Notes: generated by a model from the sequence alone, not told the origin. A DNA stretch of 64,000 nt from Sphingomonadales bacterium (GCA_017302615.1 JAFLDB010000001.1:186001-250000); one strand, 5' to 3'. Numbered from the stretch's first letter, positions 1-64,000 are shown. Program-made: numbers and translations.

Positions 1-1
1 T

Positions 2-601
2 CATGGCGATCATGGCCACGGGCATGCCAAACAGGACGACGGCACCGCCGGTTACCATCCGCATGAAAGCCCGCTGGCCATGCTGATCCCGCTGGGCGTG
101 CTGACCCTGGGTGCGGTCTTCGCTGGCTGGGTGTTCAGCCATGCCTATCTCGATAGCGCTGAATTCTGGGGCAGCTCGATCTTCTACAACGAGCACCTGA
201 TGCATGCGATGCATGACGTGCCACTGTGGGTGAAGTTGAGTGCCACTGTGGTGATGCTGATCGGCCTGTCGAGTGCCTGGTATGCCTACATTGTGAACCC
301 TGGTCTGCCCGCGAAGTTTGTCGCGCTGTTCAAGCCCGTCCACACCTTCGTTTACAACAAGTGGTTCTTCGACGAGCTCTACAACCTGATTTTCGTCCGT
401 CCGGCCTTCTGGTTCGGCGAGAAGTTCTGGAAGCTCGGCGATATCGGCCTGATCGACCGTTTCGGCCCCAATGGCTCGGCCTGGGTGGTCCAGCAGGGCA
501 GCCGGATCGCCTCGAAACTCCAGACGGGCTACCTCTATTCCTACGCTCTGGTGATGCTGCTTGGCCTCACCGCGGCAATCAGCTGGGTCCTGGTGAATTG
601 A
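2..601 (+). CDS. nuoL: NADH-quinone oxidoreductase subunit L, C-terminal part (partial)
   Basis: The reading frame is open from the window edge (codons begin at base 2), so the N-terminal part lies upstream. NuoL is an antiporter-like proton-pumping subunit in the membrane arm of complex I. The visible part has a His-rich loop followed by hydrophobic segments and a long amphipathic stretch ending in a last membrane helix near the C terminus (LVMLLGLTAAISWVLV), matching the NuoL lateral helix and its anchor. One base separates its stop from nuoM, and nuoN follows, the standard nuoLMN order. Identity is secure from context; the start cannot be seen. Confidence 0.93.
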   Translation, partial: HGDHGHGHAKQDDGTAGYHPHESPLAMLIPLGVLTLGAVFAGWVFSHAYLDSAEFWGSSIFYNEHLMHAMHDVPLWVKLSATVVMLIGLSSAWYAYIVNPGLPAKFVALFKPVHTFVYNKWFFDELYNLIFVRPAFWFGEKFWKLGDIGLIDRFGPNGSAWVVQQGSRIASKLQTGYLYSYALVMLLGLTAAISWVLVN

Positions 602-602
602 T

Positions 603-2132
603 ATGACCGATTTTCCCATCCTTTCGCTGATGCTGCTGGTGCCGCTGGTAGCGGGCGTCATCTGCCTGCTGGTCTCGGCCCAGGCGGCGCGGACCGTGGC
701 GCTGATCGCCACCCTGATCGTTTTCGTCCTTGGCGTGGTGCTGTGGATGAATTTCGACGTCGGCGGCGCGCAGTGGCAGTTTCAGGAGAATATTCCGCTG
801 TTTGCCGGCTTCTCCTGGGCTTTGGGCATCGACGGGATCGCGCTGACGCTGATCATGCTGTCGGTGTTCCTGATGCCGATCTGCATCCTCGCCAGCCAGT
901 CGATCGAGAAGCGCGTCGGCGAGTACATGGCCGCCTTCCTGTTGATGGAAGTGCTGATGATCGGCGTGTTCGCCGCGCAGGATCTGTTCCTGTTCTATAT
1001 CTTCTTCGAAGCCGGCCTGATCCCGATGTACCTGATCATCGGTATCTGGGGCGGAGCGGACCGGATCTACGCCAGCTACAAGTTCTTCCTTTACACGCTG
1101 CTTGGCTCGATCGTGATGCTGATCGCGATGATCTGGATGGCGCAGACCGCCGGTACCACCGACATCCCGACGCTGATGCAGTACGATTTCCCGCCCGAGG
1201 CGCAGACCTGGCTGTGGCTGGCCTTCTTCGCCAGCTTTGCGGTCAAGATGCCGATGTGGCCGGTTCACACCTGGCTGCCCGACGCGCACGTGCAGGCTCC
1301 CACTGCGGGTTCGGTCATCCTGGCGGGTGTACTTCTGAAAATGGGCGGTTATGGCTTCATCCGCTTCTCGCTGCCGATGTTCCCGGAAGCGAGCGCCCAG
1401 TTTGCCTGGCTGATCTATGCCCTCTCGATGATCGCGGTGGTGGTCACCTCGCTGATCGCGCTGGTGCAGAACGACATGAAGAAGCTGATCGCCTATTCCT
1501 CGGTCGCTCACATGGCGATTGTCACGCTGGGGCTGTTCGCGTTCAACGTGCAGGGCCTCGAAGGCTCGATGGTCGTCATGCTCAGCCACGGCCTCGTTTC
1601 GGGCGCGCTGTTCCTGTGTGTCGGGATCATCTACGACCGGCTCCACACCCGCGAGATCGACCGCTATGGCGGCCTTTCGATCAACATGCCCAAGTATGCG
1701 CTGTTCTTCCTGCTGTTCACCATGGCCTCGATCGGCCTGCCCGGAACCAGCGGCTTCGTCGGTGAGTTGCTGAGCCTGATGGGGATCTACCAAGTGTCCA
1801 GCTGGGTCGCGCTGGTGGCCGGCACCGGGGTGATCCTCGGCGCGGGTTACATGCTCTACCTTTACCGCCGCGTCGCCTTTGGCGATCAGAAGAACGCCGA
1901 TGCGGCGGCCATGCCCGACCTGTCGCTGCGCGAATGGGCCATGCTGGCGCCGATCACGGCGGCGGTGCTGTGGATGGGGGTCTATCCCGAAACGTTCATG
2001 GCTCCGATGCGGGGCGATATTGCCGCGCTTGACGCGCGCCTGGCCCGGGCCAAACCGGCTGGCGATGCCAATCTCACCCTTGGCTCGCCCAAGCAGCTTG
2101 AAGAACACGCCCATGAAGGGGGGGCGCACTGA
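603..2132 (+). CDS. nuoM: NADH-quinone oxidoreductase subunit M
   Basis: A 509-residue polytopic membrane protein, the usual length for NuoM, which pumps protons in the complex I membrane arm. It carries the family signature around PVHTWLPDAHVQAPTAGS and the essential membrane glutamate in the FFEAGLIPMYLI helix (E. coli Glu144 position). About 14 hydrophobic segments alternate with short loops. The ATG starts one base after the nuoL stop, and its TGA shares a base with the nuoN ATG, so the three subunits are very likely translationally coupled. Confidence 0.97.
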   Translation: MTDFPILSLMLLVPLVAGVICLLVSAQAARTVALIATLIVFVLGVVLWMNFDVGGAQWQFQENIPLFAGFSWALGIDGIALTLIMLSVFLMPICILASQSIEKRVGEYMAAFLLMEVLMIGVFAAQDLFLFYIFFEAGLIPMYLIIGIWGGADRIYASYKFFLYTLLGSIVMLIAMIWMAQTAGTTDIPTLMQYDFPPEAQTWLWLAFFASFAVKMPMWPVHTWLPDAHVQAPTAGSVILAGVLLKMGGYGFIRFSLPMFPEASAQFAWLIYALSMIAVVVTSLIALVQNDMKKLIAYSSVAHMAIVTLGLFAFNVQGLEGSMVVMLSHGLVSGALFLCVGIIYDRLHTREIDRYGGLSINMPKYALFFLLFTMASIGLPGTSGFVGELLSLMGIYQVSSWVALVAGTGVILGAGYMLYLYRRVAFGDQKNADAAAMPDLSLREWAMLAPITAAVLWMGVYPETFMAPMRGDIAALDARLARAKPAGDANLTLGSPKQLEEHAHEGGAH

Positions 2133-3598
2133 TGGACTGGATGCAGTCTCTGCGCCTTGTTGCGCCTGAAATCTTCCTGAGCGTCTCGGGGCTCATCCTG
2201 CTGCTCGGTGCTGCCTGGGGGCAGAGCCGCAAGGATGCGCGCGCGATCAACTGGCTGGCCGTGCTGGTCCTCATCGGCGCGGCAGCGATGACGCTGCCGA
2301 CGCTGCTCGGTCAGGTCTCCGGCGCCGATGCGCTGGCCTTTGACAGCCTGTTTTCGGCAGATGCCTTTGCGGCCTTTGCCAAGGTCCTGATCTTCCTGGC
2401 CTGTGCGGCATCGCTTGCCCTGGCCCCGGCATTTTTCGAACGGCACGGCGGCTATCGCGGCGAATTTCCGGTTCTGGTGATCTTCGCGGCCATCGGCATG
2501 GCGATGATGGTCTCCTCGACCAACCTGCTGACGCTGTACGTTGGGCTCGAACTGAACTCGCTCGCGGCCTACGTTCTGGCGGCCTTCCTCAAGGCCGATG
2601 AACGCTCGGCCGAGGCGGGCCTCAAGTACTTCGTGCTGGGCGCGCTGGCGAGCGGGTTCCTGCTGTTCGGGATGAGCCTGACCTATGGCTTTACCGGCAC
2701 CATTGCCTATTCGGGCATTGCCGCAGCCACCGAAGCCGGCCTCAGCACCGGGGCCCTGTTCGGGCTGACCTTCATGTTCGCGGGTCTTGCCTTCAAGGTC
2801 AGCGCAGTGCCCTTCCATATGTGGACCCCGGACGTTTACGAAGGCGCGCCTACCCCGGTCACCACGCTGTTCGCCTCAGCACCCAAGGTTGCTGCTCTCG
2901 CGCTTTTTGCGCGCGTGGCAGTGGAAGCATTCGGTTCGCAGTCGGTTGCGTGGCAGCAGATTGTGCTGGCCGCTGCGATTGCGTCGATTGTGTTCGGGGC
3001 ACTGGCGGCGATCTGGCAGACCAATATCAAGCGCCTGCTGGCCTATTCATCGATCAACAACGTCGGCTTCATCCTGCTGGGCCTGGCTGCTGCGTCGGTC
3101 GAGGGCGTTTCGGCCATGCTGGTCTATCTGGCGATTTATGTGCCCATGACCATCGGCGGGTTCGTCGCCGTGTTGATGCTGCGTGATGAGGGCGGCAAAC
3201 AGCTTGAGGCGATTTCGGATCTGGCCGGCCTGTCCCGCACCCGTCCGCTCCTCGCCCTCGGCCTTGGCTCGGTGATGTTCTCGATGGCCGGGATCCCGTT
3301 CTTCTTCGGGTTCTGGGGCAAGTTCGTGGTGTTCCAGGCGGCGGTCCAGTCGGGCCTGCTGATATGGGCGACCATCGCCGCCGTCTCCAGCGTGATCGGG
3401 GCCTTCTATTATCTCAAGGTCGTCAAGGTCATGTACTTCGACGAGCCGGCGGGCAAGGTGACCGGTCGCAGCGATATGGCGCACGAATGGCTGCTGACCA
3501 TCTCGGCGCTGTTCATCTCGCCGCTAGGCTGGCTGTTCACGAAGGGTCTGGGTGCGCTGGCCGCGATTGCCGCCGGCGTGCTGTTCGCCGCGACTTGA
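2132..3598 (+). CDS. nuoN: NADH-quinone oxidoreductase subunit N
   Basis: A 488-residue antiporter-like complex I subunit with the typical motifs YVGLELNSLAAYVLAA (membrane glutamate) and FKVSAVPFHMWTPDVYEGAP. It completes the proton-pumping trio with NuoL and NuoM. The ATG overlaps the nuoM stop in TGATG. The next gene, birA, starts inside its last codons, so the nuo operon appears to read through into cofactor genes. Confidence 0.97.
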   Translation: MDWMQSLRLVAPEIFLSVSGLILLLGAAWGQSRKDARAINWLAVLVLIGAAAMTLPTLLGQVSGADALAFDSLFSADAFAAFAKVLIFLACAASLALAPAFFERHGGYRGEFPVLVIFAAIGMAMMVSSTNLLTLYVGLELNSLAAYVLAAFLKADERSAEAGLKYFVLGALASGFLLFGMSLTYGFTGTIAYSGIAAATEAGLSTGALFGLTFMFAGLAFKVSAVPFHMWTPDVYEGAPTPVTTLFASAPKVAALALFARVAVEAFGSQSVAWQQIVLAAAIASIVFGALAAIWQTNIKRLLAYSSINNVGFILLGLAAASVEGVSAMLVYLAIYVPMTIGGFVAVLMLRDEGGKQLEAISDLAGLSRTRPLLALGLGSVMFSMAGIPFFFGFWGKFVVFQAAVQSGLLIWATIAAVSSVIGAFYYLKVVKVMYFDEPAGKVTGRSDMAHEWLLTISALFISPLGWLFTKGLGALAAIAAGVLFAAT

Positions 3599-4314
3599 TC
3601 CGCACCTTACCTGAAACCGGATCGACCAACGCCGACCTGATCCAGCGTCTTGGCGCAGGGGAAGCTGTGCCGGAAGGCGAGTGGCTGGTGGCTGACCGGC
3701 AGACGGCCGGGCGGGGGCGGCAAGGGCGAGCTTGGTTCGACGGGCATGGCAATTTCATGGGCTCGACCGTGGTCCATCCCGCTCCGGGCGATCCATCGCC
3801 CGCCAGTCTAGCCTTGCTGTGCGGTCTGGCGGTTCACGAAGTGGTTGCGCCGTTTGTCCCGCCGCCGCATCGGGCGCTGCTGAAATGGCCGAACGACCTG
3901 ATGGTCGGTTCAGCCAAGCTGGCAGGGATTCTGCTCGAGGGTTCGGGCCGATCGGTCGTTATCGGCATCGGGGTCAATCTGGCCCGGGCGCCGCAGGTCG
4001 ATGGCCGGGAAACCATTGCTCTGGCGGCTTTCGGGCCGGCACCGGAGCGCGATCATTTCGCGGCGGCGCTGGCCCACCAGCTTGACCTTGAGCTTCAGCG
4101 CTGGCGCAGCTTCGGACTGGAACCGCTGATCCGGCGTTGGCTTGCTGCAGCCCATCCCGAAGGCACTGTTCTGAGGGTTGGAGAACCCGGTGAGCCTGCA
4201 CTTGAGGGCAGCTTTGCCGGGCTGACCAGCGATGGGGCCTTGCAACTGCGCCTTGCCGACGGCACCACGCGGATTATCCACGCTGGCGAGGTTCGCCTTG
4301 CCGGTGGGCATTAG
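3595..4314 (+). CDS. birA: Biotin--[acetyl-CoA-carboxylase] ligase
   Basis: BirA adenylates biotin and transfers it to the lysine of biotin carboxyl carrier proteins. Visible motifs are TGSTNADL, the biotinyl-AMP loop GRGRQGRAW, the KWPNDLM strand and AGILLEG. With about 239 residues and no N-terminal winged helix, this is a ligase-only enzyme, not the bifunctional repressor. The best start is TTG at 3595, overlapping the nuoN stop in TTGA, because homology to the family begins at once (IRTLPETGSTN). An ATG further upstream in this frame only reads antisense-like residues inside nuoN. The start codon is the least certain point. Confidence 0.92.
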   Translation: MIRTLPETGSTNADLIQRLGAGEAVPEGEWLVADRQTAGRGRQGRAWFDGHGNFMGSTVVHPAPGDPSPASLALLCGLAVHEVVAPFVPPPHRALLKWPNDLMVGSAKLAGILLEGSGRSVVIGIGVNLARAPQVDGRETIALAAFGPAPERDHFAAALAHQLDLELQRWRSFGLEPLIRRWLAAAHPEGTVLRVGEPGEPALEGSFAGLTSDGALQLRLADGTTRIIHAGEVRLAGGH

Positions 4315-4323
4315 GAACAGGCC

Positions 4324-5106
4324 ATGCTGCTCGCGATCGATAACGGCAATACCAATGTGAAGTTCGCCCTGGTCAATCCGGAGGGCGAGATCGTCCAGCG
4401 CTGGCGGATTGCAACCGATGCCAAGCGCACGGCGGATGAATATGCCGTCTGGCTGGACCAGTTGCTGCGAATGGAAGGCTTTGCTCGCGCGGATGTTGAA
4501 GCCGTTGTGATCGCTTCGGTGGTCCCGCGCGCGCTTCACAATCTGCAGGAACTGGCGCGCAAGTACTTTGGCGTCGAAGCCATGATTGGCGGACGCCCGC
4601 CGGTAGAGTGGGGTATCGCGCTGAAGGTTGACGAACCCCGGGCTCTGGGTGCCGACCGTGCCGTCAATGCCATCGCCGCCCAGGCGCTGGAAGCAGGCGA
4701 CAAGATCGTGATCTCGTTCGGCACCGCTACCACGTTTGACCACATCGGAGCTGACGGGGCCTATCTGGGTGGATCGATCGCCACAGGGGTCAGCCTTTCG
4801 CTTGATGCGCTCTACAATGCCGCGGCAATGCTGCCGAGGATTGCGATCGAGCCTCCGCCCAACGACAGCGTGATCGGTCGGGACACGGTGGGGCAGATGC
4901 AGATCGGCATCTATTGGGGCTATGTCAGCATGATCGAAGGGATGATCGGGCGAATGAAGGCCGAAATCGGTCGCCCGGTGAAAGTGATTGCCACAGGTGG
5001 TCTGGCACCGCTGTTCCAGCAACATGGACATCTGTTCGACCGGGTCGAGCCCGACCTGACCTTGCGCGGTATCGCGCTTCTCTATGCCGGTCGGCACGGC
5101 GCATGA
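4324..5106 (+). CDS. coaX: Type III pantothenate kinase
   Basis: CoaX phosphorylates pantothenate in the first step of coenzyme A synthesis. Its ASKHA-fold motifs are clear: [11 protein letters not shown] at the N terminus, [15 protein letters not shown] and GGSIATGV. At 260 residues it is the usual length. It lies nine bases after birA, and its stop overlaps the RNase J start in ATGA, so it belongs to the same transcription unit as nuo, birA and rnj. Confidence 0.96.
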
Positions 5107-6737
5107 AGCCGGGCAACGAACTGCTGTTTTGCGCGCTGGGCGGCTCCGGCGAGATTGGCATGAATGTCAATCTCTATGGCTGTGAAGGCAAGTGGCTGAT
5201 GGTCGATCTGGGTATGACCTTCGGCGCAAACGAGTACCCGGGAACCGAACTGGTCTTTGCCGATCTCGAATTCATCGAGGAGCGCCGCCAGGATCTGCTG
5301 GGTATTGTGCTTACTCACGCCCATGAAGACCATATCGGTGCTGTACCCTACTTCGCGCAGGAACTCGGCGTGCCACTCTATGCGACGCCATTTACGGCCA
5401 AGCTGGTCAATGAGAAGCTTGAAGAAGCTGGCAACAGGCACGAAGTGGAACTGAAGGTCATTGACCACTTCGAACGCTTCGATATGGGGCCGTTCGGCAT
5501 CCGCTATGTTCCGTTGGCCCATTCGATTGCCGAGGGCAACGCGTTGGTGATCGAAACGCCCTACGGCCGGATCTTCCATACCGGAGACTGGAAGCTGGAT
5601 GACGATCCGTTGATCGGTGTTCCGGCCACCGCCGAGGAACTGGCCCGGATCGGGGATGAGGGGGTGCTCGCACTCGTTTGCGATTCTACCAATGTCTTCA
5701 ACCCCAAGGCTTCCGGTTCCGAAGGCGCGGTGCGGGCGGCATTGCTAGAGGAAGTCGGGCGCCATCACGGCAAGCGTGTGCTGGTAACCACTTTCGCCTC
5801 GAACGTGGCGCGTTTGCAGACATTGGGGGAGGTTGCCCAGGCCACCAACCGGCGGCTGTGTGTTGCCGGCCGTTCGCTTGATCGGATCATCCGCGCGGCG
5901 CAGGGTTGCGGCTATCTGCTCGATCTGCCCGAACGGGTCGATTTCGACACCGCCATGGCTCTGCCGCGCGGCGAAGTGCTGATCGTTGCGACCGGCGGAC
6001 AGGGAGAGCCGCGCGCCGCTCTGTCCCGCATTGCCGAAGACAGCCATCCGATCGCGCTGGAAGCGGGGGATGTGGTGCTGTTCTCAAGCCGTCAGATCCC
6101 CGGTAACGAGATTGCGATTGGCCGGATCCAGAACCGTTTGGCTGCCCGCGACATCACATTGATCACCGACCGCCAGAGCGCGATCCATGTCTCCGGGCAC
6201 CCCGGCCGGCCTGAACTTGAAGCGCTTTATGGCTGGCTTCGGCCGGAAATCCTGCTCCCGGTGCATGGCGAGGTTCGCCACATGAAGGAACAGGCAAGGT
6301 TTGGCCGCGCTTGCGGGATTGCCCGAAGCGTGGTGCAGGAAAACGGTGATCTCGTGCGCCTGGCGCCGGGCAAGCCCGGCAAGATTGATGAAGTGCGGGC
6401 CGGACGCCTGATCCTCGACGGGGACATAATCACTCCCGCCGACGGCGAGTCCATTGTGATGCGCCGCAGGTTGGCCGCAAATGGTCTGGTGATTGTCGTG
6501 CTGGACGGCAAGGGCCGGGTCCATGTCGAAGCTGTGGGCCTGCCCCTGGACGAGGATATGGACGATTACCTTGCGGAATCCCGTGAGGACGTGGCGGCGG
6601 CGCTGGCCCGCTTGAAGGGCGGTCAGCGGCATGACCGAGATGCAGTTACCGAGGCTGCGCGCCTGGCCGCACGCCGTGCGGCGCAGCGCTGGTCGGGCAA
6701 GAAACCCCAAGTGCGGGTAATTCTGGCGGAGCATTGA
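5103..6737 (+). CDS. rnj: Ribonuclease J
   Basis: RNase J is a metallo-beta-lactamase/beta-CASP nuclease with 5'-3' exonuclease and endonuclease activity on mRNA and rRNA precursors. The metal-binding motif HAHEDHIG lies near residue 70, with TGDWKLD and DSTNVF further on and the beta-CASP HVSGHPG segment before a C-terminal domain. The start at ATG 5103 gives 544 residues beginning [14 protein letters not shown]. It overlaps the coaX stop by four bases. An earlier in-frame ATG inside coaX only adds out-of-frame coaX sequence. Confidence 0.96.
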
Positions 6738-6743
6738 CGAGCA

Positions 6744-7013
6744 ATGAGCCTTACTTCGATCCTGGCGATCTATTTCCTGTTGTGGGTGATGAGCGCATTT
6801 CTGGTGATGCCCTTCGGCATTCGCACCCATGACGATGAACAGGCCGAAACCGTGCCCGGACAGGTGACCAGTGCACCGGTCAACTTCCGGCCGCGCCTCA
6901 TCGCCAAGCGCGCGACGATCCTCGCCGCTGCGCTGATGTTCCTGTACTATATCAACTACGTGAACGGCTGGGTGACTGTCGCCGATCTCGACGTCACCCG
7001 CTACATTCTCTAG
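6744..7013 (+). CDS. DUF1467 family small membrane protein
   Basis: An 89-residue protein with two hydrophobic helices (about residues 2-27 and 58-76) and the conserved core MPFGIRTHDD. DUF1467 proteins commonly follow the coaX-rnj pair in alphaproteobacteria; their function is unknown. It starts six bases after rnj and is probably the last gene of the nuo-to-rnj transcription unit. Its stop codon overlaps, on the other strand, the stop of the coiled-coil gene in the shared sequence CTAG. Confidence 0.88.
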   Translation: MSLTSILAIYFLLWVMSAFLVMPFGIRTHDDEQAETVPGQVTSAPVNFRPRLIAKRATILAAALMFLYYINYVNGWVTVADLDVTRYIL

Positions 7014-9625
7014 TTGCGCAGCCGCTCGATCGCTTGAGCCAGAGCGACGTAAAGCTTGCCCATGTCCGACGAGAGCAGGGTTACACCCAGGGCGTGACCG
7101 TCTCGGGTCGAAAGCAGCTGCCGCAGCATCGCTTCGAAATCGTGGATGTAATGGCTCACGTGGTCGCGAAAATTCCGGTCGTCCTCGTACAACTGGACCA
7201 CGGCCTTGGTCTCGCTCGCATCGAGCAGGCGCACTGCCTTGCGGGTGAAGATGCCGCGATCGCCCTTGAGGTAGGCTGCCCAGGCCGTGTCCGTGACGTC
7301 GCTGTCCATGGCCCTGGCGATGTCGATCGCATTGGAATTCAGACTTTCCGTGATCAAGGCGACGCGCCGGGCAAAGTCGTTATCGACCTGCTCCTCTGCC
7401 CTGGCTCGCGCCTGGGCAACACGAAGTTCAAGATGACCGGCCAGTTCGTTCACCTTGGCCAGTTGATCGCGCAGCTGCACTGCCGCCTCCCGGCTCACTT
7501 CTGCGGCATTGGCGGCAGCCTGCTCTAGCTGCCCGGCCACCTCGACGGCGCGGGCCTGCATTGCCCGGTCGATCGCCGCAGCGCTTTCCTCGCCAAGCTT
7601 GCTGGCCAGCGAAGACAGGGTGACTGCACTGATGCTGCCAATCCCTGCAACCGCTGCTTGCGCCGAGCCTTCCAGCTCCTCGATCGAACGCTTGAGTTGA
7701 GACTGCGCCTCTTCTGCCAGCGTCAGGCATTCGCCGCGCACCTGCTCAAGCGTGGCCAACATGGCGTCGAGTTGAACCAACTGCCTGGCACCTTCGCTTG
7801 CTACCGTGCCGGAGAGTTGTTCCATTCGGGTCAGCGCCAGCTCAAGCGTGCTGGTGCAAGTTCCCACCCGGTCGGCTACCATGTCACCCTTGGCCACGGC
7901 TTCCGACAGTCCATTGCCAAGTCGGCTGACCCGCCCCTCGATCTCCGCCAGCTTGCTCTCGCCGCTCGCCATGGCGGCGGGCAAGTCGCGCGACGAGTGC
8001 TGCACGCTGGCCTGGATCAGCTCAAGCAGGCGGACGCTGCCGTCGGTCAGCTGGGCGATGACGGCATCGGTACCACTGAGGGCGGTCTGGCTGGCCGCAA
8101 GCTTTTCACCAAGGGCGGCAAGGCTTTGCGAGACACGTCCTTCTGCTGCTCCGCCTAGCTCAGCCACTTCGTCCAGCTTACGTGCGAACTGGTCGAGCTG
8201 CGCGGCAACCGTTTCGCTGTGATCGATCAGCCTGCGCCCTTGATCTTCTTGCGCGATCCGGCGTTCGGCAATCCGGGCGTCGAGTTCTTCCAATTGAGAG
8301 CCGAGGCGCGCGATAAAGGCAGTGTGGCTCTCTTCGAAAGCCTGCTGGCGGCGCGCGATCTCATCTTCGAACAGCCGATCGCGTTCAGCCATCCTTGCAT
8401 CGAGGGTTTCCGCCTCATTGGCCAGTTCGCCCAGTCGGTTGCGTGCCGACTGCATGGCCTGTTCGTCGATTTCGGCAACCTTGGCAATGGCCCGGCCAAG
8501 ATCTTCCTCAAGCTGGACAATGGCCACTTTCCAGGCGTCGAGCGCGTTGCTTTCACTCTCGCGCAAGGCGCGCACCAGTCCGGCACTTTCATCCCGCACC
8601 GCCGTCAGTCGCGCCCGCAGCGAGTTAAGGCTTTCAGCCTCCTGGTTGTCCAGCGCATCGCGCGCCTGCTGCAGTTCCTCGGCCAGGGCTCCGGCGCGAG
8701 AACGGATCGATGCAAGCGCTTCGATTTCCTGTGCATCGAGTTGCGCGCGGAACTCCGCGCCCCGTTCGGCCAGGGCGCTGAAGCGCTGTTCGGCAATCTG
8801 ATCGAGTTGTTCAGTCTGGCGGGTGAACTCGGCCAGTGTATTCTGCACGACATCGCGCAGGGCATTGACCTGTCGTTCGCTGGCCTGGCCGAACTGGTTG
8901 AGGCGGTTGAAGCCGGCGATCAGTTCCTCGACCTGAGCATGGGCAGTGCGTCCGGCCGCGCCGATATTGTTGGTCACATCCTTGGCCGAGCTGGCGATTA
9001 CCGGCAGATGGCTACGCAGCGTTTCCATATTGTCGAGTGCTGCGGCGCTGACCGTCTGGATCGTTTCAAGCCGGGTGCCATTGTCCTGGACCAGTCCGCT
9101 CAGGCGCTCGGCGTGTTCGGACAACCGCTCTGTCGCGATCCGGCCAAGGCTTTCGATGTCCCGGGCCTGTGCCGAAATGAATTCTCGGGCCAGGCTGAGT
9201 TCGCGATTAACCGTGCGCAGGCGTTCTTCAAGCCGGGCTGATTCCTCGCCCAGACTGCGCGCAGTCTCGCCGAACCGCAGCGCCTCTCGCCGACTGTTGC
9301 GCATGGCAATCAGCCAACTGACGGCAACCAGCAAGACGGGCAGCGACCAATCCCTGATCCAGCCGATCCATTGGGCCAGATCGGCTCCTGCCTGTATCGT
9401 CGAAAGATTGGTGACAATGAACAGTCCGGTCCAGCCGATCACCAGTCCGACGGCCAGAATGCCGCCGATAATGGCCCCCCATGGCCGGGAAGGGCGGGGA
9501 TCAGGCTCCTCCCACCAATCCTCACCGCTTTCCTCCGCAGCCTCCGCGGGGGTGACAGGTTCGGCTTCGGGCGAGCTTGCAGGCTCGGCTCCTTCGATCG
9601 CAACAATGCGGGTACCGCGGGTCAT
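7010..9625 (-). CDS. Large membrane-anchored coiled-coil protein of unknown function
   Basis: An 871-residue protein. It has an acidic, proline-rich N-terminal tail of about 48 residues, two closely spaced membrane helices (about 51-73 and 92-107), then some 700 residues of Ala/Glu/Gln/Arg-rich heptad-like helix, as in apolipoprotein- or filament-like coiled coils. A C-terminal segment of about 100 residues is less repetitive (AYLKGDRGIFTRKAVRLLDA). No Walker motif or HAMP/MCP hairpin was seen, so it is neither an obvious ATPase nor a chemoreceptor. It is transcribed away from the Hpt-like gene across a 57-base gap. A structural or scaffolding role at the inner membrane is only a guess. Confidence 0.85.
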   Translation of the reverse strand: MTRGTRIVAIEGAEPASSPEAEPVTPAEAAEESGEDWWEEPDPRPSRPWGAIIGGILAVGLVIGWTGLFIVTNLSTIQAGADLAQWIGWIRDWSLPVLLVAVSWLIAMRNSRREALRFGETARSLGEESARLEERLRTVNRELSLAREFISAQARDIESLGRIATERLSEHAERLSGLVQDNGTRLETIQTVSAAALDNMETLRSHLPVIASSAKDVTNNIGAAGRTAHAQVEELIAGFNRLNQFGQASERQVNALRDVVQNTLAEFTRQTEQLDQIAEQRFSALAERGAEFRAQLDAQEIEALASIRSRAGALAEELQQARDALDNQEAESLNSLRARLTAVRDESAGLVRALRESESNALDAWKVAIVQLEEDLGRAIAKVAEIDEQAMQSARNRLGELANEAETLDARMAERDRLFEDEIARRQQAFEESHTAFIARLGSQLEELDARIAERRIAQEDQGRRLIDHSETVAAQLDQFARKLDEVAELGGAAEGRVSQSLAALGEKLAASQTALSGTDAVIAQLTDGSVRLLELIQASVQHSSRDLPAAMASGESKLAEIEGRVSRLGNGLSEAVAKGDMVADRVGTCTSTLELALTRMEQLSGTVASEGARQLVQLDAMLATLEQVRGECLTLAEEAQSQLKRSIEELEGSAQAAVAGIGSISAVTLSSLASKLGEESAAAIDRAMQARAVEVAGQLEQAAANAAEVSREAAVQLRDQLAKVNELAGHLELRVAQARARAEEQVDNDFARRVALITESLNSNAIDIARAMDSDVTDTAWAAYLKGDRGIFTRKAVRLLDASETKAVVQLYEDDRNFRDHVSHYIHDFEAMLRQLLSTRDGHALGVTLLSSDMGKLYVALAQAIERLRN

Positions 9626-9682
9626 GGGCTTTGTTTACCATGATCCGTCTGTGGATAAACCCCAGTTTAACCCATCCCCGTT

Positions 9683-9997
9683 ATGGCCGTTCACATGGCC
9701 TACGAAGCAGGAGCTCTGGACGCGACACTCGCCGCTGCAGCGGGCGACGATGCCGCGCTGTTCCGGGAGCTGCGCCTGGCTTTCATCGAGAGCGTGGAAC
9801 GACAGCTGGATCTGATGCGCAGGTCGCGCTGTGACGGCAATTGGCAGATGAGCGCGCTGCGCCTGAAGGGCGTTGCCTCAAGCTTTCACGCCGAGCAGTT
9901 GATCGCCTTGGCCGACGATGCTCTGGAAGGTGCTCCGGGCGATCCCGCCGTACTGCGCCGCATTCAGACTTTTCTCGATGATTTCGCAACGGCTTAG
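9683..9997 (+). CDS. Hpt-domain-like protein lacking the phosphoacceptor histidine
   Basis: A 104-residue, all-helical protein resembling a histidine phosphotransfer (Hpt) domain. The segment SALRLKGVASSFHAEQL lines up with the Hpt pattern A-H-x-L-K-G, but the histidine position holds Leu59 (codon CTG at 9857). The rest of the helix, including Lys62 and Gly63, fits. As written it could not accept a phosphoryl group there, so it may bind a kinase or receiver without transferring phosphate. It heads a co-directional cluster that also encodes a kinase-like protein missing its histidine. The family assignment rests on this motif and the size. A start at ATG 9695 is also possible. Confidence 0.7.
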   Translation: MAVHMAYEAGALDATLAAAAGDDAALFRELRLAFIESVERQLDLMRRSRCDGNWQMSALRLKGVASSFHAEQLIALADDALEGAPGDPAVLRRIQTFLDDFATA

Positions 9998-10106
9998 GCC
10001 GATTGGTGGGGCCAAGGTCCTGCTATTCCTTGGCACTCTGCAAGCACTCCTCTAAAACGCGGCTTTAACCCCGAACGCGCGGAGAAAGACGCTGCGGGTC
10101 GCCGTA

Positions 10107-11300
10107 TTGACCATGCTTGCCAATGCCGGTGGCGTACCGCCAGTACGCCGCGCTTTCCTGCGCGTGGGCGGCATCTCGATTGCCCGGCAGCAGGCCGTCC
10201 TTGCGTTGCATCTGCGCTGTGAGCGGGTTGTCTGCATCGCCGGGGGATTGAGCCCGGATCTGCTCGACATCCAGCATCTCGTGGAAGCATCTGGCGCCGG
10301 GTTTCATGTAATCGGAGACGGTCGCGGGCTTGCCCGTCTGGTCACGGCGGTAGACGAATTGATCGTGTTCGATGACGGCCTGTTCACATCGACCACCCAA
10401 GCCGCCAGCCTGCTGGAAGAAGGTCAGGCCGTTCTGGTGCAGCCGGTCGAGGCCGGGCTTGCTGCGGGTTTTGAGCGGATTGACCTCAACCATGCCTCTG
10501 CCGGGGCGATGCGCCTTCCGGGGCGACTGGTCGAACGCTTGTCCGATCTTCCTGCTGACTGCGACGTGGCATCGGCATTGCTCAGGATCGCCCTTCAGGC
10601 CGGCATTCGCCAGCGTCAGATCCCCATTCCGGGCCAGGACGGGCTGTTCTGGACCCTGTTGCGGGACGAGGACGAGGCCCATGCGCTGGAACCGCAATGG
10701 GTCCGCCAGCGCACCCGCGACGAAGGCGCGCTGAGCCCGGCACGGGCCGTTGCCCTGGGGATCGTGCGCGGACTCGGGCCGGCCATGCTGCATGCGGGCA
10801 GTGGCGCCAGGACCGTTGTATTCGGCGCCGCGGCGATGGCCTTGATGGCCTTGGGTTCGGGCTGGTTCGGGTTCTTCATCCTTGGTCTTGCGCTGGCTGC
10901 GATCGGGTGGATCCTGCGTGACGTGGCGGTCTTGCTGGCACGGATCGAAGCTGATCCCGGCGTGTCGCGGCGTGGCCTCGACAAAAGCGAGGTTTATGGC
11001 TGGCTCATCGACGGCTTGATCATCGTGCTGACCGCTTGGGCCATGCCGGGAGGCGGCAGCTGGCTGCAAATGGATCGTTACTTCGCTCCGTTCATGCTGG
11101 TCGCCGTTTTGCGCCTGATGCCACGCCTCGTGTCGCCGCGCTGGAGCGGTTGGTTTGGCGACCGGGCCTTGCTGGCCGGGGCAGTTGCAGGGGCCGTGGC
11201 GACAGGCTTCGGCGCTGGCGCGATCCAGGCCGCCGCGGCGCTGCTGGCGCTGGTCGCCCTGGTTCTGCCGCTCGGCCAATCGCGGCTAACGCGACCTTAA
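10107..11300 (+). CDS. Nucleotidyltransferase-like membrane protein of unknown function
   Basis: About 397 residues. The N-terminal 200 look like a degraded sugar-phosphate nucleotidyltransferase fold (FLRVGGISIARQQAVLAL, then ERVVCIAGG and VDELIVFDDGLF). The C-terminal 170 hold four to five membrane helices. The usual GxGxR...K signature is missing. A segment RDVAVLLAR followed by GWLID faintly recalls a CDP-alcohol phosphotransferase motif with its aspartates lost; this is weak inference. The TTG at 10107 may not be the true start. In-frame codons continue upstream with family-like sequence (LRVAVLTM), and GGAGAAAG at 10081-10088 sits six bases before a CTG at 10092. ATG 10113 is another choice. 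Confidence 0.72.
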   Translation: MTMLANAGGVPPVRRAFLRVGGISIARQQAVLALHLRCERVVCIAGGLSPDLLDIQHLVEASGAGFHVIGDGRGLARLVTAVDELIVFDDGLFTSTTQAASLLEEGQAVLVQPVEAGLAAGFERIDLNHASAGAMRLPGRLVERLSDLPADCDVASALLRIALQAGIRQRQIPIPGQDGLFWTLLRDEDEAHALEPQWVRQRTRDEGALSPARAVALGIVRGLGPAMLHAGSGARTVVFGAAAMALMALGSGWFGFFILGLALAAIGWILRDVAVLLARIEADPGVSRRGLDKSEVYGWLIDGLIIVLTAWAMPGGGSWLQMDRYFAPFMLVAVLRLMPRLVSPRWSGWFGDRALLAGAVAGAVATGFGAGAIQAAAALLALVALVLPLGQSRLTRP

Positions 11301-11312
11301 CCAAGCAAGTCT

Positions 11313-12308
11313 ATGGCACAGGGCATGAGCGATCTTTCTGCCCAGTTCCGGCCGACCCAGTCCGATTCCGTCCGTTCGATCGAGAGCGAGATGCGCGACG
11401 AACTGGTTCATGCCGATGCAATGGTCGGCACCATTGCGCCGATCCTGCGTCATTTGCTGGCCAACAGCGAACATTCCCTGTTCAGTGACGAGATCCTCGC
11501 TTCGATGCGCGGAATGCTGGCGGATGTCGCGCGCCAGTTGCTTGATGCCCGTAGCGGGGAAGGGGAAGGGGCCGCGCCCGGCCAGCATTCTTCCGTTGAG
11601 ATCCAGGCGCTGATCGATGGCTTCGCGGTGCAGCAAGGGTTTCTGGCCCATGCGCACGGTCTGGCGCTGGAGTGGCAGCTGACTCAGCGGCTGCAGGCCA
11701 GGCTCTCGCTCGATCCCGTGCTTTCGCCGTTGCTGCAGGCGCTGATCGCTTCGACCGAGCCGCCAGTGGCGGCCTCGGCCATGGCCTTGCTCGCGGCGCA
11801 GGCTCGCTTTGCGCAGAACCAGCGTCGGATGCACCTTCCGCTTGGTGAATTGCCCGGCGATCTGCTCCATGCGGCGCTCGTCGCCTTGCGCGCTACGGCC
11901 GGCGATGACCCGGAAGCAGCCGCGCGAATCGCGGCGGCCGAACAGCGAATTCGCGATAGCTACAACGAGAGCCGCACTCGGCTCGGTCTGATCTCCCGCC
12001 TGGTATTGGGCATGGGCGGTGGGGCAATGGCCGCGCTGTCGGTAACCCATGCCGGGGTTGCCATCTTCCTCAGTGCTCTTGCCCTTGGCTCCGGACAGGA
12101 TCGTGATCTGGCCACTCTGGCAACCAACGAGTCTCAGGTAGCGCGATTGGCTCTGGCTTTGGCCGCTGCGGGCCTGAAGCCGCAGGCAATCGAAGAACAG
12201 TTTGCGGCAATCCATCCCGAAGTAACGCTGCCCGAAGGCTTTGAGCAACTCGGAGCCGATCGGGCCGCGGCGCTGCTGGCGCGTTCCGTCGCCATGGCGG
12301 GTGGCTGA
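11313..12308 (+). CDS. Helical protein of unknown function
   Basis: A 331-residue protein not recognised from any family. It is predicted mostly alpha-helical and rich in Ala, Leu and Arg, with one mildly hydrophobic stretch (about residues 230-258, LVLGMGGGAMAALSVTHAGVA) that could be a membrane helix or a buried core. No catalytic motif was seen. It begins 12 bases after the preceding gene and ends six bases before the kinase-like gene, so the four genes from 9683 are probably one transcription unit. A role as partner of the kinase-like protein is inferred from position only. Confidence 0.75.
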   Translation: MAQGMSDLSAQFRPTQSDSVRSIESEMRDELVHADAMVGTIAPILRHLLANSEHSLFSDEILASMRGMLADVARQLLDARSGEGEGAAPGQHSSVEIQALIDGFAVQQGFLAHAHGLALEWQLTQRLQARLSLDPVLSPLLQALIASTEPPVAASAMALLAAQARFAQNQRRMHLPLGELPGDLLHAALVALRATAGDDPEAAARIAAAEQRIRDSYNESRTRLGLISRLVLGMGGGAMAALSVTHAGVAIFLSALALGSGQDRDLATLATNESQVARLALALAAAGLKPQAIEEQFAAIHPEVTLPEGFEQLGADRAAALLARSVAMAGG

Positions 12309-12314
12309 ACCGGA

Positions 12315-13751
12315 GTGACCGGCGAAGCCGCAATCCTCGCGCAGGCGCGCACCGATGCGGAAGGAATCCTCCTTTCCGCCAGCGATGTGCTGTCCGCCCT
12401 GCAGCGCGATTGCGGCGGCGAAGTGCCTGGGCGGATCGCCATTCCTGCCTTGGCCGAGCTTGAGGCAAAAGCGCGCGAATTCGGCTTGAAACTGGGCCGG
12501 ACAATGCGCGCCAGCAATGGCCGCGAGGCGATTTCGGCCTGGCTCGACATCATTCCCGATGCTGAGGGAGGCTGCCTGATTTCGGCCACCAGCTGGCAGG
12601 TCAGCCCGCTGCCACCGGAAGACCAGGCCATGGTCAGTGCCCATCGTGCCGAGATTGACCGAGCATTGGCCGAAGTAACGGCTCGACTGGATGCTCAGCA
12701 GTGCCTGCTGACGGTGGAAGGCAATGGCGCCGATCTGACTGAAGTGCTTGAGGCCATGCGCGCGGGAATTGGGCAACCATGGACGGACTTCGTGAGCATC
12801 GAGGGAGCGAGCCATCGTCAGCCGATGCACTGGCGCCTGCTCGACGGTGCCATGCTGCGGCTGGCCGGGTCTGACCGGCAATGGCGCGCCAGCCTGATCC
12901 CGGTGGAAGTGCCTGGAGCCGATCCGGCCGGTTTCGAACTGCACCTCACTGCCGATGTGCCGCTGCCGCCCCCCCTTGCGGTTCCTGCTGCGGGTACGAT
13001 TGTGCTGCCCAACAACGGTCAGGGTCTGGTCGGCCGGGACATTGCCCCGGTGCTGCGACAACCGATCGCCAGGATCATTGCCAACGCAGAAACCATCCGC
13101 ACCCGCATGGCCGGTCCTCTGGCCGAGGAATACAGCCAGTATGCGGCCGACATCGCCGCCGCCGGCCAGCATCTGCTGGCTCTGGTTGAAGATCTCGCCG
13201 ATCTGGAAGTTGTCGAATCGGATGATTTCAACACCGCGCCTGACCGGATCGATCTTGCCGATGTGGCGCGGCGGGCGTCGGGCATTCTCGCAGTTCGCGC
13301 GCAGGAGCGGGGTATCGCTATCGATGCCCCTAAACAGGGTGAGCATCTGCCGGCCATCGCCGAATTTCGGCGGGTCCTGCAGGTCCTGCTCAATCTTGTC
13401 GGCAATGCAATCCGCTATGCCCCGGACAATTCGCAAATCTGGATCAGGCTGGAAGATGCCGGCACCCGCGCCCGCTTGATCGTGGCCGATCAGGGCCCCG
13501 GCCTGTCCGAAGAGCAGCAAGCCAAGGTGTTCGAGAAGTTCGAACGCCTGGGACGCAGCGGGGAGGACGGCGGTTCGGGCCTTGGCCTCTACATCTCGCG
13601 CCGCCTAGCCCGAGCCATGGGTGGTGAACTGACCGTGGAAAGCGCGCCCGGGCAAGGCGCGCGCTTCATCCTTGAAGTACCGGCCGACTTGCTGGCGCTG
13701 GCACCCACGACGGCCCGGCCGGATGAACCGGCACAGGCCGCCGACGAGTAA
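12315..13751 (+). CDS. Histidine-kinase-like protein without the phosphoacceptor histidine
   Basis: A 478-residue protein starting at GTG. Residues 1-230 are an unrecognised, probably cytoplasmic region with no clear membrane helix. A dimerisation helix follows, and then a well-preserved HATPase domain: N box NLVGNAIRYAPD, G1 DQGPGL, F box FEKFERL and G2 GGSGLGLYIS. In the dimerisation helix, where kinases read H-E-L-R-T-P-L, this protein reads P-V-L-R-Q-P-I, with Pro245 (CCG at 13047) replacing the histidine. The downstream helix (QHLLALVEDLADL) is normal. It therefore looks able to bind ATP but not to autophosphorylate at the usual site. It could be an ATP-binding scaffold or an anti-kinase. 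The family is clear; the activity is not. Confidence 0.85.
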   Translation: MTGEAAILAQARTDAEGILLSASDVLSALQRDCGGEVPGRIAIPALAELEAKAREFGLKLGRTMRASNGREAISAWLDIIPDAEGGCLISATSWQVSPLPPEDQAMVSAHRAEIDRALAEVTARLDAQQCLLTVEGNGADLTEVLEAMRAGIGQPWTDFVSIEGASHRQPMHWRLLDGAMLRLAGSDRQWRASLIPVEVPGADPAGFELHLTADVPLPPPLAVPAAGTIVLPNNGQGLVGRDIAPVLRQPIARIIANAETIRTRMAGPLAEEYSQYAADIAAAGQHLLALVEDLADLEVVESDDFNTAPDRIDLADVARRASGILAVRAQERGIAIDAPKQGEHLPAIAEFRRVLQVLLNLVGNAIRYAPDNSQIWIRLEDAGTRARLIVADQGPGLSEEQQAKVFEKFERLGRSGEDGGSGLGLYISRRLARAMGGELTVESAPGQGARFILEVPADLLALAPTTARPDEPAQAADE

Positions 13752-13760
13752 CCGTCAACC

Positions 13761-15044
13761 TTAACGAGCGCTCAGCGGAACGTAATCGCGCTGCGTCGGG
13801 CCGGTATAGAGCTGGCGCGGACGACCGATCTTCTGACCGGGATCGCTGATCATTTCGTTCCACTGCGCGACCCAGCCGACCGTGCGGGCAAGGGCAAACA
13901 GCGCGGTGAACATGGTGGTCGGGAAGCCGATGGCGGACAGGATGATGCCCGAATAGAAGTCCACGTTCGGGAACAGCTTCTTCTCTACGAAGTAGGGATC
14001 GTTCAGCGCGATCTCCTCCAGCCGCAGCGCGGTTTCGAACAGCGGATCGTTGACCTTCAGCGCATCGAACACCTCGCGCACGGTCTTCTGCATCACGGTC
14101 GCGCGCGGGTCATAGTTCTTGTAGACCCGATGGCCGAAGCCCATCAGGCGGAACGGATCGTTCTTGTCCTTGGCGCGCTCGATGTAGTGCGGAATCTTGT
14201 CGGGTGTGCCGATTTCCTTCAGCATGTTGAGCGCTGCCTCGTTCGCCCCGCCGTGCGCCGGGCCCCACAGGCAGGCAATGCCGGCCGCGATGCAGGCGAA
14301 CGGGTTGGCACCCGACGAACCGGCCAGACGCACGGTGCTGGTCGAAGCGTTCTGCTCGTGATCGGCATGCAGGATGAAAATGCGGTCCATCGCACGTTCG
14401 ACCGCCGGGATCACTTCGTATTCCTCGGCCGGGACGCCGAAGGTCATCCGCAGGAAATTGCCGGTATAGCTGAGGGTGTTGTCCGGATAGAGGAACGGCT
14501 GACCGACCGAATACTTGTAGGCCATCGCCGCGATCGTCGGCATCTTCGCAATCAGGCGATGGCTGGCGATCTTGCGCTGCATCGGATCGGAAATGTCGGT
14601 GCTGTCATGGTAAAATGCCGAGAGCGCACCAACCACGCCGCACATGATGGCCATCGGGTGGGCATCGCGGCGGAAGCCGCGATAGAACGTGGCCAGCTGC
14701 TCGTGCAGCATGGTGTGGCGAGTGATGGTCCGGCTGAAATCGGCCAGCTCGCTCTGGCTGGGCAGCTCACCGTTGAGCAACAGATAGCTGACTTCCATGA
14801 AGCTGGAATGCTCGGCCAGTTGCCCGATCGGATAGCCGCGGTGCAGCAGGACGCCTTCATCGCCGTCGATATAGGTCAGCGCGCTTTCGCAGCTGGCCGT
14901 AGAGGTGAAGCCCGGGTCATAGGTGAACATCCCAGTCTGCCCATAGAGCTTGCGGATGTCGATCACGTCGGGACCGACGCTGCCGGAAAGGACGGGGTAT
15001 TCGAAATCGCCCGCGCCGGTGCTCACTTTGACCTGGTTGCCCAC
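13761..15044 (-). CDS. gltA: Citrate synthase
   Basis: GltA condenses oxaloacetate and acetyl-CoA at the entry of the TCA cycle. Motifs include [37 protein letters not shown] and [11 protein letters not shown], covering the catalytic His, His and Asp. The start chosen is GTG at 15044. It gives 427 residues beginning VGNQVKV and has a strong Shine-Dalgarno GAGGAGA eight bases upstream. A longer reading frame beginning at 15095 has neither a ribosome site nor family-like residues. It converges on the kinase-like gene with a nine-base gap and is divergent from comEC. Confidence 0.97.
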
Positions 15045-15165
15045 CTTACCTGTCTCCTCAAAACGCGTTGGCCGGGGCCGGCACCCGCTCCGCACAGGGC
15101 GAAACGATGGGCACGCGGTCCGGCAGCAAAGAACTACCGATATACCCTGGGGAAGGCCTTGAGCC

Positions 15166-15194
15166 GGTTAGCCTGCCACCAAGGGGTTGTGCAA
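15166..15194 (-). promoter_or_regulatory. Putative gltA promoter
   Basis: On the minus strand, TTGCAC (15194-15189) and CTAACC (15171-15166) are separated by exactly 17 bases. This would place transcription near 15158 and give a leader of about 115 bases before the GTG. The same -10 hexamer, CTAACC, recurs in the putative tpiA promoter. Prediction by eye only. Confidence 0.42.
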
Positions 15195-15272
15195 GGGTGA
15201 CGTTAGTCGACCCTGACACACGGGCGAACCCGGCCTGACGGGCACCTTGCAGGGGGAACTTGGCCTTGGCAC

Positions 15273-17579
15273 TTGCCATCGGGGGTCCCTTCCTGTCTCT
15301 TGCCCGGCATGGCCGGCGAAGCCTTGCCCGAAGTGCCTCTGACCAGCGTCCCCATGGGCGACGCTGCAATGCAACATAGCCATTGGCGCAAGCGGTTGGA
15401 CTTGTCCAGCGGACTTGCACGGATCGAGCGATTCCTCGCGGCGGCAAGCCACGACCAGGGGCCCTGGGCGGTCGTGGGGCTGATCGCGGGTATCGCCAGC
15501 TGGTTCGTTCTGTCGAATGTCTGGCACTGGCTGGCCGCCATGGCTGCGGGCCTCGCGTTCGCGACGGGCGCAATGGCTTTCCTGGCATCGGAGGGTGCGT
15601 ATCCGCAGATCCGGCGGGCATTGGTGGTGCTGGGTTGCACTTTCGCGCTTGGCTGCGGGCTGGTCTGGACCAAATCCGCCCTGGTTGGCACACCGCCGCT
15701 CACCCGGCCAGTGGTCGCGGTGATCGATGCCGAAGTGTTGCAGCGCATTGAACAGCCTGCCGAACAGCGGGTCAGGCTGGTCCTCGCCACTCGTGAGCCC
15801 GAAACCGGGCGGGCAATCAAGGTGCGGCTGAACCTGCCGATCGAGAACGCTTCCACCGGCATAGCCGAAGGGGGCCGGATTCGCCTGCGAGCACGATTGG
15901 TGCCGCCAGCACCGCCGATGTTGCCCGGCAGCTATGATTTTGCCCGCGCGGCCTGGTTTTCCGGTCTCTCCGCGACTGGCAGCGCGCTGGGTTCGGTGAC
16001 GATCATCCAGCCGGCGACGGGCGGCGGATGGCTTGGCAAGGTTCAACGTGACCTTTCGGCTCATGTCCGAAGCCAGCTGGACGGGTCTCCTGGGGCGATT
16101 GCCGCAGCCCTTGCCAGCGGCGATCGGGGTGCGATTGCCAAGGCCGATGACGAGGCGATGCGGGATTCGGGCCTCAGCCACCTGCTGTCGATCAGCGGCC
16201 TGCATGTCAGCGCGGTCGTGGCGGCGGCTTATCTCATCGCCTTGCGGGTCCTGGCCCTGAGTCCATGGGTGGCGCTGCGCCTGCGCTTGCCGCTGGTGGC
16301 GGCAGGGGCGGGGGCGATAGCCGGGATCGGCTACACGCTGCTCAGCGGGGCGGAGGTGCCGACTGTACGATCCTGCATCGGGGCCATTCTCGTGCTGATT
16401 GCACTGGCGATCGGGCGCGAGCCGCTGTCGATGCGGATGGTCGCAATCGCCGCCGCTCTGGTTCTGGTGTTCTGGCCGGAAGCGCTGGTCGGTCCGAGCT
16501 TCCAGATGAGTTTTGCCGCCGTCATCGCGATCGTGGCTTTGCACGGCTCGGCACCGCTGCGCGCGTTCTTCGCGCCGCGCGAGGAAGGTTGGTTGCGGCG
16601 CGGCGGGCGGTATCTGGCCGGCCTGCTGCTGACCGGCGTGGTAATCGAACTGGCGCTCATGCCGATCGGGCTGTTTCACTTCCATCGCTCGGGCGTCTAC
16701 GGCGCGCTGGCCAATGTCATCGCCATCCCGCTGACCACCCTGGCGACCATGCCGCTGATTGCCCTGGCCTTGCTGTTCGACCTGGTCGGGGCGGGTGCGC
16801 CGTTCTGGTGGCTGGCGGGCAAGTCGCTGGAATTGCTGCTGGCGCTGGCGCATGCCACGGCGGAAATGCCCGGGGCAGTATCGCTGATGCCGGCGATGGG
16901 GCGGGGCACCTTCGCCCTGTTTGTCGCTGGAGGACTGTGGTTGGCGCTATGGCGGGGCAGGGTGCGCCTGTTGGGGCTGGTGCCGGTGCTGCTGGGTCTG
17001 GTCATGGTCAGCCAGATCCGCTCGCCCGATCTGCTCGTATCGGGTGACGGTCGGCACGTCGGGGTGACCGGAGAAGCGGAGGGCGAGCTGCTTGTGCTGC
17101 GCGAGAGCCGCAGTGACTACGCGCGCGAGAATCTGGCGGAATCGGCCGGGATGAACGGGACCGTCCGTCAGCTTGATGAATGGCCGGGGGCGCGGTGCAA
17201 CCGGGACTTCTGCGCGCTGCGGTTGGAGCGGGAGGGCCGGACCTGGCAGGTGCTGATGGCCCGCGGCACCGATTACGTGAACGAGCGGGAACTCGCGGCG
17301 GCGTGCGAGTGGGTCGATATCGTGATTGCCGCCCGGTACCTGCCGCGATCCTGCCAGCCGCCGTGGTTGAAGGCCGACCGGCGGTTGCTGGACAGGACTG
17401 GCGGACTGACCATCGATCTGGGCGCGGGAAAAGTGCACACAGTGGCGGAAAACCAGGGTTCTCACGGCTGGTGGCAGGTGCAGACCAGGGGGACACGACC
17501 GCCACTTGAGCAGCACACCAAGGGTACACAACCGTCACACCAGGCACAGCCCGCCGCACCGGTCATGCAAAATCAGTGA
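15273..17579 (+). CDS. comEC: ComEC/Rec2 family DNA uptake channel protein
   Basis: A 768-residue polytopic membrane protein of the ComEC/Rec2 family, which moves transforming DNA across the inner membrane. It has an N-terminal soluble OB-like region (about 100-260) and then the competence domain with [14 protein letters not shown] and [13 protein letters not shown]. The C-terminal soluble part (about 580-740) lacks the HxHxDH metal motif of the beta-lactamase-like domain found in Bacillus ComEC, as is often seen in alphaproteobacteria. The start is uncertain: in-frame ATGs occur at 15273, 15309, 15354 and 15369. The 3' end overlaps the lexA 3' end by seven bases. Confidence 0.9.
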
Positions 17580-18262
17580 TAGCGGCGCAGCAGACCGGCA
17601 AGCTTGCCCTGGATCAGCACTTCGCGCGGGTCGTAGATCTGGGGTTCATAGGCGGCGTTGGCCGGATCGAGCCGGACCCGGCCGTTCTCCCGCCGCAGGT
17701 ACTTGAGAGTCGCTTCCTCACCCCGGACCAGCGCGACCACGATCTCGCCGTCGCGGGCGCTGTCGGTGCGGCGGATCAGGGCATAGTCGCCGTCAAGGAT
17801 CCCGGCTTCGATCATCGAATCTCCGGATACCTCCAGCGCGTAATGCTCACCCGAACCGAGCAGGGCAGCCGGCACCGGCAGGGTGGCGGACGTTTCCAGC
17901 GCCTCGATCGGCACGCCAGCGGCAATCCGCCCGTGAAGCGGAATCTCGATCACGTCGTTGGCCGGAGCGGGCTTGGCCTCGGGCGGGCGGATCACGGCGG
18001 CAGCGGCGTTGCTGTTCGCCGCGCGGGCCGGAGCCTTTGTCGAAACGTCTTCCGGTTGACGCAGCACCTCGAGCGCGCGGGCCCGGTTGGGCAGGCGGCG
18101 GATGAAGCCGCGTTCTTCCAGAGCGGAAATCAGCCGGTGGACTCCGGACTTCGACTTGAGGTCCAGAGCCTCCTTCATCTCCTCGAACGAGGGGGAGACT
18201 CCGCTTTCTTCAAGGCGGGTCTGGATGAAGCGGATCAACTCGTGCTGTTTGCGGGTCAGCAT
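17573..18262 (-). CDS. lexA: SOS response repressor LexA
   Basis: A 229-residue LexA. The N-terminal winged helix (1-65) starts [13 protein letters not shown] and includes the recognition helix [18 protein letters not shown] linker of about 35 residues follows, then the S24 peptidase domain. Self-cleavage would occur at Ala115-Gly116 in RIAAGVPIE, with catalytic Ser149 (GDSM) and Lys187 (ATLKYL). It represses DNA-repair genes until RecA-stimulated cleavage. Two GTTC-N7-GTTC operators next to its own promoter indicate autorepression. It lies downstream of trpC on the same strand but probably has its own transcript. Confidence 0.97.
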
Positions 18263-18298
18263 TCCACCGTCACTCCGTTGGAACGGCCGGAACGGGAT

Positions 18299-18313
18299 GT
18301 TCCTGTGCCGTTC
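18299..18313. promoter_or_regulatory. LexA operator (proximal)
   Basis: On the plus strand, GTTC-CTGTGCC-GTTC: two GTTC half-sites spaced by seven bases, the alphaproteobacterial SOS box. It lies 37 bases upstream of the lexA ATG, inside the leader. Confidence 0.8.
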
Positions 18314-18316
18314 AGT

Positions 18317-18331
18317 GAACGAATGCGGAAC
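18317..18331. promoter_or_regulatory. LexA operator (distal)
   Basis: On the plus strand, GAAC-GAATGCG-GAAC, which is GTTC-N7-GTTC read on the lexA coding strand. It touches the putative -10 hexamer of the lexA promoter, so bound LexA would block RNA polymerase. The two boxes lie on opposite strands, three bases apart. Confidence 0.85.
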
Positions 18332-18359
18332 AAGTAAGCAACGCTTCGAATCGAGTCAA
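18331..18359 (-). promoter_or_regulatory. Putative lexA promoter
   Basis: On the minus strand, TTGACT (18359-18354) and TACTTG (18336-18331) are spaced by 17 bases. The last base of the -10 element is the first base of the distal SOS box, which supports its assignment as the LexA-controlled promoter. Confidence 0.6.
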
Positions 18360-18412
18360 GCAATTCCGCCATTCTGCCTCGGACCGCGACCGGACGGTGC
18401 GGAACAGGGCAA

Positions 18413-19189
18413 TCAGCCCAGCAGCAGTGCCCGCGTCGCGGCTTCGACATCGGCCTGGCGCATCAGGCTTTCCCCGACCAGGAAGGTGCGCACGTTGCTT
18501 TTCGCCATGCGCAGGCAATCGGCATGGCTGCCGATCCCGCTTTCACAGACCAGCAGGACATCGCCCGGAACCATTCCGGCAAGCCGCTCGGTGGTGCCGA
18601 GATCGACTTCGAAGGTCTTGAGGTTGCGGTTGTTCACCCCGATCAGCTTCGAGCGCAGATGGGCGAGCGCGCGCTCCATTTCAGCTTCGTCATGCACTTC
18701 GACCAGCACGTCGAGTCCCTGTTCCTGCGCTGCTGCCTCGATCTCGGCCATCAGGCCGTCGTCCAGCGCGGCGACGATGATCAGGATTGCGTCGGCTCCC
18801 ATCGCCCGGGCCTCGGCGCATTGCCACGGTTCGACCATGAAGTCCTTGCGGATCACCGGCAGATCGCAGGCCGCGCGGGCGGCAATCAGGTAATCCTCAT
18901 GCCCCTGGAAATAGGGCGCGTCGGTCAGCACCGAAAGACAGGCGGCACCGCCGGCCTGATAGGCGCGGGCATGGGCCGGAGGATCGAAATCGGCCCGGAT
19001 CAGGCCTTTGGACGGGCTGGCCTTCTTGATTTCGGCAATCAGGGCAAAGCCGTCCGCCGCCCTGGTCCGCAACGCCGCCTCGAACCCGCGCACCGGGCTG
19101 GGGGCGGGCCAATGCGACAGGCCCTGCGGTTTGCGGGCAGCAACTTCTAGGCGCTTGGTGGCGCAGATTTCAGCAAGCTTGTCGGTCAT
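18413..19189 (-). CDS. trpC: Indole-3-glycerol-phosphate synthase
   Basis: A 258-residue TIM-barrel enzyme that closes the indole ring from CdRP in tryptophan synthesis. Motifs are [40 protein letters not shown] and FLVGESLMR. The start at 19189 (MTDKLAEIC) overlaps the trpD stop by four bases. A much longer frame to 20173 is an artefact of antiphase trpD sequence. It is the last trp gene here. moaC and moeA, which often separate trpC from lexA in alphaproteobacteria, are absent. Confidence 0.97.
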
Positions 19190-20157
19190 CTTACGGTGTC
19201 GATCCAGCAATCCAGCAAGGCCTTGGCCAGCCCCTTGTCGAGCGCTTCGGCGGCTTCTTCCACGCCTTCCAGCCAGTCCTCCACCTGCCCGGCCACCAGC
19301 AGGGCTGCTGCCGAGTTGAGCAGCACCGCATCGCGGTAGGCCCCGGCTTCTCCCTGAAGCAGGCGGCGCAGGGCTTCGGCGTTGAAGGCGGCATCCCCGC
19401 CGCGCAGTTCCTCCAGAGGATGGGGGAACAGCCCGGCATCGTCGGGTGAAACCTCGGCCGGGAGCGGCGGCAGGCCGATGGTGGCGAGATAGCTCGGCCC
19501 GGCGATCGACAGCTCGTCCAGCCCCTCGGCCCCGGAAACGATCATCGCCGCTTCGGTATCGAGCAGCTGCATCGCATCGCGGTACAGCGCGATCAGCGCC
19601 GGATTGGCGACCCCGACCAGCTGTCGCCGTACCCCGGCGGGATTGGCCAGCGGACCCAGCAGGTTGAAAATCGTGCGGCGGCCCAGCGCGCGGCGGATCG
19701 GCGCGACCCGGGCCAGCGCCGGGTGATGGGCCTGGGCAAACAGGAAGGCGATACCGAGATCGGCCAAGGTCTGTTCGGCCAGTTCCGATGCGCGGGCCAG
19801 GTTCAGGCCCAGCGCTTCCAGCGTGTCGGCCCCGCCCGCCAGGCTGGATGCGGCGCGGTTGCCGTGCTTGGCCACCGGTACATCGCAAGCCGCCACCACC
19901 AACGCCACAGCGGTGGAGACATTCAGGCTGTGCTGCCCGTCGCCCCCGGTTCCGCAAACATCGATCGCCCCGGCGGGCGCGGCCACCGGTTTCATTCGCG
20001 CACGCATGGCCTTGACCGCCCCGGCCACTTCGGCCGCGGTTTCGCCCCGATCGGCCAGCTCGACCAGTGTGGCGGCAATGGCCTCGTCCGGAACCTCGCC
20101 ATCGAGGATCCGGCCAAACAGCACCTCGGCTTCGTTCAGGCTCATCGCGGCGGCCAT
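19186..20157 (-). CDS. trpD: Anthranilate phosphoribosyltransferase
   Basis: TrpD joins anthranilate and PRPP. The 323 residues carry [15 protein letters not shown] (PRPP binding), KHGNRAASS and GADTLEALG. Its start region overlaps the 3' end of the YcxB-like gene by 16 bases, and its stop overlaps trpC by four bases, so translation is probably coupled. The second methionine (MSLNEAEV, four codons in) is an equally good start. Confidence 0.97.
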
Positions 20158-20663
20158 GTGCCGGAAACTCCATTCGCGTCCAGCGCCGCGATCAGCGCCT
20201 GACGGGTTGCGACATCGGGAAAGGCCTGCGCCGGGATGATGTGGAACAGGTGCACCTGCCGAAACAGCAGTAGAACCCGGTCATCGGCCAGCCAGGCCTT
20301 GAGATCACCCATGGGTTGGTTCCAGCTGGCGGTTTCACTTTCGGCCCAGATCGCCTGGTCGTCCCAGCCAAGGTTGGCCAGTTCCGACATTGCCGGATCA
20401 TCGGCGATGGCCCGCCGGGCCATTCGCGGAATGCCGAAGAAGCGGGAATAGAGCGGCACCAGCACCCGGGAAAACACCATGGCCAGCATGGCGATCAGCA
20501 ACAGCAGGCGATCGGTCTCTCCGCTCAGCCGGGTGTAAAGATACAGCGCGAAGCCGAGGATCGGCACCACCCAGACAGCCTGCCGCTTGATCCCGGCCAG
20601 CTGATAAAGCCGCTGTGCCGCAATCAGGTCATCGGCAGTCAGGGCAAATTCGATCCGGCTCAC
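20142..20663 (-). CDS. YcxB-like membrane protein inside the trp operon
   Basis: A 173-residue protein with two adjacent membrane helices (about 30-46 and 53-72) and a C-terminal soluble domain of YcxB type ([29 protein letters not shown]). YcxB-like domains are widespread and have no known function. It overlaps trpG by four bases upstream and trpD by 16 bases downstream, so it is firmly embedded in the operon. Nothing in it suggests a tryptophan enzyme. Confidence 0.85.
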
Positions 20664-21250
20664 ACCAGAACCTTTGGTTCGACCCCGGCCATGCGCAGGA
20701 AGTTGGCCAGCATGTCGTGGCCATGCTCGGTAGCGATGCTCTCCGGGTGGAACTGAACCCCGTGGATCGGCAGTTCCTTGTGGCGGAAGCCCATCACATG
20801 ACCATCGTCCGAAGTGCAGTTGACCACCAGTCCTTCGGGCACGTCATCGACGATCAGCGAGTGATAGCGCGTGGCGGTGAACGGGGAGGGGAGGCCGGCG
20901 AAGATCCCGGTGCCGTCATGGGTCACCGGCGAAGTCTTGCCATGCATCAGGCCGCCGCGCACCACCTGTCCGCCAAAATGCTGGCCGATCGACTGGTGGC
21001 CCAGGCACACGCCCAGCAGCGGCAGGCGCGCATCGGCACAGGCTGCAACCAGATCGAGGCTGATCCCGGCCTCGTTCGGGGTGCAGGGGCCGGGCGAAAT
21101 GAGGAAGCCCTTGGCCCCGCTCGACACCGCTTGGCCCGCGCTGATCGCGTCGTTGCGCACGACTTCGACCTTGGCGCCCAGTTCCATCAGGTAGTGGACC
21201 AGGTTCCAGGTGAAGCTGTCGTAATTGTCGATGACGAGGATGTCGGCCAT
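20660..21250 (-). CDS. trpG: Anthranilate synthase glutamine amidotransferase component
   Basis: TrpG releases ammonia from glutamine for TrpE. The 196-residue protein starts [13 protein letters not shown] at 21250, and the catalytic triad is Cys82 (GVCLGHQ), His168 and Glu170 (QFHPES). Residues before this methionine in the open frame do not fit the family. It is separated from trpE by two hydrolase genes (about 2.1 kb), while its stop overlaps the YcxB-like gene. Confidence 0.97.
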
Positions 21251-21287
21251 GGCGAGCCCCATAAGCGCCTCTGTGCGGTTTTGCCAG

Positions 21288-22247
21288 TCAGGCTTTCTTG
21301 CCGGCAAACCGGTCGGTCGCCCGCACCAGTCCGTCGGTGATACCGGGCTCGGTGAACAGGTGGCCGCCGTCGGGCACGATCTGCAGATCCACTTCCGGCC
21401 AGGCCTGTTTCAGCGCAAAGGCGGCCGCCGGGGGCGTGCAGCAGTCGTGGCGGCCCTGCACGATCACGCCGGGAATGCCGCGCAGCCGGTGCGCATCGCG
21501 GATCAGTTGATCGGGTTCCAGCCAGCACAGGTTGCGGAAAAAGTGAGCTTCGATCCGGGCGACGGCTACGGCATGATCGTCGGCGGTGAAATCGGCCATC
21601 ATGTCCGGATCGGGCAGCAGGGTGCAGGTGACGCCTTCCCACATTGCCCAGATCCGGGCGGCGGTCAGGCGCACTTCGGCATCGTCGCTGGTCAGGCGGC
21701 GGTAATAGGCTTCGAGCAGGTCGCCCCGCTCGGCCTCGGGAATGTGGCCGGTGAACTCGGCCCAGGCCTCGGGGTAAAGCTCGCTGGCGCCATAGCGGTA
21801 GAGCCAGTCATATTCGCGCGGAGTGCCAAGGAATATCCCGCGCAGGACCAGTTCGCTCACCCGGTCGGGATGGCTCTCGGCATAGGCGAGGCTGAGGGTC
21901 GATCCCCAGGAGCCGCCGAACACCAGCCAGCGCTCATGCCCGGCCATTTCCCGCAAGGCTTCGATATCGGCGACAAGGTGCCAGGTGGTGTTCGCCTCCA
22001 GATGGGCAAACGGCGCGGAACGCCCGCAGCCGCGCTGATCGAACAGCAGGACGTCGTACAGGTCGGGATCGAACTGCTGGCGGTGCTTCGGGCTCATCCC
22101 GCCGCCGGGACCGCCGTGCAGGAATACCGCCGGCTTGCCGCCGGGCGTGCCGCAGCGTTCCCAATAGAGGCTGTGACCATCGCCGACATCGAGCGTGCCG
22201 CTCGCATAGGGTTCGATTGGCGGATAGAGGGTGCGGCGCTCGCTCAT
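21288..22247 (-). CDS. pip: Prolyl aminopeptidase (proline iminopeptidase)
   Basis: An alpha/beta-hydrolase that removes N-terminal proline from peptides. Motifs are HGGPGGG (oxyanion hole), DQRGCGRS, the nucleophile elbow [13 protein letters not shown] and a C-terminal DGGHLF with the catalytic His. The start at 22247 ([14 protein letters not shown]) gives 319 residues, the family length. A longer frame to 23021 is antiphase sequence of the neighbouring gene. It lies eight bases after the secreted hydrolase gene and is probably co-transcribed with the trp genes. Confidence 0.95.
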
Positions 22248-22255
22248 CGGTGCGC

Positions 22256-23320
22256 TCACTTCGTCGCCAGCAGCTTCGCGAGGTCCTTTTTCCAGAACTT
22301 GGCCCAGGTGTGGGTGCCGTGTCCCTTGGTCTCGGCCGTGGCCGGGATCAGGATGTAGCGGGCGCGGGGCATCAGCCTGGCGTGCTTTTCGGCCAGGGCC
22401 AGTTCGGGCGGGTTGATGAAATCGTCGGCCGAATTGATCCACAGCACCGGCACGGTCACATTCCGCAGCTTGGGCAGCGGGTTGTAATCGCGCGAGCTGT
22501 CGAGCTGATAGATCTGGTCGTTGGCATCGAGATCGTTGGCGGCGCGGGCGGCATAGGCTTCGTTCAGGTACTTCACCGCGCCTTCGCGGGTCGGGAACTG
22601 GGCCTGCAAGGCGACCGGGTTGCCGCCGGCGATCATCGAGAGATAGCGCGCGGTCCGCAGGCCGTTTTCGGGCGGGCTGGTGTAATTGCCGCCGTTCCAC
22701 AGCGGATCGGCCTTGATCGCGTCGATCGACATCTGCCGCCACATCCGGTTGCGCCCGGCAATCTCCATCGCGTTGCAGGCGAAGGGGGCAAGACGGCGGG
22801 CAAAGCCGGGGTATTCGGTCCCCCAGACGAAAGCGTGCATGCAGCCCATCGAGGTGCCAAGGATCAGTTGGAGGCGGTTGACCTCCAGTCCCTCGGTCAG
22901 CAGGCGGCGCTGGGCATCGACCATGTCGAAATAGCCATAGCGCGGGAAACCCATCCGCAGCCCGTCGCTGGGCTTGCTGCTTTTGCCGTGGCCGATGTTG
23001 TCGGGCAGGATCACGTACCACTTGGTGATATCGAGCACCTGGCCCGGGCCGAACAGTTCATCGGCAAATTGCGGGCGGAAGAACTGCCAGCCTGAACCGC
23101 CGGTGCCGTGGAGGATCATCACCGCGTTCTCGATCTCGCCCGCGGCATTGCGGCGCGGGGTGCCGAGTGTGGTGACGTGCATCCTGAGAACCAGCTTCTC
23201 GCCGCTGCGGAAAGTGAAGCCGGGCAGCACCACATCGCGTTCGGTGGAGCGTTTCTGCCATTCCTGCGCGTGCAGGGGCGTGGCGATCAGGGCGAGGATC
23301 AGGAACAGGAGTTTGCGCAT
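22256..23320 (-). CDS. Secreted alpha/beta hydrolase of the MetX (homoserine acetyltransferase) type
   Basis: A 354-residue protein with a signal peptide (MRKLLFLILALIATPLHAQ). The hydrolase fold shows HGTGGSG, the nucleophile elbow GTSMGCMHAFVWG, Asp in NSADDFINP and a late His (KGHGTHTWAKFW). The fold and GTSMG motif resemble homoserine O-acetyltransferases, but an export signal is not expected for a methionine enzyme, so a periplasmic esterase or acyltransferase is more likely. It sits between trpE and pip, eight bases from pip. The substrate is unknown. Confidence 0.88.
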   Translation of the reverse strand: MRKLLFLILALIATPLHAQEWQKRSTERDVVLPGFTFRSGEKLVLRMHVTTLGTPRRNAAGEIENAVMILHGTGGSGWQFFRPQFADELFGPGQVLDITKWYVILPDNIGHGKSSKPSDGLRMGFPRYGYFDMVDAQRRLLTEGLEVNRLQLILGTSMGCMHAFVWGTEYPGFARRLAPFACNAMEIAGRNRMWRQMSIDAIKADPLWNGGNYTSPPENGLRTARYLSMIAGGNPVALQAQFPTREGAVKYLNEAYAARAANDLDANDQIYQLDSSRDYNPLPKLRNVTVPVLWINSADDFINPPELALAEKHARLMPRARYILIPATAETKGHGTHTWAKFWKKDLAKLLATK

Positions 23321-23358
23321 GGGTGGGGACGCTAGTCCGCCAGGCGCGCCGGTTCAAG

Positions 23359-24876
23359 CTATTGCCCGAAACCTGCCTCTTCGGACACGCGCACCGCCTC
23401 GCGCGCGGCGGCGATCAGGGCGCCGGCCTTGGCCTCGCATTCGCGCTGTTCGTATTCCGGATCGCTGTCGGCAACGATCCCGGCCCCGGCCTGCACGTGC
23501 AGCATCCCGTCCTTGACCACTCCGGTGCGCAGGACAATGCAGCTGTCGAGATTGCCGTCCGGCGCGAAATAGCCGACCCCGCCGGCATAGGCGCCGCGGG
23601 TTTCGGGTTCCAGCTCGGCGATGATCTCGCAGGCTCGCACCTTGGGCGCGCCGCTGACCGTGCCGGCGGGAAAACCGGCGAAGACCGCATCGATCGCATC
23701 GTGGTTCGCGGCATCGAGCCGGCCGACCACGTTGGAGACGATGTGCATGACATGGCTGTAGCGCTCGATCGTGTAGCTCTCGGTCACCTTGACGGTTCCG
23801 GCCTCGGCCACCCGGCCAACGTCGTTGCGGCCCAGGTCGAGCAGCATCAGGTGCTCGGCGCGCTCCTTGGGGTCGGCCAGCAGGCTGGCCTCGTTCTCGC
23901 GGTCCTGCTCGGGGGTATTCCCGCGCGGGCGGGTTCCGGCGATCGGGCGGATCGTCACTTCGCCGTCGCGGACCCGGACCAGGATTTCCGGGCTGGACCC
24001 GGTCAGGGCGAAGCCCGGCAGGTCGAGGAAATAGAGGAACGGCGAAGGATTGACCCGCCGCAGCGCCCGGTAGAGCGCGATCGGGGGCAGGGTGAAGGGG
24101 CAGGTGAAGCGCTGCGCCAGCACGACCTGAAAGATGTCACCGGCCGAAATGTAGTCCTTCGCCTTCAGCACCATGTCGCGGTACTGGCCCGGCGCCATGA
24201 CCGGTTGCAGTACCGGTGCGGGCAGGGCGGCATCGCGCACCGGGGCCGGAACCGGAGCGGCCAGCCCGCGCAGGGCCTGATCGATCCGGTCCTGCGCAGC
24301 TTCGAGCAGATGGTCCGGCGTACCGGCTTCGGGCCAGACCGGCGCAACGCACCACAACGCGTCGCTCAGCCGGTCGAACACCAGGATAAGCGCGGGCCGC
24401 ACAAACAGCATGTCGGGCAGGTTGAGCGGGTTTTCGGCCGGGCGGGGCAGCTTCTCGACCAGGCCATAGGTCTCGTAACCGAAATAGCCGACCAGGCAGG
24501 CCAGCACCGGCGGCAGGGCATCCGGCACATCGAAGCGGCACTGATCGACCAGCGCGCGCAGTTCGCTCAGGCTGTCTCCGCTAAGCGGGGCAAAGGCCGC
24601 GCGGTCATGCCGCCATTGACGGTTGATCTCGGCGCTGGCCCCGGTCGCCCTGAACACCAGGTCGGGATCGAGCCCGAGCAGGCTGTAACGGCCACGCACT
24701 TCGCCGCCCTCGACGCTTTCCAGCAGGAAATCGCCGCGCCCCTCGACCATCAACTTGAGCGCCGCGCCGACCGGGGTCTCGGTATCGGCAACCAGCCGGC
24801 GCCAGATCAGCCCGGGCTTGCCTGCTGCGAGCGCGGCCTCCGCCGCTGTCCAGTTTTCCGCCCGGGCCTGCATCAT
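23359..24876 (-). CDS. trpE: Anthranilate synthase component I
   Basis: TrpE converts chorismate to anthranilate, using ammonia from TrpG. The 505 residues carry the tryptophan-feedback motif LLESVEGG near residue 52 and the chorismate-site motifs GSSPEILVR, PIAGTRPRG, DLGRNDVGRV and FPAGTVSGAPKVRA. It starts 11 bases after ppiD, and no leader peptide or attenuator lies in front of it, so classical trpL attenuation is unlikely. Allosteric control through the LLES site is expected from the family. Confidence 0.97.
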   Translation of the reverse strand: MMQARAENWTAAEAALAAGKPGLIWRRLVADTETPVGAALKLMVEGRGDFLLESVEGGEVRGRYSLLGLDPDLVFRATGASAEINRQWRHDRAAFAPLSGDSLSELRALVDQCRFDVPDALPPVLACLVGYFGYETYGLVEKLPRPAENPLNLPDMLFVRPALILVFDRLSDALWCVAPVWPEAGTPDHLLEAAQDRIDQALRGLAAPVPAPVRDAALPAPVLQPVMAPGQYRDMVLKAKDYISAGDIFQVVLAQRFTCPFTLPPIALYRALRRVNPSPFLYFLDLPGFALTGSSPEILVRVRDGEVTIRPIAGTRPRGNTPEQDRENEASLLADPKERAEHLMLLDLGRNDVGRVAEAGTVKVTESYTIERYSHVMHIVSNVVGRLDAANHDAIDAVFAGFPAGTVSGAPKVRACEIIAELEPETRGAYAGGVGYFAPDGNLDSCIVLRTGVVKDGMLHVQAGAGIVADSDPEYEQRECEAKAGALIAAAREAVRVSEEAGFGQ

Positions 24877-24887
24877 CGCGTCGCTGC

Positions 24888-26825
24888 TTACTGCACGCCC
24901 TGCAGGCGCTTCTTGAGCGCGTCGATGTTGCTCTGATTGCGGGTCACGCCCACTTCATCGCGCATCCCGCCGCCCAGCTGGTTGGCATATTCGGAGCCCA
25001 TGTTGCCGGCCAGGGTTTCTTCCAGACCGGGCAGGCGCGGATCGTCCGGCTTGACCTCGCCCGGGATCACCTTGGTGACCGAGACGACATACCAGCCGCG
25101 GTTGCGCGGCGCAGCCAGCAGGCGGACCTTGCCCCTGGCCATGGTGAACAACAGCATTTCCGGCTTGGACGCGTTCTGGCCCTGGGCCTGCACTTCCATG
25201 CGGCCCTTGCTGACCCGGTCGACCGGCGGCAGCGGCACACCCAGGGAAGCGACCGCCTGTTCGACCGGCACGCCCTTTTCAACCTGGCTCTGGACCTTCT
25301 CGGCCGCTGCCTTGGCCGCCTTGGCGCCCTTGGCCTGCTGGATATCGGCAATCACCTGCGGGCGGATCTGGTCGAGCGGCGGCGGCGCGGCCGGCGCGAT
25401 CGCGCCGACATCGAAGACCATGAAGGTCTTGCCCGGATCCACTTCGGCCAGCTGCGGCTGCTTTTCCGATTCCATCGCGAAAGCGGCCTGCAGCACGGGC
25501 GCCAGCACTTCCGGAGCCTTGGCCCCGTCCTTGCCATAGACCGCGCCGTTGGCCAGCAGCGGTTCGGTTTCAACCACTTCCAGCCCCATGTCCTTGGCCA
25601 CGTCGGTCAAGGTCGCGCCATTGGCGACGTTCTCGTCGATCCGTGCGGAGAACTCGGCGATCGCCTCGCGGCGCTTTTCCTCGCCCAGTTCCTTGACCAG
25701 TTCGGGCTTGGCCTGTTCCAGCGTCTTGCCCGGCGTGCCCTCGTTGGCATCGACCCGGACGACGGCCCAGCCAAGCGGGGTCTTGAACGGACCGGCCACC
25801 TTGCCGACCGGCGCGGCAAAGACCGCATCGGCCACCGCGCTCGAGCCCTGCAGCGCATATTCGGCCTTGGTCAGAGTGCCGAGCGATGCCACCGCGAGGC
25901 CCTTGGACCCGGCGGAAGCCTCCAGCGACTTTCCGCCCGAAACCTCGCCGAACACCACCTTGGCGGCAGCTTCGGTCGGCAGGATGATCTGCGACAGACG
26001 GCGCTTGTCGGTCGGCGCGTATTTGGCCTTGTTGGCGTTGTAGCGTGCAGCGATTTCGGCATCGCTGGGGGCGGGCACGTCCTTGATCACGTTGTCGCCG
26101 AACACGATGTAACGGATCGTGCGGCGTTCCGGCAGGGCGTAGGTCGCCTTGTTGTTGGCGTACCACTCGGTCACCTCTGCCTCAGTCGGCGGAGTGGTCG
26201 GGGCAAAGGCGGCAGCGGGCAGGGTCACAATGAAGCCCTCGCGGCGCTCGGTCACCACGGCGGCATAGCGCATCGAAACCTTGCGCGGCACCTTGATGCC
26301 CAGAGTGGTCGAGGCGGCCAGCTGGCGGCTCATCAGCTCTTCCGCCACTTCGGCGCGGAATTCGGCGTCGGTCATTCCGCGCTCGGCCAGGAACTGGCGA
26401 TAGAGCGCCGGATCGACCTTGCCGTCAGGTCCCTGGATCCGCGGGATCTTTGCGATTTCGCTGTCGATCAGGCGGTCCCCGACATAAAGCCCGTGACGCT
26501 CGCCGAATTGCAGCGCGGCGCGGCGGTCGATCAGGAAGGTCAGCAGGTCTTCAAGCCCGTTGCGTTCTAGAAAGCTGGCCATGGTCGCGGTCGGATCGCT
26601 TTGTCGCATCCGCGTCAGGATGGTGCTGACCGAACGCTCCACCTCGTTGCCGGTCAGGCGCTTCTTGCCGACCTTTGCGACATTGTCGCCGCTCGAGAAC
26701 GAGCCGAACCCGCCGGTCGAGGCGACATCGCCACTGGCGAAGGCAAAGGCGATAAGCCCCAGAAAACCAAGGGTGAAACCGACGCCCCACTTGGATTGGA
26801 AGAAGTTGCGGAAGGACTGGATCAT
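24888..26825 (-). CDS. ppiD: PpiD-type peptidyl-prolyl isomerase / periplasmic chaperone
   Basis: A 645-residue membrane-anchored periplasmic chaperone. A single N-terminal helix (about 14-31, VGFTLGFLGLIAFAFA) is followed by a SurA-N-like region, a parvulin-like domain (about 265-370) and a long C-terminal SurA-like part. The start at 26825 (MIQSFRNFFQSKWG) fits the family; an open extension to 27011 does not. It assists outer-membrane protein folding at the Sec exit. Here it leads the trp operon, and the ppiD-trpE pairing is common in sphingomonads (from memory). Confidence 0.93.
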   Translation of the reverse strand: MIQSFRNFFQSKWGVGFTLGFLGLIAFAFASGDVASTGGFGSFSSGDNVAKVGKKRLTGNEVERSVSTILTRMRQSDPTATMASFLERNGLEDLLTFLIDRRAALQFGERHGLYVGDRLIDSEIAKIPRIQGPDGKVDPALYRQFLAERGMTDAEFRAEVAEELMSRQLAASTTLGIKVPRKVSMRYAAVVTERREGFIVTLPAAAFAPTTPPTEAEVTEWYANNKATYALPERRTIRYIVFGDNVIKDVPAPSDAEIAARYNANKAKYAPTDKRRLSQIILPTEAAAKVVFGEVSGGKSLEASAGSKGLAVASLGTLTKAEYALQGSSAVADAVFAAPVGKVAGPFKTPLGWAVVRVDANEGTPGKTLEQAKPELVKELGEEKRREAIAEFSARIDENVANGATLTDVAKDMGLEVVETEPLLANGAVYGKDGAKAPEVLAPVLQAAFAMESEKQPQLAEVDPGKTFMVFDVGAIAPAAPPPLDQIRPQVIADIQQAKGAKAAKAAAEKVQSQVEKGVPVEQAVASLGVPLPPVDRVSKGRMEVQAQGQNASKPEMLLFTMARGKVRLLAAPRNRGWYVVSVTKVIPGEVKPDDPRLPGLEETLAGNMGSEYANQLGGGMRDEVGVTRNQSNIDALKKRLQGVQ

Positions 26826-26950
26826 CGCCTGCTCATCGGGAATGGGTAAACCGGTGCCCAATGCGGGCACTCTGGCCGGGGCAATAGCATCATTGCGCGG
26901 GCAGGCAATGGCTGACCCGTCCCCATCCACCGCACTTTGCCGCAAGCCCT

Positions 26951-26979
26951 TTGACAAGCCGCGTCGGCCTCGCCTAACC
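26951..26979 (+). promoter_or_regulatory. Putative tpiA promoter
   Basis: TTGACA (26951-26956) and CTAACC (26974-26979) are spaced by 17 bases, in the 207-base gap between the divergent ppiD and tpiA genes. The -10 hexamer equals that of the putative gltA promoter. Predicted by eye. Confidence 0.45.
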
Positions 26980-27032
26980 GCGAGGCCAAGCCCGCAGCCA
27001 CAGCCGGGCACTACAGTTCAGCGAGGAAACCC

Positions 27033-27791
27033 ATGCCCAACCGGCCCTACATCGTCGGCAACTGGAAGATGAACGGCACGCGTGCCATGCTGGCAGAAGC
27101 CCGCGCGATCGATCGCGGCGCGGCGCGCTATCCATCCGTTCGGGTTGGCGTTGCACCGCCGTTCACCCTGGTCAGCGCGATGGCCGAGGCCCTGCAGACC
27201 GCCAGCGTGGGCGCACAGGATTGCCATGCCGAGGCCAGCGGCGCCTTCACCGGCAACGTATCGGCCCCGATGCTGGGCGATGCCGGGGCCAGCTTCGTCA
27301 TTGTCGGCCACTCCGAACGCCGCGCCATGCATGGCGAAACCGATTCGATGGTCCGGGCCAAGGCCGAAGCCGCGCTGGCGGCCGGGCTTGAAGTGATCGT
27401 TTGCGTGGGCGAGACCGAGGCCGAGCGCGATGCCGGTCAGGCCGAAGCGGTGGTGACCGGACAGGTGGCGGCTTCCCTGCCGCAGGGCGAAGGCATCGTC
27501 CCGCGGGTGACCGTGGCCTATGAGCCGGTCTGGGCGATCGGTACCGGCCGGGTCCCTTCGGTCGACGACGTCGGGGCCATGCACCGGGCAATCCGCGCCC
27601 AGCTGCTGGAAAGCTATGGCGATGAAGGCGCGATCGTGCGCATCCTCTATGGCGGATCGGTCAATGCCGGGAATGCCGCCAATCTGCTTGCCGCAGACGA
27701 AGTGGGCGGGGCATTGGTCGGCGGGGCAAGCCTGACCGCCGATGCCTTTCTGCCGATCGTCCTTGCTGCCGCCAGCCCCGACGCGGAATAG
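27033..27791 (+). CDS. tpiA: Triosephosphate isomerase
   Basis: TpiA interconverts dihydroxyacetone phosphate and glyceraldehyde 3-phosphate. The 252 residues contain VGNWKMNG (Asn/Lys), GHSERR (catalytic His), AYEPVWAIGTG (catalytic Glu) and YGGSVNAGN. GCGAGGAAA precedes the ATG as ribosome site. secG follows after 72 bases. Confidence 0.97.
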   Translation: MPNRPYIVGNWKMNGTRAMLAEARAIDRGAARYPSVRVGVAPPFTLVSAMAEALQTASVGAQDCHAEASGAFTGNVSAPMLGDAGASFVIVGHSERRAMHGETDSMVRAKAEAALAAGLEVIVCVGETEAERDAGQAEAVVTGQVAASLPQGEGIVPRVTVAYEPVWAIGTGRVPSVDDVGAMHRAIRAQLLESYGDEGAIVRILYGGSVNAGNAANLLAADEVGGALVGGASLTADAFLPIVLAAASPDAE

Positions 27792-27863
27792 CGCTGCGGG
27801 TTGCAAGACCGGGCCGGCGCGCCTAGATGCGCGGCAACAGATCCTTTTTCGCGCGGAACCATC

Positions 27864-28274
27864 ATGTCGCTTTTCATTTTCCTGACCGTCATCCAGGCGA
27901 TCATCGCCGCACTGCTGGTCGGCGTCATTCTGATGCAGAAGTCCGAAGGCGGCGGCCTGGGCGTGGGCGGCAGCCCGGCCGGTCTCATGTCGGCTCGCGG
28001 CGCTGCCGATTTCCTGACCCGCGCTACCACCATTCTGGCGGTGCTGTTCGTGACGCTCAGCATCGTTCTGGCCGCGCTGGCCAGCCAGAGCGGCGGGGAT
28101 CGCCAGATCGAGGACACGCTGAACCGTTCGGTCGCTCCGGCCCAGCTTCCGCCGCCGGGCGCGGTCGATCCGCTTCAGCCCGGGGCCCAGCCGGCTCCTG
28201 CCGGCAGCCCGGCCGCTTCGCCGGCTCCGGCCGGTAACGGCCTCGATCCGCTGGGCGCACCCGCCAAGCAGTAA
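27864..28274 (+). CDS. secG: Protein translocase subunit SecG
   Basis: SecG is the small subunit of the SecYEG channel. The 136-residue protein starts MSLFIFLTVIQAIIAALLV and has two membrane helices (about 3-23 and 54-72) joined by the conserved loop LMQKSEGGGLGVGG. A Pro/Ala-rich C-terminal tail of about 50 residues is typical of sphingomonad SecG. An upstream ATG at 27801 would only add non-family residues. A hairpin follows the stop. Confidence 0.93.
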   Translation: MSLFIFLTVIQAIIAALLVGVILMQKSEGGGLGVGGSPAGLMSARGAADFLTRATTILAVLFVTLSIVLAALASQSGGDRQIEDTLNRSVAPAQLPPPGAVDPLQPGAQPAPAGSPAASPAPAGNGLDPLGAPAKQ

Positions 28275-28285
28275 TTCACCCCATT

Positions 28286-28340
28286 CGGCCCTCGCGCGCT
28301 CCCCGGCCACAGGTTTGGGGGGCAGGGCCGTGTGTTTTGT
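28286..28340 (+). terminator. Putative secG terminator
   Basis: A two-part hairpin: CGGCCCT (28286-28292) pairs with AGGGCCG (28324-28330), and inside it GCTCCCC (28298-28304) pairs with GGGGGGC (28317-28323). It is followed by TGTGTTTTGT, a T-rich tail. It lies 12 bases after the secG stop and before pyrG. Confidence 0.6.
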
Positions 28341-28410
28341 TCCAGCAACTGTGGATTGTGGCAGGCAGCGCTTGCCCGACTCCGCACAATCCGCTTAAGG
28401 CCCGACTCCC

Positions 28411-30045
28411 ATGGCGCGGTACATTTTCATCACCGGCGGCGTGGTCTCCTCGCTCGGCAAAGGTCTCATGGCGGCAAGCCTCGCAGCACTGCTGCAGGCG
28501 CGCGGATTCAAGGTCCGCATCCGCAAGTTCGATCCCTATCTCAACGTCGATCCGGGGACGATGAGCCCCTATCAGCACGGTGAGGTCTATGTGACCGACG
28601 ACGGGGCGGAAACCGACCTTGATCTTGGCCACTATGAGCGCTTCACCGGCGTTTCGGCGCGCCAGGCGGACAACATTACCTCGGGCCGGATCTATCGCGA
28701 CATCATCGCCAAGGAACGCCGCGGCGACTATCTGGGCGCAACCGTGCAGGTGGTTCCGCACGTCACCGACGAGATCAAGCGCTTTGCCCTGGCCGATACC
28801 GAAGACCTCGATTTCGTGCTGTGCGAGATCGGCGGGACCGTGGGCGACATCGAGGGCCTGCCGTTCATCGAGGCCGTGCGCCAGCTGCGCAACGAACTTG
28901 GCCGCGAGAGCTTCTGCTCGGTCCATGTCACGCTGGTGCCCTATGTCTCGGCCGCGGGCGAGCTCAAGACCAAGCCGACCCAGCACTCGGTTCGCGAACT
29001 GACCAGCCTGGGCGTGCAGCCCGATGTGCTGCTGTGCCGCTGCGAACATCCGTTGCCGGAAAACGAGCGGGCCAAGATCGCGCTGTTCTGCAACGTGCGC
29101 AAGGAAGCGGTGATCCCGGCTCTGGATGCCAGCAGCATCTATGCCGTGCCGCTGCAGTATCACACCGAAGGCCTGGACGACGCCGTCCTTCATCACTTCG
29201 GCCTGACCGCGCCCAAGCCGGATCTGTCTGGCTGGGAAGATATCGTCGACCGCTATCAGCACCCTGAGGGCGAAGTGACGATCGGGGTGGTCGGCAAGTA
29301 TGTCGGTCTGCCCGATGCCTACAAGAGCCTCAACGAGGCGCTCGTCCACGGCGGCATGGCCAACCGGGTGAAGGTCAACATCAAGTGGATCGATGCAGAG
29401 CTGTTCGAGGCCGGTGATGACGAAATCGTCACCAAGCTTGAGCCGATGCACGGGATCCTGGTGCCGGGCGGCTTCGGTGTGCGCGGGACCGAAGGCAAGA
29501 TCGCCTCGGTCCGGTTTGCTCGTGAACGCAAGGTACCGTTCCTGGGGATCTGCCTTGGCATGCAGATGGCCTGCATCGAGGGGGCCCGCAACACGGCCGG
29601 GATCGCCGGGGCCGGTTCGACCGAATTTGGCGAGACGAGCGAGCCGGTGGTCGGCATCATCACCGAATGGATGAGCCCGGAAGGCCTGCAGAAGCGCGGT
29701 GCCGATACCGATCTGGGCGGGACCATGCGGCTCGGTGCCTATGAGGCAAAGCTCAGCGCCAACAGCCACGTCTCGGCCATTTATGGCGGCGCAACCTCGA
29801 TCAGCGAGCGGCACCGGCACCGCTATGAAGTGAACGGAGCCTATCGTGAGCGGCTTGAGGCCGGCGGTCTGGTCTTCTCGGGCATGTCGCCCGATGGATT
29901 GCTGCCGGAAATCGTCGAGCGGCCGGACCATCCGTGGTTCATCGGCGTGCAGTTCCACCCTGAACTGAAGAGCCGCCCGTTCGAACCGCACCCGCTGTTC
30001 TCGGGCTTCATTGCCGCCGCCCTGCAGCAGGCCCGGCTGGTCTGA
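28411..30045 (+). CDS. pyrG: CTP synthase
   Basis: PyrG aminates UTP to CTP with glutamine. The 544 residues hold the N-terminal synthetase domain ([19 protein letters not shown]-loop, [21 protein letters not shown]) and a C-terminal glutamine amidotransferase ([12 protein letters not shown] with the nucleophile Cys; [11 protein letters not shown]). It is full length and well conserved. Just after it, a small inverted repeat begins a 479-base gap without genes. Confidence 0.97.
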
Positions 30046-30060
30046 AGCGCCGCGCCGGTA

Positions 30061-30081
30061 TCGACAAAGGGCGTTTGTCGA
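30061..30081 (+). terminator. Inverted repeat after pyrG, possible terminator
   Basis: TCGACAAA (30061-30068) and TTTGTCGA (30074-30081) form a perfect 8-bp stem with loop GGGCG. It starts 15 bases after the pyrG stop. There is no T tract, so it may act as a processing or weak terminator hairpin. Confidence 0.4.
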
Positions 30082-30298
30082 AACCCGGCTGCGCGCCCCC
30101 AGCATTACCGCCAGTGGCAGGCGCGTCGGCCGATCCGGACCGCCGATGGGGCGAATCAGCCGCGTCGGTTGCCGGACCGGAAAGGATCGGTGTTAACCGA
30201 AGCAACAGGATGGCTGAAAATTTGTCCGCGCGAACGGGTGGGTGATTTTCGAGCCTGGCAAGACACTTAGGTGAAAGCTCGGAAGCGATGGTAACGCA

Positions 30299-30321
30299 AT
30301 CGCAACCGCGTTTGTTGCGAT
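30299..30321. repeat. Inverted repeat in the pyrG-hsp20 gap
   Basis: ATCGCAAC (30299-30306) and GTTGCGAT (30314-30321) form a perfect 8-bp stem with a 7-base loop, directly followed by CCCTTTACG. Its role is unknown: part of a small RNA, or a protein-binding palindrome. Confidence 0.45.
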
Positions 30322-30465
30322 CCCTTTACGCGACGGGAATTTAGGGTAGTTGCCATGACGCTTTCGGGTGTCGGAAAACCGGGCCCATGACGGAACTTGT
30401 CGCGATCTGATCATCTTCTGCGACCCGGATGATCGCGATGCGACAGTGCGGCGTGAAAGCGTCGC

Positions 30466-30493
30466 GGGGGTGAGGCCGCAAGACCTCACCCCC
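30466..30493 (-). terminator. Strong hairpin downstream of hsp20
   Basis: GGGGGTGAGG (30466-30475) pairs perfectly with CCTCACCCCC (30484-30493) around an 8-base loop. It lies 31 bases past the hsp20 stop on the minus strand. There is no T tract on either side, but the 10-bp GC-rich stem could end or protect transcripts from both directions. Confidence 0.55.
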
Positions 30494-30524
30494 AATATGG
30501 AAACTGCACTCAGGATCGAAACGA

Positions 30525-30992
30525 TCAGGCAGCCTGGCTGTCGTCGGCATCCTTGACCACGGTGAGGGTCTTCTGCGTGCCGACCGGGATCTTCTTGGGC
30601 TTCATCGTCTCGGGCACTTCGCGGACCAGGTCGATGGTCAGCAGACCGTCTTCAAGATTGGCATCGTCAACCCGGACATAGTCCGCCAGCTCGAAACGGC
30701 GCTCGAACCCGCGCTGGGCGATGCCGACATGCAGGTACTGGCCGGCCGAAGCATCCTCGCCCTTCTTGCCCTGGATCACCAGCAGGTTCTGCTGGGCGGT
30801 GATGTCGATATCGGCTGGCTTGAACCCGGCCACGGCCAGCGTGATGCGATAGGCATCTTCGCCCCGGCGCTCGATGTTGAAGGGGGGGTAATTGTCGCCG
30901 CTGTTCATCCGGTTCTGGTTTTCCAGCAGGTCGAACAGCCGGTCGAACCCGACCATGGTACGGCGATAGGGGGTGAAATCGAAACGGTTCAT
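30525..30992 (-). CDS. Small heat shock protein Hsp20 (IbpA-like)
   Basis: A 155-residue alpha-crystallin-domain holdase that keeps unfolding proteins soluble. The start MNRFDFTPYRRTMVGFDRLFDLL at 30992 is typical of the alphaproteobacterial class A group, and the core (about 35-130) ends in the family's RxFxLADYV and DGLLTIDL-like strands (FERRFELADYVRV, EDGLLTIDLVREVPE). The ribosome site AGAGGA lies just upstream, inside a hairpin. A sigma-32-like promoter and a folded leader point to heat induction at both transcription and translation. Confidence 0.94.
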   Translation of the reverse strand: MNRFDFTPYRRTMVGFDRLFDLLENQNRMNSGDNYPPFNIERRGEDAYRITLAVAGFKPADIDITAQQNLLVIQGKKGEDASAGQYLHVGIAQRGFERRFELADYVRVDDANLEDGLLTIDLVREVPETMKPKKIPVGTQKTLTVVKDADDSQAA

Positions 30993-31085
30993 GGCACAAT
31001 CCTCTGTTTGAGCAATCATGGTTGGCCCGGGACCCGTAAGCGGCATCCCGGTGAAGGCACGGCCCCTTGCAGGCCATGACTTCAC
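30993..31085 (-). promoter_or_regulatory. ROSE-like RNA thermometer in the hsp20 leader
   Basis: The predicted leader of about 92 bases folds by eye into three stem-loops. The one nearest the start (31016-30998 on the minus strand) pairs AUUGCUC with GAGGAUU around loop AAACA. It buries the AGAGGA ribosome site and contains a G-G opposition and a U-U opposition. The UUGCU motif facing the ribosome site with a G-G pair is the hallmark of ROSE elements. The first stem is long (GUGAAG...CUUCAC enclosing CAUGGCC/GGCCGUG); the second pairs CCGGGA with UCCCGG. It should melt on heating and free translation. Confidence 0.75.
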
Positions 31086-31090
31086 TGCCG

Positions 31091-31118
31091 ATGTATGTTA
31101 GCGCACCGCCGTTTCAAG
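31091..31118 (-). promoter_or_regulatory. Putative heat-shock (RpoH) promoter of hsp20
   Basis: On the minus strand, CTTGAAA (31118-31112) and CATACAT (31097-31091) are 14 bases apart, resembling the sigma-32 pattern. The start would be near 31084, leaving room for the ROSE-like leader. Its -35 element overlaps the ribosome site of the divergent grxC gene. Confidence 0.55.
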
Positions 31119-31130
31119 AGGAGCACCCAA

Positions 31131-31394
31131 GTGCCTGCACCCAAGGTCGAGATCTATACCAAGTGGGGCTGCCCCTACTGCGTCCGGGCCAAGGCCCTGC
31201 TGGACGGCAAGGGCGTCGCCTATACAGAGTACGACATCACGCTGGGCGGGCCCAAACGGGCCGAGATGATCGAACGGGTGCCGGGTGCCAGCACCGTGCC
31301 GCAGATCCTGATCGATGACCGGACGGTCGGCGGCTGTGATGATATCCATGCGCTCGACCGCGCCGGAAAGCTCGATCCGCTGCTGGGGCTCTGA
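31131..31394 (+). CDS. grxC: Glutaredoxin 3
   Basis: An 87-residue glutaredoxin that reduces disulfides with glutathione. The redox motif is Cys14-Pro-Tyr-Cys17 (GCPYC), with the cis-proline loop STVPQILIDD and the glutathione-binding GGCDDI. GTG at 31131 is chosen because AGAGGAG sits seven bases before it and homology begins at once. A longer frame from 31095 adds a tail overlapping that ribosome site. The amidase gene follows after five bases. Confidence 0.94.
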   Translation: MPAPKVEIYTKWGCPYCVRAKALLDGKGVAYTEYDITLGGPKRAEMIERVPGASTVPQILIDDRTVGGCDDIHALDRAGKLDPLLGL

Positions 31395-31399
31395 CCACC

Positions 31400-32215
31400 A
31401 TGACCCGCATCGCCGTCCTGCAGATGACTTCGGGGATCGACCCGGCCGCCAATGCCGCGGCGATGGTCGGCGCCGTCGGCGCAGCGGCAATGGGCGGGGC
31501 GGAAATGCTGTTCACGCCGGAAATGTCCGGCCTGCTCGATCGTGACCGGGCGCGGGCCACGGTCCATGTCGTGCCCGAAGACCAAAGCCCGGTCCTCGCG
31601 GCCGTGCGCGAGGCTGCGTCGGGCGCCGGCATCTGGGTGGCGATCGGCTCGCTGCCGGTGCTGCGCGAAGACGGCCGCTGGGCCAACCGCAGCTTCGTCA
31701 TCGACAGCAGCGGCGCGATTGCCGCCCGTTATGACAAGATCCACATGTTCGATGTCGATCTCGAAACCGGTGAAAGCTGGCGGGAAAGCGCGGCCTATGC
31801 GCCGGGCGAAGCGGTGGTGACGGTGGATTGTCCGGTCGGCAGGCTGGGTCTGGCGATCTGTTACGACCTGCGTTTTCCCGCCCTGTTCGAAGCGCTGGGC
31901 AAGGCCCGCTGCGATGCGATTGCCATTCCCGCCGCCTTTACCCGGCCGACCGGTGCGGCGCACTGGCACGTGATGCAGCGCGCCCGGGCAATCGAGGCCA
32001 GCGCCTTCGTCATTGCCGCCGCCCAGGCCGGACAGCACGAGGACGGCCGGGAAACCTACGGCCACAGCCTGGTGATCGATCCCTGGGGCGAGATCCTGCT
32101 CGATATGGGCGGGGAGGGGGGCAGCCTGGCTTTTGCCGAGCTCGACCCGGCCCGCATCGCCTCGGTTCGGGCGCAGCTGCCCAGCCTCGCCAACAAGCGG
32201 CCGATCCCGCAATGA
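31400..32215 (+). CDS. Carbon-nitrogen hydrolase (Nit1/nitrilase-family amidase)
   Basis: A 271-residue nitrilase-superfamily enzyme with the catalytic triad Glu41 (TPEMSG), Lys113 (YDKIHMFDVD) and Cys154 (LAICYDLRFP). The KIHMFDVD and CYDLRFP forms are those of the Nit1 branch, whose members hydrolyse deaminated glutathione; that substrate is inferred from the family. Its position next to grxC fits a glutathione-related repair role. Its stop overlaps the DUF1178 start in ATGA. Confidence 0.92.
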   Translation: MTRIAVLQMTSGIDPAANAAAMVGAVGAAAMGGAEMLFTPEMSGLLDRDRARATVHVVPEDQSPVLAAVREAASGAGIWVAIGSLPVLREDGRWANRSFVIDSSGAIAARYDKIHMFDVDLETGESWRESAAYAPGEAVVTVDCPVGRLGLAICYDLRFPALFEALGKARCDAIAIPAAFTRPTGAAHWHVMQRARAIEASAFVIAAAQAGQHEDGRETYGHSLVIDPWGEILLDMGGEGGSLAFAELDPARIASVRAQLPSLANKRPIPQ

Positions 32216-32673
32216 TCGTATTCGACCTGGCCTGTCCGGCCGGCCACCGTTTCGAAGGCTGGTTTGCTTCATCCGAGGATTTTTCCAGGCAGCAGCAGCG
32301 CGCCCTGGTGACCTGCCCGCAGTGCGGTTCGGCCGACGTGGCCAAGGCGCCGATGGCCCCTGCCGTCCCGCGCAAGGGCAATCAGCGCGCTGAGGTTCCA
32401 GCGCCTGCGCAACCGATGGCGAGTGGCGTCATGCCGCCCGAGGCCGCCGCGATGCTGGGCAAGCTGGCGCAGCTCCAGGCCGAAGTGCTGCGCGATTCCC
32501 GCTGGGTCGGCAAGGACTTCGCCCAGCAATCGCGGGAAATGCATTATGGCGAGCGCGAGGCCGATGTGATCCACGGCCAGGCCACGCTGGAGCAGGCGAG
32601 GGACTTGCTGGAAGAAGGCGTTCCGGTCTTGCCGTTGCCCTTTCCCGTTGCTCCGCCGGACGAACTCAACTGA
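32212..32673 (+). CDS. DUF1178 family protein
   Basis: A 153-residue protein starting MIVFDLACPAGHRFEGWF, with a probable zinc-ribbon: Cys8...His12 and CPQCGS. The C-terminal half (SREMHYGEREADVIHGQAT) is the conserved DUF1178 signature. The family is widespread in proteobacteria, and the grxC-nit-DUF1178 neighbourhood recurs in alphaproteobacteria (from memory). The molecular role is unknown. A longer frame starting within the amidase gene is antiphase sequence. Confidence 0.92.
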   Translation: MIVFDLACPAGHRFEGWFASSEDFSRQQQRALVTCPQCGSADVAKAPMAPAVPRKGNQRAEVPAPAQPMASGVMPPEAAAMLGKLAQLQAEVLRDSRWVGKDFAQQSREMHYGEREADVIHGQATLEQARDLLEEGVPVLPLPFPVAPPDELN

Positions 32674-32730
32674 CCGGCACTGCGCCGCGGCTTGCCCCGG
32701 CGTTCGGCACGCCGTAGAGGCGAAGCCAGT

Positions 32731-32807
32731 GCGCCCGTAGCTCAGCCGGATAGAGCATCAGATTCCTAATCTGGGGGCCGTGGGTTCGAATCCCGCCGGG
32801 CGCACCA
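32731..32807 (+). tRNA. tRNA-Arg (anticodon CCU)
   Basis: The acceptor stem GCGCCCG (32731-32737) pairs with CGGGCGC (32797-32803), followed by discriminator A and an encoded CCA. The D-loop region is TAGCTCAGCCGGATAGAG. The anticodon loop TTCCTAA sits within stem TCAGA/TCTGG-like pairing and gives anticodon CCU. The T arm contains GGTTCGAATCC. All the expected cloverleaf elements are present. Confidence 0.97.
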
Positions 32808-32889
32808 ACCACCCCCGCAGTGCTTCCTTTCGGCGCTCCTTCAAAGTTTGGGCTTGAAAGCCTGTATTAACTGTGATTCTAAGTGATCC

Positions 32890-33198
32890 ATGGGTGGACG
32901 GGCAAATCCTCAGATCAATCGCGAACGGCTGACGCAAGGGCTGGCCCTGGCGGCGCTGCTGGTCATGGGCGCATGGGTGCTGATCGGCCCCAGCGGGCTG
33001 CTGGCATGGAGCGAAAACAATCGCTTGCTGGCTGAACGTCAGAAAGAACTGGCCCAGCTGCAGGCTGAACGGAACGTCCTGAAGAACCGCGTCGCGCTGC
33101 TCAATCCGACCAGTGTCGATCCCGATATGGCCGGTGAACTGCTCCGTGCGAATCTCAACGTGGTCCATCCTGACGAGGTCGTGCTGATCCTCAAGTGA
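32890..33198 (+). CDS. FtsB/DivIC-like septum formation initiator
   Basis: A 102-residue protein with one membrane helix (about 18-38) followed by a coiled coil (NNRLLAERQKELAQLQAERNVLKNRVALL) and a short periplasmic tail (DPDMAGELLRANLNVVHPDEVVLIL). This matches the FtsB/DivIC family, which joins FtsL and FtsQ in the divisome. It lies upstream of pdhA, its usual place in alphaproteobacteria (from memory). Confidence 0.9.
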   Translation: MGGRANPQINRERLTQGLALAALLVMGAWVLIGPSGLLAWSENNRLLAERQKELAQLQAERNVLKNRVALLNPTSVDPDMAGELLRANLNVVHPDEVVLILK

Positions 33199-33305
33199 GG
33201 ATTCCGCAGCGTCCTTCATGACAAAATTCGTATGCGGCTGTTTGCCTTGGGCGCGCTTCGCCCTATAGGCGGATGCAGTTGTTCCAGACCCCAGGGGATA
33301 CGATT

Positions 33306-34382
33306 TTGGCCAAGCCCGCATCGAGCCGCAAGGCGCCTGCCAAGGCTGCCGACGGCGCTGAAAATTTCGCGCTGCGCAGCCTTCAGGAAGCACTTGAAAA
33401 GAACCCGCGCTTCGCCGCGAGCGATGATGAACTGCTGAAGTTTTACGAGCAGATGCTGCTCATCCGCCGGTTCGAGGAAAAGGCCGGGCAGCTGTATGGC
33501 CTGGGCCTGATTGGCGGTTTCTGCCACCTCTACATCGGCCAGGAAGCCGTTGCCGTCGGCCTGCAATCCGCGCTGGATGAAAGCCGCGACAGCGTGATCA
33601 CCGGCTACCGCGATCACGGCCACATGCTGGCCTATGGCATCGATCCCAAGGTGATCATGGCCGAGCTGACCGGTCGCGGGGCCGGGATTTCCAAGGGCAA
33701 GGGCGGCTCGATGCACATGTTCAGCGTCGAGCACAAATTCTATGGCGGGCACGGCATCGTCGGCGCGCAGGTGCCGCTGGGTGCGGGCCTCGCCTTCGCC
33801 CACCAGTACCGTGAGGACGGCGGGCTGTGCATGGCCTATTTCGGCGACGGCGCGGCCAACCAGGGCCAGGTCTATGAAGCCTTCAACATGGCTGCGCTGT
33901 GGAACCTGCCGGCGATTTTCGTGGTCGAGAACAACGGATACGCCATGGGCACCGCGGTCACTCGCGGTTCGGCCGAAACCGAATTCCACCGCCGCGGCAC
34001 CGCGTTCCGCATCCCGGGGATGAAGGTCAACGGGATGGACGTGCTGGAAGTGCGCGCCGCGGCCGAAATCGCCGTGGCCCATGTCCGTGCCGGCAAGGGG
34101 CCGGTGCTGATGGAACTGCACACCTATCGCTATCGCGGACACTCGATGTCGGATCCGGCCAAGTACCGCACGCGCGAGGAAGTGCAGGAAATGCGCGAGA
34201 ACCACGATCCGATCGACGCCGCCAAGGCCGAGCTGCTGAAGCGCGGCGTGGCCGAGGAGCGGCTGAAGGAAATCGAAAAGCAGATTCGCAGCATCGTCAA
34301 CGAATCCGCTGATTTTGCAGAGAATTCGCCGGAGCCCGATATGGCCGAACTCTACACCGATGTGCTGGTGGAGAGCTACTGA
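33306..34382 (+). CDS. pdhA: Pyruvate dehydrogenase E1 component, alpha subunit
   Basis: The E1 alpha subunit decarboxylates pyruvate with thiamine diphosphate. The TPP motif runs from [15 protein letters not shown] to VVENN, and the regulatory-loop region [11 protein letters not shown] is present. TTG at 33306 is preferred: GGGGA lies seven bases before it and the product starts [13 protein letters not shown], as in related species. ATG 33273 would add eleven residues. About 358 residues. Its stop overlaps pdhB. Confidence 0.95.
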
Positions 34383-35731
34383 TGAGCATCGAACTGAAAA
34401 TGCCCGCGCTGTCCCCGACCATGGAGGAAGGGACTCTGGCCAAGTGGCTGGTCAAGGTCGGTGACGAGGTAAAGGCCGGTGATATCCTGGCCGAGATCGA
34501 GACCGACAAGGCGACGATGGAATTCGAAGCCGTGGACGAAGGCACGGTTGGCGCGATCCTGGTGCCGGAAGGCACCGAAGGCGTGAAGGTCGGGACCGTC
34601 ATCGCGGTGATCGGCGGAGAAGGGGAGTCTGTGTCCGCTCTTGCGAGCGCTCCGGCACAGCCGGCAGAAGCCGCGCCCGCCACGATTGCCGCCGAGCGTC
34701 CGGCTCCTGCTGTCCGTCCGGCCGATCCGGTTGTGCCGGCGGGCACCAACATGCGGCAGGTCACGGTGCGCGAGGCCCTGCGTGATGCCATGGCCGAGGA
34801 AATGCGCCGCGACAGCCGCGTGTTCGTGATGGGCGAAGAAGTCGCCCAGTACCAGGGCGCCTACAAGGTCACCCAGGGCCTGCTTGACGAATTCGGGCCG
34901 AAGCGGGTGATCGACACCCCGATCACCGAGTACGGCTTTGCCGGGATCGGTGTCGGCGCGGCGATGGGCGGTCTGCGCCCGATCGTCGAATTCATGACTT
35001 TCAACTTCGCCATGCAGGCGATCGACCATGTCATCAATTCCGCCGCCAAGACGAATTACATGTCGGGCGGGCAGATGCGTTGCCCGGTGGTGTTCCGTGG
35101 CCCCAATGCCGCTGCCAGCCGCGTCGGCGCACAGCACAGCCAGAACTTCGGCCCGTGGTATGCCAGCGTCCCGGGCCTGATCGTGATCGCGCCTTATGAC
35201 GCGTCCGATGCGAAGGGCCTGCTCAAGGCCGCGATCCGCAGCGAGGATCCGGTCGTCTTCCTGGAAAACGAACTGGTCTATGGCCGCAGCTTCGAACTGC
35301 CGGAACTGGACGACCATGTTCTGCCGATCGGCAAGGCGCGGATCATGCGCGAGGGCAAGGATGTTACGATCGTGTCCTACTCGATCGGCGTCGGTCTGGC
35401 GCTGGAAGCGGCGGAAACATTGGCGGCCGAAGGGATCGAGGCCGAAGTGCTCGACCTGCGCACGCTGCGTCCGCTCGACAAGGAAGCCGTGCTTGCCTCG
35501 CTCGCCAAGACCAACCGGCTGGTGATTGCCGAGGAAGGCTGGCCGGTCTGCTCGATCGCGTCGGAAATCATGGCGATCTGCATGGAAGACGGCTTCGACC
35601 ACCTCGACGCGCCGGTCCTCAGGGTCTGCGACGAGGACGTGCCGCTGCCCTATGCCGCCAACCTGGAAAAGGCCGCGATCATCGATGCGCCGCGGATTGT
35701 CGCGGCGGTGCGCAAGGTCTGCTACCGCTAG
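34382..35731 (+). CDS. pdhB: Pyruvate dehydrogenase E1 component, beta subunit with N-terminal lipoyl domain
   Basis: A 449-residue E1 beta subunit. An N-terminal biotinyl/lipoyl domain (1-80; lipoylated Lys in [11 protein letters not shown]) and a Pro/Ala linker (about 82-122) precede the transketolase-like E1 beta domain ([42 protein letters not shown]). The extra lipoyl domain is an alphaproteobacterial trait. It ends three bases before the convergent TadE gene, with no visible terminator between them. Confidence 0.97.
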
Positions 35732-35734
35732 GCT

Positions 35735-36421
35735 TTAAAGCACCGAGCCGTCGGCTCCGATATTGATCTGCCCGGTGAAGGCCGAACAGTTCTGCACCGG
35801 GTCGGGATCGCCGGCATCGCGCTGGTAGATCTGGCTGAGATCGCGGTCGTCGCGGACGGTGAAGCTGGCGACCGAGATGATGTCCGGGCTGCCCAGGAAA
35901 GCATCCGAGATGAGCGGCCGATAGGTGTAGTTGACCTCGACGAAGATCACCCCGTCGTCTTCCTGGGCCAGCACCTTGTTCCCGGCGGGGCCCATACCGT
36001 CAGCCAGAACATCGCCGGCGTCGCCAAAGCTGGACGCGACGTTCTTGATGCCCCGGCAACGCTGCCAGTGGATGTACTGTTCCCCATCCTCGTTGACTTC
36101 GAGGCTGGAGACGATCACCCGGCCGTTGTTGTACAGCTGCAGGCCCTGGCCACCCTGGATCTGCGCCCCGACGAACACGTCGAGAATGTCGGATTCGTAG
36201 ATCTTGCGGTTCTGCAGGGTCGAAGTGTCGCCAATGCGGGAGGCGTTGTCGGCAAGGTGCACCGCGATCTGGCCGACCTTCATGTTGACCAGTGCGAAGT
36301 TCGCCGTTTCGGTGCCCCACAGTCCCGCCATCAGCAGGAATGGCGCACCCAGCGCAAACTCTGTCATGGCGACGCCCGAACGGTCGCGCAGCAGCCGGGA
36401 TAGGTTCCGCAAACGGGTCAT
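35735..36421 (-). CDS. TadE-like pilus assembly protein
   Basis: A 228-residue protein with the pseudopilin-like N terminus LLRDRSGVAMTEFALGAPFLLMAGLWG: a basic leader, a Glu and then a membrane helix (about 22-45), followed by a soluble domain outside the membrane. TadE-like proteins are minor pilins of the Flp/Tad pilus. It is the last gene of the first triplet, and its start overlaps the preceding gene by four bases. Two cysteines (about 142 and 211) may form a disulfide. Confidence 0.85.
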   Translation of the reverse strand: MTRLRNLSRLLRDRSGVAMTEFALGAPFLLMAGLWGTETANFALVNMKVGQIAVHLADNASRIGDTSTLQNRKIYESDILDVFVGAQIQGGQGLQLYNNGRVIVSSLEVNEDGEQYIHWQRCRGIKNVASSFGDAGDVLADGMGPAGNKVLAQEDDGVIFVEVNYTYRPLISDAFLGSPDIISVASFTVRDDRDLSQIYQRDAGDPDPVQNCSAFTGQINIGADGSVL

Positions 36422-37020
36422 GTGCAGTTTCCTGTGGTGGGGGCGGGGCGCTGTTCCTGCGCGCCGAACGGCTGGTTACGCAGGATCGTGCTGGTGTTGA
36501 GGGTGTAGGTGCTGGTCTGGCCGGGGATCAGGGCGAATACCGGGAAGGGCCGCTCGTAAGTGACGCTGACGCTATAGACCACCGCGTCACGAGCCCCGCC
36601 GAAACCGGTTGTGCCGGTGTCCGTATCCCAGGCGCCGTTGCCGTTGGCATCTTCGTAGAGTTCGCCGTTGTCACAGGTGCCATTGGCGTTCTGATCGACG
36701 TAGTCCTCCGGCCGTCCAGCTTCGGAAAAGCTGCTGTAGGACTCGCGGTTGAAAGTCAGGGTTGAATTCGGTGCAATGGCCCGGACCGCGCTGGTGACCG
36801 AGGCATCGATCGCCGCTTCGCGTCCGCTCGCCCCTTCCAGCGTGGATTGCCGCGCGGCGTTCTGGATTGCGCCCTGCAGCATCTGCGCGGTGTACATGTT
36901 GTAGGCGAGGTCGAGCAGACCCATCAGCATGGTCAGCAGCACCGGCGCGAGCAGGGCGAATTCCACCACCGAGACCCCGTCCCGGTCTTGGCGCAGGCGC
37001 TTGATATGGTTGGCGATCAT
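36418..37020 (-). CDS. TadE-like pilus assembly protein
   Basis: A 200-residue minor pilin. The start MIANHIKRLRQDRDGVSVVEFALLAPVLLTMLMG has the typical Gly, the Glu and a membrane helix. The soluble part contains a short Asp/Asn/Gly-rich segment (DQNANGTCDNGELYEDANGNG) that reads like a calcium-binding loop, an unusual feature in TadE. It overlaps the TadG-like gene by four bases upstream and the next TadE by four bases downstream, giving a tightly coupled trio. Confidence 0.87.
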   Translation of the reverse strand: MIANHIKRLRQDRDGVSVVEFALLAPVLLTMLMGLLDLAYNMYTAQMLQGAIQNAARQSTLEGASGREAAIDASVTSAVRAIAPNSTLTFNRESYSSFSEAGRPEDYVDQNANGTCDNGELYEDANGNGAWDTDTGTTGFGGARDAVVYSVSVTYERPFPVFALIPGQTSTYTLNTSTILRNQPFGAQEQRPAPTTGNCT

Positions 37021-38927
37021 TTCGACACCCTCAGGTCGCCCAGCTGGGCCGCGATCTTGGAGAACACATCCGACAGGGTCGCCGCGTCCTGGGCTTCGAA
37101 GTAGCGCCCAGGGCCGGCACATTCGGTCATGATCGGGTTAAGCGTGGTGCCAAAGCCGATCACCCAGACGGTGATGTTGCGCTTCTTGGCCTCGGCGCAG
37201 GCGACACCGAAGCGCTTTTCGACCACTTCGTCGAGGCTCATTCCCGATTCCGCCGCCGAACGCCAGCGGCGCCGGTCGAGCCCGTCGACCCCATAGGCAC
37301 CATAGTTGATGTCGAAAGTCTCGGTCTGGCCGTCGGTCAGGAAGATCAGGTGGCGCGAGGTCGGCTTGCCGTCGACATCGGCGTTCTCGTCAGCAAAGAT
37401 CCCGGTCGGCGAGAGCATCCGCGCGCCCCAGATCATGCCGATATCGTGATAGGTATCACCGGTCGGCGTCAGGGTGTCGAGGTAGGTGGCCACGTCCGAG
37501 GCATTCATCTCAGCAAGCTTCTTGGCAGCCGCCGGACAGGCGTGGGCCGAGGCCCAGGCCGGGTTGAGATAGTATTCGGCGCTGTCCACCTCCGGAACGC
37601 TGAAGGTGCCGGTGCCGTCCCACCAGATAGTCCGTTCAAACACCAGCTCGGGCAGCATCGGGCGCCACTGGGTGGCCGGGTTGCCCGGGGTGGGCACCAG
37701 ATCGATATCGAGATCGAGCGCGCGGGAGAAGTCGACGTTGTCGTAGTCGTCGATCTCGTACGTGTCGCGTTCCTCGACGCAGCCGGTGTTGTAGATGTTC
37801 CAGTAGCTCGGTTCGGCGCTTCCCATGTTGCCTTCAAGATAGGCGGGGATCGAGCCGTAAAGCGGCGGATTGTCGCCGTCGGCATCCTTCAGGGCGCTGA
37901 CGTCGTGCTCGATGGGCTTGTACTTGTAGGTGTAGGAATAATACGGCGCGTCGTAGGCGTATTTCCAGTTGTGCCGCGCCACGTAATTGTTCCAGCGCCG
38001 CTCGGTGACGGTGAACATCCCGTCGTTGGGCATGCAGGTGTAGTCCGAACCGTTTTCGGTCGATTCGTAATAGTATTCATGCGGTGAGGTGCTGACCGTG
38101 GTCGTCGGACCATAGCTCACCGAGTAGGTATCAGCCGGGCAGCTGGCCTGGGTTTTGCTCGGCATATCGTTGTAGGAGCCGCTCAGCACGGTTACGTTGT
38201 AATAATAGTACGAGACGTTGGTCGAAGTCGGCGCATTGGGCACGCGCGACTGATAGGTCCATTCGTCAACCATCCAGTCCGATTTGAGAATGCCTGCCAC
38301 CCGGACGTTGCTGGAATAGGGCAGGAAGCCATAGCGCACGCGGGTGCCAGGGCTCTTGCTGCCTTCGATCTCCCCATGGAAGTCCTTGACCACCTGCTTG
38401 AGGATGCTGATCCGGGATTGGCTGTCGCTGGGGTTGGTCTGCGCCATCGATGCGGTCGTATCGAGAACGAACAGGATGTCGGAGTTGGAGAAGTTGAGCT
38501 TCGCCTCGCACTCCACCGCGATATCGACGTTGCTGTAGCCGAAGATGGTCATCAGCGTGGTCGGAACGTCGACTGTGGCCTGGCCGGAAATGGCAAGGTC
38601 CGGTTCCAGCGTCATCTGGAAGCTGCGATTGGCCGTGCCGTAGCTGCCGTCCGCGAAGTTGAGATTGAAGAAGCGGTTGCCGACATCGGCAACGTCTTCG
38701 GGGATCACGCCGGTGGTGATGAACTGCGAACCCAGCTTCTTGCGCGCGGCCAGCACCCCGGCGTCACAGGCCTGCTGCAAACGGCTTTGCGAGAGGTAGG
38801 ACCGGCCCATGTCGATCCCGCCGCCAACCATGGCCAGCAGCGGCACCAGTGCCGCCGCGATCATGGCAAGGGTGTTGCCGCTCCGGTCGCGGCACAGCCG
38901 GCCCAGCAGGGCAAACATTTCCGTCAT
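37017..38927 (-). CDS. TadG-like pilus assembly protein with von Willebrand A domain
   Basis: About 636 residues. The N-terminal Tad_N-like helix (RSGNTLAMIAAALVPLLAMVGGGIDMGR) is followed by a von Willebrand factor A domain. MIDAS elements are visible as FVLDTTASM (DxTxS, usual form DxSxS) and FLTDGQTET. A long Tyr-rich insert lies between them (about 245-420). TadG-type proteins may anchor or regulate the Tad secretion apparatus. Start candidates are 38927 (MTEMFALL), chosen by family fit, then 38945 and 39014; no ribosome site is decisive. Confidence 0.85.
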   Translation of the reverse strand: MTEMFALLGRLCRDRSGNTLAMIAAALVPLLAMVGGGIDMGRSYLSQSRLQQACDAGVLAARKKLGSQFITTGVIPEDVADVGNRFFNLNFADGSYGTANRSFQMTLEPDLAISGQATVDVPTTLMTIFGYSNVDIAVECEAKLNFSNSDILFVLDTTASMAQTNPSDSQSRISILKQVVKDFHGEIEGSKSPGTRVRYGFLPYSSNVRVAGILKSDWMVDEWTYQSRVPNAPTSTNVSYYYYNVTVLSGSYNDMPSKTQASCPADTYSVSYGPTTTVSTSPHEYYYESTENGSDYTCMPNDGMFTVTERRWNNYVARHNWKYAYDAPYYSYTYKYKPIEHDVSALKDADGDNPPLYGSIPAYLEGNMGSAEPSYWNIYNTGCVEERDTYEIDDYDNVDFSRALDLDIDLVPTPGNPATQWRPMLPELVFERTIWWDGTGTFSVPEVDSAEYYLNPAWASAHACPAAAKKLAEMNASDVATYLDTLTPTGDTYHDIGMIWGARMLSPTGIFADENADVDGKPTSRHLIFLTDGQTETFDINYGAYGVDGLDRRRWRSAAESGMSLDEVVEKRFGVACAEAKKRNITVWVIGFGTTLNPIMTECAGPGRYFEAQDAATLSDVFSKIAAQLGDLRVSK

Positions 38928-39054
38928 GGCGAAGCGACCAGGCATGAACGGGGCGAAACTCCGGATATTCCAGAGCCCGATCTTAACCGTGCGACGTAAC
39001 CCCTTGCCGAACAAGCATGGTTAACATATTCATTATTTTGCGAAATTCAGGCGC

Positions 39055-39501
39055 TTAGCTGCCGGCCGGCATGACAAAGACCGGGCGGGTATAGACCACC
39101 GGGAACTCGTCGATCCCGAAAACACCCAGGAACGTCGGGATGTTGTAGGTCAGGCGGACGGACAGTTCGCGTGCGCCGGCGACCCGCTGCGTGGTGGCGA
39201 CCGAAACCTGGGCCATGAACCGGTCATGATCCAGGCCATAGGGCGCCGCAGTCGCCAGACCGGTGGAGTATTCCTCCAGCTGACTGTTGTTGAGCTGGTT
39301 GCCGGTCTGGTAGTTGATGACCGCATAACGCGCCACATCGGCGGAGATCCCGCGCAGCGCGTTGTAGTTCTGCATCCCGATGCCGATCTGCAGGACACCC
39401 ATCAGCATGCCGATCAGCAGCGGACCGACCAGCGCGAATTCAACCGCGACCGAACCGTGCTCCGACGCGCGAAGCCGCGCAAGAATCCGGGCAAAGATCA
39501 T
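39055..39501 (-). CDS. TadE-like pilus assembly protein (second triplet)
   Basis: A 148-residue TadE protein: ASEHGSVAVEFALVGPLLIGMLMGVLQ is the processed-pilin-like N terminus with Glu in the helix, followed by a beta-rich soluble domain. It ends the second triplet and lies 127 bases upstream of the TadG/VWA gene of the first triplet, so the two sets may be one long transcript or two. It overlaps the preceding TadE by four bases. Confidence 0.87.
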   Translation of the reverse strand: MIFARILARLRASEHGSVAVEFALVGPLLIGMLMGVLQIGIGMQNYNALRGISADVARYAVINYQTGNQLNNSQLEEYSTGLATAAPYGLDHDRFMAQVSVATTQRVAGARELSVRLTYNIPTFLGVFGIDEFPVVYTRPVFVMPAGS

Positions 39502-39968
39502 GTCTCCACCTGCTCGACCATCACATAGCGGGTCACGTTGAAGTTGATCGCGCTGCCAAGGCCGAACTGCGTCCAGGCCGGGGTGTAGGTGTCGGTCAGG
39601 TCGATCCGGACATAGACCCCGACGTACTGGCTGCCGTTGCAGGCGCTGGAGCTGGTGACATAGCTGGTGGAGGTGCCGCAGCGGAACGCCTGGGCAACTG
39701 TCACCTTGTTGGTGGCAAGCCCGGTCGAAGCCTCGATCACCTGTTCCAGTGAAGCGCGCTTGCTATCGCTGTCGGGCTTGGCTGCCAGGGCAATCGCCGC
39801 CGCCTCTGACGCTGCTGATTGCAGTTCGGTCTGGCGCGCAATCACGCCGCTGATCTGGAACGCGCCCAGGCTGAGCAGGACCAACACCGGTGCAACCAGC
39901 GCTGTTTCGATCACCATCGCGCCATCGCTTTCGCGGCGCAGCCGCCCAAGGAGCTTGCGCATGCTCAT
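39498..39968 (-). CDS. TadE-like pilus assembly protein (second triplet)
   Basis: A 156-residue minor pilin starting MSMRKLLGRLRRESDGAMVIETALVAPVLVLLSLG, with the same Glu-bearing helix. Two cysteines (about 97 and 110) bracket a Ser/Thr-rich loop and may form a disulfide. The true start is 39968, overlapping the TadG-like stop by three to four bases. An open frame reaching 40946 is antiphase sequence of that neighbour. Confidence 0.87.
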   Translation of the reverse strand: MSMRKLLGRLRRESDGAMVIETALVAPVLVLLSLGAFQISGVIARQTELQSAASEAAAIALAAKPDSDSKRASLEQVIEASTGLATNKVTVAQAFRCGTSTSYVTSSSACNGSQYVGVYVRIDLTDTYTPAWTQFGLGSAINFNVTRYVMVEQVET

Positions 39969-41572
39969 CAGGCCACCAGCTTGATCGTTGCCTGGCCGCT
40001 CGACACTTCGTCGGTGTTGGCCATGCCCGGCGGGCAGAATGTGGTCATGTCGGTGGTGCCGGTCAGCGTGATGTTGGATGCCGCGATCAGCAGGCAGGCG
40101 CTGGTTACCCCGGCCGTGCCGCTGAAGGTGATATCGCTTTTCGGCAGATAGATCTTGCCGTTGAGGATCGTGCTGGCATTGCCGTTGAGCACGGAACTGC
40201 CGCCCGAGGAAGCACGGTCTTCGTAGACCAGCATCCCGGCAAACTGGGTTGCCTGGGCAGAGCTGAGCCCGCCAATGTTCATCAACTGGGCAGAGGTCGC
40301 CGCAGTCAGGTTGATCGAGGCGCCGCCGTTGATGTGCAGCGTGGCTCCGTTCTTCAGAATGATCAGGATCCCCGCACCGGTCACCTGGTGCTGGGCGTTG
40401 ATCCGGATCTCGCCACCGTCGATCACATAGACCCCGGGATTGAACACGGTGTTGCAACGGGTCTGGAACCCGCCGGAATAGGTGCCCTGGCTCAGGGTCG
40501 CCTGCGTGGTGGTGGTGATCGTTTCCGCATTGGCGATCTCGGTCGTGGTGCGGACCACTTCGCGGCGGTAAACCTTGTTGTTCCCGCTGCCACTGACCTG
40601 GGTCATGGTCGGCGTGCCATCGACCGGGGTCACGCCGTCCACGCTGTTGGGCGGCAGCAGGATGTCGATCGACCAGGTGCCCCAGGTGCCGGTCACATCG
40701 GCCAGATAACCTGCACCGTTGTAGTTGTTGATCTGGGTGGCGCTGTTGGCATTGCGGCCGCGCCAGTAGGTATAGAAGATGTCGGTCTTGGTCCGACGGT
40801 CCCCGGTCGTCCGGGTCCCCCCTTCGACACAGGTATAGGTCTGCGCCGAATTGGGACTGGGTGAGGGCGTGGTGAGACCGGCGAACGGATCGGAAAGCCC
40901 GCTCATATACTCGTTGATTTCGGCATCGGTATGGGTGGACAGCCACTCGTCGATCCCGCCGGCGGAAACCACCCAGCCCGGATCGATGTTGGGATTGCCG
41001 TTGATGACGATCGACTGATCCGAAGTCGACAGAGCCGCCAGCCCGCAGGCGGCCGTCAGGGTGGCGTTGCCGCCGATGGTGATGGCGCCGTCATCGTCTT
41101 CGTCGGTGGCGATCAGGCAGGCGGTGTAGCTGGTGCCATCGGTGAAACTGGCCTGCGCAAAGGCGTTGACCGTCGTCGCGCGGCCGGTGATGAAATTGGA
41201 GAACGGCAGCGTCCGCGAGGCAGAAACCTCGACGATCACGCTGTTGTCATCACCGCCATTGTAATCGGCCAGCCGCACATTGGGCGTGGTGCTGATCGTG
41301 CTGGTGGTGGAAACGTTGGCGGTGAATTCCTGCTGCGCGCGGGTCACATAAACCGAGGCGGAATCCGTGTTCGACCGTGCCCAGGCCCCGGCGAGTGCTG
41401 CCTGATCGGCGGCGTACTGGATTTCGCGCTTCCACATGTACCATTGGGCGGTATCGACAGCGAGGCCCGAACCGCCGATCAGCACGGGCATGCCAAGGGC
41501 CACCAGCAGGGTCGCATTCCCGCTGGTTCCGGCCCTCAGATCGCGAAACGTGCGACGAATCGAGTTGAGCAT
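39968..41572 (-). CDS. TadG-like (Tad_N domain) pilus assembly protein
   Basis: A 534-residue protein with the N-terminal Tad_N segment (SGNATLLVALGMPVLIGGSGLAVDTAQWY) and membrane helix. The exported body is rich in Thr, Ser, Asn and Gly. The second half reads like short parallel-beta repeats (GVYVIDGGEIRINAQ, ATLHINGGASINL). No von Willebrand domain is evident, unlike the other TadG gene. The start at 41572 has GAGGG five bases upstream. It heads the second triplet and is divergent from the squalene/phytoene-synthase-like gene. Tad ATPase and secretin genes are not in the window. Confidence 0.85.
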   Translation of the reverse strand: MLNSIRRTFRDLRAGTSGNATLLVALGMPVLIGGSGLAVDTAQWYMWKREIQYAADQAALAGAWARSNTDSASVYVTRAQQEFTANVSTTSTISTTPNVRLADYNGGDDNSVIVEVSASRTLPFSNFITGRATTVNAFAQASFTDGTSYTACLIATDEDDDGAITIGGNATLTAACGLAALSTSDQSIVINGNPNIDPGWVVSAGGIDEWLSTHTDAEINEYMSGLSDPFAGLTTPSPSPNSAQTYTCVEGGTRTTGDRRTKTDIFYTYWRGRNANSATQINNYNGAGYLADVTGTWGTWSIDILLPPNSVDGVTPVDGTPTMTQVSGSGNNKVYRREVVRTTTEIANAETITTTTQATLSQGTYSGGFQTRCNTVFNPGVYVIDGGEIRINAQHQVTGAGILIILKNGATLHINGGASINLTAATSAQLMNIGGLSSAQATQFAGMLVYEDRASSGGSSVLNGNASTILNGKIYLPKSDITFSGTAGVTSACLLIAASNITLTGTTDMTTFCPPGMANTDEVSSGQATIKLVA

Positions 41573-41727
41573 GATGCCCTCACAAAAAGAATCCAAGCGA
41601 TCTGGCATTACCCGCCCGTGGTGACTCCTCTCTCAAACATCAGGGTTAACAACGGCCTAAGCATTGGCGGTTTTTCCAAGGCTTTGCGGCACTTGCGCAT
41701 TGCGGTGGGCAGGGTAGGGCTGAGAGC

Positions 41728-42381
41728 ATGAATGCGTCTGATTTCCTGTCCGAATTACCGGTCGAGCGGCGTCTGGCGCTGGCCTATGCCCCGGCGCGGG
41801 CGCGGCCCGATACGCTGGCGCTGTTTGCGCTGGATGCCCGGCTGGCAGGGATCGTGCGGCAAGCCCGCGAACCGATGCTGGCCCAGATGCGGCTGGCCTG
41901 GTGGCGTGACCGGCTGACCGATTCGACGCTGCCGGCGGGGCTGGGAGATCAGCTGCTCGAACGGCTCAATGCCTGGCCGCAGCGCGCAGGGCTGGTCGCG
42001 CTGGTCAACGGCTGGGAAGCGCTGCTGGCCGAGCCGCCACTGCCCGACAGTGCGATCGATGCCTTCGTTCGCGGACGGGCAGAGGCTTGTGCCGATCTTG
42101 CCCGGCAGCTTGGCCTGGCCGATGCGGCGCGCCCGGCTGCCAGCGCCGGGGCAGGGTGGACTCTGGCAGAGCTGGCCGGGAAACTGGGCAATCCGGACGA
42201 ATCCGCGCGGGTGCTGCAATTGGCGCAGGCACGGGACTGGCCTGCGATACAATTGCCGCGCGAACTGCGGGCAGTAACCGTGCTCCATGGCCTGGCCAGG
42301 CGCAAGCAGGGGATCGGTGAATTGATTTCCGGCCCGCGCGATCTTTTGCGCGCGGCAAGGCTTGGATTGCTCGGCCGATAG
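41728..42381 (+). CDS. Squalene/phytoene synthase-like protein
   Basis: A 217-residue protein with the segment REPMLAQMRLAWWRDRL, typical of the squalene/phytoene synthase superfamily branch found in alphaproteobacteria and related to NDUFAF6. The Asp-rich prenyl-diphosphate motifs of true synthases (DxxxD) are not clear: only the first helix region fits, and the protein is shorter than the usual 270-300. It may be a degenerate member with a complex I assembly-like or unknown role, not a carotenoid enzyme. Confidence 0.75.
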   Translation: MNASDFLSELPVERRLALAYAPARARPDTLALFALDARLAGIVRQAREPMLAQMRLAWWRDRLTDSTLPAGLGDQLLERLNAWPQRAGLVALVNGWEALLAEPPLPDSAIDAFVRGRAEACADLARQLGLADAARPAASAGAGWTLAELAGKLGNPDESARVLQLAQARDWPAIQLPRELRAVTVLHGLARRKQGIGELISGPRDLLRAARLGLLGR

Positions 42382-42413
42382 GTTATTCTACTTCCATACT
42401 TGGAGGTTGAACG

Positions 42414-42884
42414 ATGAACCGGCTAGTCCTTGGCGCAGTGTCCGCCCTTTTGCTGGCCGGAGCCGGCCTGTTCTGGTGGCAGGGGCAGGCCACCACCGAC
42501 GCATCGGCTCCACCGCCGCCGCCGATCCCGGCCGAACTGGCTGAAGGCCCGCCGCCAGACGAGATTCCGACCGAGGACGGCGAGGGCATGTTCGGCCCCG
42601 CTCTGCCGCAGGTGGATGAGGACACGCGCGAGGAGAAGCGCTTCAACCGGCTGGATCGCAACCGTGACAACCTGATCAGCCGCAACGAGGTGCTGCAGCC
42701 GCGCGTCGCCGCCTTCCGCAAGCTCGACAAGGACGGCAACAACCTCCTGAGTTTCGAGGAATGGTCGGTCACCACTACCAACCGGTTCCGCAAGGCCGAC
42801 AGCGATGGCAATCAGCAGCTGACCCGCAAGGAATTTGCCACGACCCGTCCGGCTGCCCCCAAGCGCCCGGCCTGCAAATGCTGA
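42414..42884 (+). CDS. EF-hand calcium-binding protein, membrane-anchored or exported
   Basis: A 156-residue protein with an N-terminal signal or anchor helix (5-22), then a Pro/Glu-rich linker and three EF-hand loops: DRNRDNLISRNE, DKDGNNLLSFEE and DSDGNQQLTRKE. Each has Asp/Asn at positions 1, 3 and 5 and Glu at 12, so calcium binding is likely. There is no lipobox. It has a strong ribosome site (TTGGAGG). A hairpin lies between it and the convergent beta-barrel gene. Confidence 0.88.
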   Translation: MNRLVLGAVSALLLAGAGLFWWQGQATTDASAPPPPPIPAELAEGPPPDEIPTEDGEGMFGPALPQVDEDTREEKRFNRLDRNRDNLISRNEVLQPRVAAFRKLDKDGNNLLSFEEWSVTTTNRFRKADSDGNQQLTRKEFATTRPAAPKRPACKC

Positions 42885-42887
42885 AAC

Positions 42888-42913
42888 GCCCGCCCGGATT
42901 GCTCCGGACGGGC
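42888..42913. terminator. Bidirectional terminator hairpin
   Basis: GCCCGCCCGG (42888-42897) pairs with CCGGACGGGC (42904-42913), with one mismatch and loop ATTGCT. It lies between the convergent EF-hand and beta-barrel genes. There is no long T tract. Confidence 0.55.
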
Positions 42914-42936
42914 GCCAGTTCAGGTCATACTGCCAC

Positions 42937-43695
42937 TCAGAAGTGGAAGTTGATCCCCAGCCGGACCGCGTGGCTGCGCAGGTCCTGGGTGAAGGTTTCG
43001 GTATAGGCCGGGGTCACGAACGAGCTGCCAGCCCGATAGGATGTGGTATAGGTCACATCGCCCTGATCGGTGTAGGCATATTCGATCCGGGCCGAGACGC
43101 CGGGGCTGAACTTGTGTTCGATACCGGCACCGACGGTGAAGCCGTCAAAGGTTTCGGTAACGCGGCCTTCCTTGGAATAGTTGCCATTGGAGAGGATTTC
43201 CGCCCCCACTTCGGCACGGGTCCAGGCCCAGCCGCCATGGGCATAGATCAGCGTGTTGCCCATCGGCGCGCCCAGCTTGGCCTTGACCGAGAACTGGTTC
43301 TTCGGATCCAGCCGGTTGCCATAGTTGTAGGTCAGCGAAGGGAACGCGGTGGTCGGTACCGGCCCGGTCGAAACGACATTCTCACCGTTGAGGATCGAGA
43401 AATCGGCCTCAAGCCCGATCACCGCGCCGCCGGCGTTGTAGTTGTAGCCGATCTGCGCGCCGAAGTTCATGTCGTCGAGCGACTGCTGGGCCGACCACCT
43501 GGACACGACTTCGTTCCGCAGGGCTGCGCTTTCGGTGGACCACTGGCCGCCCAGCACCACCGCCGAGTCGGACTTGGTACCGGAATAGCCGGCATGGACG
43601 CCAATGTAGGCTCCGGTCCATTCCGCGTCCTCGGCATAGGCCGGTGCGGCAAGGCACGAGGCGGTCAGAGCCGCCAGTACTGCAATCTTCTTCAT
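42937..43695 (-). CDS. Outer-membrane beta-barrel protein (Omp25-like porin family)
   Basis: A 252-residue protein with a signal peptide (MKKIAVLAALTASCLAAPAYAED) and alternating aromatic and polar strands such as WTGAYIGVHAGYS, NFGAQIGYNYN and VRLGINFHF. The C-terminal Phe is the assembly signal for outer-membrane barrels. It resembles the small 8-stranded Omp25/Omp31-like family of alphaproteobacteria. The ligand is unknown. Confidence 0.9.
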   Translation of the reverse strand: MKKIAVLAALTASCLAAPAYAEDAEWTGAYIGVHAGYSGTKSDSAVVLGGQWSTESAALRNEVVSRWSAQQSLDDMNFGAQIGYNYNAGGAVIGLEADFSILNGENVVSTGPVPTTAFPSLTYNYGNRLDPKNQFSVKAKLGAPMGNTLIYAHGGWAWTRAEVGAEILSNGNYSKEGRVTETFDGFTVGAGIEHKFSPGVSARIEYAYTDQGDVTYTTSYRAGSSFVTPAYTETFTQDLRSHAVRLGINFHF

Positions 43696-43806
43696 AGTTA
43701 CCTCCCAGTTGATCGGATACGACCCCCTGCGACGTAACTTAGGTTGGATTGCGAATAATAATTGTAGGGATGCGACGTTTTTCTGGATGGCCGATGAACG
43801 GCGGGT

Positions 43807-45147
43807 TCAGGTGCGGGTGGCGATCCACCCGATCAGATCCCGCTTGGCCCGCGCGGTATAGGCGGCCTTGCGCTCCTTCTTCTTCACGCTCTCGTCCACC
43901 GGCGGAAACAGGCCGAAATTGACGTTCATCGGCTGATAGGTTTCGGCTTCCGCGTCGCCGGTGACATGGGACAGCAGCGCGCCCAGAGCCGTGGTGCGGG
44001 GCGGGGCAGACCAGTCCCGACCTTGCAACTGATCCGTTGTCATCAGCCCGGCCAGCAGCCCGATCGCGGCGCTTTCGACATAGCCTTCGCAGCCGGTGAT
44101 CTGTCCGGCGAAGCGGACATGCGGTGCGCTCTTCAGCCGCAGCTGCCGGTCCAGCAGCACCGGCGAATTGAGGAAGGTGTTGCGGTGCAGCCCGCCAAGC
44201 CGCGCGAATTCCGCCTTCTCCAGCCCCGGGATGGTGCGGAACAGGCGAACCTGCTCGGCATATTTCAGCTTGGTCTGGAACCCGACCATGTTCCACAGCG
44301 TACCCAGCTTGTTGTCCTGGCGCAGCTGGACCACGGCATAGGGCCAGCGGCCGTTGGGGTGTTCGGCTGTCGCCCAGTGCGGATTGTCCAGCCCTACCGG
44401 CTTCATCGGCCCGAACCGCAGGGTATCCTCGCCGCGCTCGGCCATCACCTCGATCGGCATGCAGCCTTCGAAATAGGGGGTGCTCGCTTCCCATTCCCGG
44501 AATTCGGTCTTCTCGCCCGCCAGCAGACCTTCACGGAAGGCGATGTACTGCTCCTTGTTGAGCGGGCAGTTGATGTAATCCTTGCCGCCCTTGTCCCACC
44601 GCGCAGCCATCCAGGCCACGTCCATATCGATGGAGTCGCGATGGACGATCGGGGCAATCGCATCGAAAAAGGCCAGGCTTTCCGCTCCTGTTGCCGCGCC
44701 GATGCTTTCGGCCAGCGCTGCCGCGGTCAGTGGTCCGGTGGCGACGATGGTCAGGCCGGCATCGGGCAGGCGGTCGATCCGCTCGCGCACCACCTCCAGC
44801 GAGGGCAGGGCAGCCAGCCGGGCCTCGACCTCGGCCGAAAAGACATCGCGGTCCACCGCCAGGGCCGAACCGGCCGGCACTTTCGCCACCTCGGCCGCGC
44901 CCATGATCAGCGAATCGAGCTGGCGCATCTCGTGGTGGATCAGGCCGACTGCGTTGTTCTCGTGATCGTCGGAGCGGAACGAGTTGGAACAGACCAGCTC
45001 GGCCAGCCCCGTACCCTGGTGAGCCGGGGTGGTATCGCCCGCACCTCGCATTTCCGACAGGCGGACCTTCAGCCCCCGCCGCGCGAGCTGCCAGGCCGCC
45101 TCGCTGCCAGCCATTCCGCCGCCGATAATGTGTACATCGTATGCCAT
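43807..45147 (-). CDS. trmFO: Methylenetetrahydrofolate--tRNA-(uracil-5-)-methyltransferase TrmFO
   Basis: TrmFO methylates U54 in the T loop of tRNAs using methylenetetrahydrofolate and FADH2. The start [20 protein letters not shown] at 45147 contains the FAD dinucleotide motif. Other signatures are [33 protein letters not shown] and [13 protein letters not shown]. At 446 residues it is the normal length. The reading frame reaching 45201 lacks family residues. It is divergent from the YhhN-like gene. Confidence 0.95.
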
Positions 45148-45215
45148 CGTCCTCGCGCCTAGCCTTGCGCGCGGCAAATTCCAACGGCAAGCATAGGGCA
45201 AGGGAGGGAATGGTC

Positions 45216-45872
45216 ATGCCGAAACGCGCGCTGGTGGACAAACGGCCGTGGCTGCTCGCCAGCCTGCTGGTCGGGATCAGCTATTACTTCATCCGCCACG
45301 GCAATGTGCCGGATATCTATGAATGGGCCTGGAAGGGTGCCGGCGTGGCTCTGCTCGCGGTCTATGCCCTGGCCCGGCACAAGGGCGCGGATTCGCGGGC
45401 AATCGCGGCGGTGATGGCGTTCGGCGCGCTGGGCGACGTGCTGATCGAACTGGTGCTGGAATGGGGCGCGATTGCCTTCCTGATCGGCCACCTGATCGCG
45501 ATCCACCTCTATTGGCGGCACCGGCGGGCCAGCCTAACCTTCAGTCAGAAGCTGACCGGACTGGCCCTGCTGGTGCTGGTCCCTGTGGTGGCCTTCCTGA
45601 TCCCGACCGACCGCGCCGCCGCGCCGGGCATCGCGCTCTATTCCGCCGGGCTGGGGGCCATGGCGGCGGCAGCCTGGACCAGCAGCTTCCCGCGCTACCG
45701 GGTGGGGATCGGCGCGGTGATGTTCGTCATCTCTGACCTCCTCATCTTCGCGCGGATGGGCGCGCTGGCGCAAAGTCCCCTGCCTGATCTGCTGATCTGG
45801 CCGCTCTATTACTTCGGTCAGTTCCTGATCTGCACGGGCGTGGTCGGAGAACTGAAGCGGCGGCAGGGGTAA
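45216..45872 (+). CDS. YhhN/TMEM86 family membrane protein (lysoplasmalogenase-like)
   Basis: A 218-residue, all-helical membrane protein with about seven to eight segments, matching the YhhN/TMEM86 family, some of whose members hydrolyse lysoplasmalogens. The conserved helices include MAFGALGDVLIEL and GAVMFVISDLLIFARM (paired acidic residues in the membrane). The start at ATG 45216 has AGGGAGG eight bases upstream; ATG 45210 is too close to it. The activity in this organism is inferred only from the family. Confidence 0.87.
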   Translation: MPKRALVDKRPWLLASLLVGISYYFIRHGNVPDIYEWAWKGAGVALLAVYALARHKGADSRAIAAVMAFGALGDVLIELVLEWGAIAFLIGHLIAIHLYWRHRRASLTFSQKLTGLALLVLVPVVAFLIPTDRAAAPGIALYSAGLGAMAAAAWTSSFPRYRVGIGAVMFVISDLLIFARMGALAQSPLPDLLIWPLYYFGQFLICTGVVGELKRRQG

Positions 45873-45940
45873 GGTCTTGCCTGCGCGGCGCATTGTGGCA
45901 GATTGCCGCTGGGTGTCGCGCGCCTGATCGGGGGTTCCTG

Positions 45941-47713
45941 ATGGCTTTGCTGCGTCTTATCCTGAGCGTCCTTGCGGGCATGGCCCTGCTGGCATCCCCG
46001 GCAATGGCCAAGGACAAGCCACCCACCGCCTATGACAAGAGCCGGCAAAGCTTCGTCTTCGACGGGCGGCAGAACTATCCCTATGTGCTGTGGGGCGTGA
46101 CGATCGACTGGGAACTGGCCTGCCTGAAAGGCAAGGCCGATTCCTGTCTGAAACTGGCCCGGGCATTCGAGAAGGGCTTTGGCGAGGTCCGCGCCGATCA
46201 GCGCGCCGCAGTCGGTTACTTCATGGAAGCCTGCAAGAAGGGATCGGGCGAGGGCTGCGTTCGCGCTGCGGAAATGCTGCGCGAAGGCACCCCCGGCTAC
46301 AAGTTGCCCGCCATGGCTCAGCAGCAGGCCGAGCGCGGCTGCAACCAGCTGAAATACCAGCCGGCCTGCGCTACTCTGGCAGTCAGTCAGGCTGCCGCGG
46401 CACCGAGCGGATCGGACCAGTCCGATGCCCTGCTGGCCAAGGCCTGCGCCGCCGGTGACGACATGGGTTGCCGCAACCGCGCCAACAGCCTGTTCTACGT
46501 CCGCAAGGACGCGGCCTCGCGCGCGGAAGCGCTGCGCCTGTTCGAACCGGCCTGCCGGGCGCGCAAGTCATGGGGATGCCAGGGCATGGCCGATGCCTAC
46601 CGCAACGGCTGGGGCGTTTCCGCCGATGCCAGCCGCGCGGCGGAATACGAGCGGATCGGCTGCGTCGAAACCCAGGACGACAAGCTGCGGCTGTGCACCT
46701 ATCACGGTGAACGACTGACCCAGTCGCGCAACAAGGCCGACATCAACCGGGGCGAACAATACCTCTCCGCCGCCTGCTCCGCCAACGACGGGCAGGCCTG
46801 CTTCTTCGTCGCGCGGGTGGTGCTGCTGAACCTGCCGGGGGCGACGACCAATTTCCAGGAGAGCCTCTACTTCGCCCGGCGCGGCTGCGAACTGGGGGAA
46901 GGGCGGGCCTGCCTGATGCTCGGAATGGCCTATGCCGGCGATTTTGGCCGGGTCGAGCGCGAGGATCCGGTCGCCTTTGCCCTGCTGGAGCGCGGCTGCA
47001 AGCTGGGCGAACAGACCGCCTGCAACCGGGCCGGCAAGATGGCGGGGGCCAATCCGTCGCTCCGCACCATGCGTCCGGCAATCGATCCGGCTTCTCCGGC
47101 TGTGCAGCAGCTCAAGCAGGCACGGCAAATGGTCGAAGGCAACAGCAACCGCATGGCCGGGCTGCAAACCGTCGCCCGGCTGATGCGCGAAGGGAACGAG
47201 GATGCGCAGTGGCTGCTGGGCGGCTGGATGTACTTCGGCCTGCCCGGGCTGTTCGGCAGCGAACGCAAGCAGGACGGGCTGATCCTGTTCGAGAACGCCG
47301 CCCGGGTCGGCCATGTCGATGCCGCGATCTTCATGGGCATGGCCTATTGGTACGGCCGGGAAGTCCCGCTCGACCGGGCCAAGGGTGAAAACTACATGGC
47401 GATTGCCGCCTCGCGCGGAGACGAGAAGGCCGCAGCGATCCTGCGTTCGATGAAGAACGAGCCGATCCGCGAGGAGAACGCCCGCCGCCAGAAGCAGTAT
47501 GAGGAATGGGCGGCACAAAGCCGCGCTTTCTGGAACAGCCCGGCTTCGATGTTCTCGCGCAGTTGGTCTGCCCCATCAACCAGCTATAACCCGACGCCGA
47601 CCTACAGCGGGCCGTCGGTCTCGCAGATCTATGACCGCCACAATTTCAACAACGCGATCAGCTATTATTCGGGCGGCACATCGGTCTGCCGCTCGTCCAA
47701 TCCCTATTGTTGA
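45941..47713 (+). CDS. Secreted Sel1-repeat protein with paired cysteines
   Basis: A 590-residue exported protein (signal MALLRLILSVLAGMALLASPAMA). Repeated 36-residue helical pairs of Sel1 type follow; many carry two cysteines about eight residues apart (CLKGKADSCLKLARAFEKG, CKKGSGEGCVRAAEML, CRARKSWGCQGMADAY), as in Helicobacter cysteine-rich proteins. The C-terminal 90 residues are Ser/Tyr/Asn-rich and disordered-looking. It probably mediates protein contacts in the periplasm or outside. The next gene's ribosome site begins at its stop codon. Confidence 0.88.
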   Translation: MALLRLILSVLAGMALLASPAMAKDKPPTAYDKSRQSFVFDGRQNYPYVLWGVTIDWELACLKGKADSCLKLARAFEKGFGEVRADQRAAVGYFMEACKKGSGEGCVRAAEMLREGTPGYKLPAMAQQQAERGCNQLKYQPACATLAVSQAAAAPSGSDQSDALLAKACAAGDDMGCRNRANSLFYVRKDAASRAEALRLFEPACRARKSWGCQGMADAYRNGWGVSADASRAAEYERIGCVETQDDKLRLCTYHGERLTQSRNKADINRGEQYLSAACSANDGQACFFVARVVLLNLPGATTNFQESLYFARRGCELGEGRACLMLGMAYAGDFGRVEREDPVAFALLERGCKLGEQTACNRAGKMAGANPSLRTMRPAIDPASPAVQQLKQARQMVEGNSNRMAGLQTVARLMREGNEDAQWLLGGWMYFGLPGLFGSERKQDGLILFENAARVGHVDAAIFMGMAYWYGREVPLDRAKGENYMAIAASRGDEKAAAILRSMKNEPIREENARRQKQYEEWAAQSRAFWNSPASMFSRSWSAPSTSYNPTPTYSGPSVSQIYDRHNFNNAISYYSGGTSVCRSSNPYC

Positions 47714-47724
47714 AGGAGCCAACG

Positions 47725-48246
47725 ATGCGCCTGCCATTCATCGCCGCCGCCACCACCGCCGCTCTGCTCGCCAGCCCGGCTTCCGCCCAGATCAACGTCA
47801 GCTTCGGCCAGAACGAGCGTGACGGGGTGTGCTATTTCAGCGTCAAGGGGCCGGGGCCGAAGGGCGGATCGGAGCAGTTCACGCTGGAATTCAGCTACCG
47901 GGTGAAGGACGGCAACCTGGGGCTGGATCTGAAAGCCAACAGTTTTCCAAAGGCGGCCAAGAGCGATCCCGAAAAGAACCTCAACGTGAAGCTGGAAACC
48001 GATGCCGGCAACAGCAAGCCCTCGCGCTCGGGCGGGTATGAAAGCGGCTATTACCAGCGGATCTGGGCCGGCTGGGGCGCGGGTGAGCCGTCCGTGCCGG
48101 TGATGGACCTGCTCAAGAAGGCCAAGATCGTTCACGTCGTGGCCGATGGCGAGCGCTATGGCCCGTTCGACATGCAGATCAAGACCTTGCCGTGGAACTC
48201 GCTCAACAACTGCGCCAAGCGGGTGCGCGGAGAGCCGGTGAACTGA
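47725..48246 (+). CDS. Small secreted protein, paralog of the next gene
   Basis: A 173-residue exported protein (signal ending SPASAQ). It is not assigned to a family. Recognisable points are GVCYFSVKGPGPKGG, a Lys-rich middle and VVADGERYGPFD with a late Cys. These blocks recur in the downstream gene, so the two are tandem paralogs. It follows the Sel1 gene with AAGGAG seven bases before the ATG and is probably co-transcribed with it. A structural beta-fold is likely from the alternating pattern; the function is unknown. Confidence 0.8.
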   Translation: MRLPFIAAATTAALLASPASAQINVSFGQNERDGVCYFSVKGPGPKGGSEQFTLEFSYRVKDGNLGLDLKANSFPKAAKSDPEKNLNVKLETDAGNSKPSRSGGYESGYYQRIWAGWGAGEPSVPVMDLLKKAKIVHVVADGERYGPFDMQIKTLPWNSLNNCAKRVRGEPVN

Positions 48247-48306
48247 CGGCTGTCGACAGCCCCGAGGACCCTCGCAACAGTGATCTTGGCAGAGAGGAAG
48301 GCCATC

Positions 48307-48831
48307 ATGCGCAAATGGACCGGGATTGTTGTGCTAGTTGGATTGGTGGGATCTGCCGCGGCTGCCCAGCAATCACGAACGATTAGGGAATATGCGAAAG
48401 ACGGCGCTTGTTATTTCGATATCGATGGTCCGGGGCCCAAGAACGGGCCAGCAGGGGCAGTCCTTTCCGTGCGGTATGAAAATCGTCCGGGAAAACTCCC
48501 CCGCTTCAGGGTCGAATACAGGGCGGAGCGAATTCCGAAGTCTGCGACGGCGGATGACTATTACGAGTTCGATGTTCGTCTTGAAACCGAGACCGGTCGG
48601 AGTGACGACGCGACTGGTCTTTATGGGGGCATCTACCCGGGCGGTAAGTTTGTCAAAGTGATACCGGGTGAGTGGTATGTGAGTGGTGATACGCAAAGGA
48701 TGATGGCGTTGCTCAAAAGCTCTCGATACATTTATCTGGTTGGCGACGGCGAACGTTATGGTCCTTTCGATACTGGGGCGAGGGGGAGAGCCGGGCAGAG
48801 TCTCGAAGCCTGTGTTGCAAAACAACGCTGA
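48307..48831 (+). CDS. Small secreted protein, diverged paralog of the preceding gene
   Basis: A 174-residue exported protein starting MRKWTGIVVLVGLVGSAAAAQQ. It shares the blocks GACYFDIDGPGPKNG and LVGDGERYGPFD with the preceding protein, and a late Cys. Its DNA is clearly more AT-rich and uses AT-ending codons more often than its neighbours (CGAACGATTAGGGAATATGC, for example), which suggests recent import or relaxed selection. AGAGAGGAAG forms its ribosome site. Function unknown. Confidence 0.78.
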   Translation: MRKWTGIVVLVGLVGSAAAAQQSRTIREYAKDGACYFDIDGPGPKNGPAGAVLSVRYENRPGKLPRFRVEYRAERIPKSATADDYYEFDVRLETETGRSDDATGLYGGIYPGGKFVKVIPGEWYVSGDTQRMMALLKSSRYIYLVGDGERYGPFDTGARGRAGQSLEACVAKQR

Positions 48832-48863
48832 CTTCACGCCATCAGCAGCTTTCTTAGGCCCGT

Positions 48864-49706
48864 TCAACCGGCCCAGGCCGCAATCGTGGTGCGGTGGAGT
48901 TCGCGGCGGTAGCCTTCGTAGCCGCCGGTGGCGCGGTGGAGGACCGAGCGGTTGTCCCACATTACCAGCATCCCGGGTTCCCACTGCTGTGCAAAGACGA
49001 AGCGTTCATCGCCCTGCCAGGCCTGCAGCTCCATCAGCAGGGCAATGGCTTCGTCCTGAGCCATGCCCTCGATCCCGATGATGTAGCCCAGCGTGGAATA
49101 GAACCCGCGCCGTCCGGTTTCCGGGTGAGCCGGAACCAGCGGGTGGGTTTGCGTCGCCAGCGCGGCCTCGCTGGGGCGGATGTCCATGCTGCGGCCCTTG
49201 TCCTTCGCGCCATATGTGCCGTCAGGCGCATAGGGCAGGCGAGCGGAATGGATCGCAATCAGATCGGCATAGCGGGCCTGCCGGTCGGGCGGCAGGGCTT
49301 CCCAGGCCATGTGTTGGTTGGCGAACAGGGTGTCGCCGCCGATCGGGGGAATATCGATCGCGAGCAGGCAGGTCCCCGCCGGTGGGCGGGCCTGGAATGA
49401 CCAGTCGGCATGCCAGTTTTCGGCAAACAGCGGGCTTTGTTCATCCGCCTCGCGTCGGATCGCGGCGATGTGCTGGCGGCCGGGGATCGGGGCGAAGAAC
49501 GGATCGTCGCCAAACCCGCCGAAGGCCAGGGTGAAGCGTTCCAGATCGTCATCGTCCATCCCCTGATCGGGGAAGGCCAGCACGTGGTGTTCAAGCCAGA
49601 TCGCGCGCAATTCGGCCACCAGGTCCGGGGCAAGATCGGCCTTGAGATCCAGCCCCGTGACCCGTGCACCGCACGCCTGCCCAGAGTGTTCTACCCGCAA
49701 TCCCAT
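48864..49706 (-). CDS. TauD/TfdA-family Fe(II)/2-oxoglutarate dioxygenase
   Basis: A 280-residue non-heme iron dioxygenase. The 2-His-1-carboxylate triad is His99 and Asp101 (WHADWSF) with the distal His257 (SVLHRATGGY); Arg residues in YRRELHRT would hold 2-oxoglutarate. The family oxidises taurine, alkylsulfates, phenoxyacetates and others. The substrate cannot be told, and no sulfonate transport genes lie nearby. It converges on the small secreted protein gene. Confidence 0.9.
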   Translation of the reverse strand: MGLRVEHSGQACGARVTGLDLKADLAPDLVAELRAIWLEHHVLAFPDQGMDDDDLERFTLAFGGFGDDPFFAPIPGRQHIAAIRREADEQSPLFAENWHADWSFQARPPAGTCLLAIDIPPIGGDTLFANQHMAWEALPPDRQARYADLIAIHSARLPYAPDGTYGAKDKGRSMDIRPSEAALATQTHPLVPAHPETGRRGFYSTLGYIIGIEGMAQDEAIALLMELQAWQGDERFVFAQQWEPGMLVMWDNRSVLHRATGGYEGYRRELHRTTIAAWAG

Positions 49707-49766
49707 GGCTATCCATCCTGTCCCGGCGTTTGCGTCACTTTCACCCCGATTGCGCCGCGCTGCAAG

Positions 49767-50114
49767 TCAAACCGGATAGGTGATTGTGCCATCGGCGGCA
49801 CGCTGAAGCGGGCCTAATGCGGTTACGGCGGAAAGCGGCAGCGGCGCATAGATATGCGGGAACAGCGCGTCGCCGCGCGACAGTTCCCAGCGGACACTTG
49901 CGCCGAGCCTGGTCAGGTCGACCCGCGCCAGCCATAGCCCGCTCTGCTCCGCGAAATGCTTGTCGAGCGTACCCGCCACCTGCGGCTCGGCCGAGAGGTG
50001 GATGTAGCCATCGGCCAGATCGACCTGAGCGCCATGAAAGATCCCTTCGGCGAGCAGCTTGTCCTTCTGCTCGCCGGTCAGGATCTTCCAAGCGTGGTCG
50101 GGAAGCGCGCTCAA
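49767..50114 (-). CDS. DUF952 family protein
   Basis: A 115-residue protein with the DUF952 core: YKI-like start (WKILT), GSxxD-like ADGYIHLSAEPQVAGTLDKHF, LARVDLTRLGASVRWE and FPHIYAPLPL. DUF952 proteins resemble glutathione S-transferase-like or ADP-ribosyl-like small folds; their function is unknown. It overlaps the gyrA stop by four bases and is likely translated from the gyrA transcript. Confidence 0.88.
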   Translation of the reverse strand: MSALPDHAWKILTGEQKDKLLAEGIFHGAQVDLADGYIHLSAEPQVAGTLDKHFAEQSGLWLARVDLTRLGASVRWELSRGDALFPHIYAPLPLSAVTALGPLQRAADGTITYPV

Positions 50115-52846
50115 TCTTCTGCCGCTGGGACTTCGCCGCCCTCATCGCCGGCAACCGGCTCATCGTCTTCTTCTTCGGCCAGGCGCACGGCGGAAACGAC
50201 ATGTTCCTGATCGGCGACGTTGAACAGCCGCACCCCGGCAGAGCCGCGGCCGATCACCCGCAGGCTTTCCAGCGGCAGGCGGATCAGCTTGGCCTGATCG
50301 GTCACCAGCATCAGTTGGTCGGCCTGGCTGGCCGGGAAGCTGGCGACCACCGGGCCGTTGCGGGCGATATTGTCGATATTGGTGATGCCCTGGCCGCCGC
50401 GACCGGTGCGGCGGTATTCGTAGGCAGAGCTCATCTTGCCGTAGCCATTGGCGCAGACGGTGAGGATGAACTGCTCACGCTCGGCCAGTTCGGCCATGCG
50501 TTCGGGCGAGAGCGAAGGTTCGCCCTCGCGCTCGCCCTTCCACGGTGCGAACTTGACGTATTCCTCGCGTTCCTCGCTGGTCGTGCCGACGCGGTGGAGG
50601 ATCGACAGGCTGATCACCTCGTCATCGCCCTTCAGCGTCATGCCGCGCACCCCGGTGGAGGTACGGCTCTGGAATTCGCGCACTTCATCCCCGGCAAAGC
50701 GGATCGCCTTGCCCGCGCGGGTGGCGAGCAGCACGTCGTCGCTCGCTTCGAGCAAGGCCACACCGATCAGGCGGTCATCGCTGTCGTCTTCGAACTTCAT
50801 GGCGAACTTGCCGTTCGAGGGAATGTTGGTGAACAGTTCCATCGAATTGCGGCGGACATTGCCCTTGGCCGTGGCGAAAACGACGGAGAGCTTGCCCCAT
50901 TCGGCCTCGTCCTCGGGCAGGGGCAGCACGGTCTGGATCGTTTCGCCCTGGTCCAGCGCGGGAAGCAGGTTGACGATCGGGCGCCCGCGTGTGGCCGGGC
51001 CGCCTTCGGGCAGGCGCCAGACCTTGAGGCGATAGACCTTGCCCGCGGTGGAGAAGAACAGCACCGGGTTGTGGGTGCTGGTCACGAACATGGTGGTCAC
51101 CACGTCCTCGTCCTTGGTCGCCATCCCGGCGCGGCCCTTGCCGCCCCGGTTCTGGGCGCGGAAGGTGGAGAGCGGGGTGCGCTTGATGTAGCCGTCCATG
51201 GTGACGGTGACGACCATCTCGTCGCGCTCGATCAGGTCCTCGTCCTCGATCCCGTCGGCAGCGGCGGTGATTTCGGACACGCGCGGGGTGGCATAGGCCT
51301 CGCGGATCAGGACCAGTTCGTCGCGCATCACGCCGCAGAGCTTCACCCGGTCGGCCAGGATCGAGAGATACTCGGCAATCGCGGCGGCCAGTTCCTTGAG
51401 CTCATCGCCGATCTCGTCGCGGCCCAGTGCGGTCAGGCGGTGCAGGCGCAGATCGAGGATCGCCTTCACCTGCACTTCGGACAGGCGGTAGGTGCCGCCT
51501 TCCTGCTCGGCGCTCGGCTCGATCGCCTCGACCAGCTTGATGTAGGGCGCGATCTCCCCGATCGGCCATTCGCGGGTCAGCAGTGCTTCGCGCGCGGCGG
51601 CCGGGTTGGACGATCCGCGGATGATCTTCACCACCTCGTCAAGGTTGGTGACGGCAACCACCAGGCCCAGCAAGATGTGCGCCCGGTCCCGCGCCTTGTT
51701 CAGTTCGAACTTGGTGCGGCGGGTGATCACTTCCTCACGGAAGGAAATGAAGCTGGTGATGATGTCGCGCAGGGTCAGCACTTCGGGCCGTCCGCCGCGG
51801 ATCGCCAGCATGTTGGCCGGGAACGAGCTTTGGGCCGGAGTGTTGCGCCACAGCTGGTTGAGCACCACTTCCGGCGTGGCATCGCGCTTCAGGTCGATCA
51901 CCACTCGCACGCCCAGGCGGCTCGATTCGTCGCGGATGTCGGAAATGCCCTCGATCCGCTTGTCCTTGGCCGCTTCGGCGATCTTCTCGACCAGGCCGGA
52001 CTTGCCGACCTGATAGGGAATGCTGGTCAGTACGATCGAGCGGCGGTCTCCCCGGCCTTCCTCGATCTCGTGACGGCAGCGCATGATGATGCTGCCGCGC
52101 CCTTCGCTGTAGGCCTTGCGCGCGCCCGACTGGCCCAGGATCAGCGGGGCGGTGGGGAAGTCCGGACCCGGGACGATCTGGATCAGCTCGTCATTGGTGA
52201 TCGCCGGGTTCTCGATGGTGGCAAGGCAGGCATCGATCACTTCGCCCAGGTTGTGCGGCGGAATGTTGGTCGCCATGCCGACCGCGATCCCGCCCGCGCC
52301 GTTGACCAGCAGGTTGGGGAAGCGGGCCGGAAGGACGGTCGGCTCCTGCCGCGATCCGTCATAGTTGTCGGTGAAATCGACCGTGTCCTTGTCGAGATCC
52401 TCGAGCAGCGAATTGGCCACCTTGGCCAGCCGCGCTTCGGTATAACGCATCGAGGCCGGCGGATCGGGGTCCATCGAGCCGAAGTTGCCCTGGCCGTCGA
52501 TCAGCGGCAGGCGCATCGACCAGTCCTGCGTCATGCGGGCCAGCGCATCGTAGATCGCGCTGTCGCCATGCGGGTGATAGTTACCCATCACGTCGCCGAC
52601 GATCTTGGCGCTCTTGCGATAGGGCCTACCGGCAACGAAGCCGCCTTCCTGGCTGGCGAACAGGATCCGGCGGTGAACCGGCTTCAACCCGTCGCGCACA
52701 TCGGGCAGCGCGCGGCTCACGATCACGCTCATCGCGTAATCGAGGTAGCTGGTCTTCATTTCATCGACGATGTCGATGCGCTGGAAATCGCCCAGCGGAC
52801 CGGTCGGTTCAGGCGTGGAATCGGGGATTTCGGTTTCGTCGCTCAC
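50111..52846 (-). CDS. gyrA: DNA gyrase subunit A
   Basis: GyrA breaks and rejoins DNA for negative supercoiling with GyrB. The 911 residues hold the winged-helix/tower breakage domain (catalytic Tyr135 in [10 protein letters not shown]) and the C-terminal beta-pinwheel with a gyrase box ([10 protein letters not shown]). The quinolone-resistance region reads [10 protein letters not shown] with Ser96 and Asp100, the drug-sensitive residues. It ends with an acidic tail. On the opposite strand a 1048-codon frame is only a shadow of its codon bias. Confidence 0.98.
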
Positions 52847-53147
52847 GCGGGAAATATCACTTGTTCTGTTGGTACGAAATTCGGTTCCTTGGCCCTAGGC
52901 CATGGACCGCGCGAAGGCCAGCTTGAGTGACTGTTATCTGTCTCTGGTGTGCCTGTTTTCCACACCTTGAGGCACCTTTCTGAACGCTTGGGGAAGGGCG
53001 CATTCAATCGCCGTTCAACCGCCACGCCCTAACGCGCAGACCTGTTGCCAAGGGGGCGTGTCAGCGCCTATGGCGAAGCAGAGGAAGTCGCCCCGCCGGG
53101 CAGTGCCGCAGTGGCGCAAAACGGCGGTTGCCAAGGAGAAGAGTTCA
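52847..53147. other. Intergenic region between gyrA and the periplasmic repeat protein
   Basis: A divergent 301-base gap that must hold the gyrA promoter (minus) and that of the next gene (plus). One small inverted repeat, GGTGTG...CACACC (about 52949-52969), was seen. No clear -35/-10 pair, SOS box or small gene was found by eye. Confidence 0.5.
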
Positions 53148-54542
53148 ATGGTCCGCAGCAAGTTTTTCGCCCGCACCGCACTGGGTCTGGCGCTTGCAAT
53201 GGGGATCGCCGCTGGCGGCCTGTCCGCCCCGGCGATGGCCAAGGAGAAGGAAAAGAAGCAGGAAGCTCCGAAGCTTAAGCTCTCGAAGGGCTTCATGGCG
53301 GCTTACCAGCCGGCCAAGAAGGGCTTCGACGATGCCTCCAAGCGGGCCGACGTGGTCGAGGCCCGCAACAAGGTGACCGCTGCCGAGAACGCTTTCCGCG
53401 CTGCCCGCGGCAAGAAGGCCCAGGATGAGGCCCGCGCCAACTATGACGCCGCCGTCGCCGCGCTCGGCGCGCTGCTCGCCCCGGAAGCCGCCCTGGTCGA
53501 AGCCGCCTTCACCGCCGCGGTCGATCCCGACGACAAGTTCGTCGCCGGCCAGCTCGCGCTGAACCACGGCCAGCTCGCTCACGACAAGAAGATGCAGCGC
53601 CGCGGCCTGCAGACCATGGTCGACAGCGGCAAGCTGCCGGCCTCGGACCTCCCGAAGTTCAACTATTACATCGGCGGAATTTCCTATGACCTGAGGGACT
53701 ATCCCGCTGCCCGCGCCTCGCTGCAGACGGCCATTGCCGGTGGATATACCGAAGGTGGTGTCGAAGGCCTGCTGGCCGATGCCTATATCAACGACAATAT
53801 GCCGGCCGAAGGCCTGAAGGTGCTGGACGAAGCCGTTACCAAGCGCGGCGCTTCGGCCCCGGAAGAGTGGATCAAGAAGGGCATCGTCGTCGCTTACCGC
53901 GCGAAGCTGCCTGACCACGCGGTCAACTTCTCGGTCCGGCTGGTCCAGGTCTATCCGACCAAGGACAACTGGGCGCTGGCTATCGCGGTCGTGCGTGACA
54001 TGACCAAGTTCCAGAACCAGGAAATGCTCGATCTGATGCGCCTGATGGGCCGCACCGACAGCTGGGCCGAAACCCGCGATTACATCGAATACATTCAGGC
54101 TGCCGACCCGCGCCGCCTGCCCAACGAAGCGCTCAAGATCATCAATCTCGGGCTGGCTTCGGGCAAGCTGGAGGCCAGCGACCCGGCCGTGACCGACTGG
54201 AAGGCGATCGCTGCCGGTCGCATCGCGCCCGACAAGGCCTCGCTGCCCGGCATGGAAAAGGATGCCCGCGCTGCCAACGCCACTGCCGCCACCGCGATGG
54301 CCGCCGGCGATGCGTTCCTCAGCTATGACGATGCCGCCAAGGCCGAGGAAATGTACGAGATCGCGCTGACCAAGCCGGGTGTCGATGCCCCGCGAGTACT
54401 GACCCGCCTGGGGATCGCCCAGACCGATCAGGGCAAGAGCGCCCAGGCCCAGGAAACCCTGGCCAAGGTCACCGGCATCCGCGGCCCGATCGCGCAGCTG
54501 TGGGCGGCCTATGCCAAGAGCAAGGCCGCGCCGGCGAACTGA
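53148..54542 (+). CDS. Exported tetratricopeptide-like repeat protein
   Basis: A 464-residue protein with a signal peptide (MVRSKFFARTALGLALAMGIAAGGLSAPAMA, cut before KEKEKK), a Lys-rich spacer and helical repeats of TPR type (LADAYINDNMPAEGLKVLDEAV, YDDAAKAEEMYEIALTKPGVD, VLTRLGIAQTDQGKSAQAQ). It is probably a periplasmic scaffold. AAGGAG precedes the ATG at 53148; an upstream ATG at 53058 would hide the signal peptide. A terminator hairpin follows. The function is unknown, though such proteins are common in sphingomonads. Confidence 0.85.
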   Translation: MVRSKFFARTALGLALAMGIAAGGLSAPAMAKEKEKKQEAPKLKLSKGFMAAYQPAKKGFDDASKRADVVEARNKVTAAENAFRAARGKKAQDEARANYDAAVAALGALLAPEAALVEAAFTAAVDPDDKFVAGQLALNHGQLAHDKKMQRRGLQTMVDSGKLPASDLPKFNYYIGGISYDLRDYPAARASLQTAIAGGYTEGGVEGLLADAYINDNMPAEGLKVLDEAVTKRGASAPEEWIKKGIVVAYRAKLPDHAVNFSVRLVQVYPTKDNWALAIAVVRDMTKFQNQEMLDLMRLMGRTDSWAETRDYIEYIQAADPRRLPNEALKIINLGLASGKLEASDPAVTDWKAIAAGRIAPDKASLPGMEKDARAANATAATAMAAGDAFLSYDDAAKAEEMYEIALTKPGVDAPRVLTRLGIAQTDQGKSAQAQETLAKVTGIRGPIAQLWAAYAKSKAAPAN

Positions 54543-54564
54543 TCGTCAGCGGCATGAAAATGAG

Positions 54565-54597
54565 AAGGGCGGCCGGCAACGGTCGCCCTTTTCGTTT
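54565..54597 (+). terminator. Rho-independent terminator
   Basis: AAGGGCGGCC (54565-54574) pairs with GGTCGCCCTT (54581-54590) around loop GGCAAC, and TTCGTTT follows. It lies 22 bases after the TPR protein stop and before the convergent carbonic anhydrase gene. Confidence 0.8.
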
Positions 54598-54613
54598 GAC
54601 CTCAGCGGTTCTT

Positions 54614-55276
54614 TTAGAGCTTGAGCGGCGCAGGCTCGAACTTGCCGGTCGCTTCGTCCAGCAGGTGCAGCACGCCGTCGGAGATCGCGAAGAAGGCCCC
54701 GCGCAGCCGCAGCTCTCCATCCGCTTCCTTGCGCCGGATGCAGGGAAAAGTGCGCAGATTGGCAAGACTTACCCGTACCCCGGCCAGTTCCATCGCCCGT
54801 TCCGCATCGCGCCCGTGCGTGCCGTGATCGTGAGCCACCTCGTCGCGAGCCTCGTCCAGCAGGGCGATCCAGTCGGCAATGAATCCGCCTTCGCCGGGCT
54901 TGGTCCCGTGCATCTCTCGCGTCAGCGCCGCCTTGCAGCCCCCGCACATGCCGTGACCCAGCACGATGATCTTCTTCACTTTCAGCACCTGGACGGCAAA
55001 TTCCAGAGCTGCGGAAACGCCGTGGTGTCCGGGCGTCGTCTCGAACGGCGGGACCAGCGCCGCGACGTTGCGGACAACGAAGATTTCGCCCGGATCGACA
55101 TCGAAGATCTGTGCCGGATCGACCCGGCTGTCGGAACAGGCGATCACCATCACCTCGGGCGACTGGCCTTCGCGCAGACGCGCCCAGCGCTCCCGGTTGC
55201 CCGCCCATGCACCGCTCCGAAACCGGCCATAGCCTTCAATCAGGTGTTGCAGCGCCGGGGAGAAGCGTTTGATCAT
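54614..55276 (-). CDS. Beta-class carbonic anhydrase
   Basis: A 220-residue enzyme interconverting CO2 and bicarbonate. Zinc ligands are Cys47 and Asp49 (ACSDSRVDP), His108 and Cys111 (LGHGMCGGC). It supplies bicarbonate for carboxylases such as acetyl-CoA carboxylase. The start at MIKRFSPALQHLIEGY fits the family. It faces lipA across a 64-base divergent gap. Confidence 0.95.
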   Translation of the reverse strand: MIKRFSPALQHLIEGYGRFRSGAWAGNRERWARLREGQSPEVMVIACSDSRVDPAQIFDVDPGEIFVVRNVAALVPPFETTPGHHGVSAALEFAVQVLKVKKIIVLGHGMCGGCKAALTREMHGTKPGEGGFIADWIALLDEARDEVAHDHGTHGRDAERAMELAGVRVSLANLRTFPCIRRKEADGELRLRGAFFAISDGVLHLLDEATGKFEPAPLKL

Positions 55277-55340
55277 GCTGACCCCATGCCTGCACCATTT
55301 GTCTCTGGCAAGGGCCGTTCGAAGCGCCTAAGTGGCAGCC

Positions 55341-56267
55341 ATGAACGACCTCTCTTCCCCGCCAAAGCCAGAGCGTCAGCGCAAGCCGGACTGGATCCGG
55401 GTCAAGGCCCCGACCAGCAAGGGTTATGGTGAAACGCGCCAGCTGATGCGCGATCTGAAGCTCAACACGGTCTGCGAAGAGGCCGCTTGCCCCAACATCG
55501 GCGAATGCTGGACCAAGAAGCACGCCACGGTCATGATCCTTGGCGACGTCTGCACCCGGGCCTGCGCCTTCTGCAACGTCAAGACCGGGATGCCGCGCGC
55601 GGTCGATCCGCTCGAGCCGGAACATGTTGCGATTGCCGCTGCCAAGATGGGGCTGGAACACATCGTCATCACCTCGGTTGACCGGGATGACCTGCCCGAT
55701 GGCGGGGCGGGGCAGTTCGTGAAAGTGATCAAGGCCTTGCGCGCCGCTACGCCCGATACCACGATCGAGATCCTCACGCCTGATTTCCGCGGCAAGATGC
55801 GCGCCGCTGTCGAAGCGATCGTCGCGGCGGGGCCGGATGTCTACAACCACAACCTCGAGACGGTTCCCCGGCTTTACCCGACGATCCGCCCGGGCGCGCG
55901 TTACTACGCCTCGCTGCGGTTGCTCGAGGAAGTGAAGGCGCATGATCCGCTGGTCTTCACCAAGTCCGGGATCATGCTGGGGCTTGGCGAGGAACGGCTG
56001 GAAGTGCACCAGGTGATGGACGACATGCGCTGTGCCGGGATCGACTTCATCACCATGGGCCAGTACCTGCAGCCGACGCCTAAGCATGCCAAGGTGGCCG
56101 AGTTCGTGACCCCGCAAACCTTTGACGCCTATGGCGCGATCGCCCGGGCCAAGGGTTTCCTGCAGGTTGCGGCCAGCCCGCTGACCCGCTCCAGCTATCA
56201 TGCCGGTGACGATTTCCGCGAAATGCGGGCCGCGCGCCAGGCCATGGTCGCCCGCGCGGGACGCTGA
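55341..56267 (+). CDS. lipA: Lipoyl synthase
   Basis: LipA inserts two sulfurs into octanoyl groups on lipoyl domains, such as those of PdhB and E2 proteins. The auxiliary cluster motif is [12 protein letters not shown] (CX4CX5C), the radical-SAM motif is CTRACAFC (CX3CX2C), and the C-terminal [10 protein letters not shown] is the family end. ATG 55341 is chosen; GTG 55332 would add three residues. Its stop overlaps ratA by one base. Confidence 0.97.
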
Positions 56268-56725
56268 TGCCGGGGATCCGCGAAGTCCGGCGGCTGCCCT
56301 ACAGCGCCGAACAGATGTACGATCTGGTCGCGGACGTGGCCCGTTATGGCGAGTTCCTGCCCTGGGTGGTCGCCACCCGGGTCCGGTCAGACAGTGAAAC
56401 GGAAATGGTTGCCGACATGCTGGTCGGCTTCAAGGCGCTGCGCGAGAAGTTCACTTCGCGCGTGATCAAGGACCGTCCGCGCCGGATCGAAGTGATCTAC
56501 GTCGACGGGCCGATGCGCGATCTCGACAATGTCTGGGACTTCAGACCGGCGGATAACGGTTGCGAGGTCGAATTCATGGTCGACTTCACGTTCCGCAACG
56601 CCATGTTCGAGAAACTGGCCGGACAGTATTTCGATCGCGCCTTCCGCAAGATGGTGACCGCTTTCGAAGAGCGGGCGGCCCAGCTTTACGGCAGCAGCAG
56701 CTCAAGCGCGACCAGCGCAGCCTGA
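56267..56725 (+). CDS. RatA/COQ10-like START-domain protein
   Basis: A 152-residue protein of the RatA/Coq10 family (START-like fold): LPYSAEQMYDLVADVARYGEFLPWV, with the hydrophobic-cavity strands and final FRKMVTAFEERAAQLYG helix. In mitochondria COQ10 binds ubiquinone; in E. coli RatA was described as a ribosome-association toxin. The lipA-ratA pairing here favours the quinone/lipid-binding role, by inference. Its 3' end overlaps the convergent cinA-like gene by 40 bases. Confidence 0.92.
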   Translation: MPGIREVRRLPYSAEQMYDLVADVARYGEFLPWVVATRVRSDSETEMVADMLVGFKALREKFTSRVIKDRPRRIEVIYVDGPMRDLDNVWDFRPADNGCEVEFMVDFTFRNAMFEKLAGQYFDRAFRKMVTAFEERAAQLYGSSSSSATSAA

Positions 56726-57177
56726 TGACGGATCCCGGCGCGGTCCTCGCCCTCGATCAGCTTCTCTTCAGCCACCAGTTCATCGCTGCCGCGGACCGCA
56801 CGGGCGAAGACCACCGTCCCGACCGGCTTCATGTCCGACCCGCCATCCGGACCGGCAATCCCGGTGATGGCCACGGCAACATCGGCCGAGCTGTGCTTCA
56901 GCGCCCCCTGGGCCATGGCCCATGCGCAGGCGATCGAGACGGCACCGAAGGCATCGATGATATCGTTCGAGACGCTCAGCATCTGGTGCTTGGCCTGATT
57001 CGAATAGGTCACGAAACCCCGGTCAAGCACTGCCGATGAACCCGGCACTTCGGTAAGCGCGGCGGTGACAAGGCCGCCGGTGCAGCTTTCCGCCAGCGCG
57101 ATCATGCGTCCCGCATCGCGGTTTGCGGCAATGACGCGCTGGGCCAGGGTGGTCAGGTCTGCTGGAAGAATGCTCAA
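56686..57177 (-). CDS. CinA C-terminal domain protein (NMN amidohydrolase-like)
   Basis: A protein of about 163 residues equal to the C-terminal domain of CinA (PncC), which deamidates nicotinamide mononucleotide. The core is IALAESCTGGLVTAALTEVPGSSAV, VTYSNQAK and VAITGIAGPDGGS. The start is uncertain: TTG at 57177 (LSILPADL) fits the family length; the open frame reaches 57435 inside ispDF without family residues. Its last 40 bases lie under the opposite-strand ratA. Confidence 0.9.
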   Translation of the reverse strand: MSILPADLTTLAQRVIAANRDAGRMIALAESCTGGLVTAALTEVPGSSAVLDRGFVTYSNQAKHQMLSVSNDIIDAFGAVSIACAWAMAQGALKHSSADVAVAITGIAGPDGGSDMKPVGTVVFARAVRGSDELVAEEKLIEGEDRAGIRHQAALVALELLLP

Positions 57178-57253
57178 GACACGAGAATCCGTCTGTTTCG
57201 AATCGCGGACCGGCCCTTGGTCCGGGGCGGGCGGAAAATCCAGCGCTATTCGA

Positions 57254-58399
57254 TCAGTCGCGCAGCAGAGTGGCTGCAGCCTGGGCGGCAATCCCTTCGC
57301 CGCGACCGGTGAAACCGAGCTTCTCGGTCGTGGTGGCCTTGACGCTGACCGTCTCGACCCCCGTGCCGAGCAATTCGGCAAGGCGCAGACGCATGGCCTC
57401 GCGGTGGGGGCCGATTTTCGGTGCCTCGCAGACAATTGTCACATCGACATTGCCGATCCGGTAACCGGCCTCGGCGGCAAGCTTGACGGCGTGCACCAGG
57501 AACCGGTCCGAGCTCGCGCCCTTCCACTGTGGATCGCTGGGGGGGAAGTGGCTGCCGATATCGCCACTGCCGATTGCGCCGAGGATGGCATCGACCAGTG
57601 CATGGATTGCCACATCGGCATCGCTGTGTCCGGCAAGACCGCGATCATGATCGATCTTTACTCCGCAAAGCCAGAGTTCCTCGCCGGTCGCAAGGCGGTG
57701 GACGTCATAGCCGGTGCCGACGCGAACGGCTGGCGCCGCCGCGGCAAAATCGCTGGCAAAAGTCAGCTTGTGCAAGATTTCGTCCCCTTCGACCAATGCC
57801 ACGGCCAGCCCGTCCGCCCGCGCAACCTGGGCATCGTCCCCGGCCGCGGCCGCTTCGGTCCAATTGCGATGTGCTGCCAGGATTTCCGCGAAACGAAAGG
57901 CCTGCGGGGTCTGCACGCGGCGCAGCGCCTCGCGCTGGGCTGGTGCGCCCATCAGGGCACCTTCAGCGGCGGTCAGGCTGTCGACCACTGACAGGACCGG
58001 AATCGCGCCGGGTTGAGCCTCCAGAGCGGCAACGAGCCGTTCGATAACCGCCAGCGGCAGCACCGGCCTTGCCGCATCGTGGATCAGGACGCGGGCGGGG
58101 GCGCTAACTGCCAGCGCCTCCAGTGCCAGACGGACCGACTGCTGCCGGGTGGCACCACCGGTGATCAGCCGTACGCCCGGAATGCCGGCCAAAGCCGCGG
58201 CGGCTATTTCGTCAGCGCCTTCAGGGATCGCCACCATGATCGGGCTGGCTCCCGCAGCCCAGAGGGCTTCGGCGGAATGGCGCACGACCGGCTTGCCGCG
58301 CCACAGCGCAAACTGCTTGGGCAGAGGCTGTCCAGCGCGCAGGCCTTGTCCGGCAGCGACGATCACGGCGGCAAAAGGCTGGGTTGCAGCGGAATCCAT
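57254..58399 (-). CDS. ispDF: Bifunctional IspD/IspF (2-C-methyl-D-erythritol 4-phosphate cytidylyltransferase / MECDP synthase)
   Basis: A 381-residue fusion of two MEP-pathway enzymes for isoprenoid precursors. IspD spans about 1-225 (VIVAAGQGLRAG, IHDAARPVL) and IspF about 226-381 (GTGYDVHRL, GHSDADVAIHALVDA, IGSHFPPSDPQWK, VTIVCEAPKIGPH). The fusion is a common alphaproteobacterial arrangement. It is divergent from dusB. Confidence 0.97.
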   Translation of the reverse strand: MDSAATQPFAAVIVAAGQGLRAGQPLPKQFALWRGKPVVRHSAEALWAAGASPIMVAIPEGADEIAAAALAGIPGVRLITGGATRQQSVRLALEALAVSAPARVLIHDAARPVLPLAVIERLVAALEAQPGAIPVLSVVDSLTAAEGALMGAPAQREALRRVQTPQAFRFAEILAAHRNWTEAAAAGDDAQVARADGLAVALVEGDEILHKLTFASDFAAAAPAVRVGTGYDVHRLATGEELWLCGVKIDHDRGLAGHSDADVAIHALVDAILGAIGSGDIGSHFPPSDPQWKGASSDRFLVHAVKLAAEAGYRIGNVDVTIVCEAPKIGPHREAMRLRLAELLGTGVETVSVKATTTEKLGFTGRGEGIAAQAAATLLRD

Positions 58400-58471
58400 G
58401 CCCTGCCGGTATAGGGTTGCCGCACGCGGAGCAATTCCCTATGTGCTGCCTAAATTTTAGGCACACGATCC

Positions 58472-59488
58472 ATGAACCCGCTTCCTCCCAGCCCCGGCCT
58501 TGCGCCGATCCAGATCGGTCCGGAAACCGTCGATTGTCCGGTGATCCTGGCTCCGATGACCGGCGTGACCGATCTGCCGTTCCGCCGCATGGTCCGCCGG
58601 TTCGGTTCCGGCCTCAACGTGACCGAGATGATCGCCAGCCCGGCCGCAATCCGCGAAACGCGCGTTTCGCTGCAGAAGGCGATGTGGGACCGCAGCGAGG
58701 AGCCCGTCTCGATGCAGCTGGTCGGCTGCGATCCGGTCCAGATGGGCGAGGCGGCAAAGCTGGTCGAGGATCGCGGTGCGGCGATTATCGACATCAACAT
58801 GGGCTGCCCGGTGCGCAAGGTGGTGAACGGCGATGCCGGCAGCGCCCTGATGCGCGACGTGCCGCTGGCGACCAAGCTGATCGAGGCGACCGTCAAGGCG
58901 GTCAAGGTTCCGGTCACGGTCAAGATGCGGATGGGCTGGTGCCATGACAGCCTTAACGCCCCGGAACTGGCCCGGATTGCCGAGGACCTAGGCGCAAAGA
59001 TGGTCACCGTCCATGGCCGCACCCGCAACCAGATGTACAAGGGCCACGCCGACTGGGGTTTTGTCCGTTCGGTCAAGGAAGCGGTTTCGATCCCGGTCAT
59101 CGTCAATGGCGACATCTGCGAGATTGCCGATGTGGCCAAGGCGCTGGAACAGTCCGGCGCGGACGGGGTGATGATTGGGCGCGGAGCCTATGGCCGCCCC
59201 TGGCTGCTGGCCCAGGTCATGCACTGGCTGAAAACCGGACAGCATCTTGCCGATCCTTCTCTGGACGAGCAGTTGGCGGTCATCCTTGAACATTACCAGG
59301 CCATGCTTGATCACTATGGTGCCGATACCGGGGTCAAGATGGCCCGCAAGCACCTTGGCTGGTACACCCGGGGGCTGCGCGATTCCGCCCAGTTTCGCAA
59401 CATGATCAACTTCGTCGACGATGCCGATGAAGTGATGCGGCGGCTGCGCGAGTTCTATGATCCGTTCCTGCAGAAGGCTGCCGCCTGA
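58472..59488 (+). CDS. dusB: tRNA-dihydrouridine synthase (DusB type)
   Basis: A 338-residue FMN enzyme reducing uridine to dihydrouridine in tRNA D loops. Motifs are [24 protein letters not shown] with the catalytic Cys, [27 protein letters not shown] and [13 protein letters not shown]. It precedes ntrB with a shared TGATG overlap, the arrangement known from Rhodobacter nifR3-ntrBC, so it probably is the ntr operon's first gene. Confidence 0.97.
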
Positions 59489-60573
59489 TGGTCGATGCCC
59501 AGCGCCAGCTGCTGAGCCTGCCGATGGCGGTGCTGCTGCTGGCGCCGGGGCGGCGATTGTCGGCCGCCAATCCGGCGGCGGAACAGCTGCTGGGGCAAAG
59601 CTTCCGACGCCTCAAGGACCGTCCGCTGGAGGAGGTCCTGCACTTCGACGAGCCGCGCCTTGCCGCAAGGCTGGAGGAGATCGACGCCCAGCTTTCCGCC
59701 CGCGGCACCGCAATCAGCGTGCCGGGCCAGGCGCCCCGCAAGGTGGACGTGATGCTCGCTCCGGTCATCGACCAGCCCGGCTGGCAGATCCTGACCCTGA
59801 TCGACATCGGCGGGGCGGAAGCGCTGCGCGATGCACCCTCGGGCGGGGAGGAGGGCGTGCTGCGTGCGCCAGAGGTACTGGCACACGAGATCAAGAACCC
59901 GCTGGCCGGGATCCGCGGTGCCGCCCAGCTGCTGGGTCGCAAGCTGACCGGCAAGGATCTGGCCATGACCGATCTGATCGCCGACGAGGTTGACCGGATC
60001 GCCAAGCTGATCGATCAGATGCAGTCGCTGTCCCGCCGCACCGCACCGGAACTGTCGCCTTGCAATCTTCACGAAGCGATCCGCCGGGCTCGCGCAGTGA
60101 TCGAGGCTGGGGGCAAGGCCCCGCCGATCATCGAGGAGTTCGACCCCTCGCTACCGCCGGTGCTGGGCAATGCCGATGCGCTGGTGCAGGTGCTGATCAA
60201 CCTGCTGGCCAATGCCGCCGATGCGACCGCCGGGCAGGACGACCGCCGGATCGTGATCCGCACCCGCTTTGCCAGCGGCCTGCAACTGCATGGCGGGATC
60301 GATGGCGCCGCATTGCGCCTGCCGATCGAACTGCGGATCAGCGACAATGGCCCCGGCATAGCCCCGCACCTGGTAGATCACGTGTTCGAGCCTTTCGTCA
60401 CGTCCAAGAAGAGCGGGCAAGGACTGGGGCTGGCGCTGGTCCGCCGCTTGCTGCGTGACATGAACGCGCGCATCAGCCACGACCGCGATGAGGCGGGCGG
60501 CTGGACTCATTTCCGGGTTCACCTGCCCTTGGCCGAGGATCGCCGTCGCATGCTGCGCGAGGAGGCGGCATGA
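59488..60573 (+). CDS. ntrB: Nitrogen regulation sensor histidine kinase NtrB
   Basis: A 361-residue cytosolic kinase. An N-terminal PAS-like region (1-110) is followed by the H box with His133 (LAHEIKNPLAGIRGAAQLL), then N box LINLLANAADAT, G1 SDNGPGIAP and G2 GQGLGLALV. Under nitrogen limitation it phosphorylates NtrC; GlnB-type PII proteins switch it to a phosphatase (family knowledge). The ATG overlaps dusB and its stop overlaps ntrC by four bases. Confidence 0.96.
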   Translation: MVDAQRQLLSLPMAVLLLAPGRRLSAANPAAEQLLGQSFRRLKDRPLEEVLHFDEPRLAARLEEIDAQLSARGTAISVPGQAPRKVDVMLAPVIDQPGWQILTLIDIGGAEALRDAPSGGEEGVLRAPEVLAHEIKNPLAGIRGAAQLLGRKLTGKDLAMTDLIADEVDRIAKLIDQMQSLSRRTAPELSPCNLHEAIRRARAVIEAGGKAPPIIEEFDPSLPPVLGNADALVQVLINLLANAADATAGQDDRRIVIRTRFASGLQLHGGIDGAALRLPIELRISDNGPGIAPHLVDHVFEPFVTSKKSGQGLGLALVRRLLRDMNARISHDRDEAGGWTHFRVHLPLAEDRRRMLREEAA

Positions 60574-61973
60574 ACATCCTGCTGGTTGAGGACGATCCTT
60601 CGATCGCGCTAGTCATCACCGCCGCGCTGGAAGCCGAGGGAATGACGGTGACCGAGTGCGATTCCATCGCCGAGCGGGACCGCCTGATTGCCGGGCAGAG
60701 CTTTGATGCCATGGTCACCGACGTGATGCTGACCGATGGCGACGGTATCGAGACGATCGGCACCGTCCGCGCCGCCGCGCCTGACATGCCGATCATCATT
60801 CTCTCGGCCCAGAATACACTCGATACGGCGGTCCGCGCCAGTGATACCGGGGCCTTTGAGTATTTTCCCAAACCGTTCGACATTGACGAACTGGCCCGCA
60901 CGGTGCGGCAGGCAGTCGGCCAGTCCTCCGCGCGCCGTTCCAGCGATGGCGATGCGCCGGAAGCGGGACTGCCGCTGGTTGGCCGCTCTGCCGCCATGCA
61001 GGCGGTTTATCGGATGATCACCCGGGTCCTGCGCAATGACCTGACCGTCCTCGTGCTGGGCGAAAGCGGCACCGGCAAGGAGCTAGTGGCTGAAGCGATC
61101 CACGAACTGGGCCACCGCAAGACCGGGCCGTTCGTCGCGGTCAACACTGCCGCCATTCCGGCTGACCTCATTGAAAGCGAGCTGTTCGGGCACGAGAAGG
61201 GCGCCTTCACCGGAGCTGTCGCTCGACATGCCGGAAAGTTCGAACAGGCCAACGGCGGCACGCTGTTCCTGGACGAGATCGGTGACATGCCGCTTGATGC
61301 CCAGACCCGGCTGCTGCGCGCGCTGCAATCGGGCCGGATCCGCCGGGTTGGCGGGCGAGAGGAAATCGCCGTCGATGTGCGGATCATCGCCGCCACCAAC
61401 CGCGATCTGGAACCGATGATTGCGGCCGGCACCTTCCGCGAAGACCTCTATTACCGACTCAACGTGGTGCCCATTACCCTGCCGCCGCTGCGCGAACGGC
61501 GCGACGATATTCCCGCGCTCGCTCGCCACTTCCTGCAACTGGCCGCGGGCGAGGGCCTGCCGCGCCATTCGCTGGGCGATGATGCCGCCGCCCTGCTGGC
61601 CCGCCAGCCGTGGCGCGGCAACGTGCGCGAACTGCGCAATTTCATCTACCGGGTCGCACTCCTTGTCCGGGAGGAGCGGATCGAGGCAGAAACGCTGGCT
61701 CCGCTGCTGATCCCGATCGAGCGCGAAGGGGAAGGGGAGCCTGGTGGCAGCCTGGAGCATGCGGTCGATCACTGGCTGGTGACCCATCGTCCGGCCCCCG
61801 GAACGGTCTATGATGCCGCATTGGCGGCGTTTGAGCGGCCGCTTTTCATAGCGGCGCTGCGTCAGACCCAGGGCAATCAGTTGCGCGCGGCGCAGCTGCT
61901 TGGAATCAACCGTAACACCTTGCGCAAGCGTTTGACCGATCTGTCGATCGACCCGGGCGAGGGCTTGCGCTGA
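60570..61973 (+). CDS. ntrC: Nitrogen regulation response regulator NtrC
   Basis: A 467-residue sigma-54 activator. The receiver (1-120) has the acidic pair Asp8/Asp9, phospho-acceptor Asp51 (VTDVMLTDGDG) and Lys in FPKPFD. The AAA+ domain (about 142-375) has GESGTGKE, GAFTGA (sigma-54 contact), LFLDEIGD and the sensor regions. A Fis-type helix-turn-helix closes it (LRAAQLLGINRNTLRKRL). It activates nitrogen-scavenging genes after phosphorylation. Confidence 0.97.
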   Translation: MNILLVEDDPSIALVITAALEAEGMTVTECDSIAERDRLIAGQSFDAMVTDVMLTDGDGIETIGTVRAAAPDMPIIILSAQNTLDTAVRASDTGAFEYFPKPFDIDELARTVRQAVGQSSARRSSDGDAPEAGLPLVGRSAAMQAVYRMITRVLRNDLTVLVLGESGTGKELVAEAIHELGHRKTGPFVAVNTAAIPADLIESELFGHEKGAFTGAVARHAGKFEQANGGTLFLDEIGDMPLDAQTRLLRALQSGRIRRVGGREEIAVDVRIIAATNRDLEPMIAAGTFREDLYYRLNVVPITLPPLRERRDDIPALARHFLQLAAGEGLPRHSLGDDAAALLARQPWRGNVRELRNFIYRVALLVREERIEAETLAPLLIPIEREGEGEPGGSLEHAVDHWLVTHRPAPGTVYDAALAAFERPLFIAALRQTQGNQLRAAQLLGINRNTLRKRLTDLSIDPGEGLR

Positions 61974-62037
61974 ACCTTGGTGCAGGGCGGCGATTTGCCT
62001 TGCACTCTTGCAACAGTGGTGTTGTATTCGCGCAACG

Positions 62038-64000
62038 ATGGAGCAGCCCGGTTCCCTGATGCGCGCCAAACGCTGGCCTAACTGGTGGCGGCGCGTGCTT
62101 ATCTGGGCCCGCAAGGCCAATGTCATCGCCACGCTGGAAGTGGGCTCGGTTGTTGCCTTCCTGCTGATGACGGCGCTGACCTGGTACAATTTTTCTGCTC
62201 CCGCCGATCCCGGAACACTGGTTTCAACCGAGCTGACCGCATCGCTGCTCGTCGGAACGCTGGTTCCGGCCATGGCGATCCTAGTCCTGCTAGGCCGGCG
62301 TTTGGCCTTGCGCCGGGCGCGCGAGCGGGCCGGGGGCAGCGGCGGGCACCTCCACGTACGGCTCGTGTTCCTGTTCTCGCTGATCTCGGCCGTCCCGACC
62401 CTGCTGGTCGTCATTTTCGCCTCGGTTCTGTTCCAGACCGGGGTCGAATTCTGGTTCTCGGACAAGTCCCGTGGCCTGATCGAGAACGCCAACCAGCTCG
62501 CCAGGGCCTATTACGAACAGACCGAGCGCGATCTTGAGCTGGAATCGCTGGCCATGGCAGCTGACCTGGGAGATTTCCTCAGCAAGGAGCCGCTAAGCAG
62601 CAACGCCTTTCCCGAATACTATTCGTATCAGGTCCATCAGCGCCGGATCAGCGAATCCACCATCCTGCAAAAGGGCAGCGACGGGGCCTTGCACCGGGCC
62701 GCCCTTGCCCGCGGGCCGGACCCGCTGACCGAACAGGTTTCGATTGCGGTGCTGCGGCAACTCGATGCCGGGGCACCGATCGTGGTCAGTTCCACCGGCA
62801 ATTCGATCCAGGCGGTCACGCCGATCGACCGGCGGGCCGGCATCTACCTCTACACCGCGCGAAAATCCGACCTGCTATCGACCGGCTATGCCCAGAACGT
62901 GCTCAGATCCTATGAGGAGACGACCCAGCGCGCCCGGATTCAGCAATTGCGCGTCAATGTCGCCCTGTTCGTGGTCAGCCTGGCTCTGGTTGGCCTGTCG
63001 GTTTGGTTTGCCTTGCGCTTTGCCGACCGGCAGGTGGAACCGCTTTACGATCTGGTCGATGCCGCGCGCGAAGTGGGGGCCGGCAACTTTGCCATGCGGG
63101 TGGAAGGGCGAACGGGGACCGACGAAATCGGTCTGCTCAACCGGGCCTTCAACCGCATGACCCAGCAACTTGACCGGCAGACCCAGGCGCTGGTCGGGGC
63201 GAACCAGCAGCTCGACGAACGCCGCGCCTTCATCGAAGCCGTGCTCGAATCGGTTACCGCAGGGATCATCTCGGCCGACGAGGACGGGCGGATCCGCCTG
63301 ATCAACGGTCCGGCCCAGAAGCTGCTGCTCGATCCGGGCGCGGAACCGCCGATTGGCCTGAAGCTCTCGGAGATCGCGCCGGAAATCGCCGCTCTGGCCG
63401 AAAGCGGGCGCAGCGGCGGCGTCGTCCAGTACGCGCGGGGCAGCGACCTCCTGACCCTTGCGGTCAAGGCGGCTCGGGCCAGCACCGGGACTGTGGTGAC
63501 GTTCGAGGATATCACCCGCCAGTTGCTCGATCAGCGGCAAGCGGCCTGGTCGGACGTCGCGCGGCGCATCGCGCATGAGATCAAGAACCCCCTGACCCCG
63601 ATCCAGCTGGCCACCGAGCGGCTCAAGCGCCGCTATACCAAGCTGGTTTCTGCGGATGCGGAACTGTTCGAGGAGCTGACCGGAACCATCATTCGCCAGG
63701 TGGGAGACCTGCGCCGGATGGTGGACGAATTCTCCAGCTTTGCCCGCCTGCCAAAGCCCGTGTTCCGAGGGGAGGACCCGGTCGATCTCGCCCGGCAGGC
63801 GCTGTTCCTGCAGGAAGTTTCGCGGCCGGACATCAACTTTGCCTTTTCGAGCAGCGGCGAGATCGGGATCATCGCTTGCGACCGGCACCAGTTCGGCCAG
63901 GCCATGACCAATGTGCTCAAGAACGCGGTCGAAGCAATCGAGGCACAGCAGAAGGCCGGTGACGCTGCTTACAGGGGCAGGATCACCCTGACCCTGACCG
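62038..64000 (+). CDS. ntrY: Nitrogen regulation sensor kinase NtrY (partial, runs off the end)
   Basis: The frame opens at ATG 62038 and stays open to the window end (654 codons seen), so the C-terminal ATPase domain is cut off. Three membrane helices occur within the first 130 residues, then an extracytoplasmic stretch, another helix near 305-330, a HAMP-like region (RTGTDEIGLLNRAFNRMTQQL), a PAS-like segment (about 385-480) and the H box with His513 (IAHEIKNPLTPIQL). With NtrX, expected downstream, it forms a second nitrogen/redox sensing pair. A 64-base gap separates it from ntrC. Confidence 0.95.
   Translation, partial: MEQPGSLMRAKRWPNWWRRVLIWARKANVIATLEVGSVVAFLLMTALTWYNFSAPADPGTLVSTELTASLLVGTLVPAMAILVLLGRRLALRRARERAGGSGGHLHVRLVFLFSLISAVPTLLVVIFASVLFQTGVEFWFSDKSRGLIENANQLARAYYEQTERDLELESLAMAADLGDFLSKEPLSSNAFPEYYSYQVHQRRISESTILQKGSDGALHRAALARGPDPLTEQVSIAVLRQLDAGAPIVVSSTGNSIQAVTPIDRRAGIYLYTARKSDLLSTGYAQNVLRSYEETTQRARIQQLRVNVALFVVSLALVGLSVWFALRFADRQVEPLYDLVDAAREVGAGNFAMRVEGRTGTDEIGLLNRAFNRMTQQLDRQTQALVGANQQLDERRAFIEAVLESVTAGIISADEDGRIRLINGPAQKLLLDPGAEPPIGLKLSEIAPEIAALAESGRSGGVVQYARGSDLLTLAVKAARASTGTVVTFEDITRQLLDQRQAAWSDVARRIAHEIKNPLTPIQLATERLKRRYTKLVSADAELFEELTGTIIRQVGDLRRMVDEFSSFARLPKPVFRGEDPVDLARQALFLQEVSRPDINFAFSSSGEIGIIACDRHQFGQAMTNVLKNAVEAIEAQQKAGDAAYRGRITLTLT

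Follow-up and report, generated by a model that had tools for sequence, protein, structure and literature searches.

A conserved gene block of mostly non-catalytic signalling-type proteins, including a pseudo-histidine kinase, in Sphingomonadaceae

Can a run of neighbouring genes whose products look like signalling enzymes and relay proteins, most of them lacking catalytic residues, encode a module that acts by binding? This question is raised by a locus in a Sphingomonadales bacterium (GCA_017302615.1), which we analyzed within a 64,000-nucleotide window of its genome (JAFLDB010000001.1:186001-250000). The original prediction described a cluster of four co-directional genes with gaps of 6 to 109 bases. 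This description holds, since the four ORFs (P1 to P4) all lie on the plus strand, with inter-ORF gaps of 109, 12 and 6 bases in the original coordinates. The ORFs had been placed correctly, and two of their starts have since been refined. P1, first called at 9683-9997 (plus strand), probably begins at ATG 9695 because members of its family begin with MAYE. P2, first called at 10107-11300 (plus strand), probably begins at CTG 10092, since the conserved N-terminus xRVALLS starts there and near-cognate codons occupy this position in nearly all readable orthologues (66 CTG/GTG/TTG, two ATG and one other codon out of 69). The features of the locus are as follows.

7010..9625, minus strand: 871-aa protein in which two hydrophobic segments at the N-terminus precede a long coiled coil, the C-terminal domain being strongly conserved; adjoins P1 throughout the family
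9695..9997, plus strand: P1, Hpt-like protein of ~100 aa without the phospho-accepting His and with an invariant RxRCDxNW (weak Pfam Hpt match, residue columns)
10092..11300, plus strand: P2, membrane protein with a nucleotidyltransferase-like N-half and a CDP-alcohol-phosphotransferase-like C-half, neither of which has its catalytic motifs; CTG is the probable start codon (AF2, structural and profile match)
11313..12308, plus strand: P3, all-helical protein, a highly diverged DUF2336 (SpbR-family) member (profile chain)
12315..13751, plus strand: P4, pseudo-histidine kinase with an unrecognised N-terminal region, a HisKA-type DHp without His and an intact HATPase_c (Pfam, residue columns)
13035..13220, plus strand: DHp helices of P4, RDIAPVLRQPIARIIANAETIR... 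where kinases have xxMSHELRTPLNAIIGFAE (alignments)
13368..13685, plus strand: ATP-binding domain HATPase_c of P4, with NLVGNAIRYAP, DQGPGL, FEKFERLGR and GSGLGLYIS (Pfam range 352-457 of P4, motif columns)
13761..15095, minus strand: ordinary citrate synthase, the convergent boundary gene of the block (NCBIfam E 4.8e-228), in the same place in nearly all loci

The arrangement is conserved far beyond chance. All 29 first-round loci share the order and orientation of the block, with P1 or P2 undetectable in a few of them. The block was found again in 80 named loci from Novosphingobium (which holds the nearest named loci to that of the window), Erythrobacter, Qipengyuania, Pontixanthobacter, Tsuneonella, Croceicoccus, Croceibacterium and other genera. 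P4 is present in 80/80 of these and P2 and P3 in 78 each; the coiled-coil gene was seen in 76 and P1 in 72, with contig ends accounting for several of the absences. Synteny reaching past close strains was one of the points on which the original prediction had been staked beforehand, and gene order is indeed kept across both sets of loci. As far as the first-round stretches reach, the block is flanked on one side by RNase J, DUF1467 and the coiled-coil gene, the last on the strand opposite to P1-P4, and on the other by citrate synthase (opposite strand), ComEC and LexA. The same block occurs in the wider family with more diverged P2 and P3, while three sampled family genomes (G107, G123 and G135) gave no P4-like match. 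The block is vertically inherited in Sphingomonadaceae, across many genera. Its parts are not all obligatory, because P2 lies directly before P4 in two lineages (L120 and L133), leaving no space for P3, and P1 went undetected in several loci. Across orthologues the median P3-P4 spacing is 1 base, which is consistent with translational coupling. A scan of positions 9400-14000 found neither a sigma-70-like promoter nor an intrinsic terminator, a result that is uninformative in this clade, and a PHROGs search gave no match for P1, P2 or P3.

P4 had been described as kinase-like. Its phosphotransfer residues are indeed lost, whereas its nucleotide-binding motifs are complete rather than degraded. 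Both domains exceed the Pfam cut-off (HisKA, E 3e-7; HATPase_c, E 1.4e-29), and the H-box of the window protein reads APVLRQP in place of SHELRTP, with Pro at the phospho-acceptor position. We surveyed these residues in 66 orthologues, comprising 50 His-less family members and 16 His-bearing sequences. Among the former, the His is replaced by Pro in 31 and Arg in eight, the rest having Gly, Glu, Gln, Ser or Ala. The Glu at +1 is lost in 50/50, mostly to A or V, and the Thr at +4 in all except one, where Q, G or S is found. The ATP site is kept in every one of the 50, including both N-box Asn residues, the G1 Asp and Gly residues, the F-box F and the G2 GxGLG. In a maximum-likelihood tree one branch (support 100/99) divides the set into the 16 sequences with the His and the 50 without it, so that loss of the His maps to a single branch; one genome of the same family (L119, in G053) still has a His-bearing P4 orthologue. 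The N-terminal region of P4 contains no PAS domain recognisable by Pfam and did not align to outgroup PAS domains. At a separate locus, the genome that contains the window encodes another histidine kinase with Tyr in place of His (SYEFRTP; L291). Because this Tyr-for-His replacement is typical of DivL, P4 is not DivL but a second pseudo-histidine kinase beside the DivL-type one. Our literature search for sphingomonad pseudo-histidine kinases found none.

The origin of P4 can be traced through its neighbour. Outside Sphingomonadaceae, within the same order, the P4 orthologue is a PAS-containing histidine kinase with an SHELRTP box, and its gene lies immediately downstream of a DUF2336 gene. Of the 14 HisKA loci in its own genome, P4 scores best against the profile of this outgroup DUF2336-linked kinase (185 bits, next 171). 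In seven loci (L108, L112, L113, L118, L119, L137 and L138), flgK and/or flgL lie just upstream of the DUF2336-kinase pair on the same strand. The position of the kinase after the DUF2336 gene and of the flagellar genes upstream indicate that P3-P4 corresponds to an older pair; judging by residues, sister families still carry this pair with its catalysis intact. Taken together, synteny, profile rank and the tree suggest that the pair originally stood last in a flagellar hook-filament cluster, and that it subsequently changed place and lost its kinase function. Such pairs are confined to some lineages, since class-wide only about five of the best 30 DUF2336 loci have a kinase of this kind beside them. 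The locus offers a clean natural experiment in the passage from kinase to pseudokinase, with working orthologues in sister families, a single loss branch and an ATP site that is intact afterwards.

P3 had been listed as an unknown helical protein, and a family can now be assigned to it. A Pfam search with the window P3 gave no match, including none to DUF2336 (PF10098), and the assignment is instead bridged by the positional orthologues of P3 in Sphingomonas-type genomes (L104, L105 and L128), which score above the DUF2336 cut-off. In hhalign comparisons, window-type P3 aligned with Sphingomonas-type P3 over 198 columns (A7-A11, E 2.3e-12), and Sphingomonas-type P3 with canonical DUF2336 over 352 columns (A11-A8, E 2.5e-40). 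The direct comparison of window-type P3 with canonical DUF2336 (A7-A8) is weak, at E 9e-4 and a probability of 23%, and is not relied on here. On this profile chain, P3 is best described as a highly diverged DUF2336 protein, a distant homologue that likewise lies directly upstream of a kinase gene, while differing from PF10098 members in falling below detection and in being shorter. Its AF2 model (pLDDT 92.3) is all-helical and had no significant structural match in the PDB, the best being VIA at Z 4.8. DUF2336/SpbR proteins are common in Alphaproteobacteria, and DUF2336 members match the NCBIfam model SpbR (NF052659), although even the outgroup DUF2336 protein lies below its equivalog cut-off, at 161 of 400 bits. 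SpbR acts on the pole organiser PopZ. PMC12700997, citing Wang and Bowman (2019), presents SpbR as a developmental regulator of Caulobacter. A search for DUF2336 itself found no mention in the papers covered, and the present block now provides partners for a common and nearly unstudied group of proteins.

The AF2 model of P2 (pLDDT 91.7) has its best structural match in 4mnd, the bifunctional inositol-phospholipid enzyme IPCT-DIPPS of Archaeoglobus (Z 23.6, rmsd 4.7 over 358 residues), with the next entry about six units lower. A profile search with P2 gave 4mnd as the sole match (E 2.5e-5). The model thus predicts that P2 has both IPCT-DIPPS domains, in order and over its full length, as a fold. 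Unlike the enzyme, P2 lacks the conserved catalytic residues: the four Asp positions of the CDP-alcohol phosphotransferase signature (D1xxD2G1xxAR...G2xxxD3xxxD4) are variable and mostly non-Asp, and no GxGxR...K motif is visible in the sequence of the N-half. P2 nevertheless keeps its own invariant residues (E65, E128, R129, D131, R165, D357 and R358), and is therefore constrained for something other than CDP-alcohol transferase catalysis.

The Hpt fold of P1 is the least secure of the four family assignments. The window protein matches Pfam Hpt (PF01627) weakly and below cut-off (E 0.015), and 11 of 24 homologues match it, the best at 1.7e-4. The active-site helix of P1 has its xLKG context in common with Hpt proteins; at the canonical His position in this context (xRLKG), however, nearly all sequences have M, L, Q or E, the His being absent in 98 of 99 sequences and present in one. 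The R-x-R-C-D-x-N-W motif, which sets P1 apart from Hpt, is present in 99/99.

By residue columns, P1, P2 and P4 bear out the earlier claim that three of the four proteins lack catalytic residues. This, together with the complete ATP pocket of P4, indicates that signalling by these proteins most likely depends on binding and not on chemistry, with ATP binding as the most plausible remaining activity of the module on sequence grounds. The anatomy of the module (genes, homologies and residues) is strongly supported, and from it we infer the function. The best explanation, to which we assign a probability of roughly 0.45, is an ATP-binding, phosphotransfer-dead P3-P4 module that acts through protein contacts with P2, P1 and the coiled-coil scaffold. 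In this core signalling block of the family, an ancestral unit of DUF2336 and PAS-containing histidine kinase would have become the ATP-binding, phosphotransfer-dead pair P3-P4, joined to the dead IPCT-DIPPS-like P2, the His-less Hpt-like P1 and the divergent coiled-coil membrane scaffold. P4 would be a homodimeric conformational switch with an N-terminal region that senses a ligand or partner, and the ATP/ADP occupancy of its CA domain would set the conformation of the DHp. Whether the helical adaptor P3 is bound, and perhaps also a response regulator in the way that DivL engages DivK~P, could in turn depend on that conformation. The complex may be anchored at the membrane by P2 and by the coiled-coil protein, with P1 as a docking partner. 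The module would probably be sited at the membrane or the pole, and its output is probably related to the pole or the cell cycle, although the connection with cell poles is an indirect one. A more far-reaching version, which we regard as unlikely in its full form, is a complex entirely free of phosphotransfer (dead kinase, Hpt and nucleotidyl/CDP-alcohol transferase with a DUF2336 adaptor) that would read the adenylate state, with P2 perhaps contributing a bound lipid headgroup or nucleotide as a further signal, and would control polarity or the cell cycle in Sphingomonadaceae.

An alternative that we likewise consider doubtful is that P4 works strictly as DivL does. Besides binding DivK~P, DivL controls CckA. 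It has neither kinase nor phosphatase activity, yet senses DivK~P; its R553 matters for this binding, and it binds an ATP analogue weakly, at 57 uM (PMC4211667). By analogy, the dead DHp of P4 would bind a phosphorylated DivK-like regulator and relay to a kinase such as CckA, with P1-P3 as accessories and ATP without a role. Like DivL, P4 is an alphaproteobacterial histidine kinase fold descended from a working kinase, with its phospho-acceptor His replaced and with an Arg at +3 of the lost residue (R553 in DivL; PMC4211667) that is kept in 47/50. Conservation within P4 is highest in the DHp, at 80% mean column identity, and the outgroup kinase scores well against the DivJ and PdhS models. Since DivL itself binds ATP weakly (PMC4211667), the intact motifs of P4 need not mean an ATP switch. 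Several differences speak against a strict equivalence. DivL has Tyr where P4 has Pro (R, G, E, Q, A or S in relatives), the position of DivL Y562 is Asn in 41/50, and the genes that accompany P4 are DUF2336-, IPCT-DIPPS- and Hpt-like. Further, the genome has its separate DivL-type Tyr gene (NMSYEFRTP), and pure docking leaves unexplained the full retention of the ATP boxes, a set that, as read in sequence alone, is complete in P4 whereas DivL is weak on ATP.

Pseudo-histidine kinases such as DivL are already known (PMC4211667), and the principle is therefore not new; what is new here is the combination of gene families and its evolution. The first interpretation is supported in part: its idea of a module built of non-catalytic relatives is largely borne out, as a conserved and mostly non-catalytic module, though on present evidence not as a categorically new system. 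A second conserved pseudo-histidine kinase now stands beside the DivL-type one in the same genome, and if deletion mutants show defects in polarity, division or stress, the module would be a new core regulator for a large and environmentally important family.

It is improbable that the chemistry is merely cryptic, with P4 phosphorylating a His in trans (for example H113/H115 of P3 or H69 of P1) as a split rather than a dead kinase. The complete ATP site, the near overlap of the P3 and P4 genes, the invariance of the two P3 His residues in 57/57 close relatives and a displaced His in 89% of P1 homologues would suit such a scheme. Yet the P3 residues fall outside the invariant columns of Sphingomonas-type P3, two lineages keep P4 without P3, and the Glu base beside the acceptor is also lost. 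We give slightly less credence to the idea that P3-P4 and P1-P2 are independent neighbours, with P2 descended from an inositol-phospholipid enzyme and serving lipid or envelope homeostasis as a sensor that binds a substrate. P2 does retain the full IPCT-DIPPS fold, the P1-P2 gap is ~80 bases and outgroups have P3-P4 alone, but across the family all four genes are found side by side and co-directional. Least probable of all is slow decay, in which remnants of little function persist in a stable essential neighbourhood (RNase J, citrate synthase, ComEC and LexA); P2 and P3 do diverge fast and P1 or P3 is lost at times, but the frames are open in dozens of genomes, P2 and P3 have invariant residues, and the ATP-box residues of P4 and RxRCDxNW of P1 are retained at 100%.

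The divergent coiled-coil neighbour, which the ATP-binding P3-P4 module would use as its scaffold, matched ZorA, SMC and tape-measure proteins through low-complexity coiled-coil sequence. In layout alone (N-terminal membrane segments followed by a long coiled coil, ~870 aa), it resembles TipN, the polar coiled-coil protein of Caulobacter. Its C-terminal domain is found in large coiled-coil proteins across Alphaproteobacteria, and in two distant genomes (L260 and L261) out of 20 examined the adjacent gene is DUF2336, an independent hint that coiled-coil and DUF2336 proteins work together.

Orthologues of P2, the membrane protein of the window, start with CTG in 29 cases, GTG in 23, TTG in 14 and ATG in 2 (window positions 10092-10094 and loci L140-L219 from other genomes). 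This near-universal use of non-AUG initiation codons suggests that weak translation initiation of P2 is conserved. CTG is the usual P2 start codon in the Novosphingobium clade, where a GGAG-like ribosome site is frequently found 5' of it.

The intact DUF2336-histidine kinase pairs, which are the probable counterpart of P3-P4 in sister families, can be found downstream of flgK-flgL in L113, L119, L137, L138, L108, L112 and L118, an arrangement seen in several families of Sphingomonadales. This position suggests that the intact pair serves a flagellar or polar function. L102, L103, L115 and L114 carry a second DUF2336 gene at a distance of a few kb, encoded on the other strand and accompanied by an NAD kinase gene.

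Three further features were recorded:

Window 7010-9625 (- strand): large membrane protein containing a coiled coil; its C-terminal domain (residues ~720-871) is nearly invariant.
L260, 8814-11932: adjoining genes for a DUF2336 protein, a PAS-GGDEF diguanylate cyclase and a coiled-coil protein.
L291, contig C1:59256 of the same genome as the window: DivL-type kinase gene, distinct from P4, with the motif SYEFRTP (Tyr replacing His).

The C-terminal domain of the 7010-9625 protein has no Pfam family, and is distributed across Alphaproteobacteria in host proteins of ~540-1400 aa. The L260 coiled-coil gene belongs to the same family as the 7010-9625 gene, the neighbour of P1 in the window.
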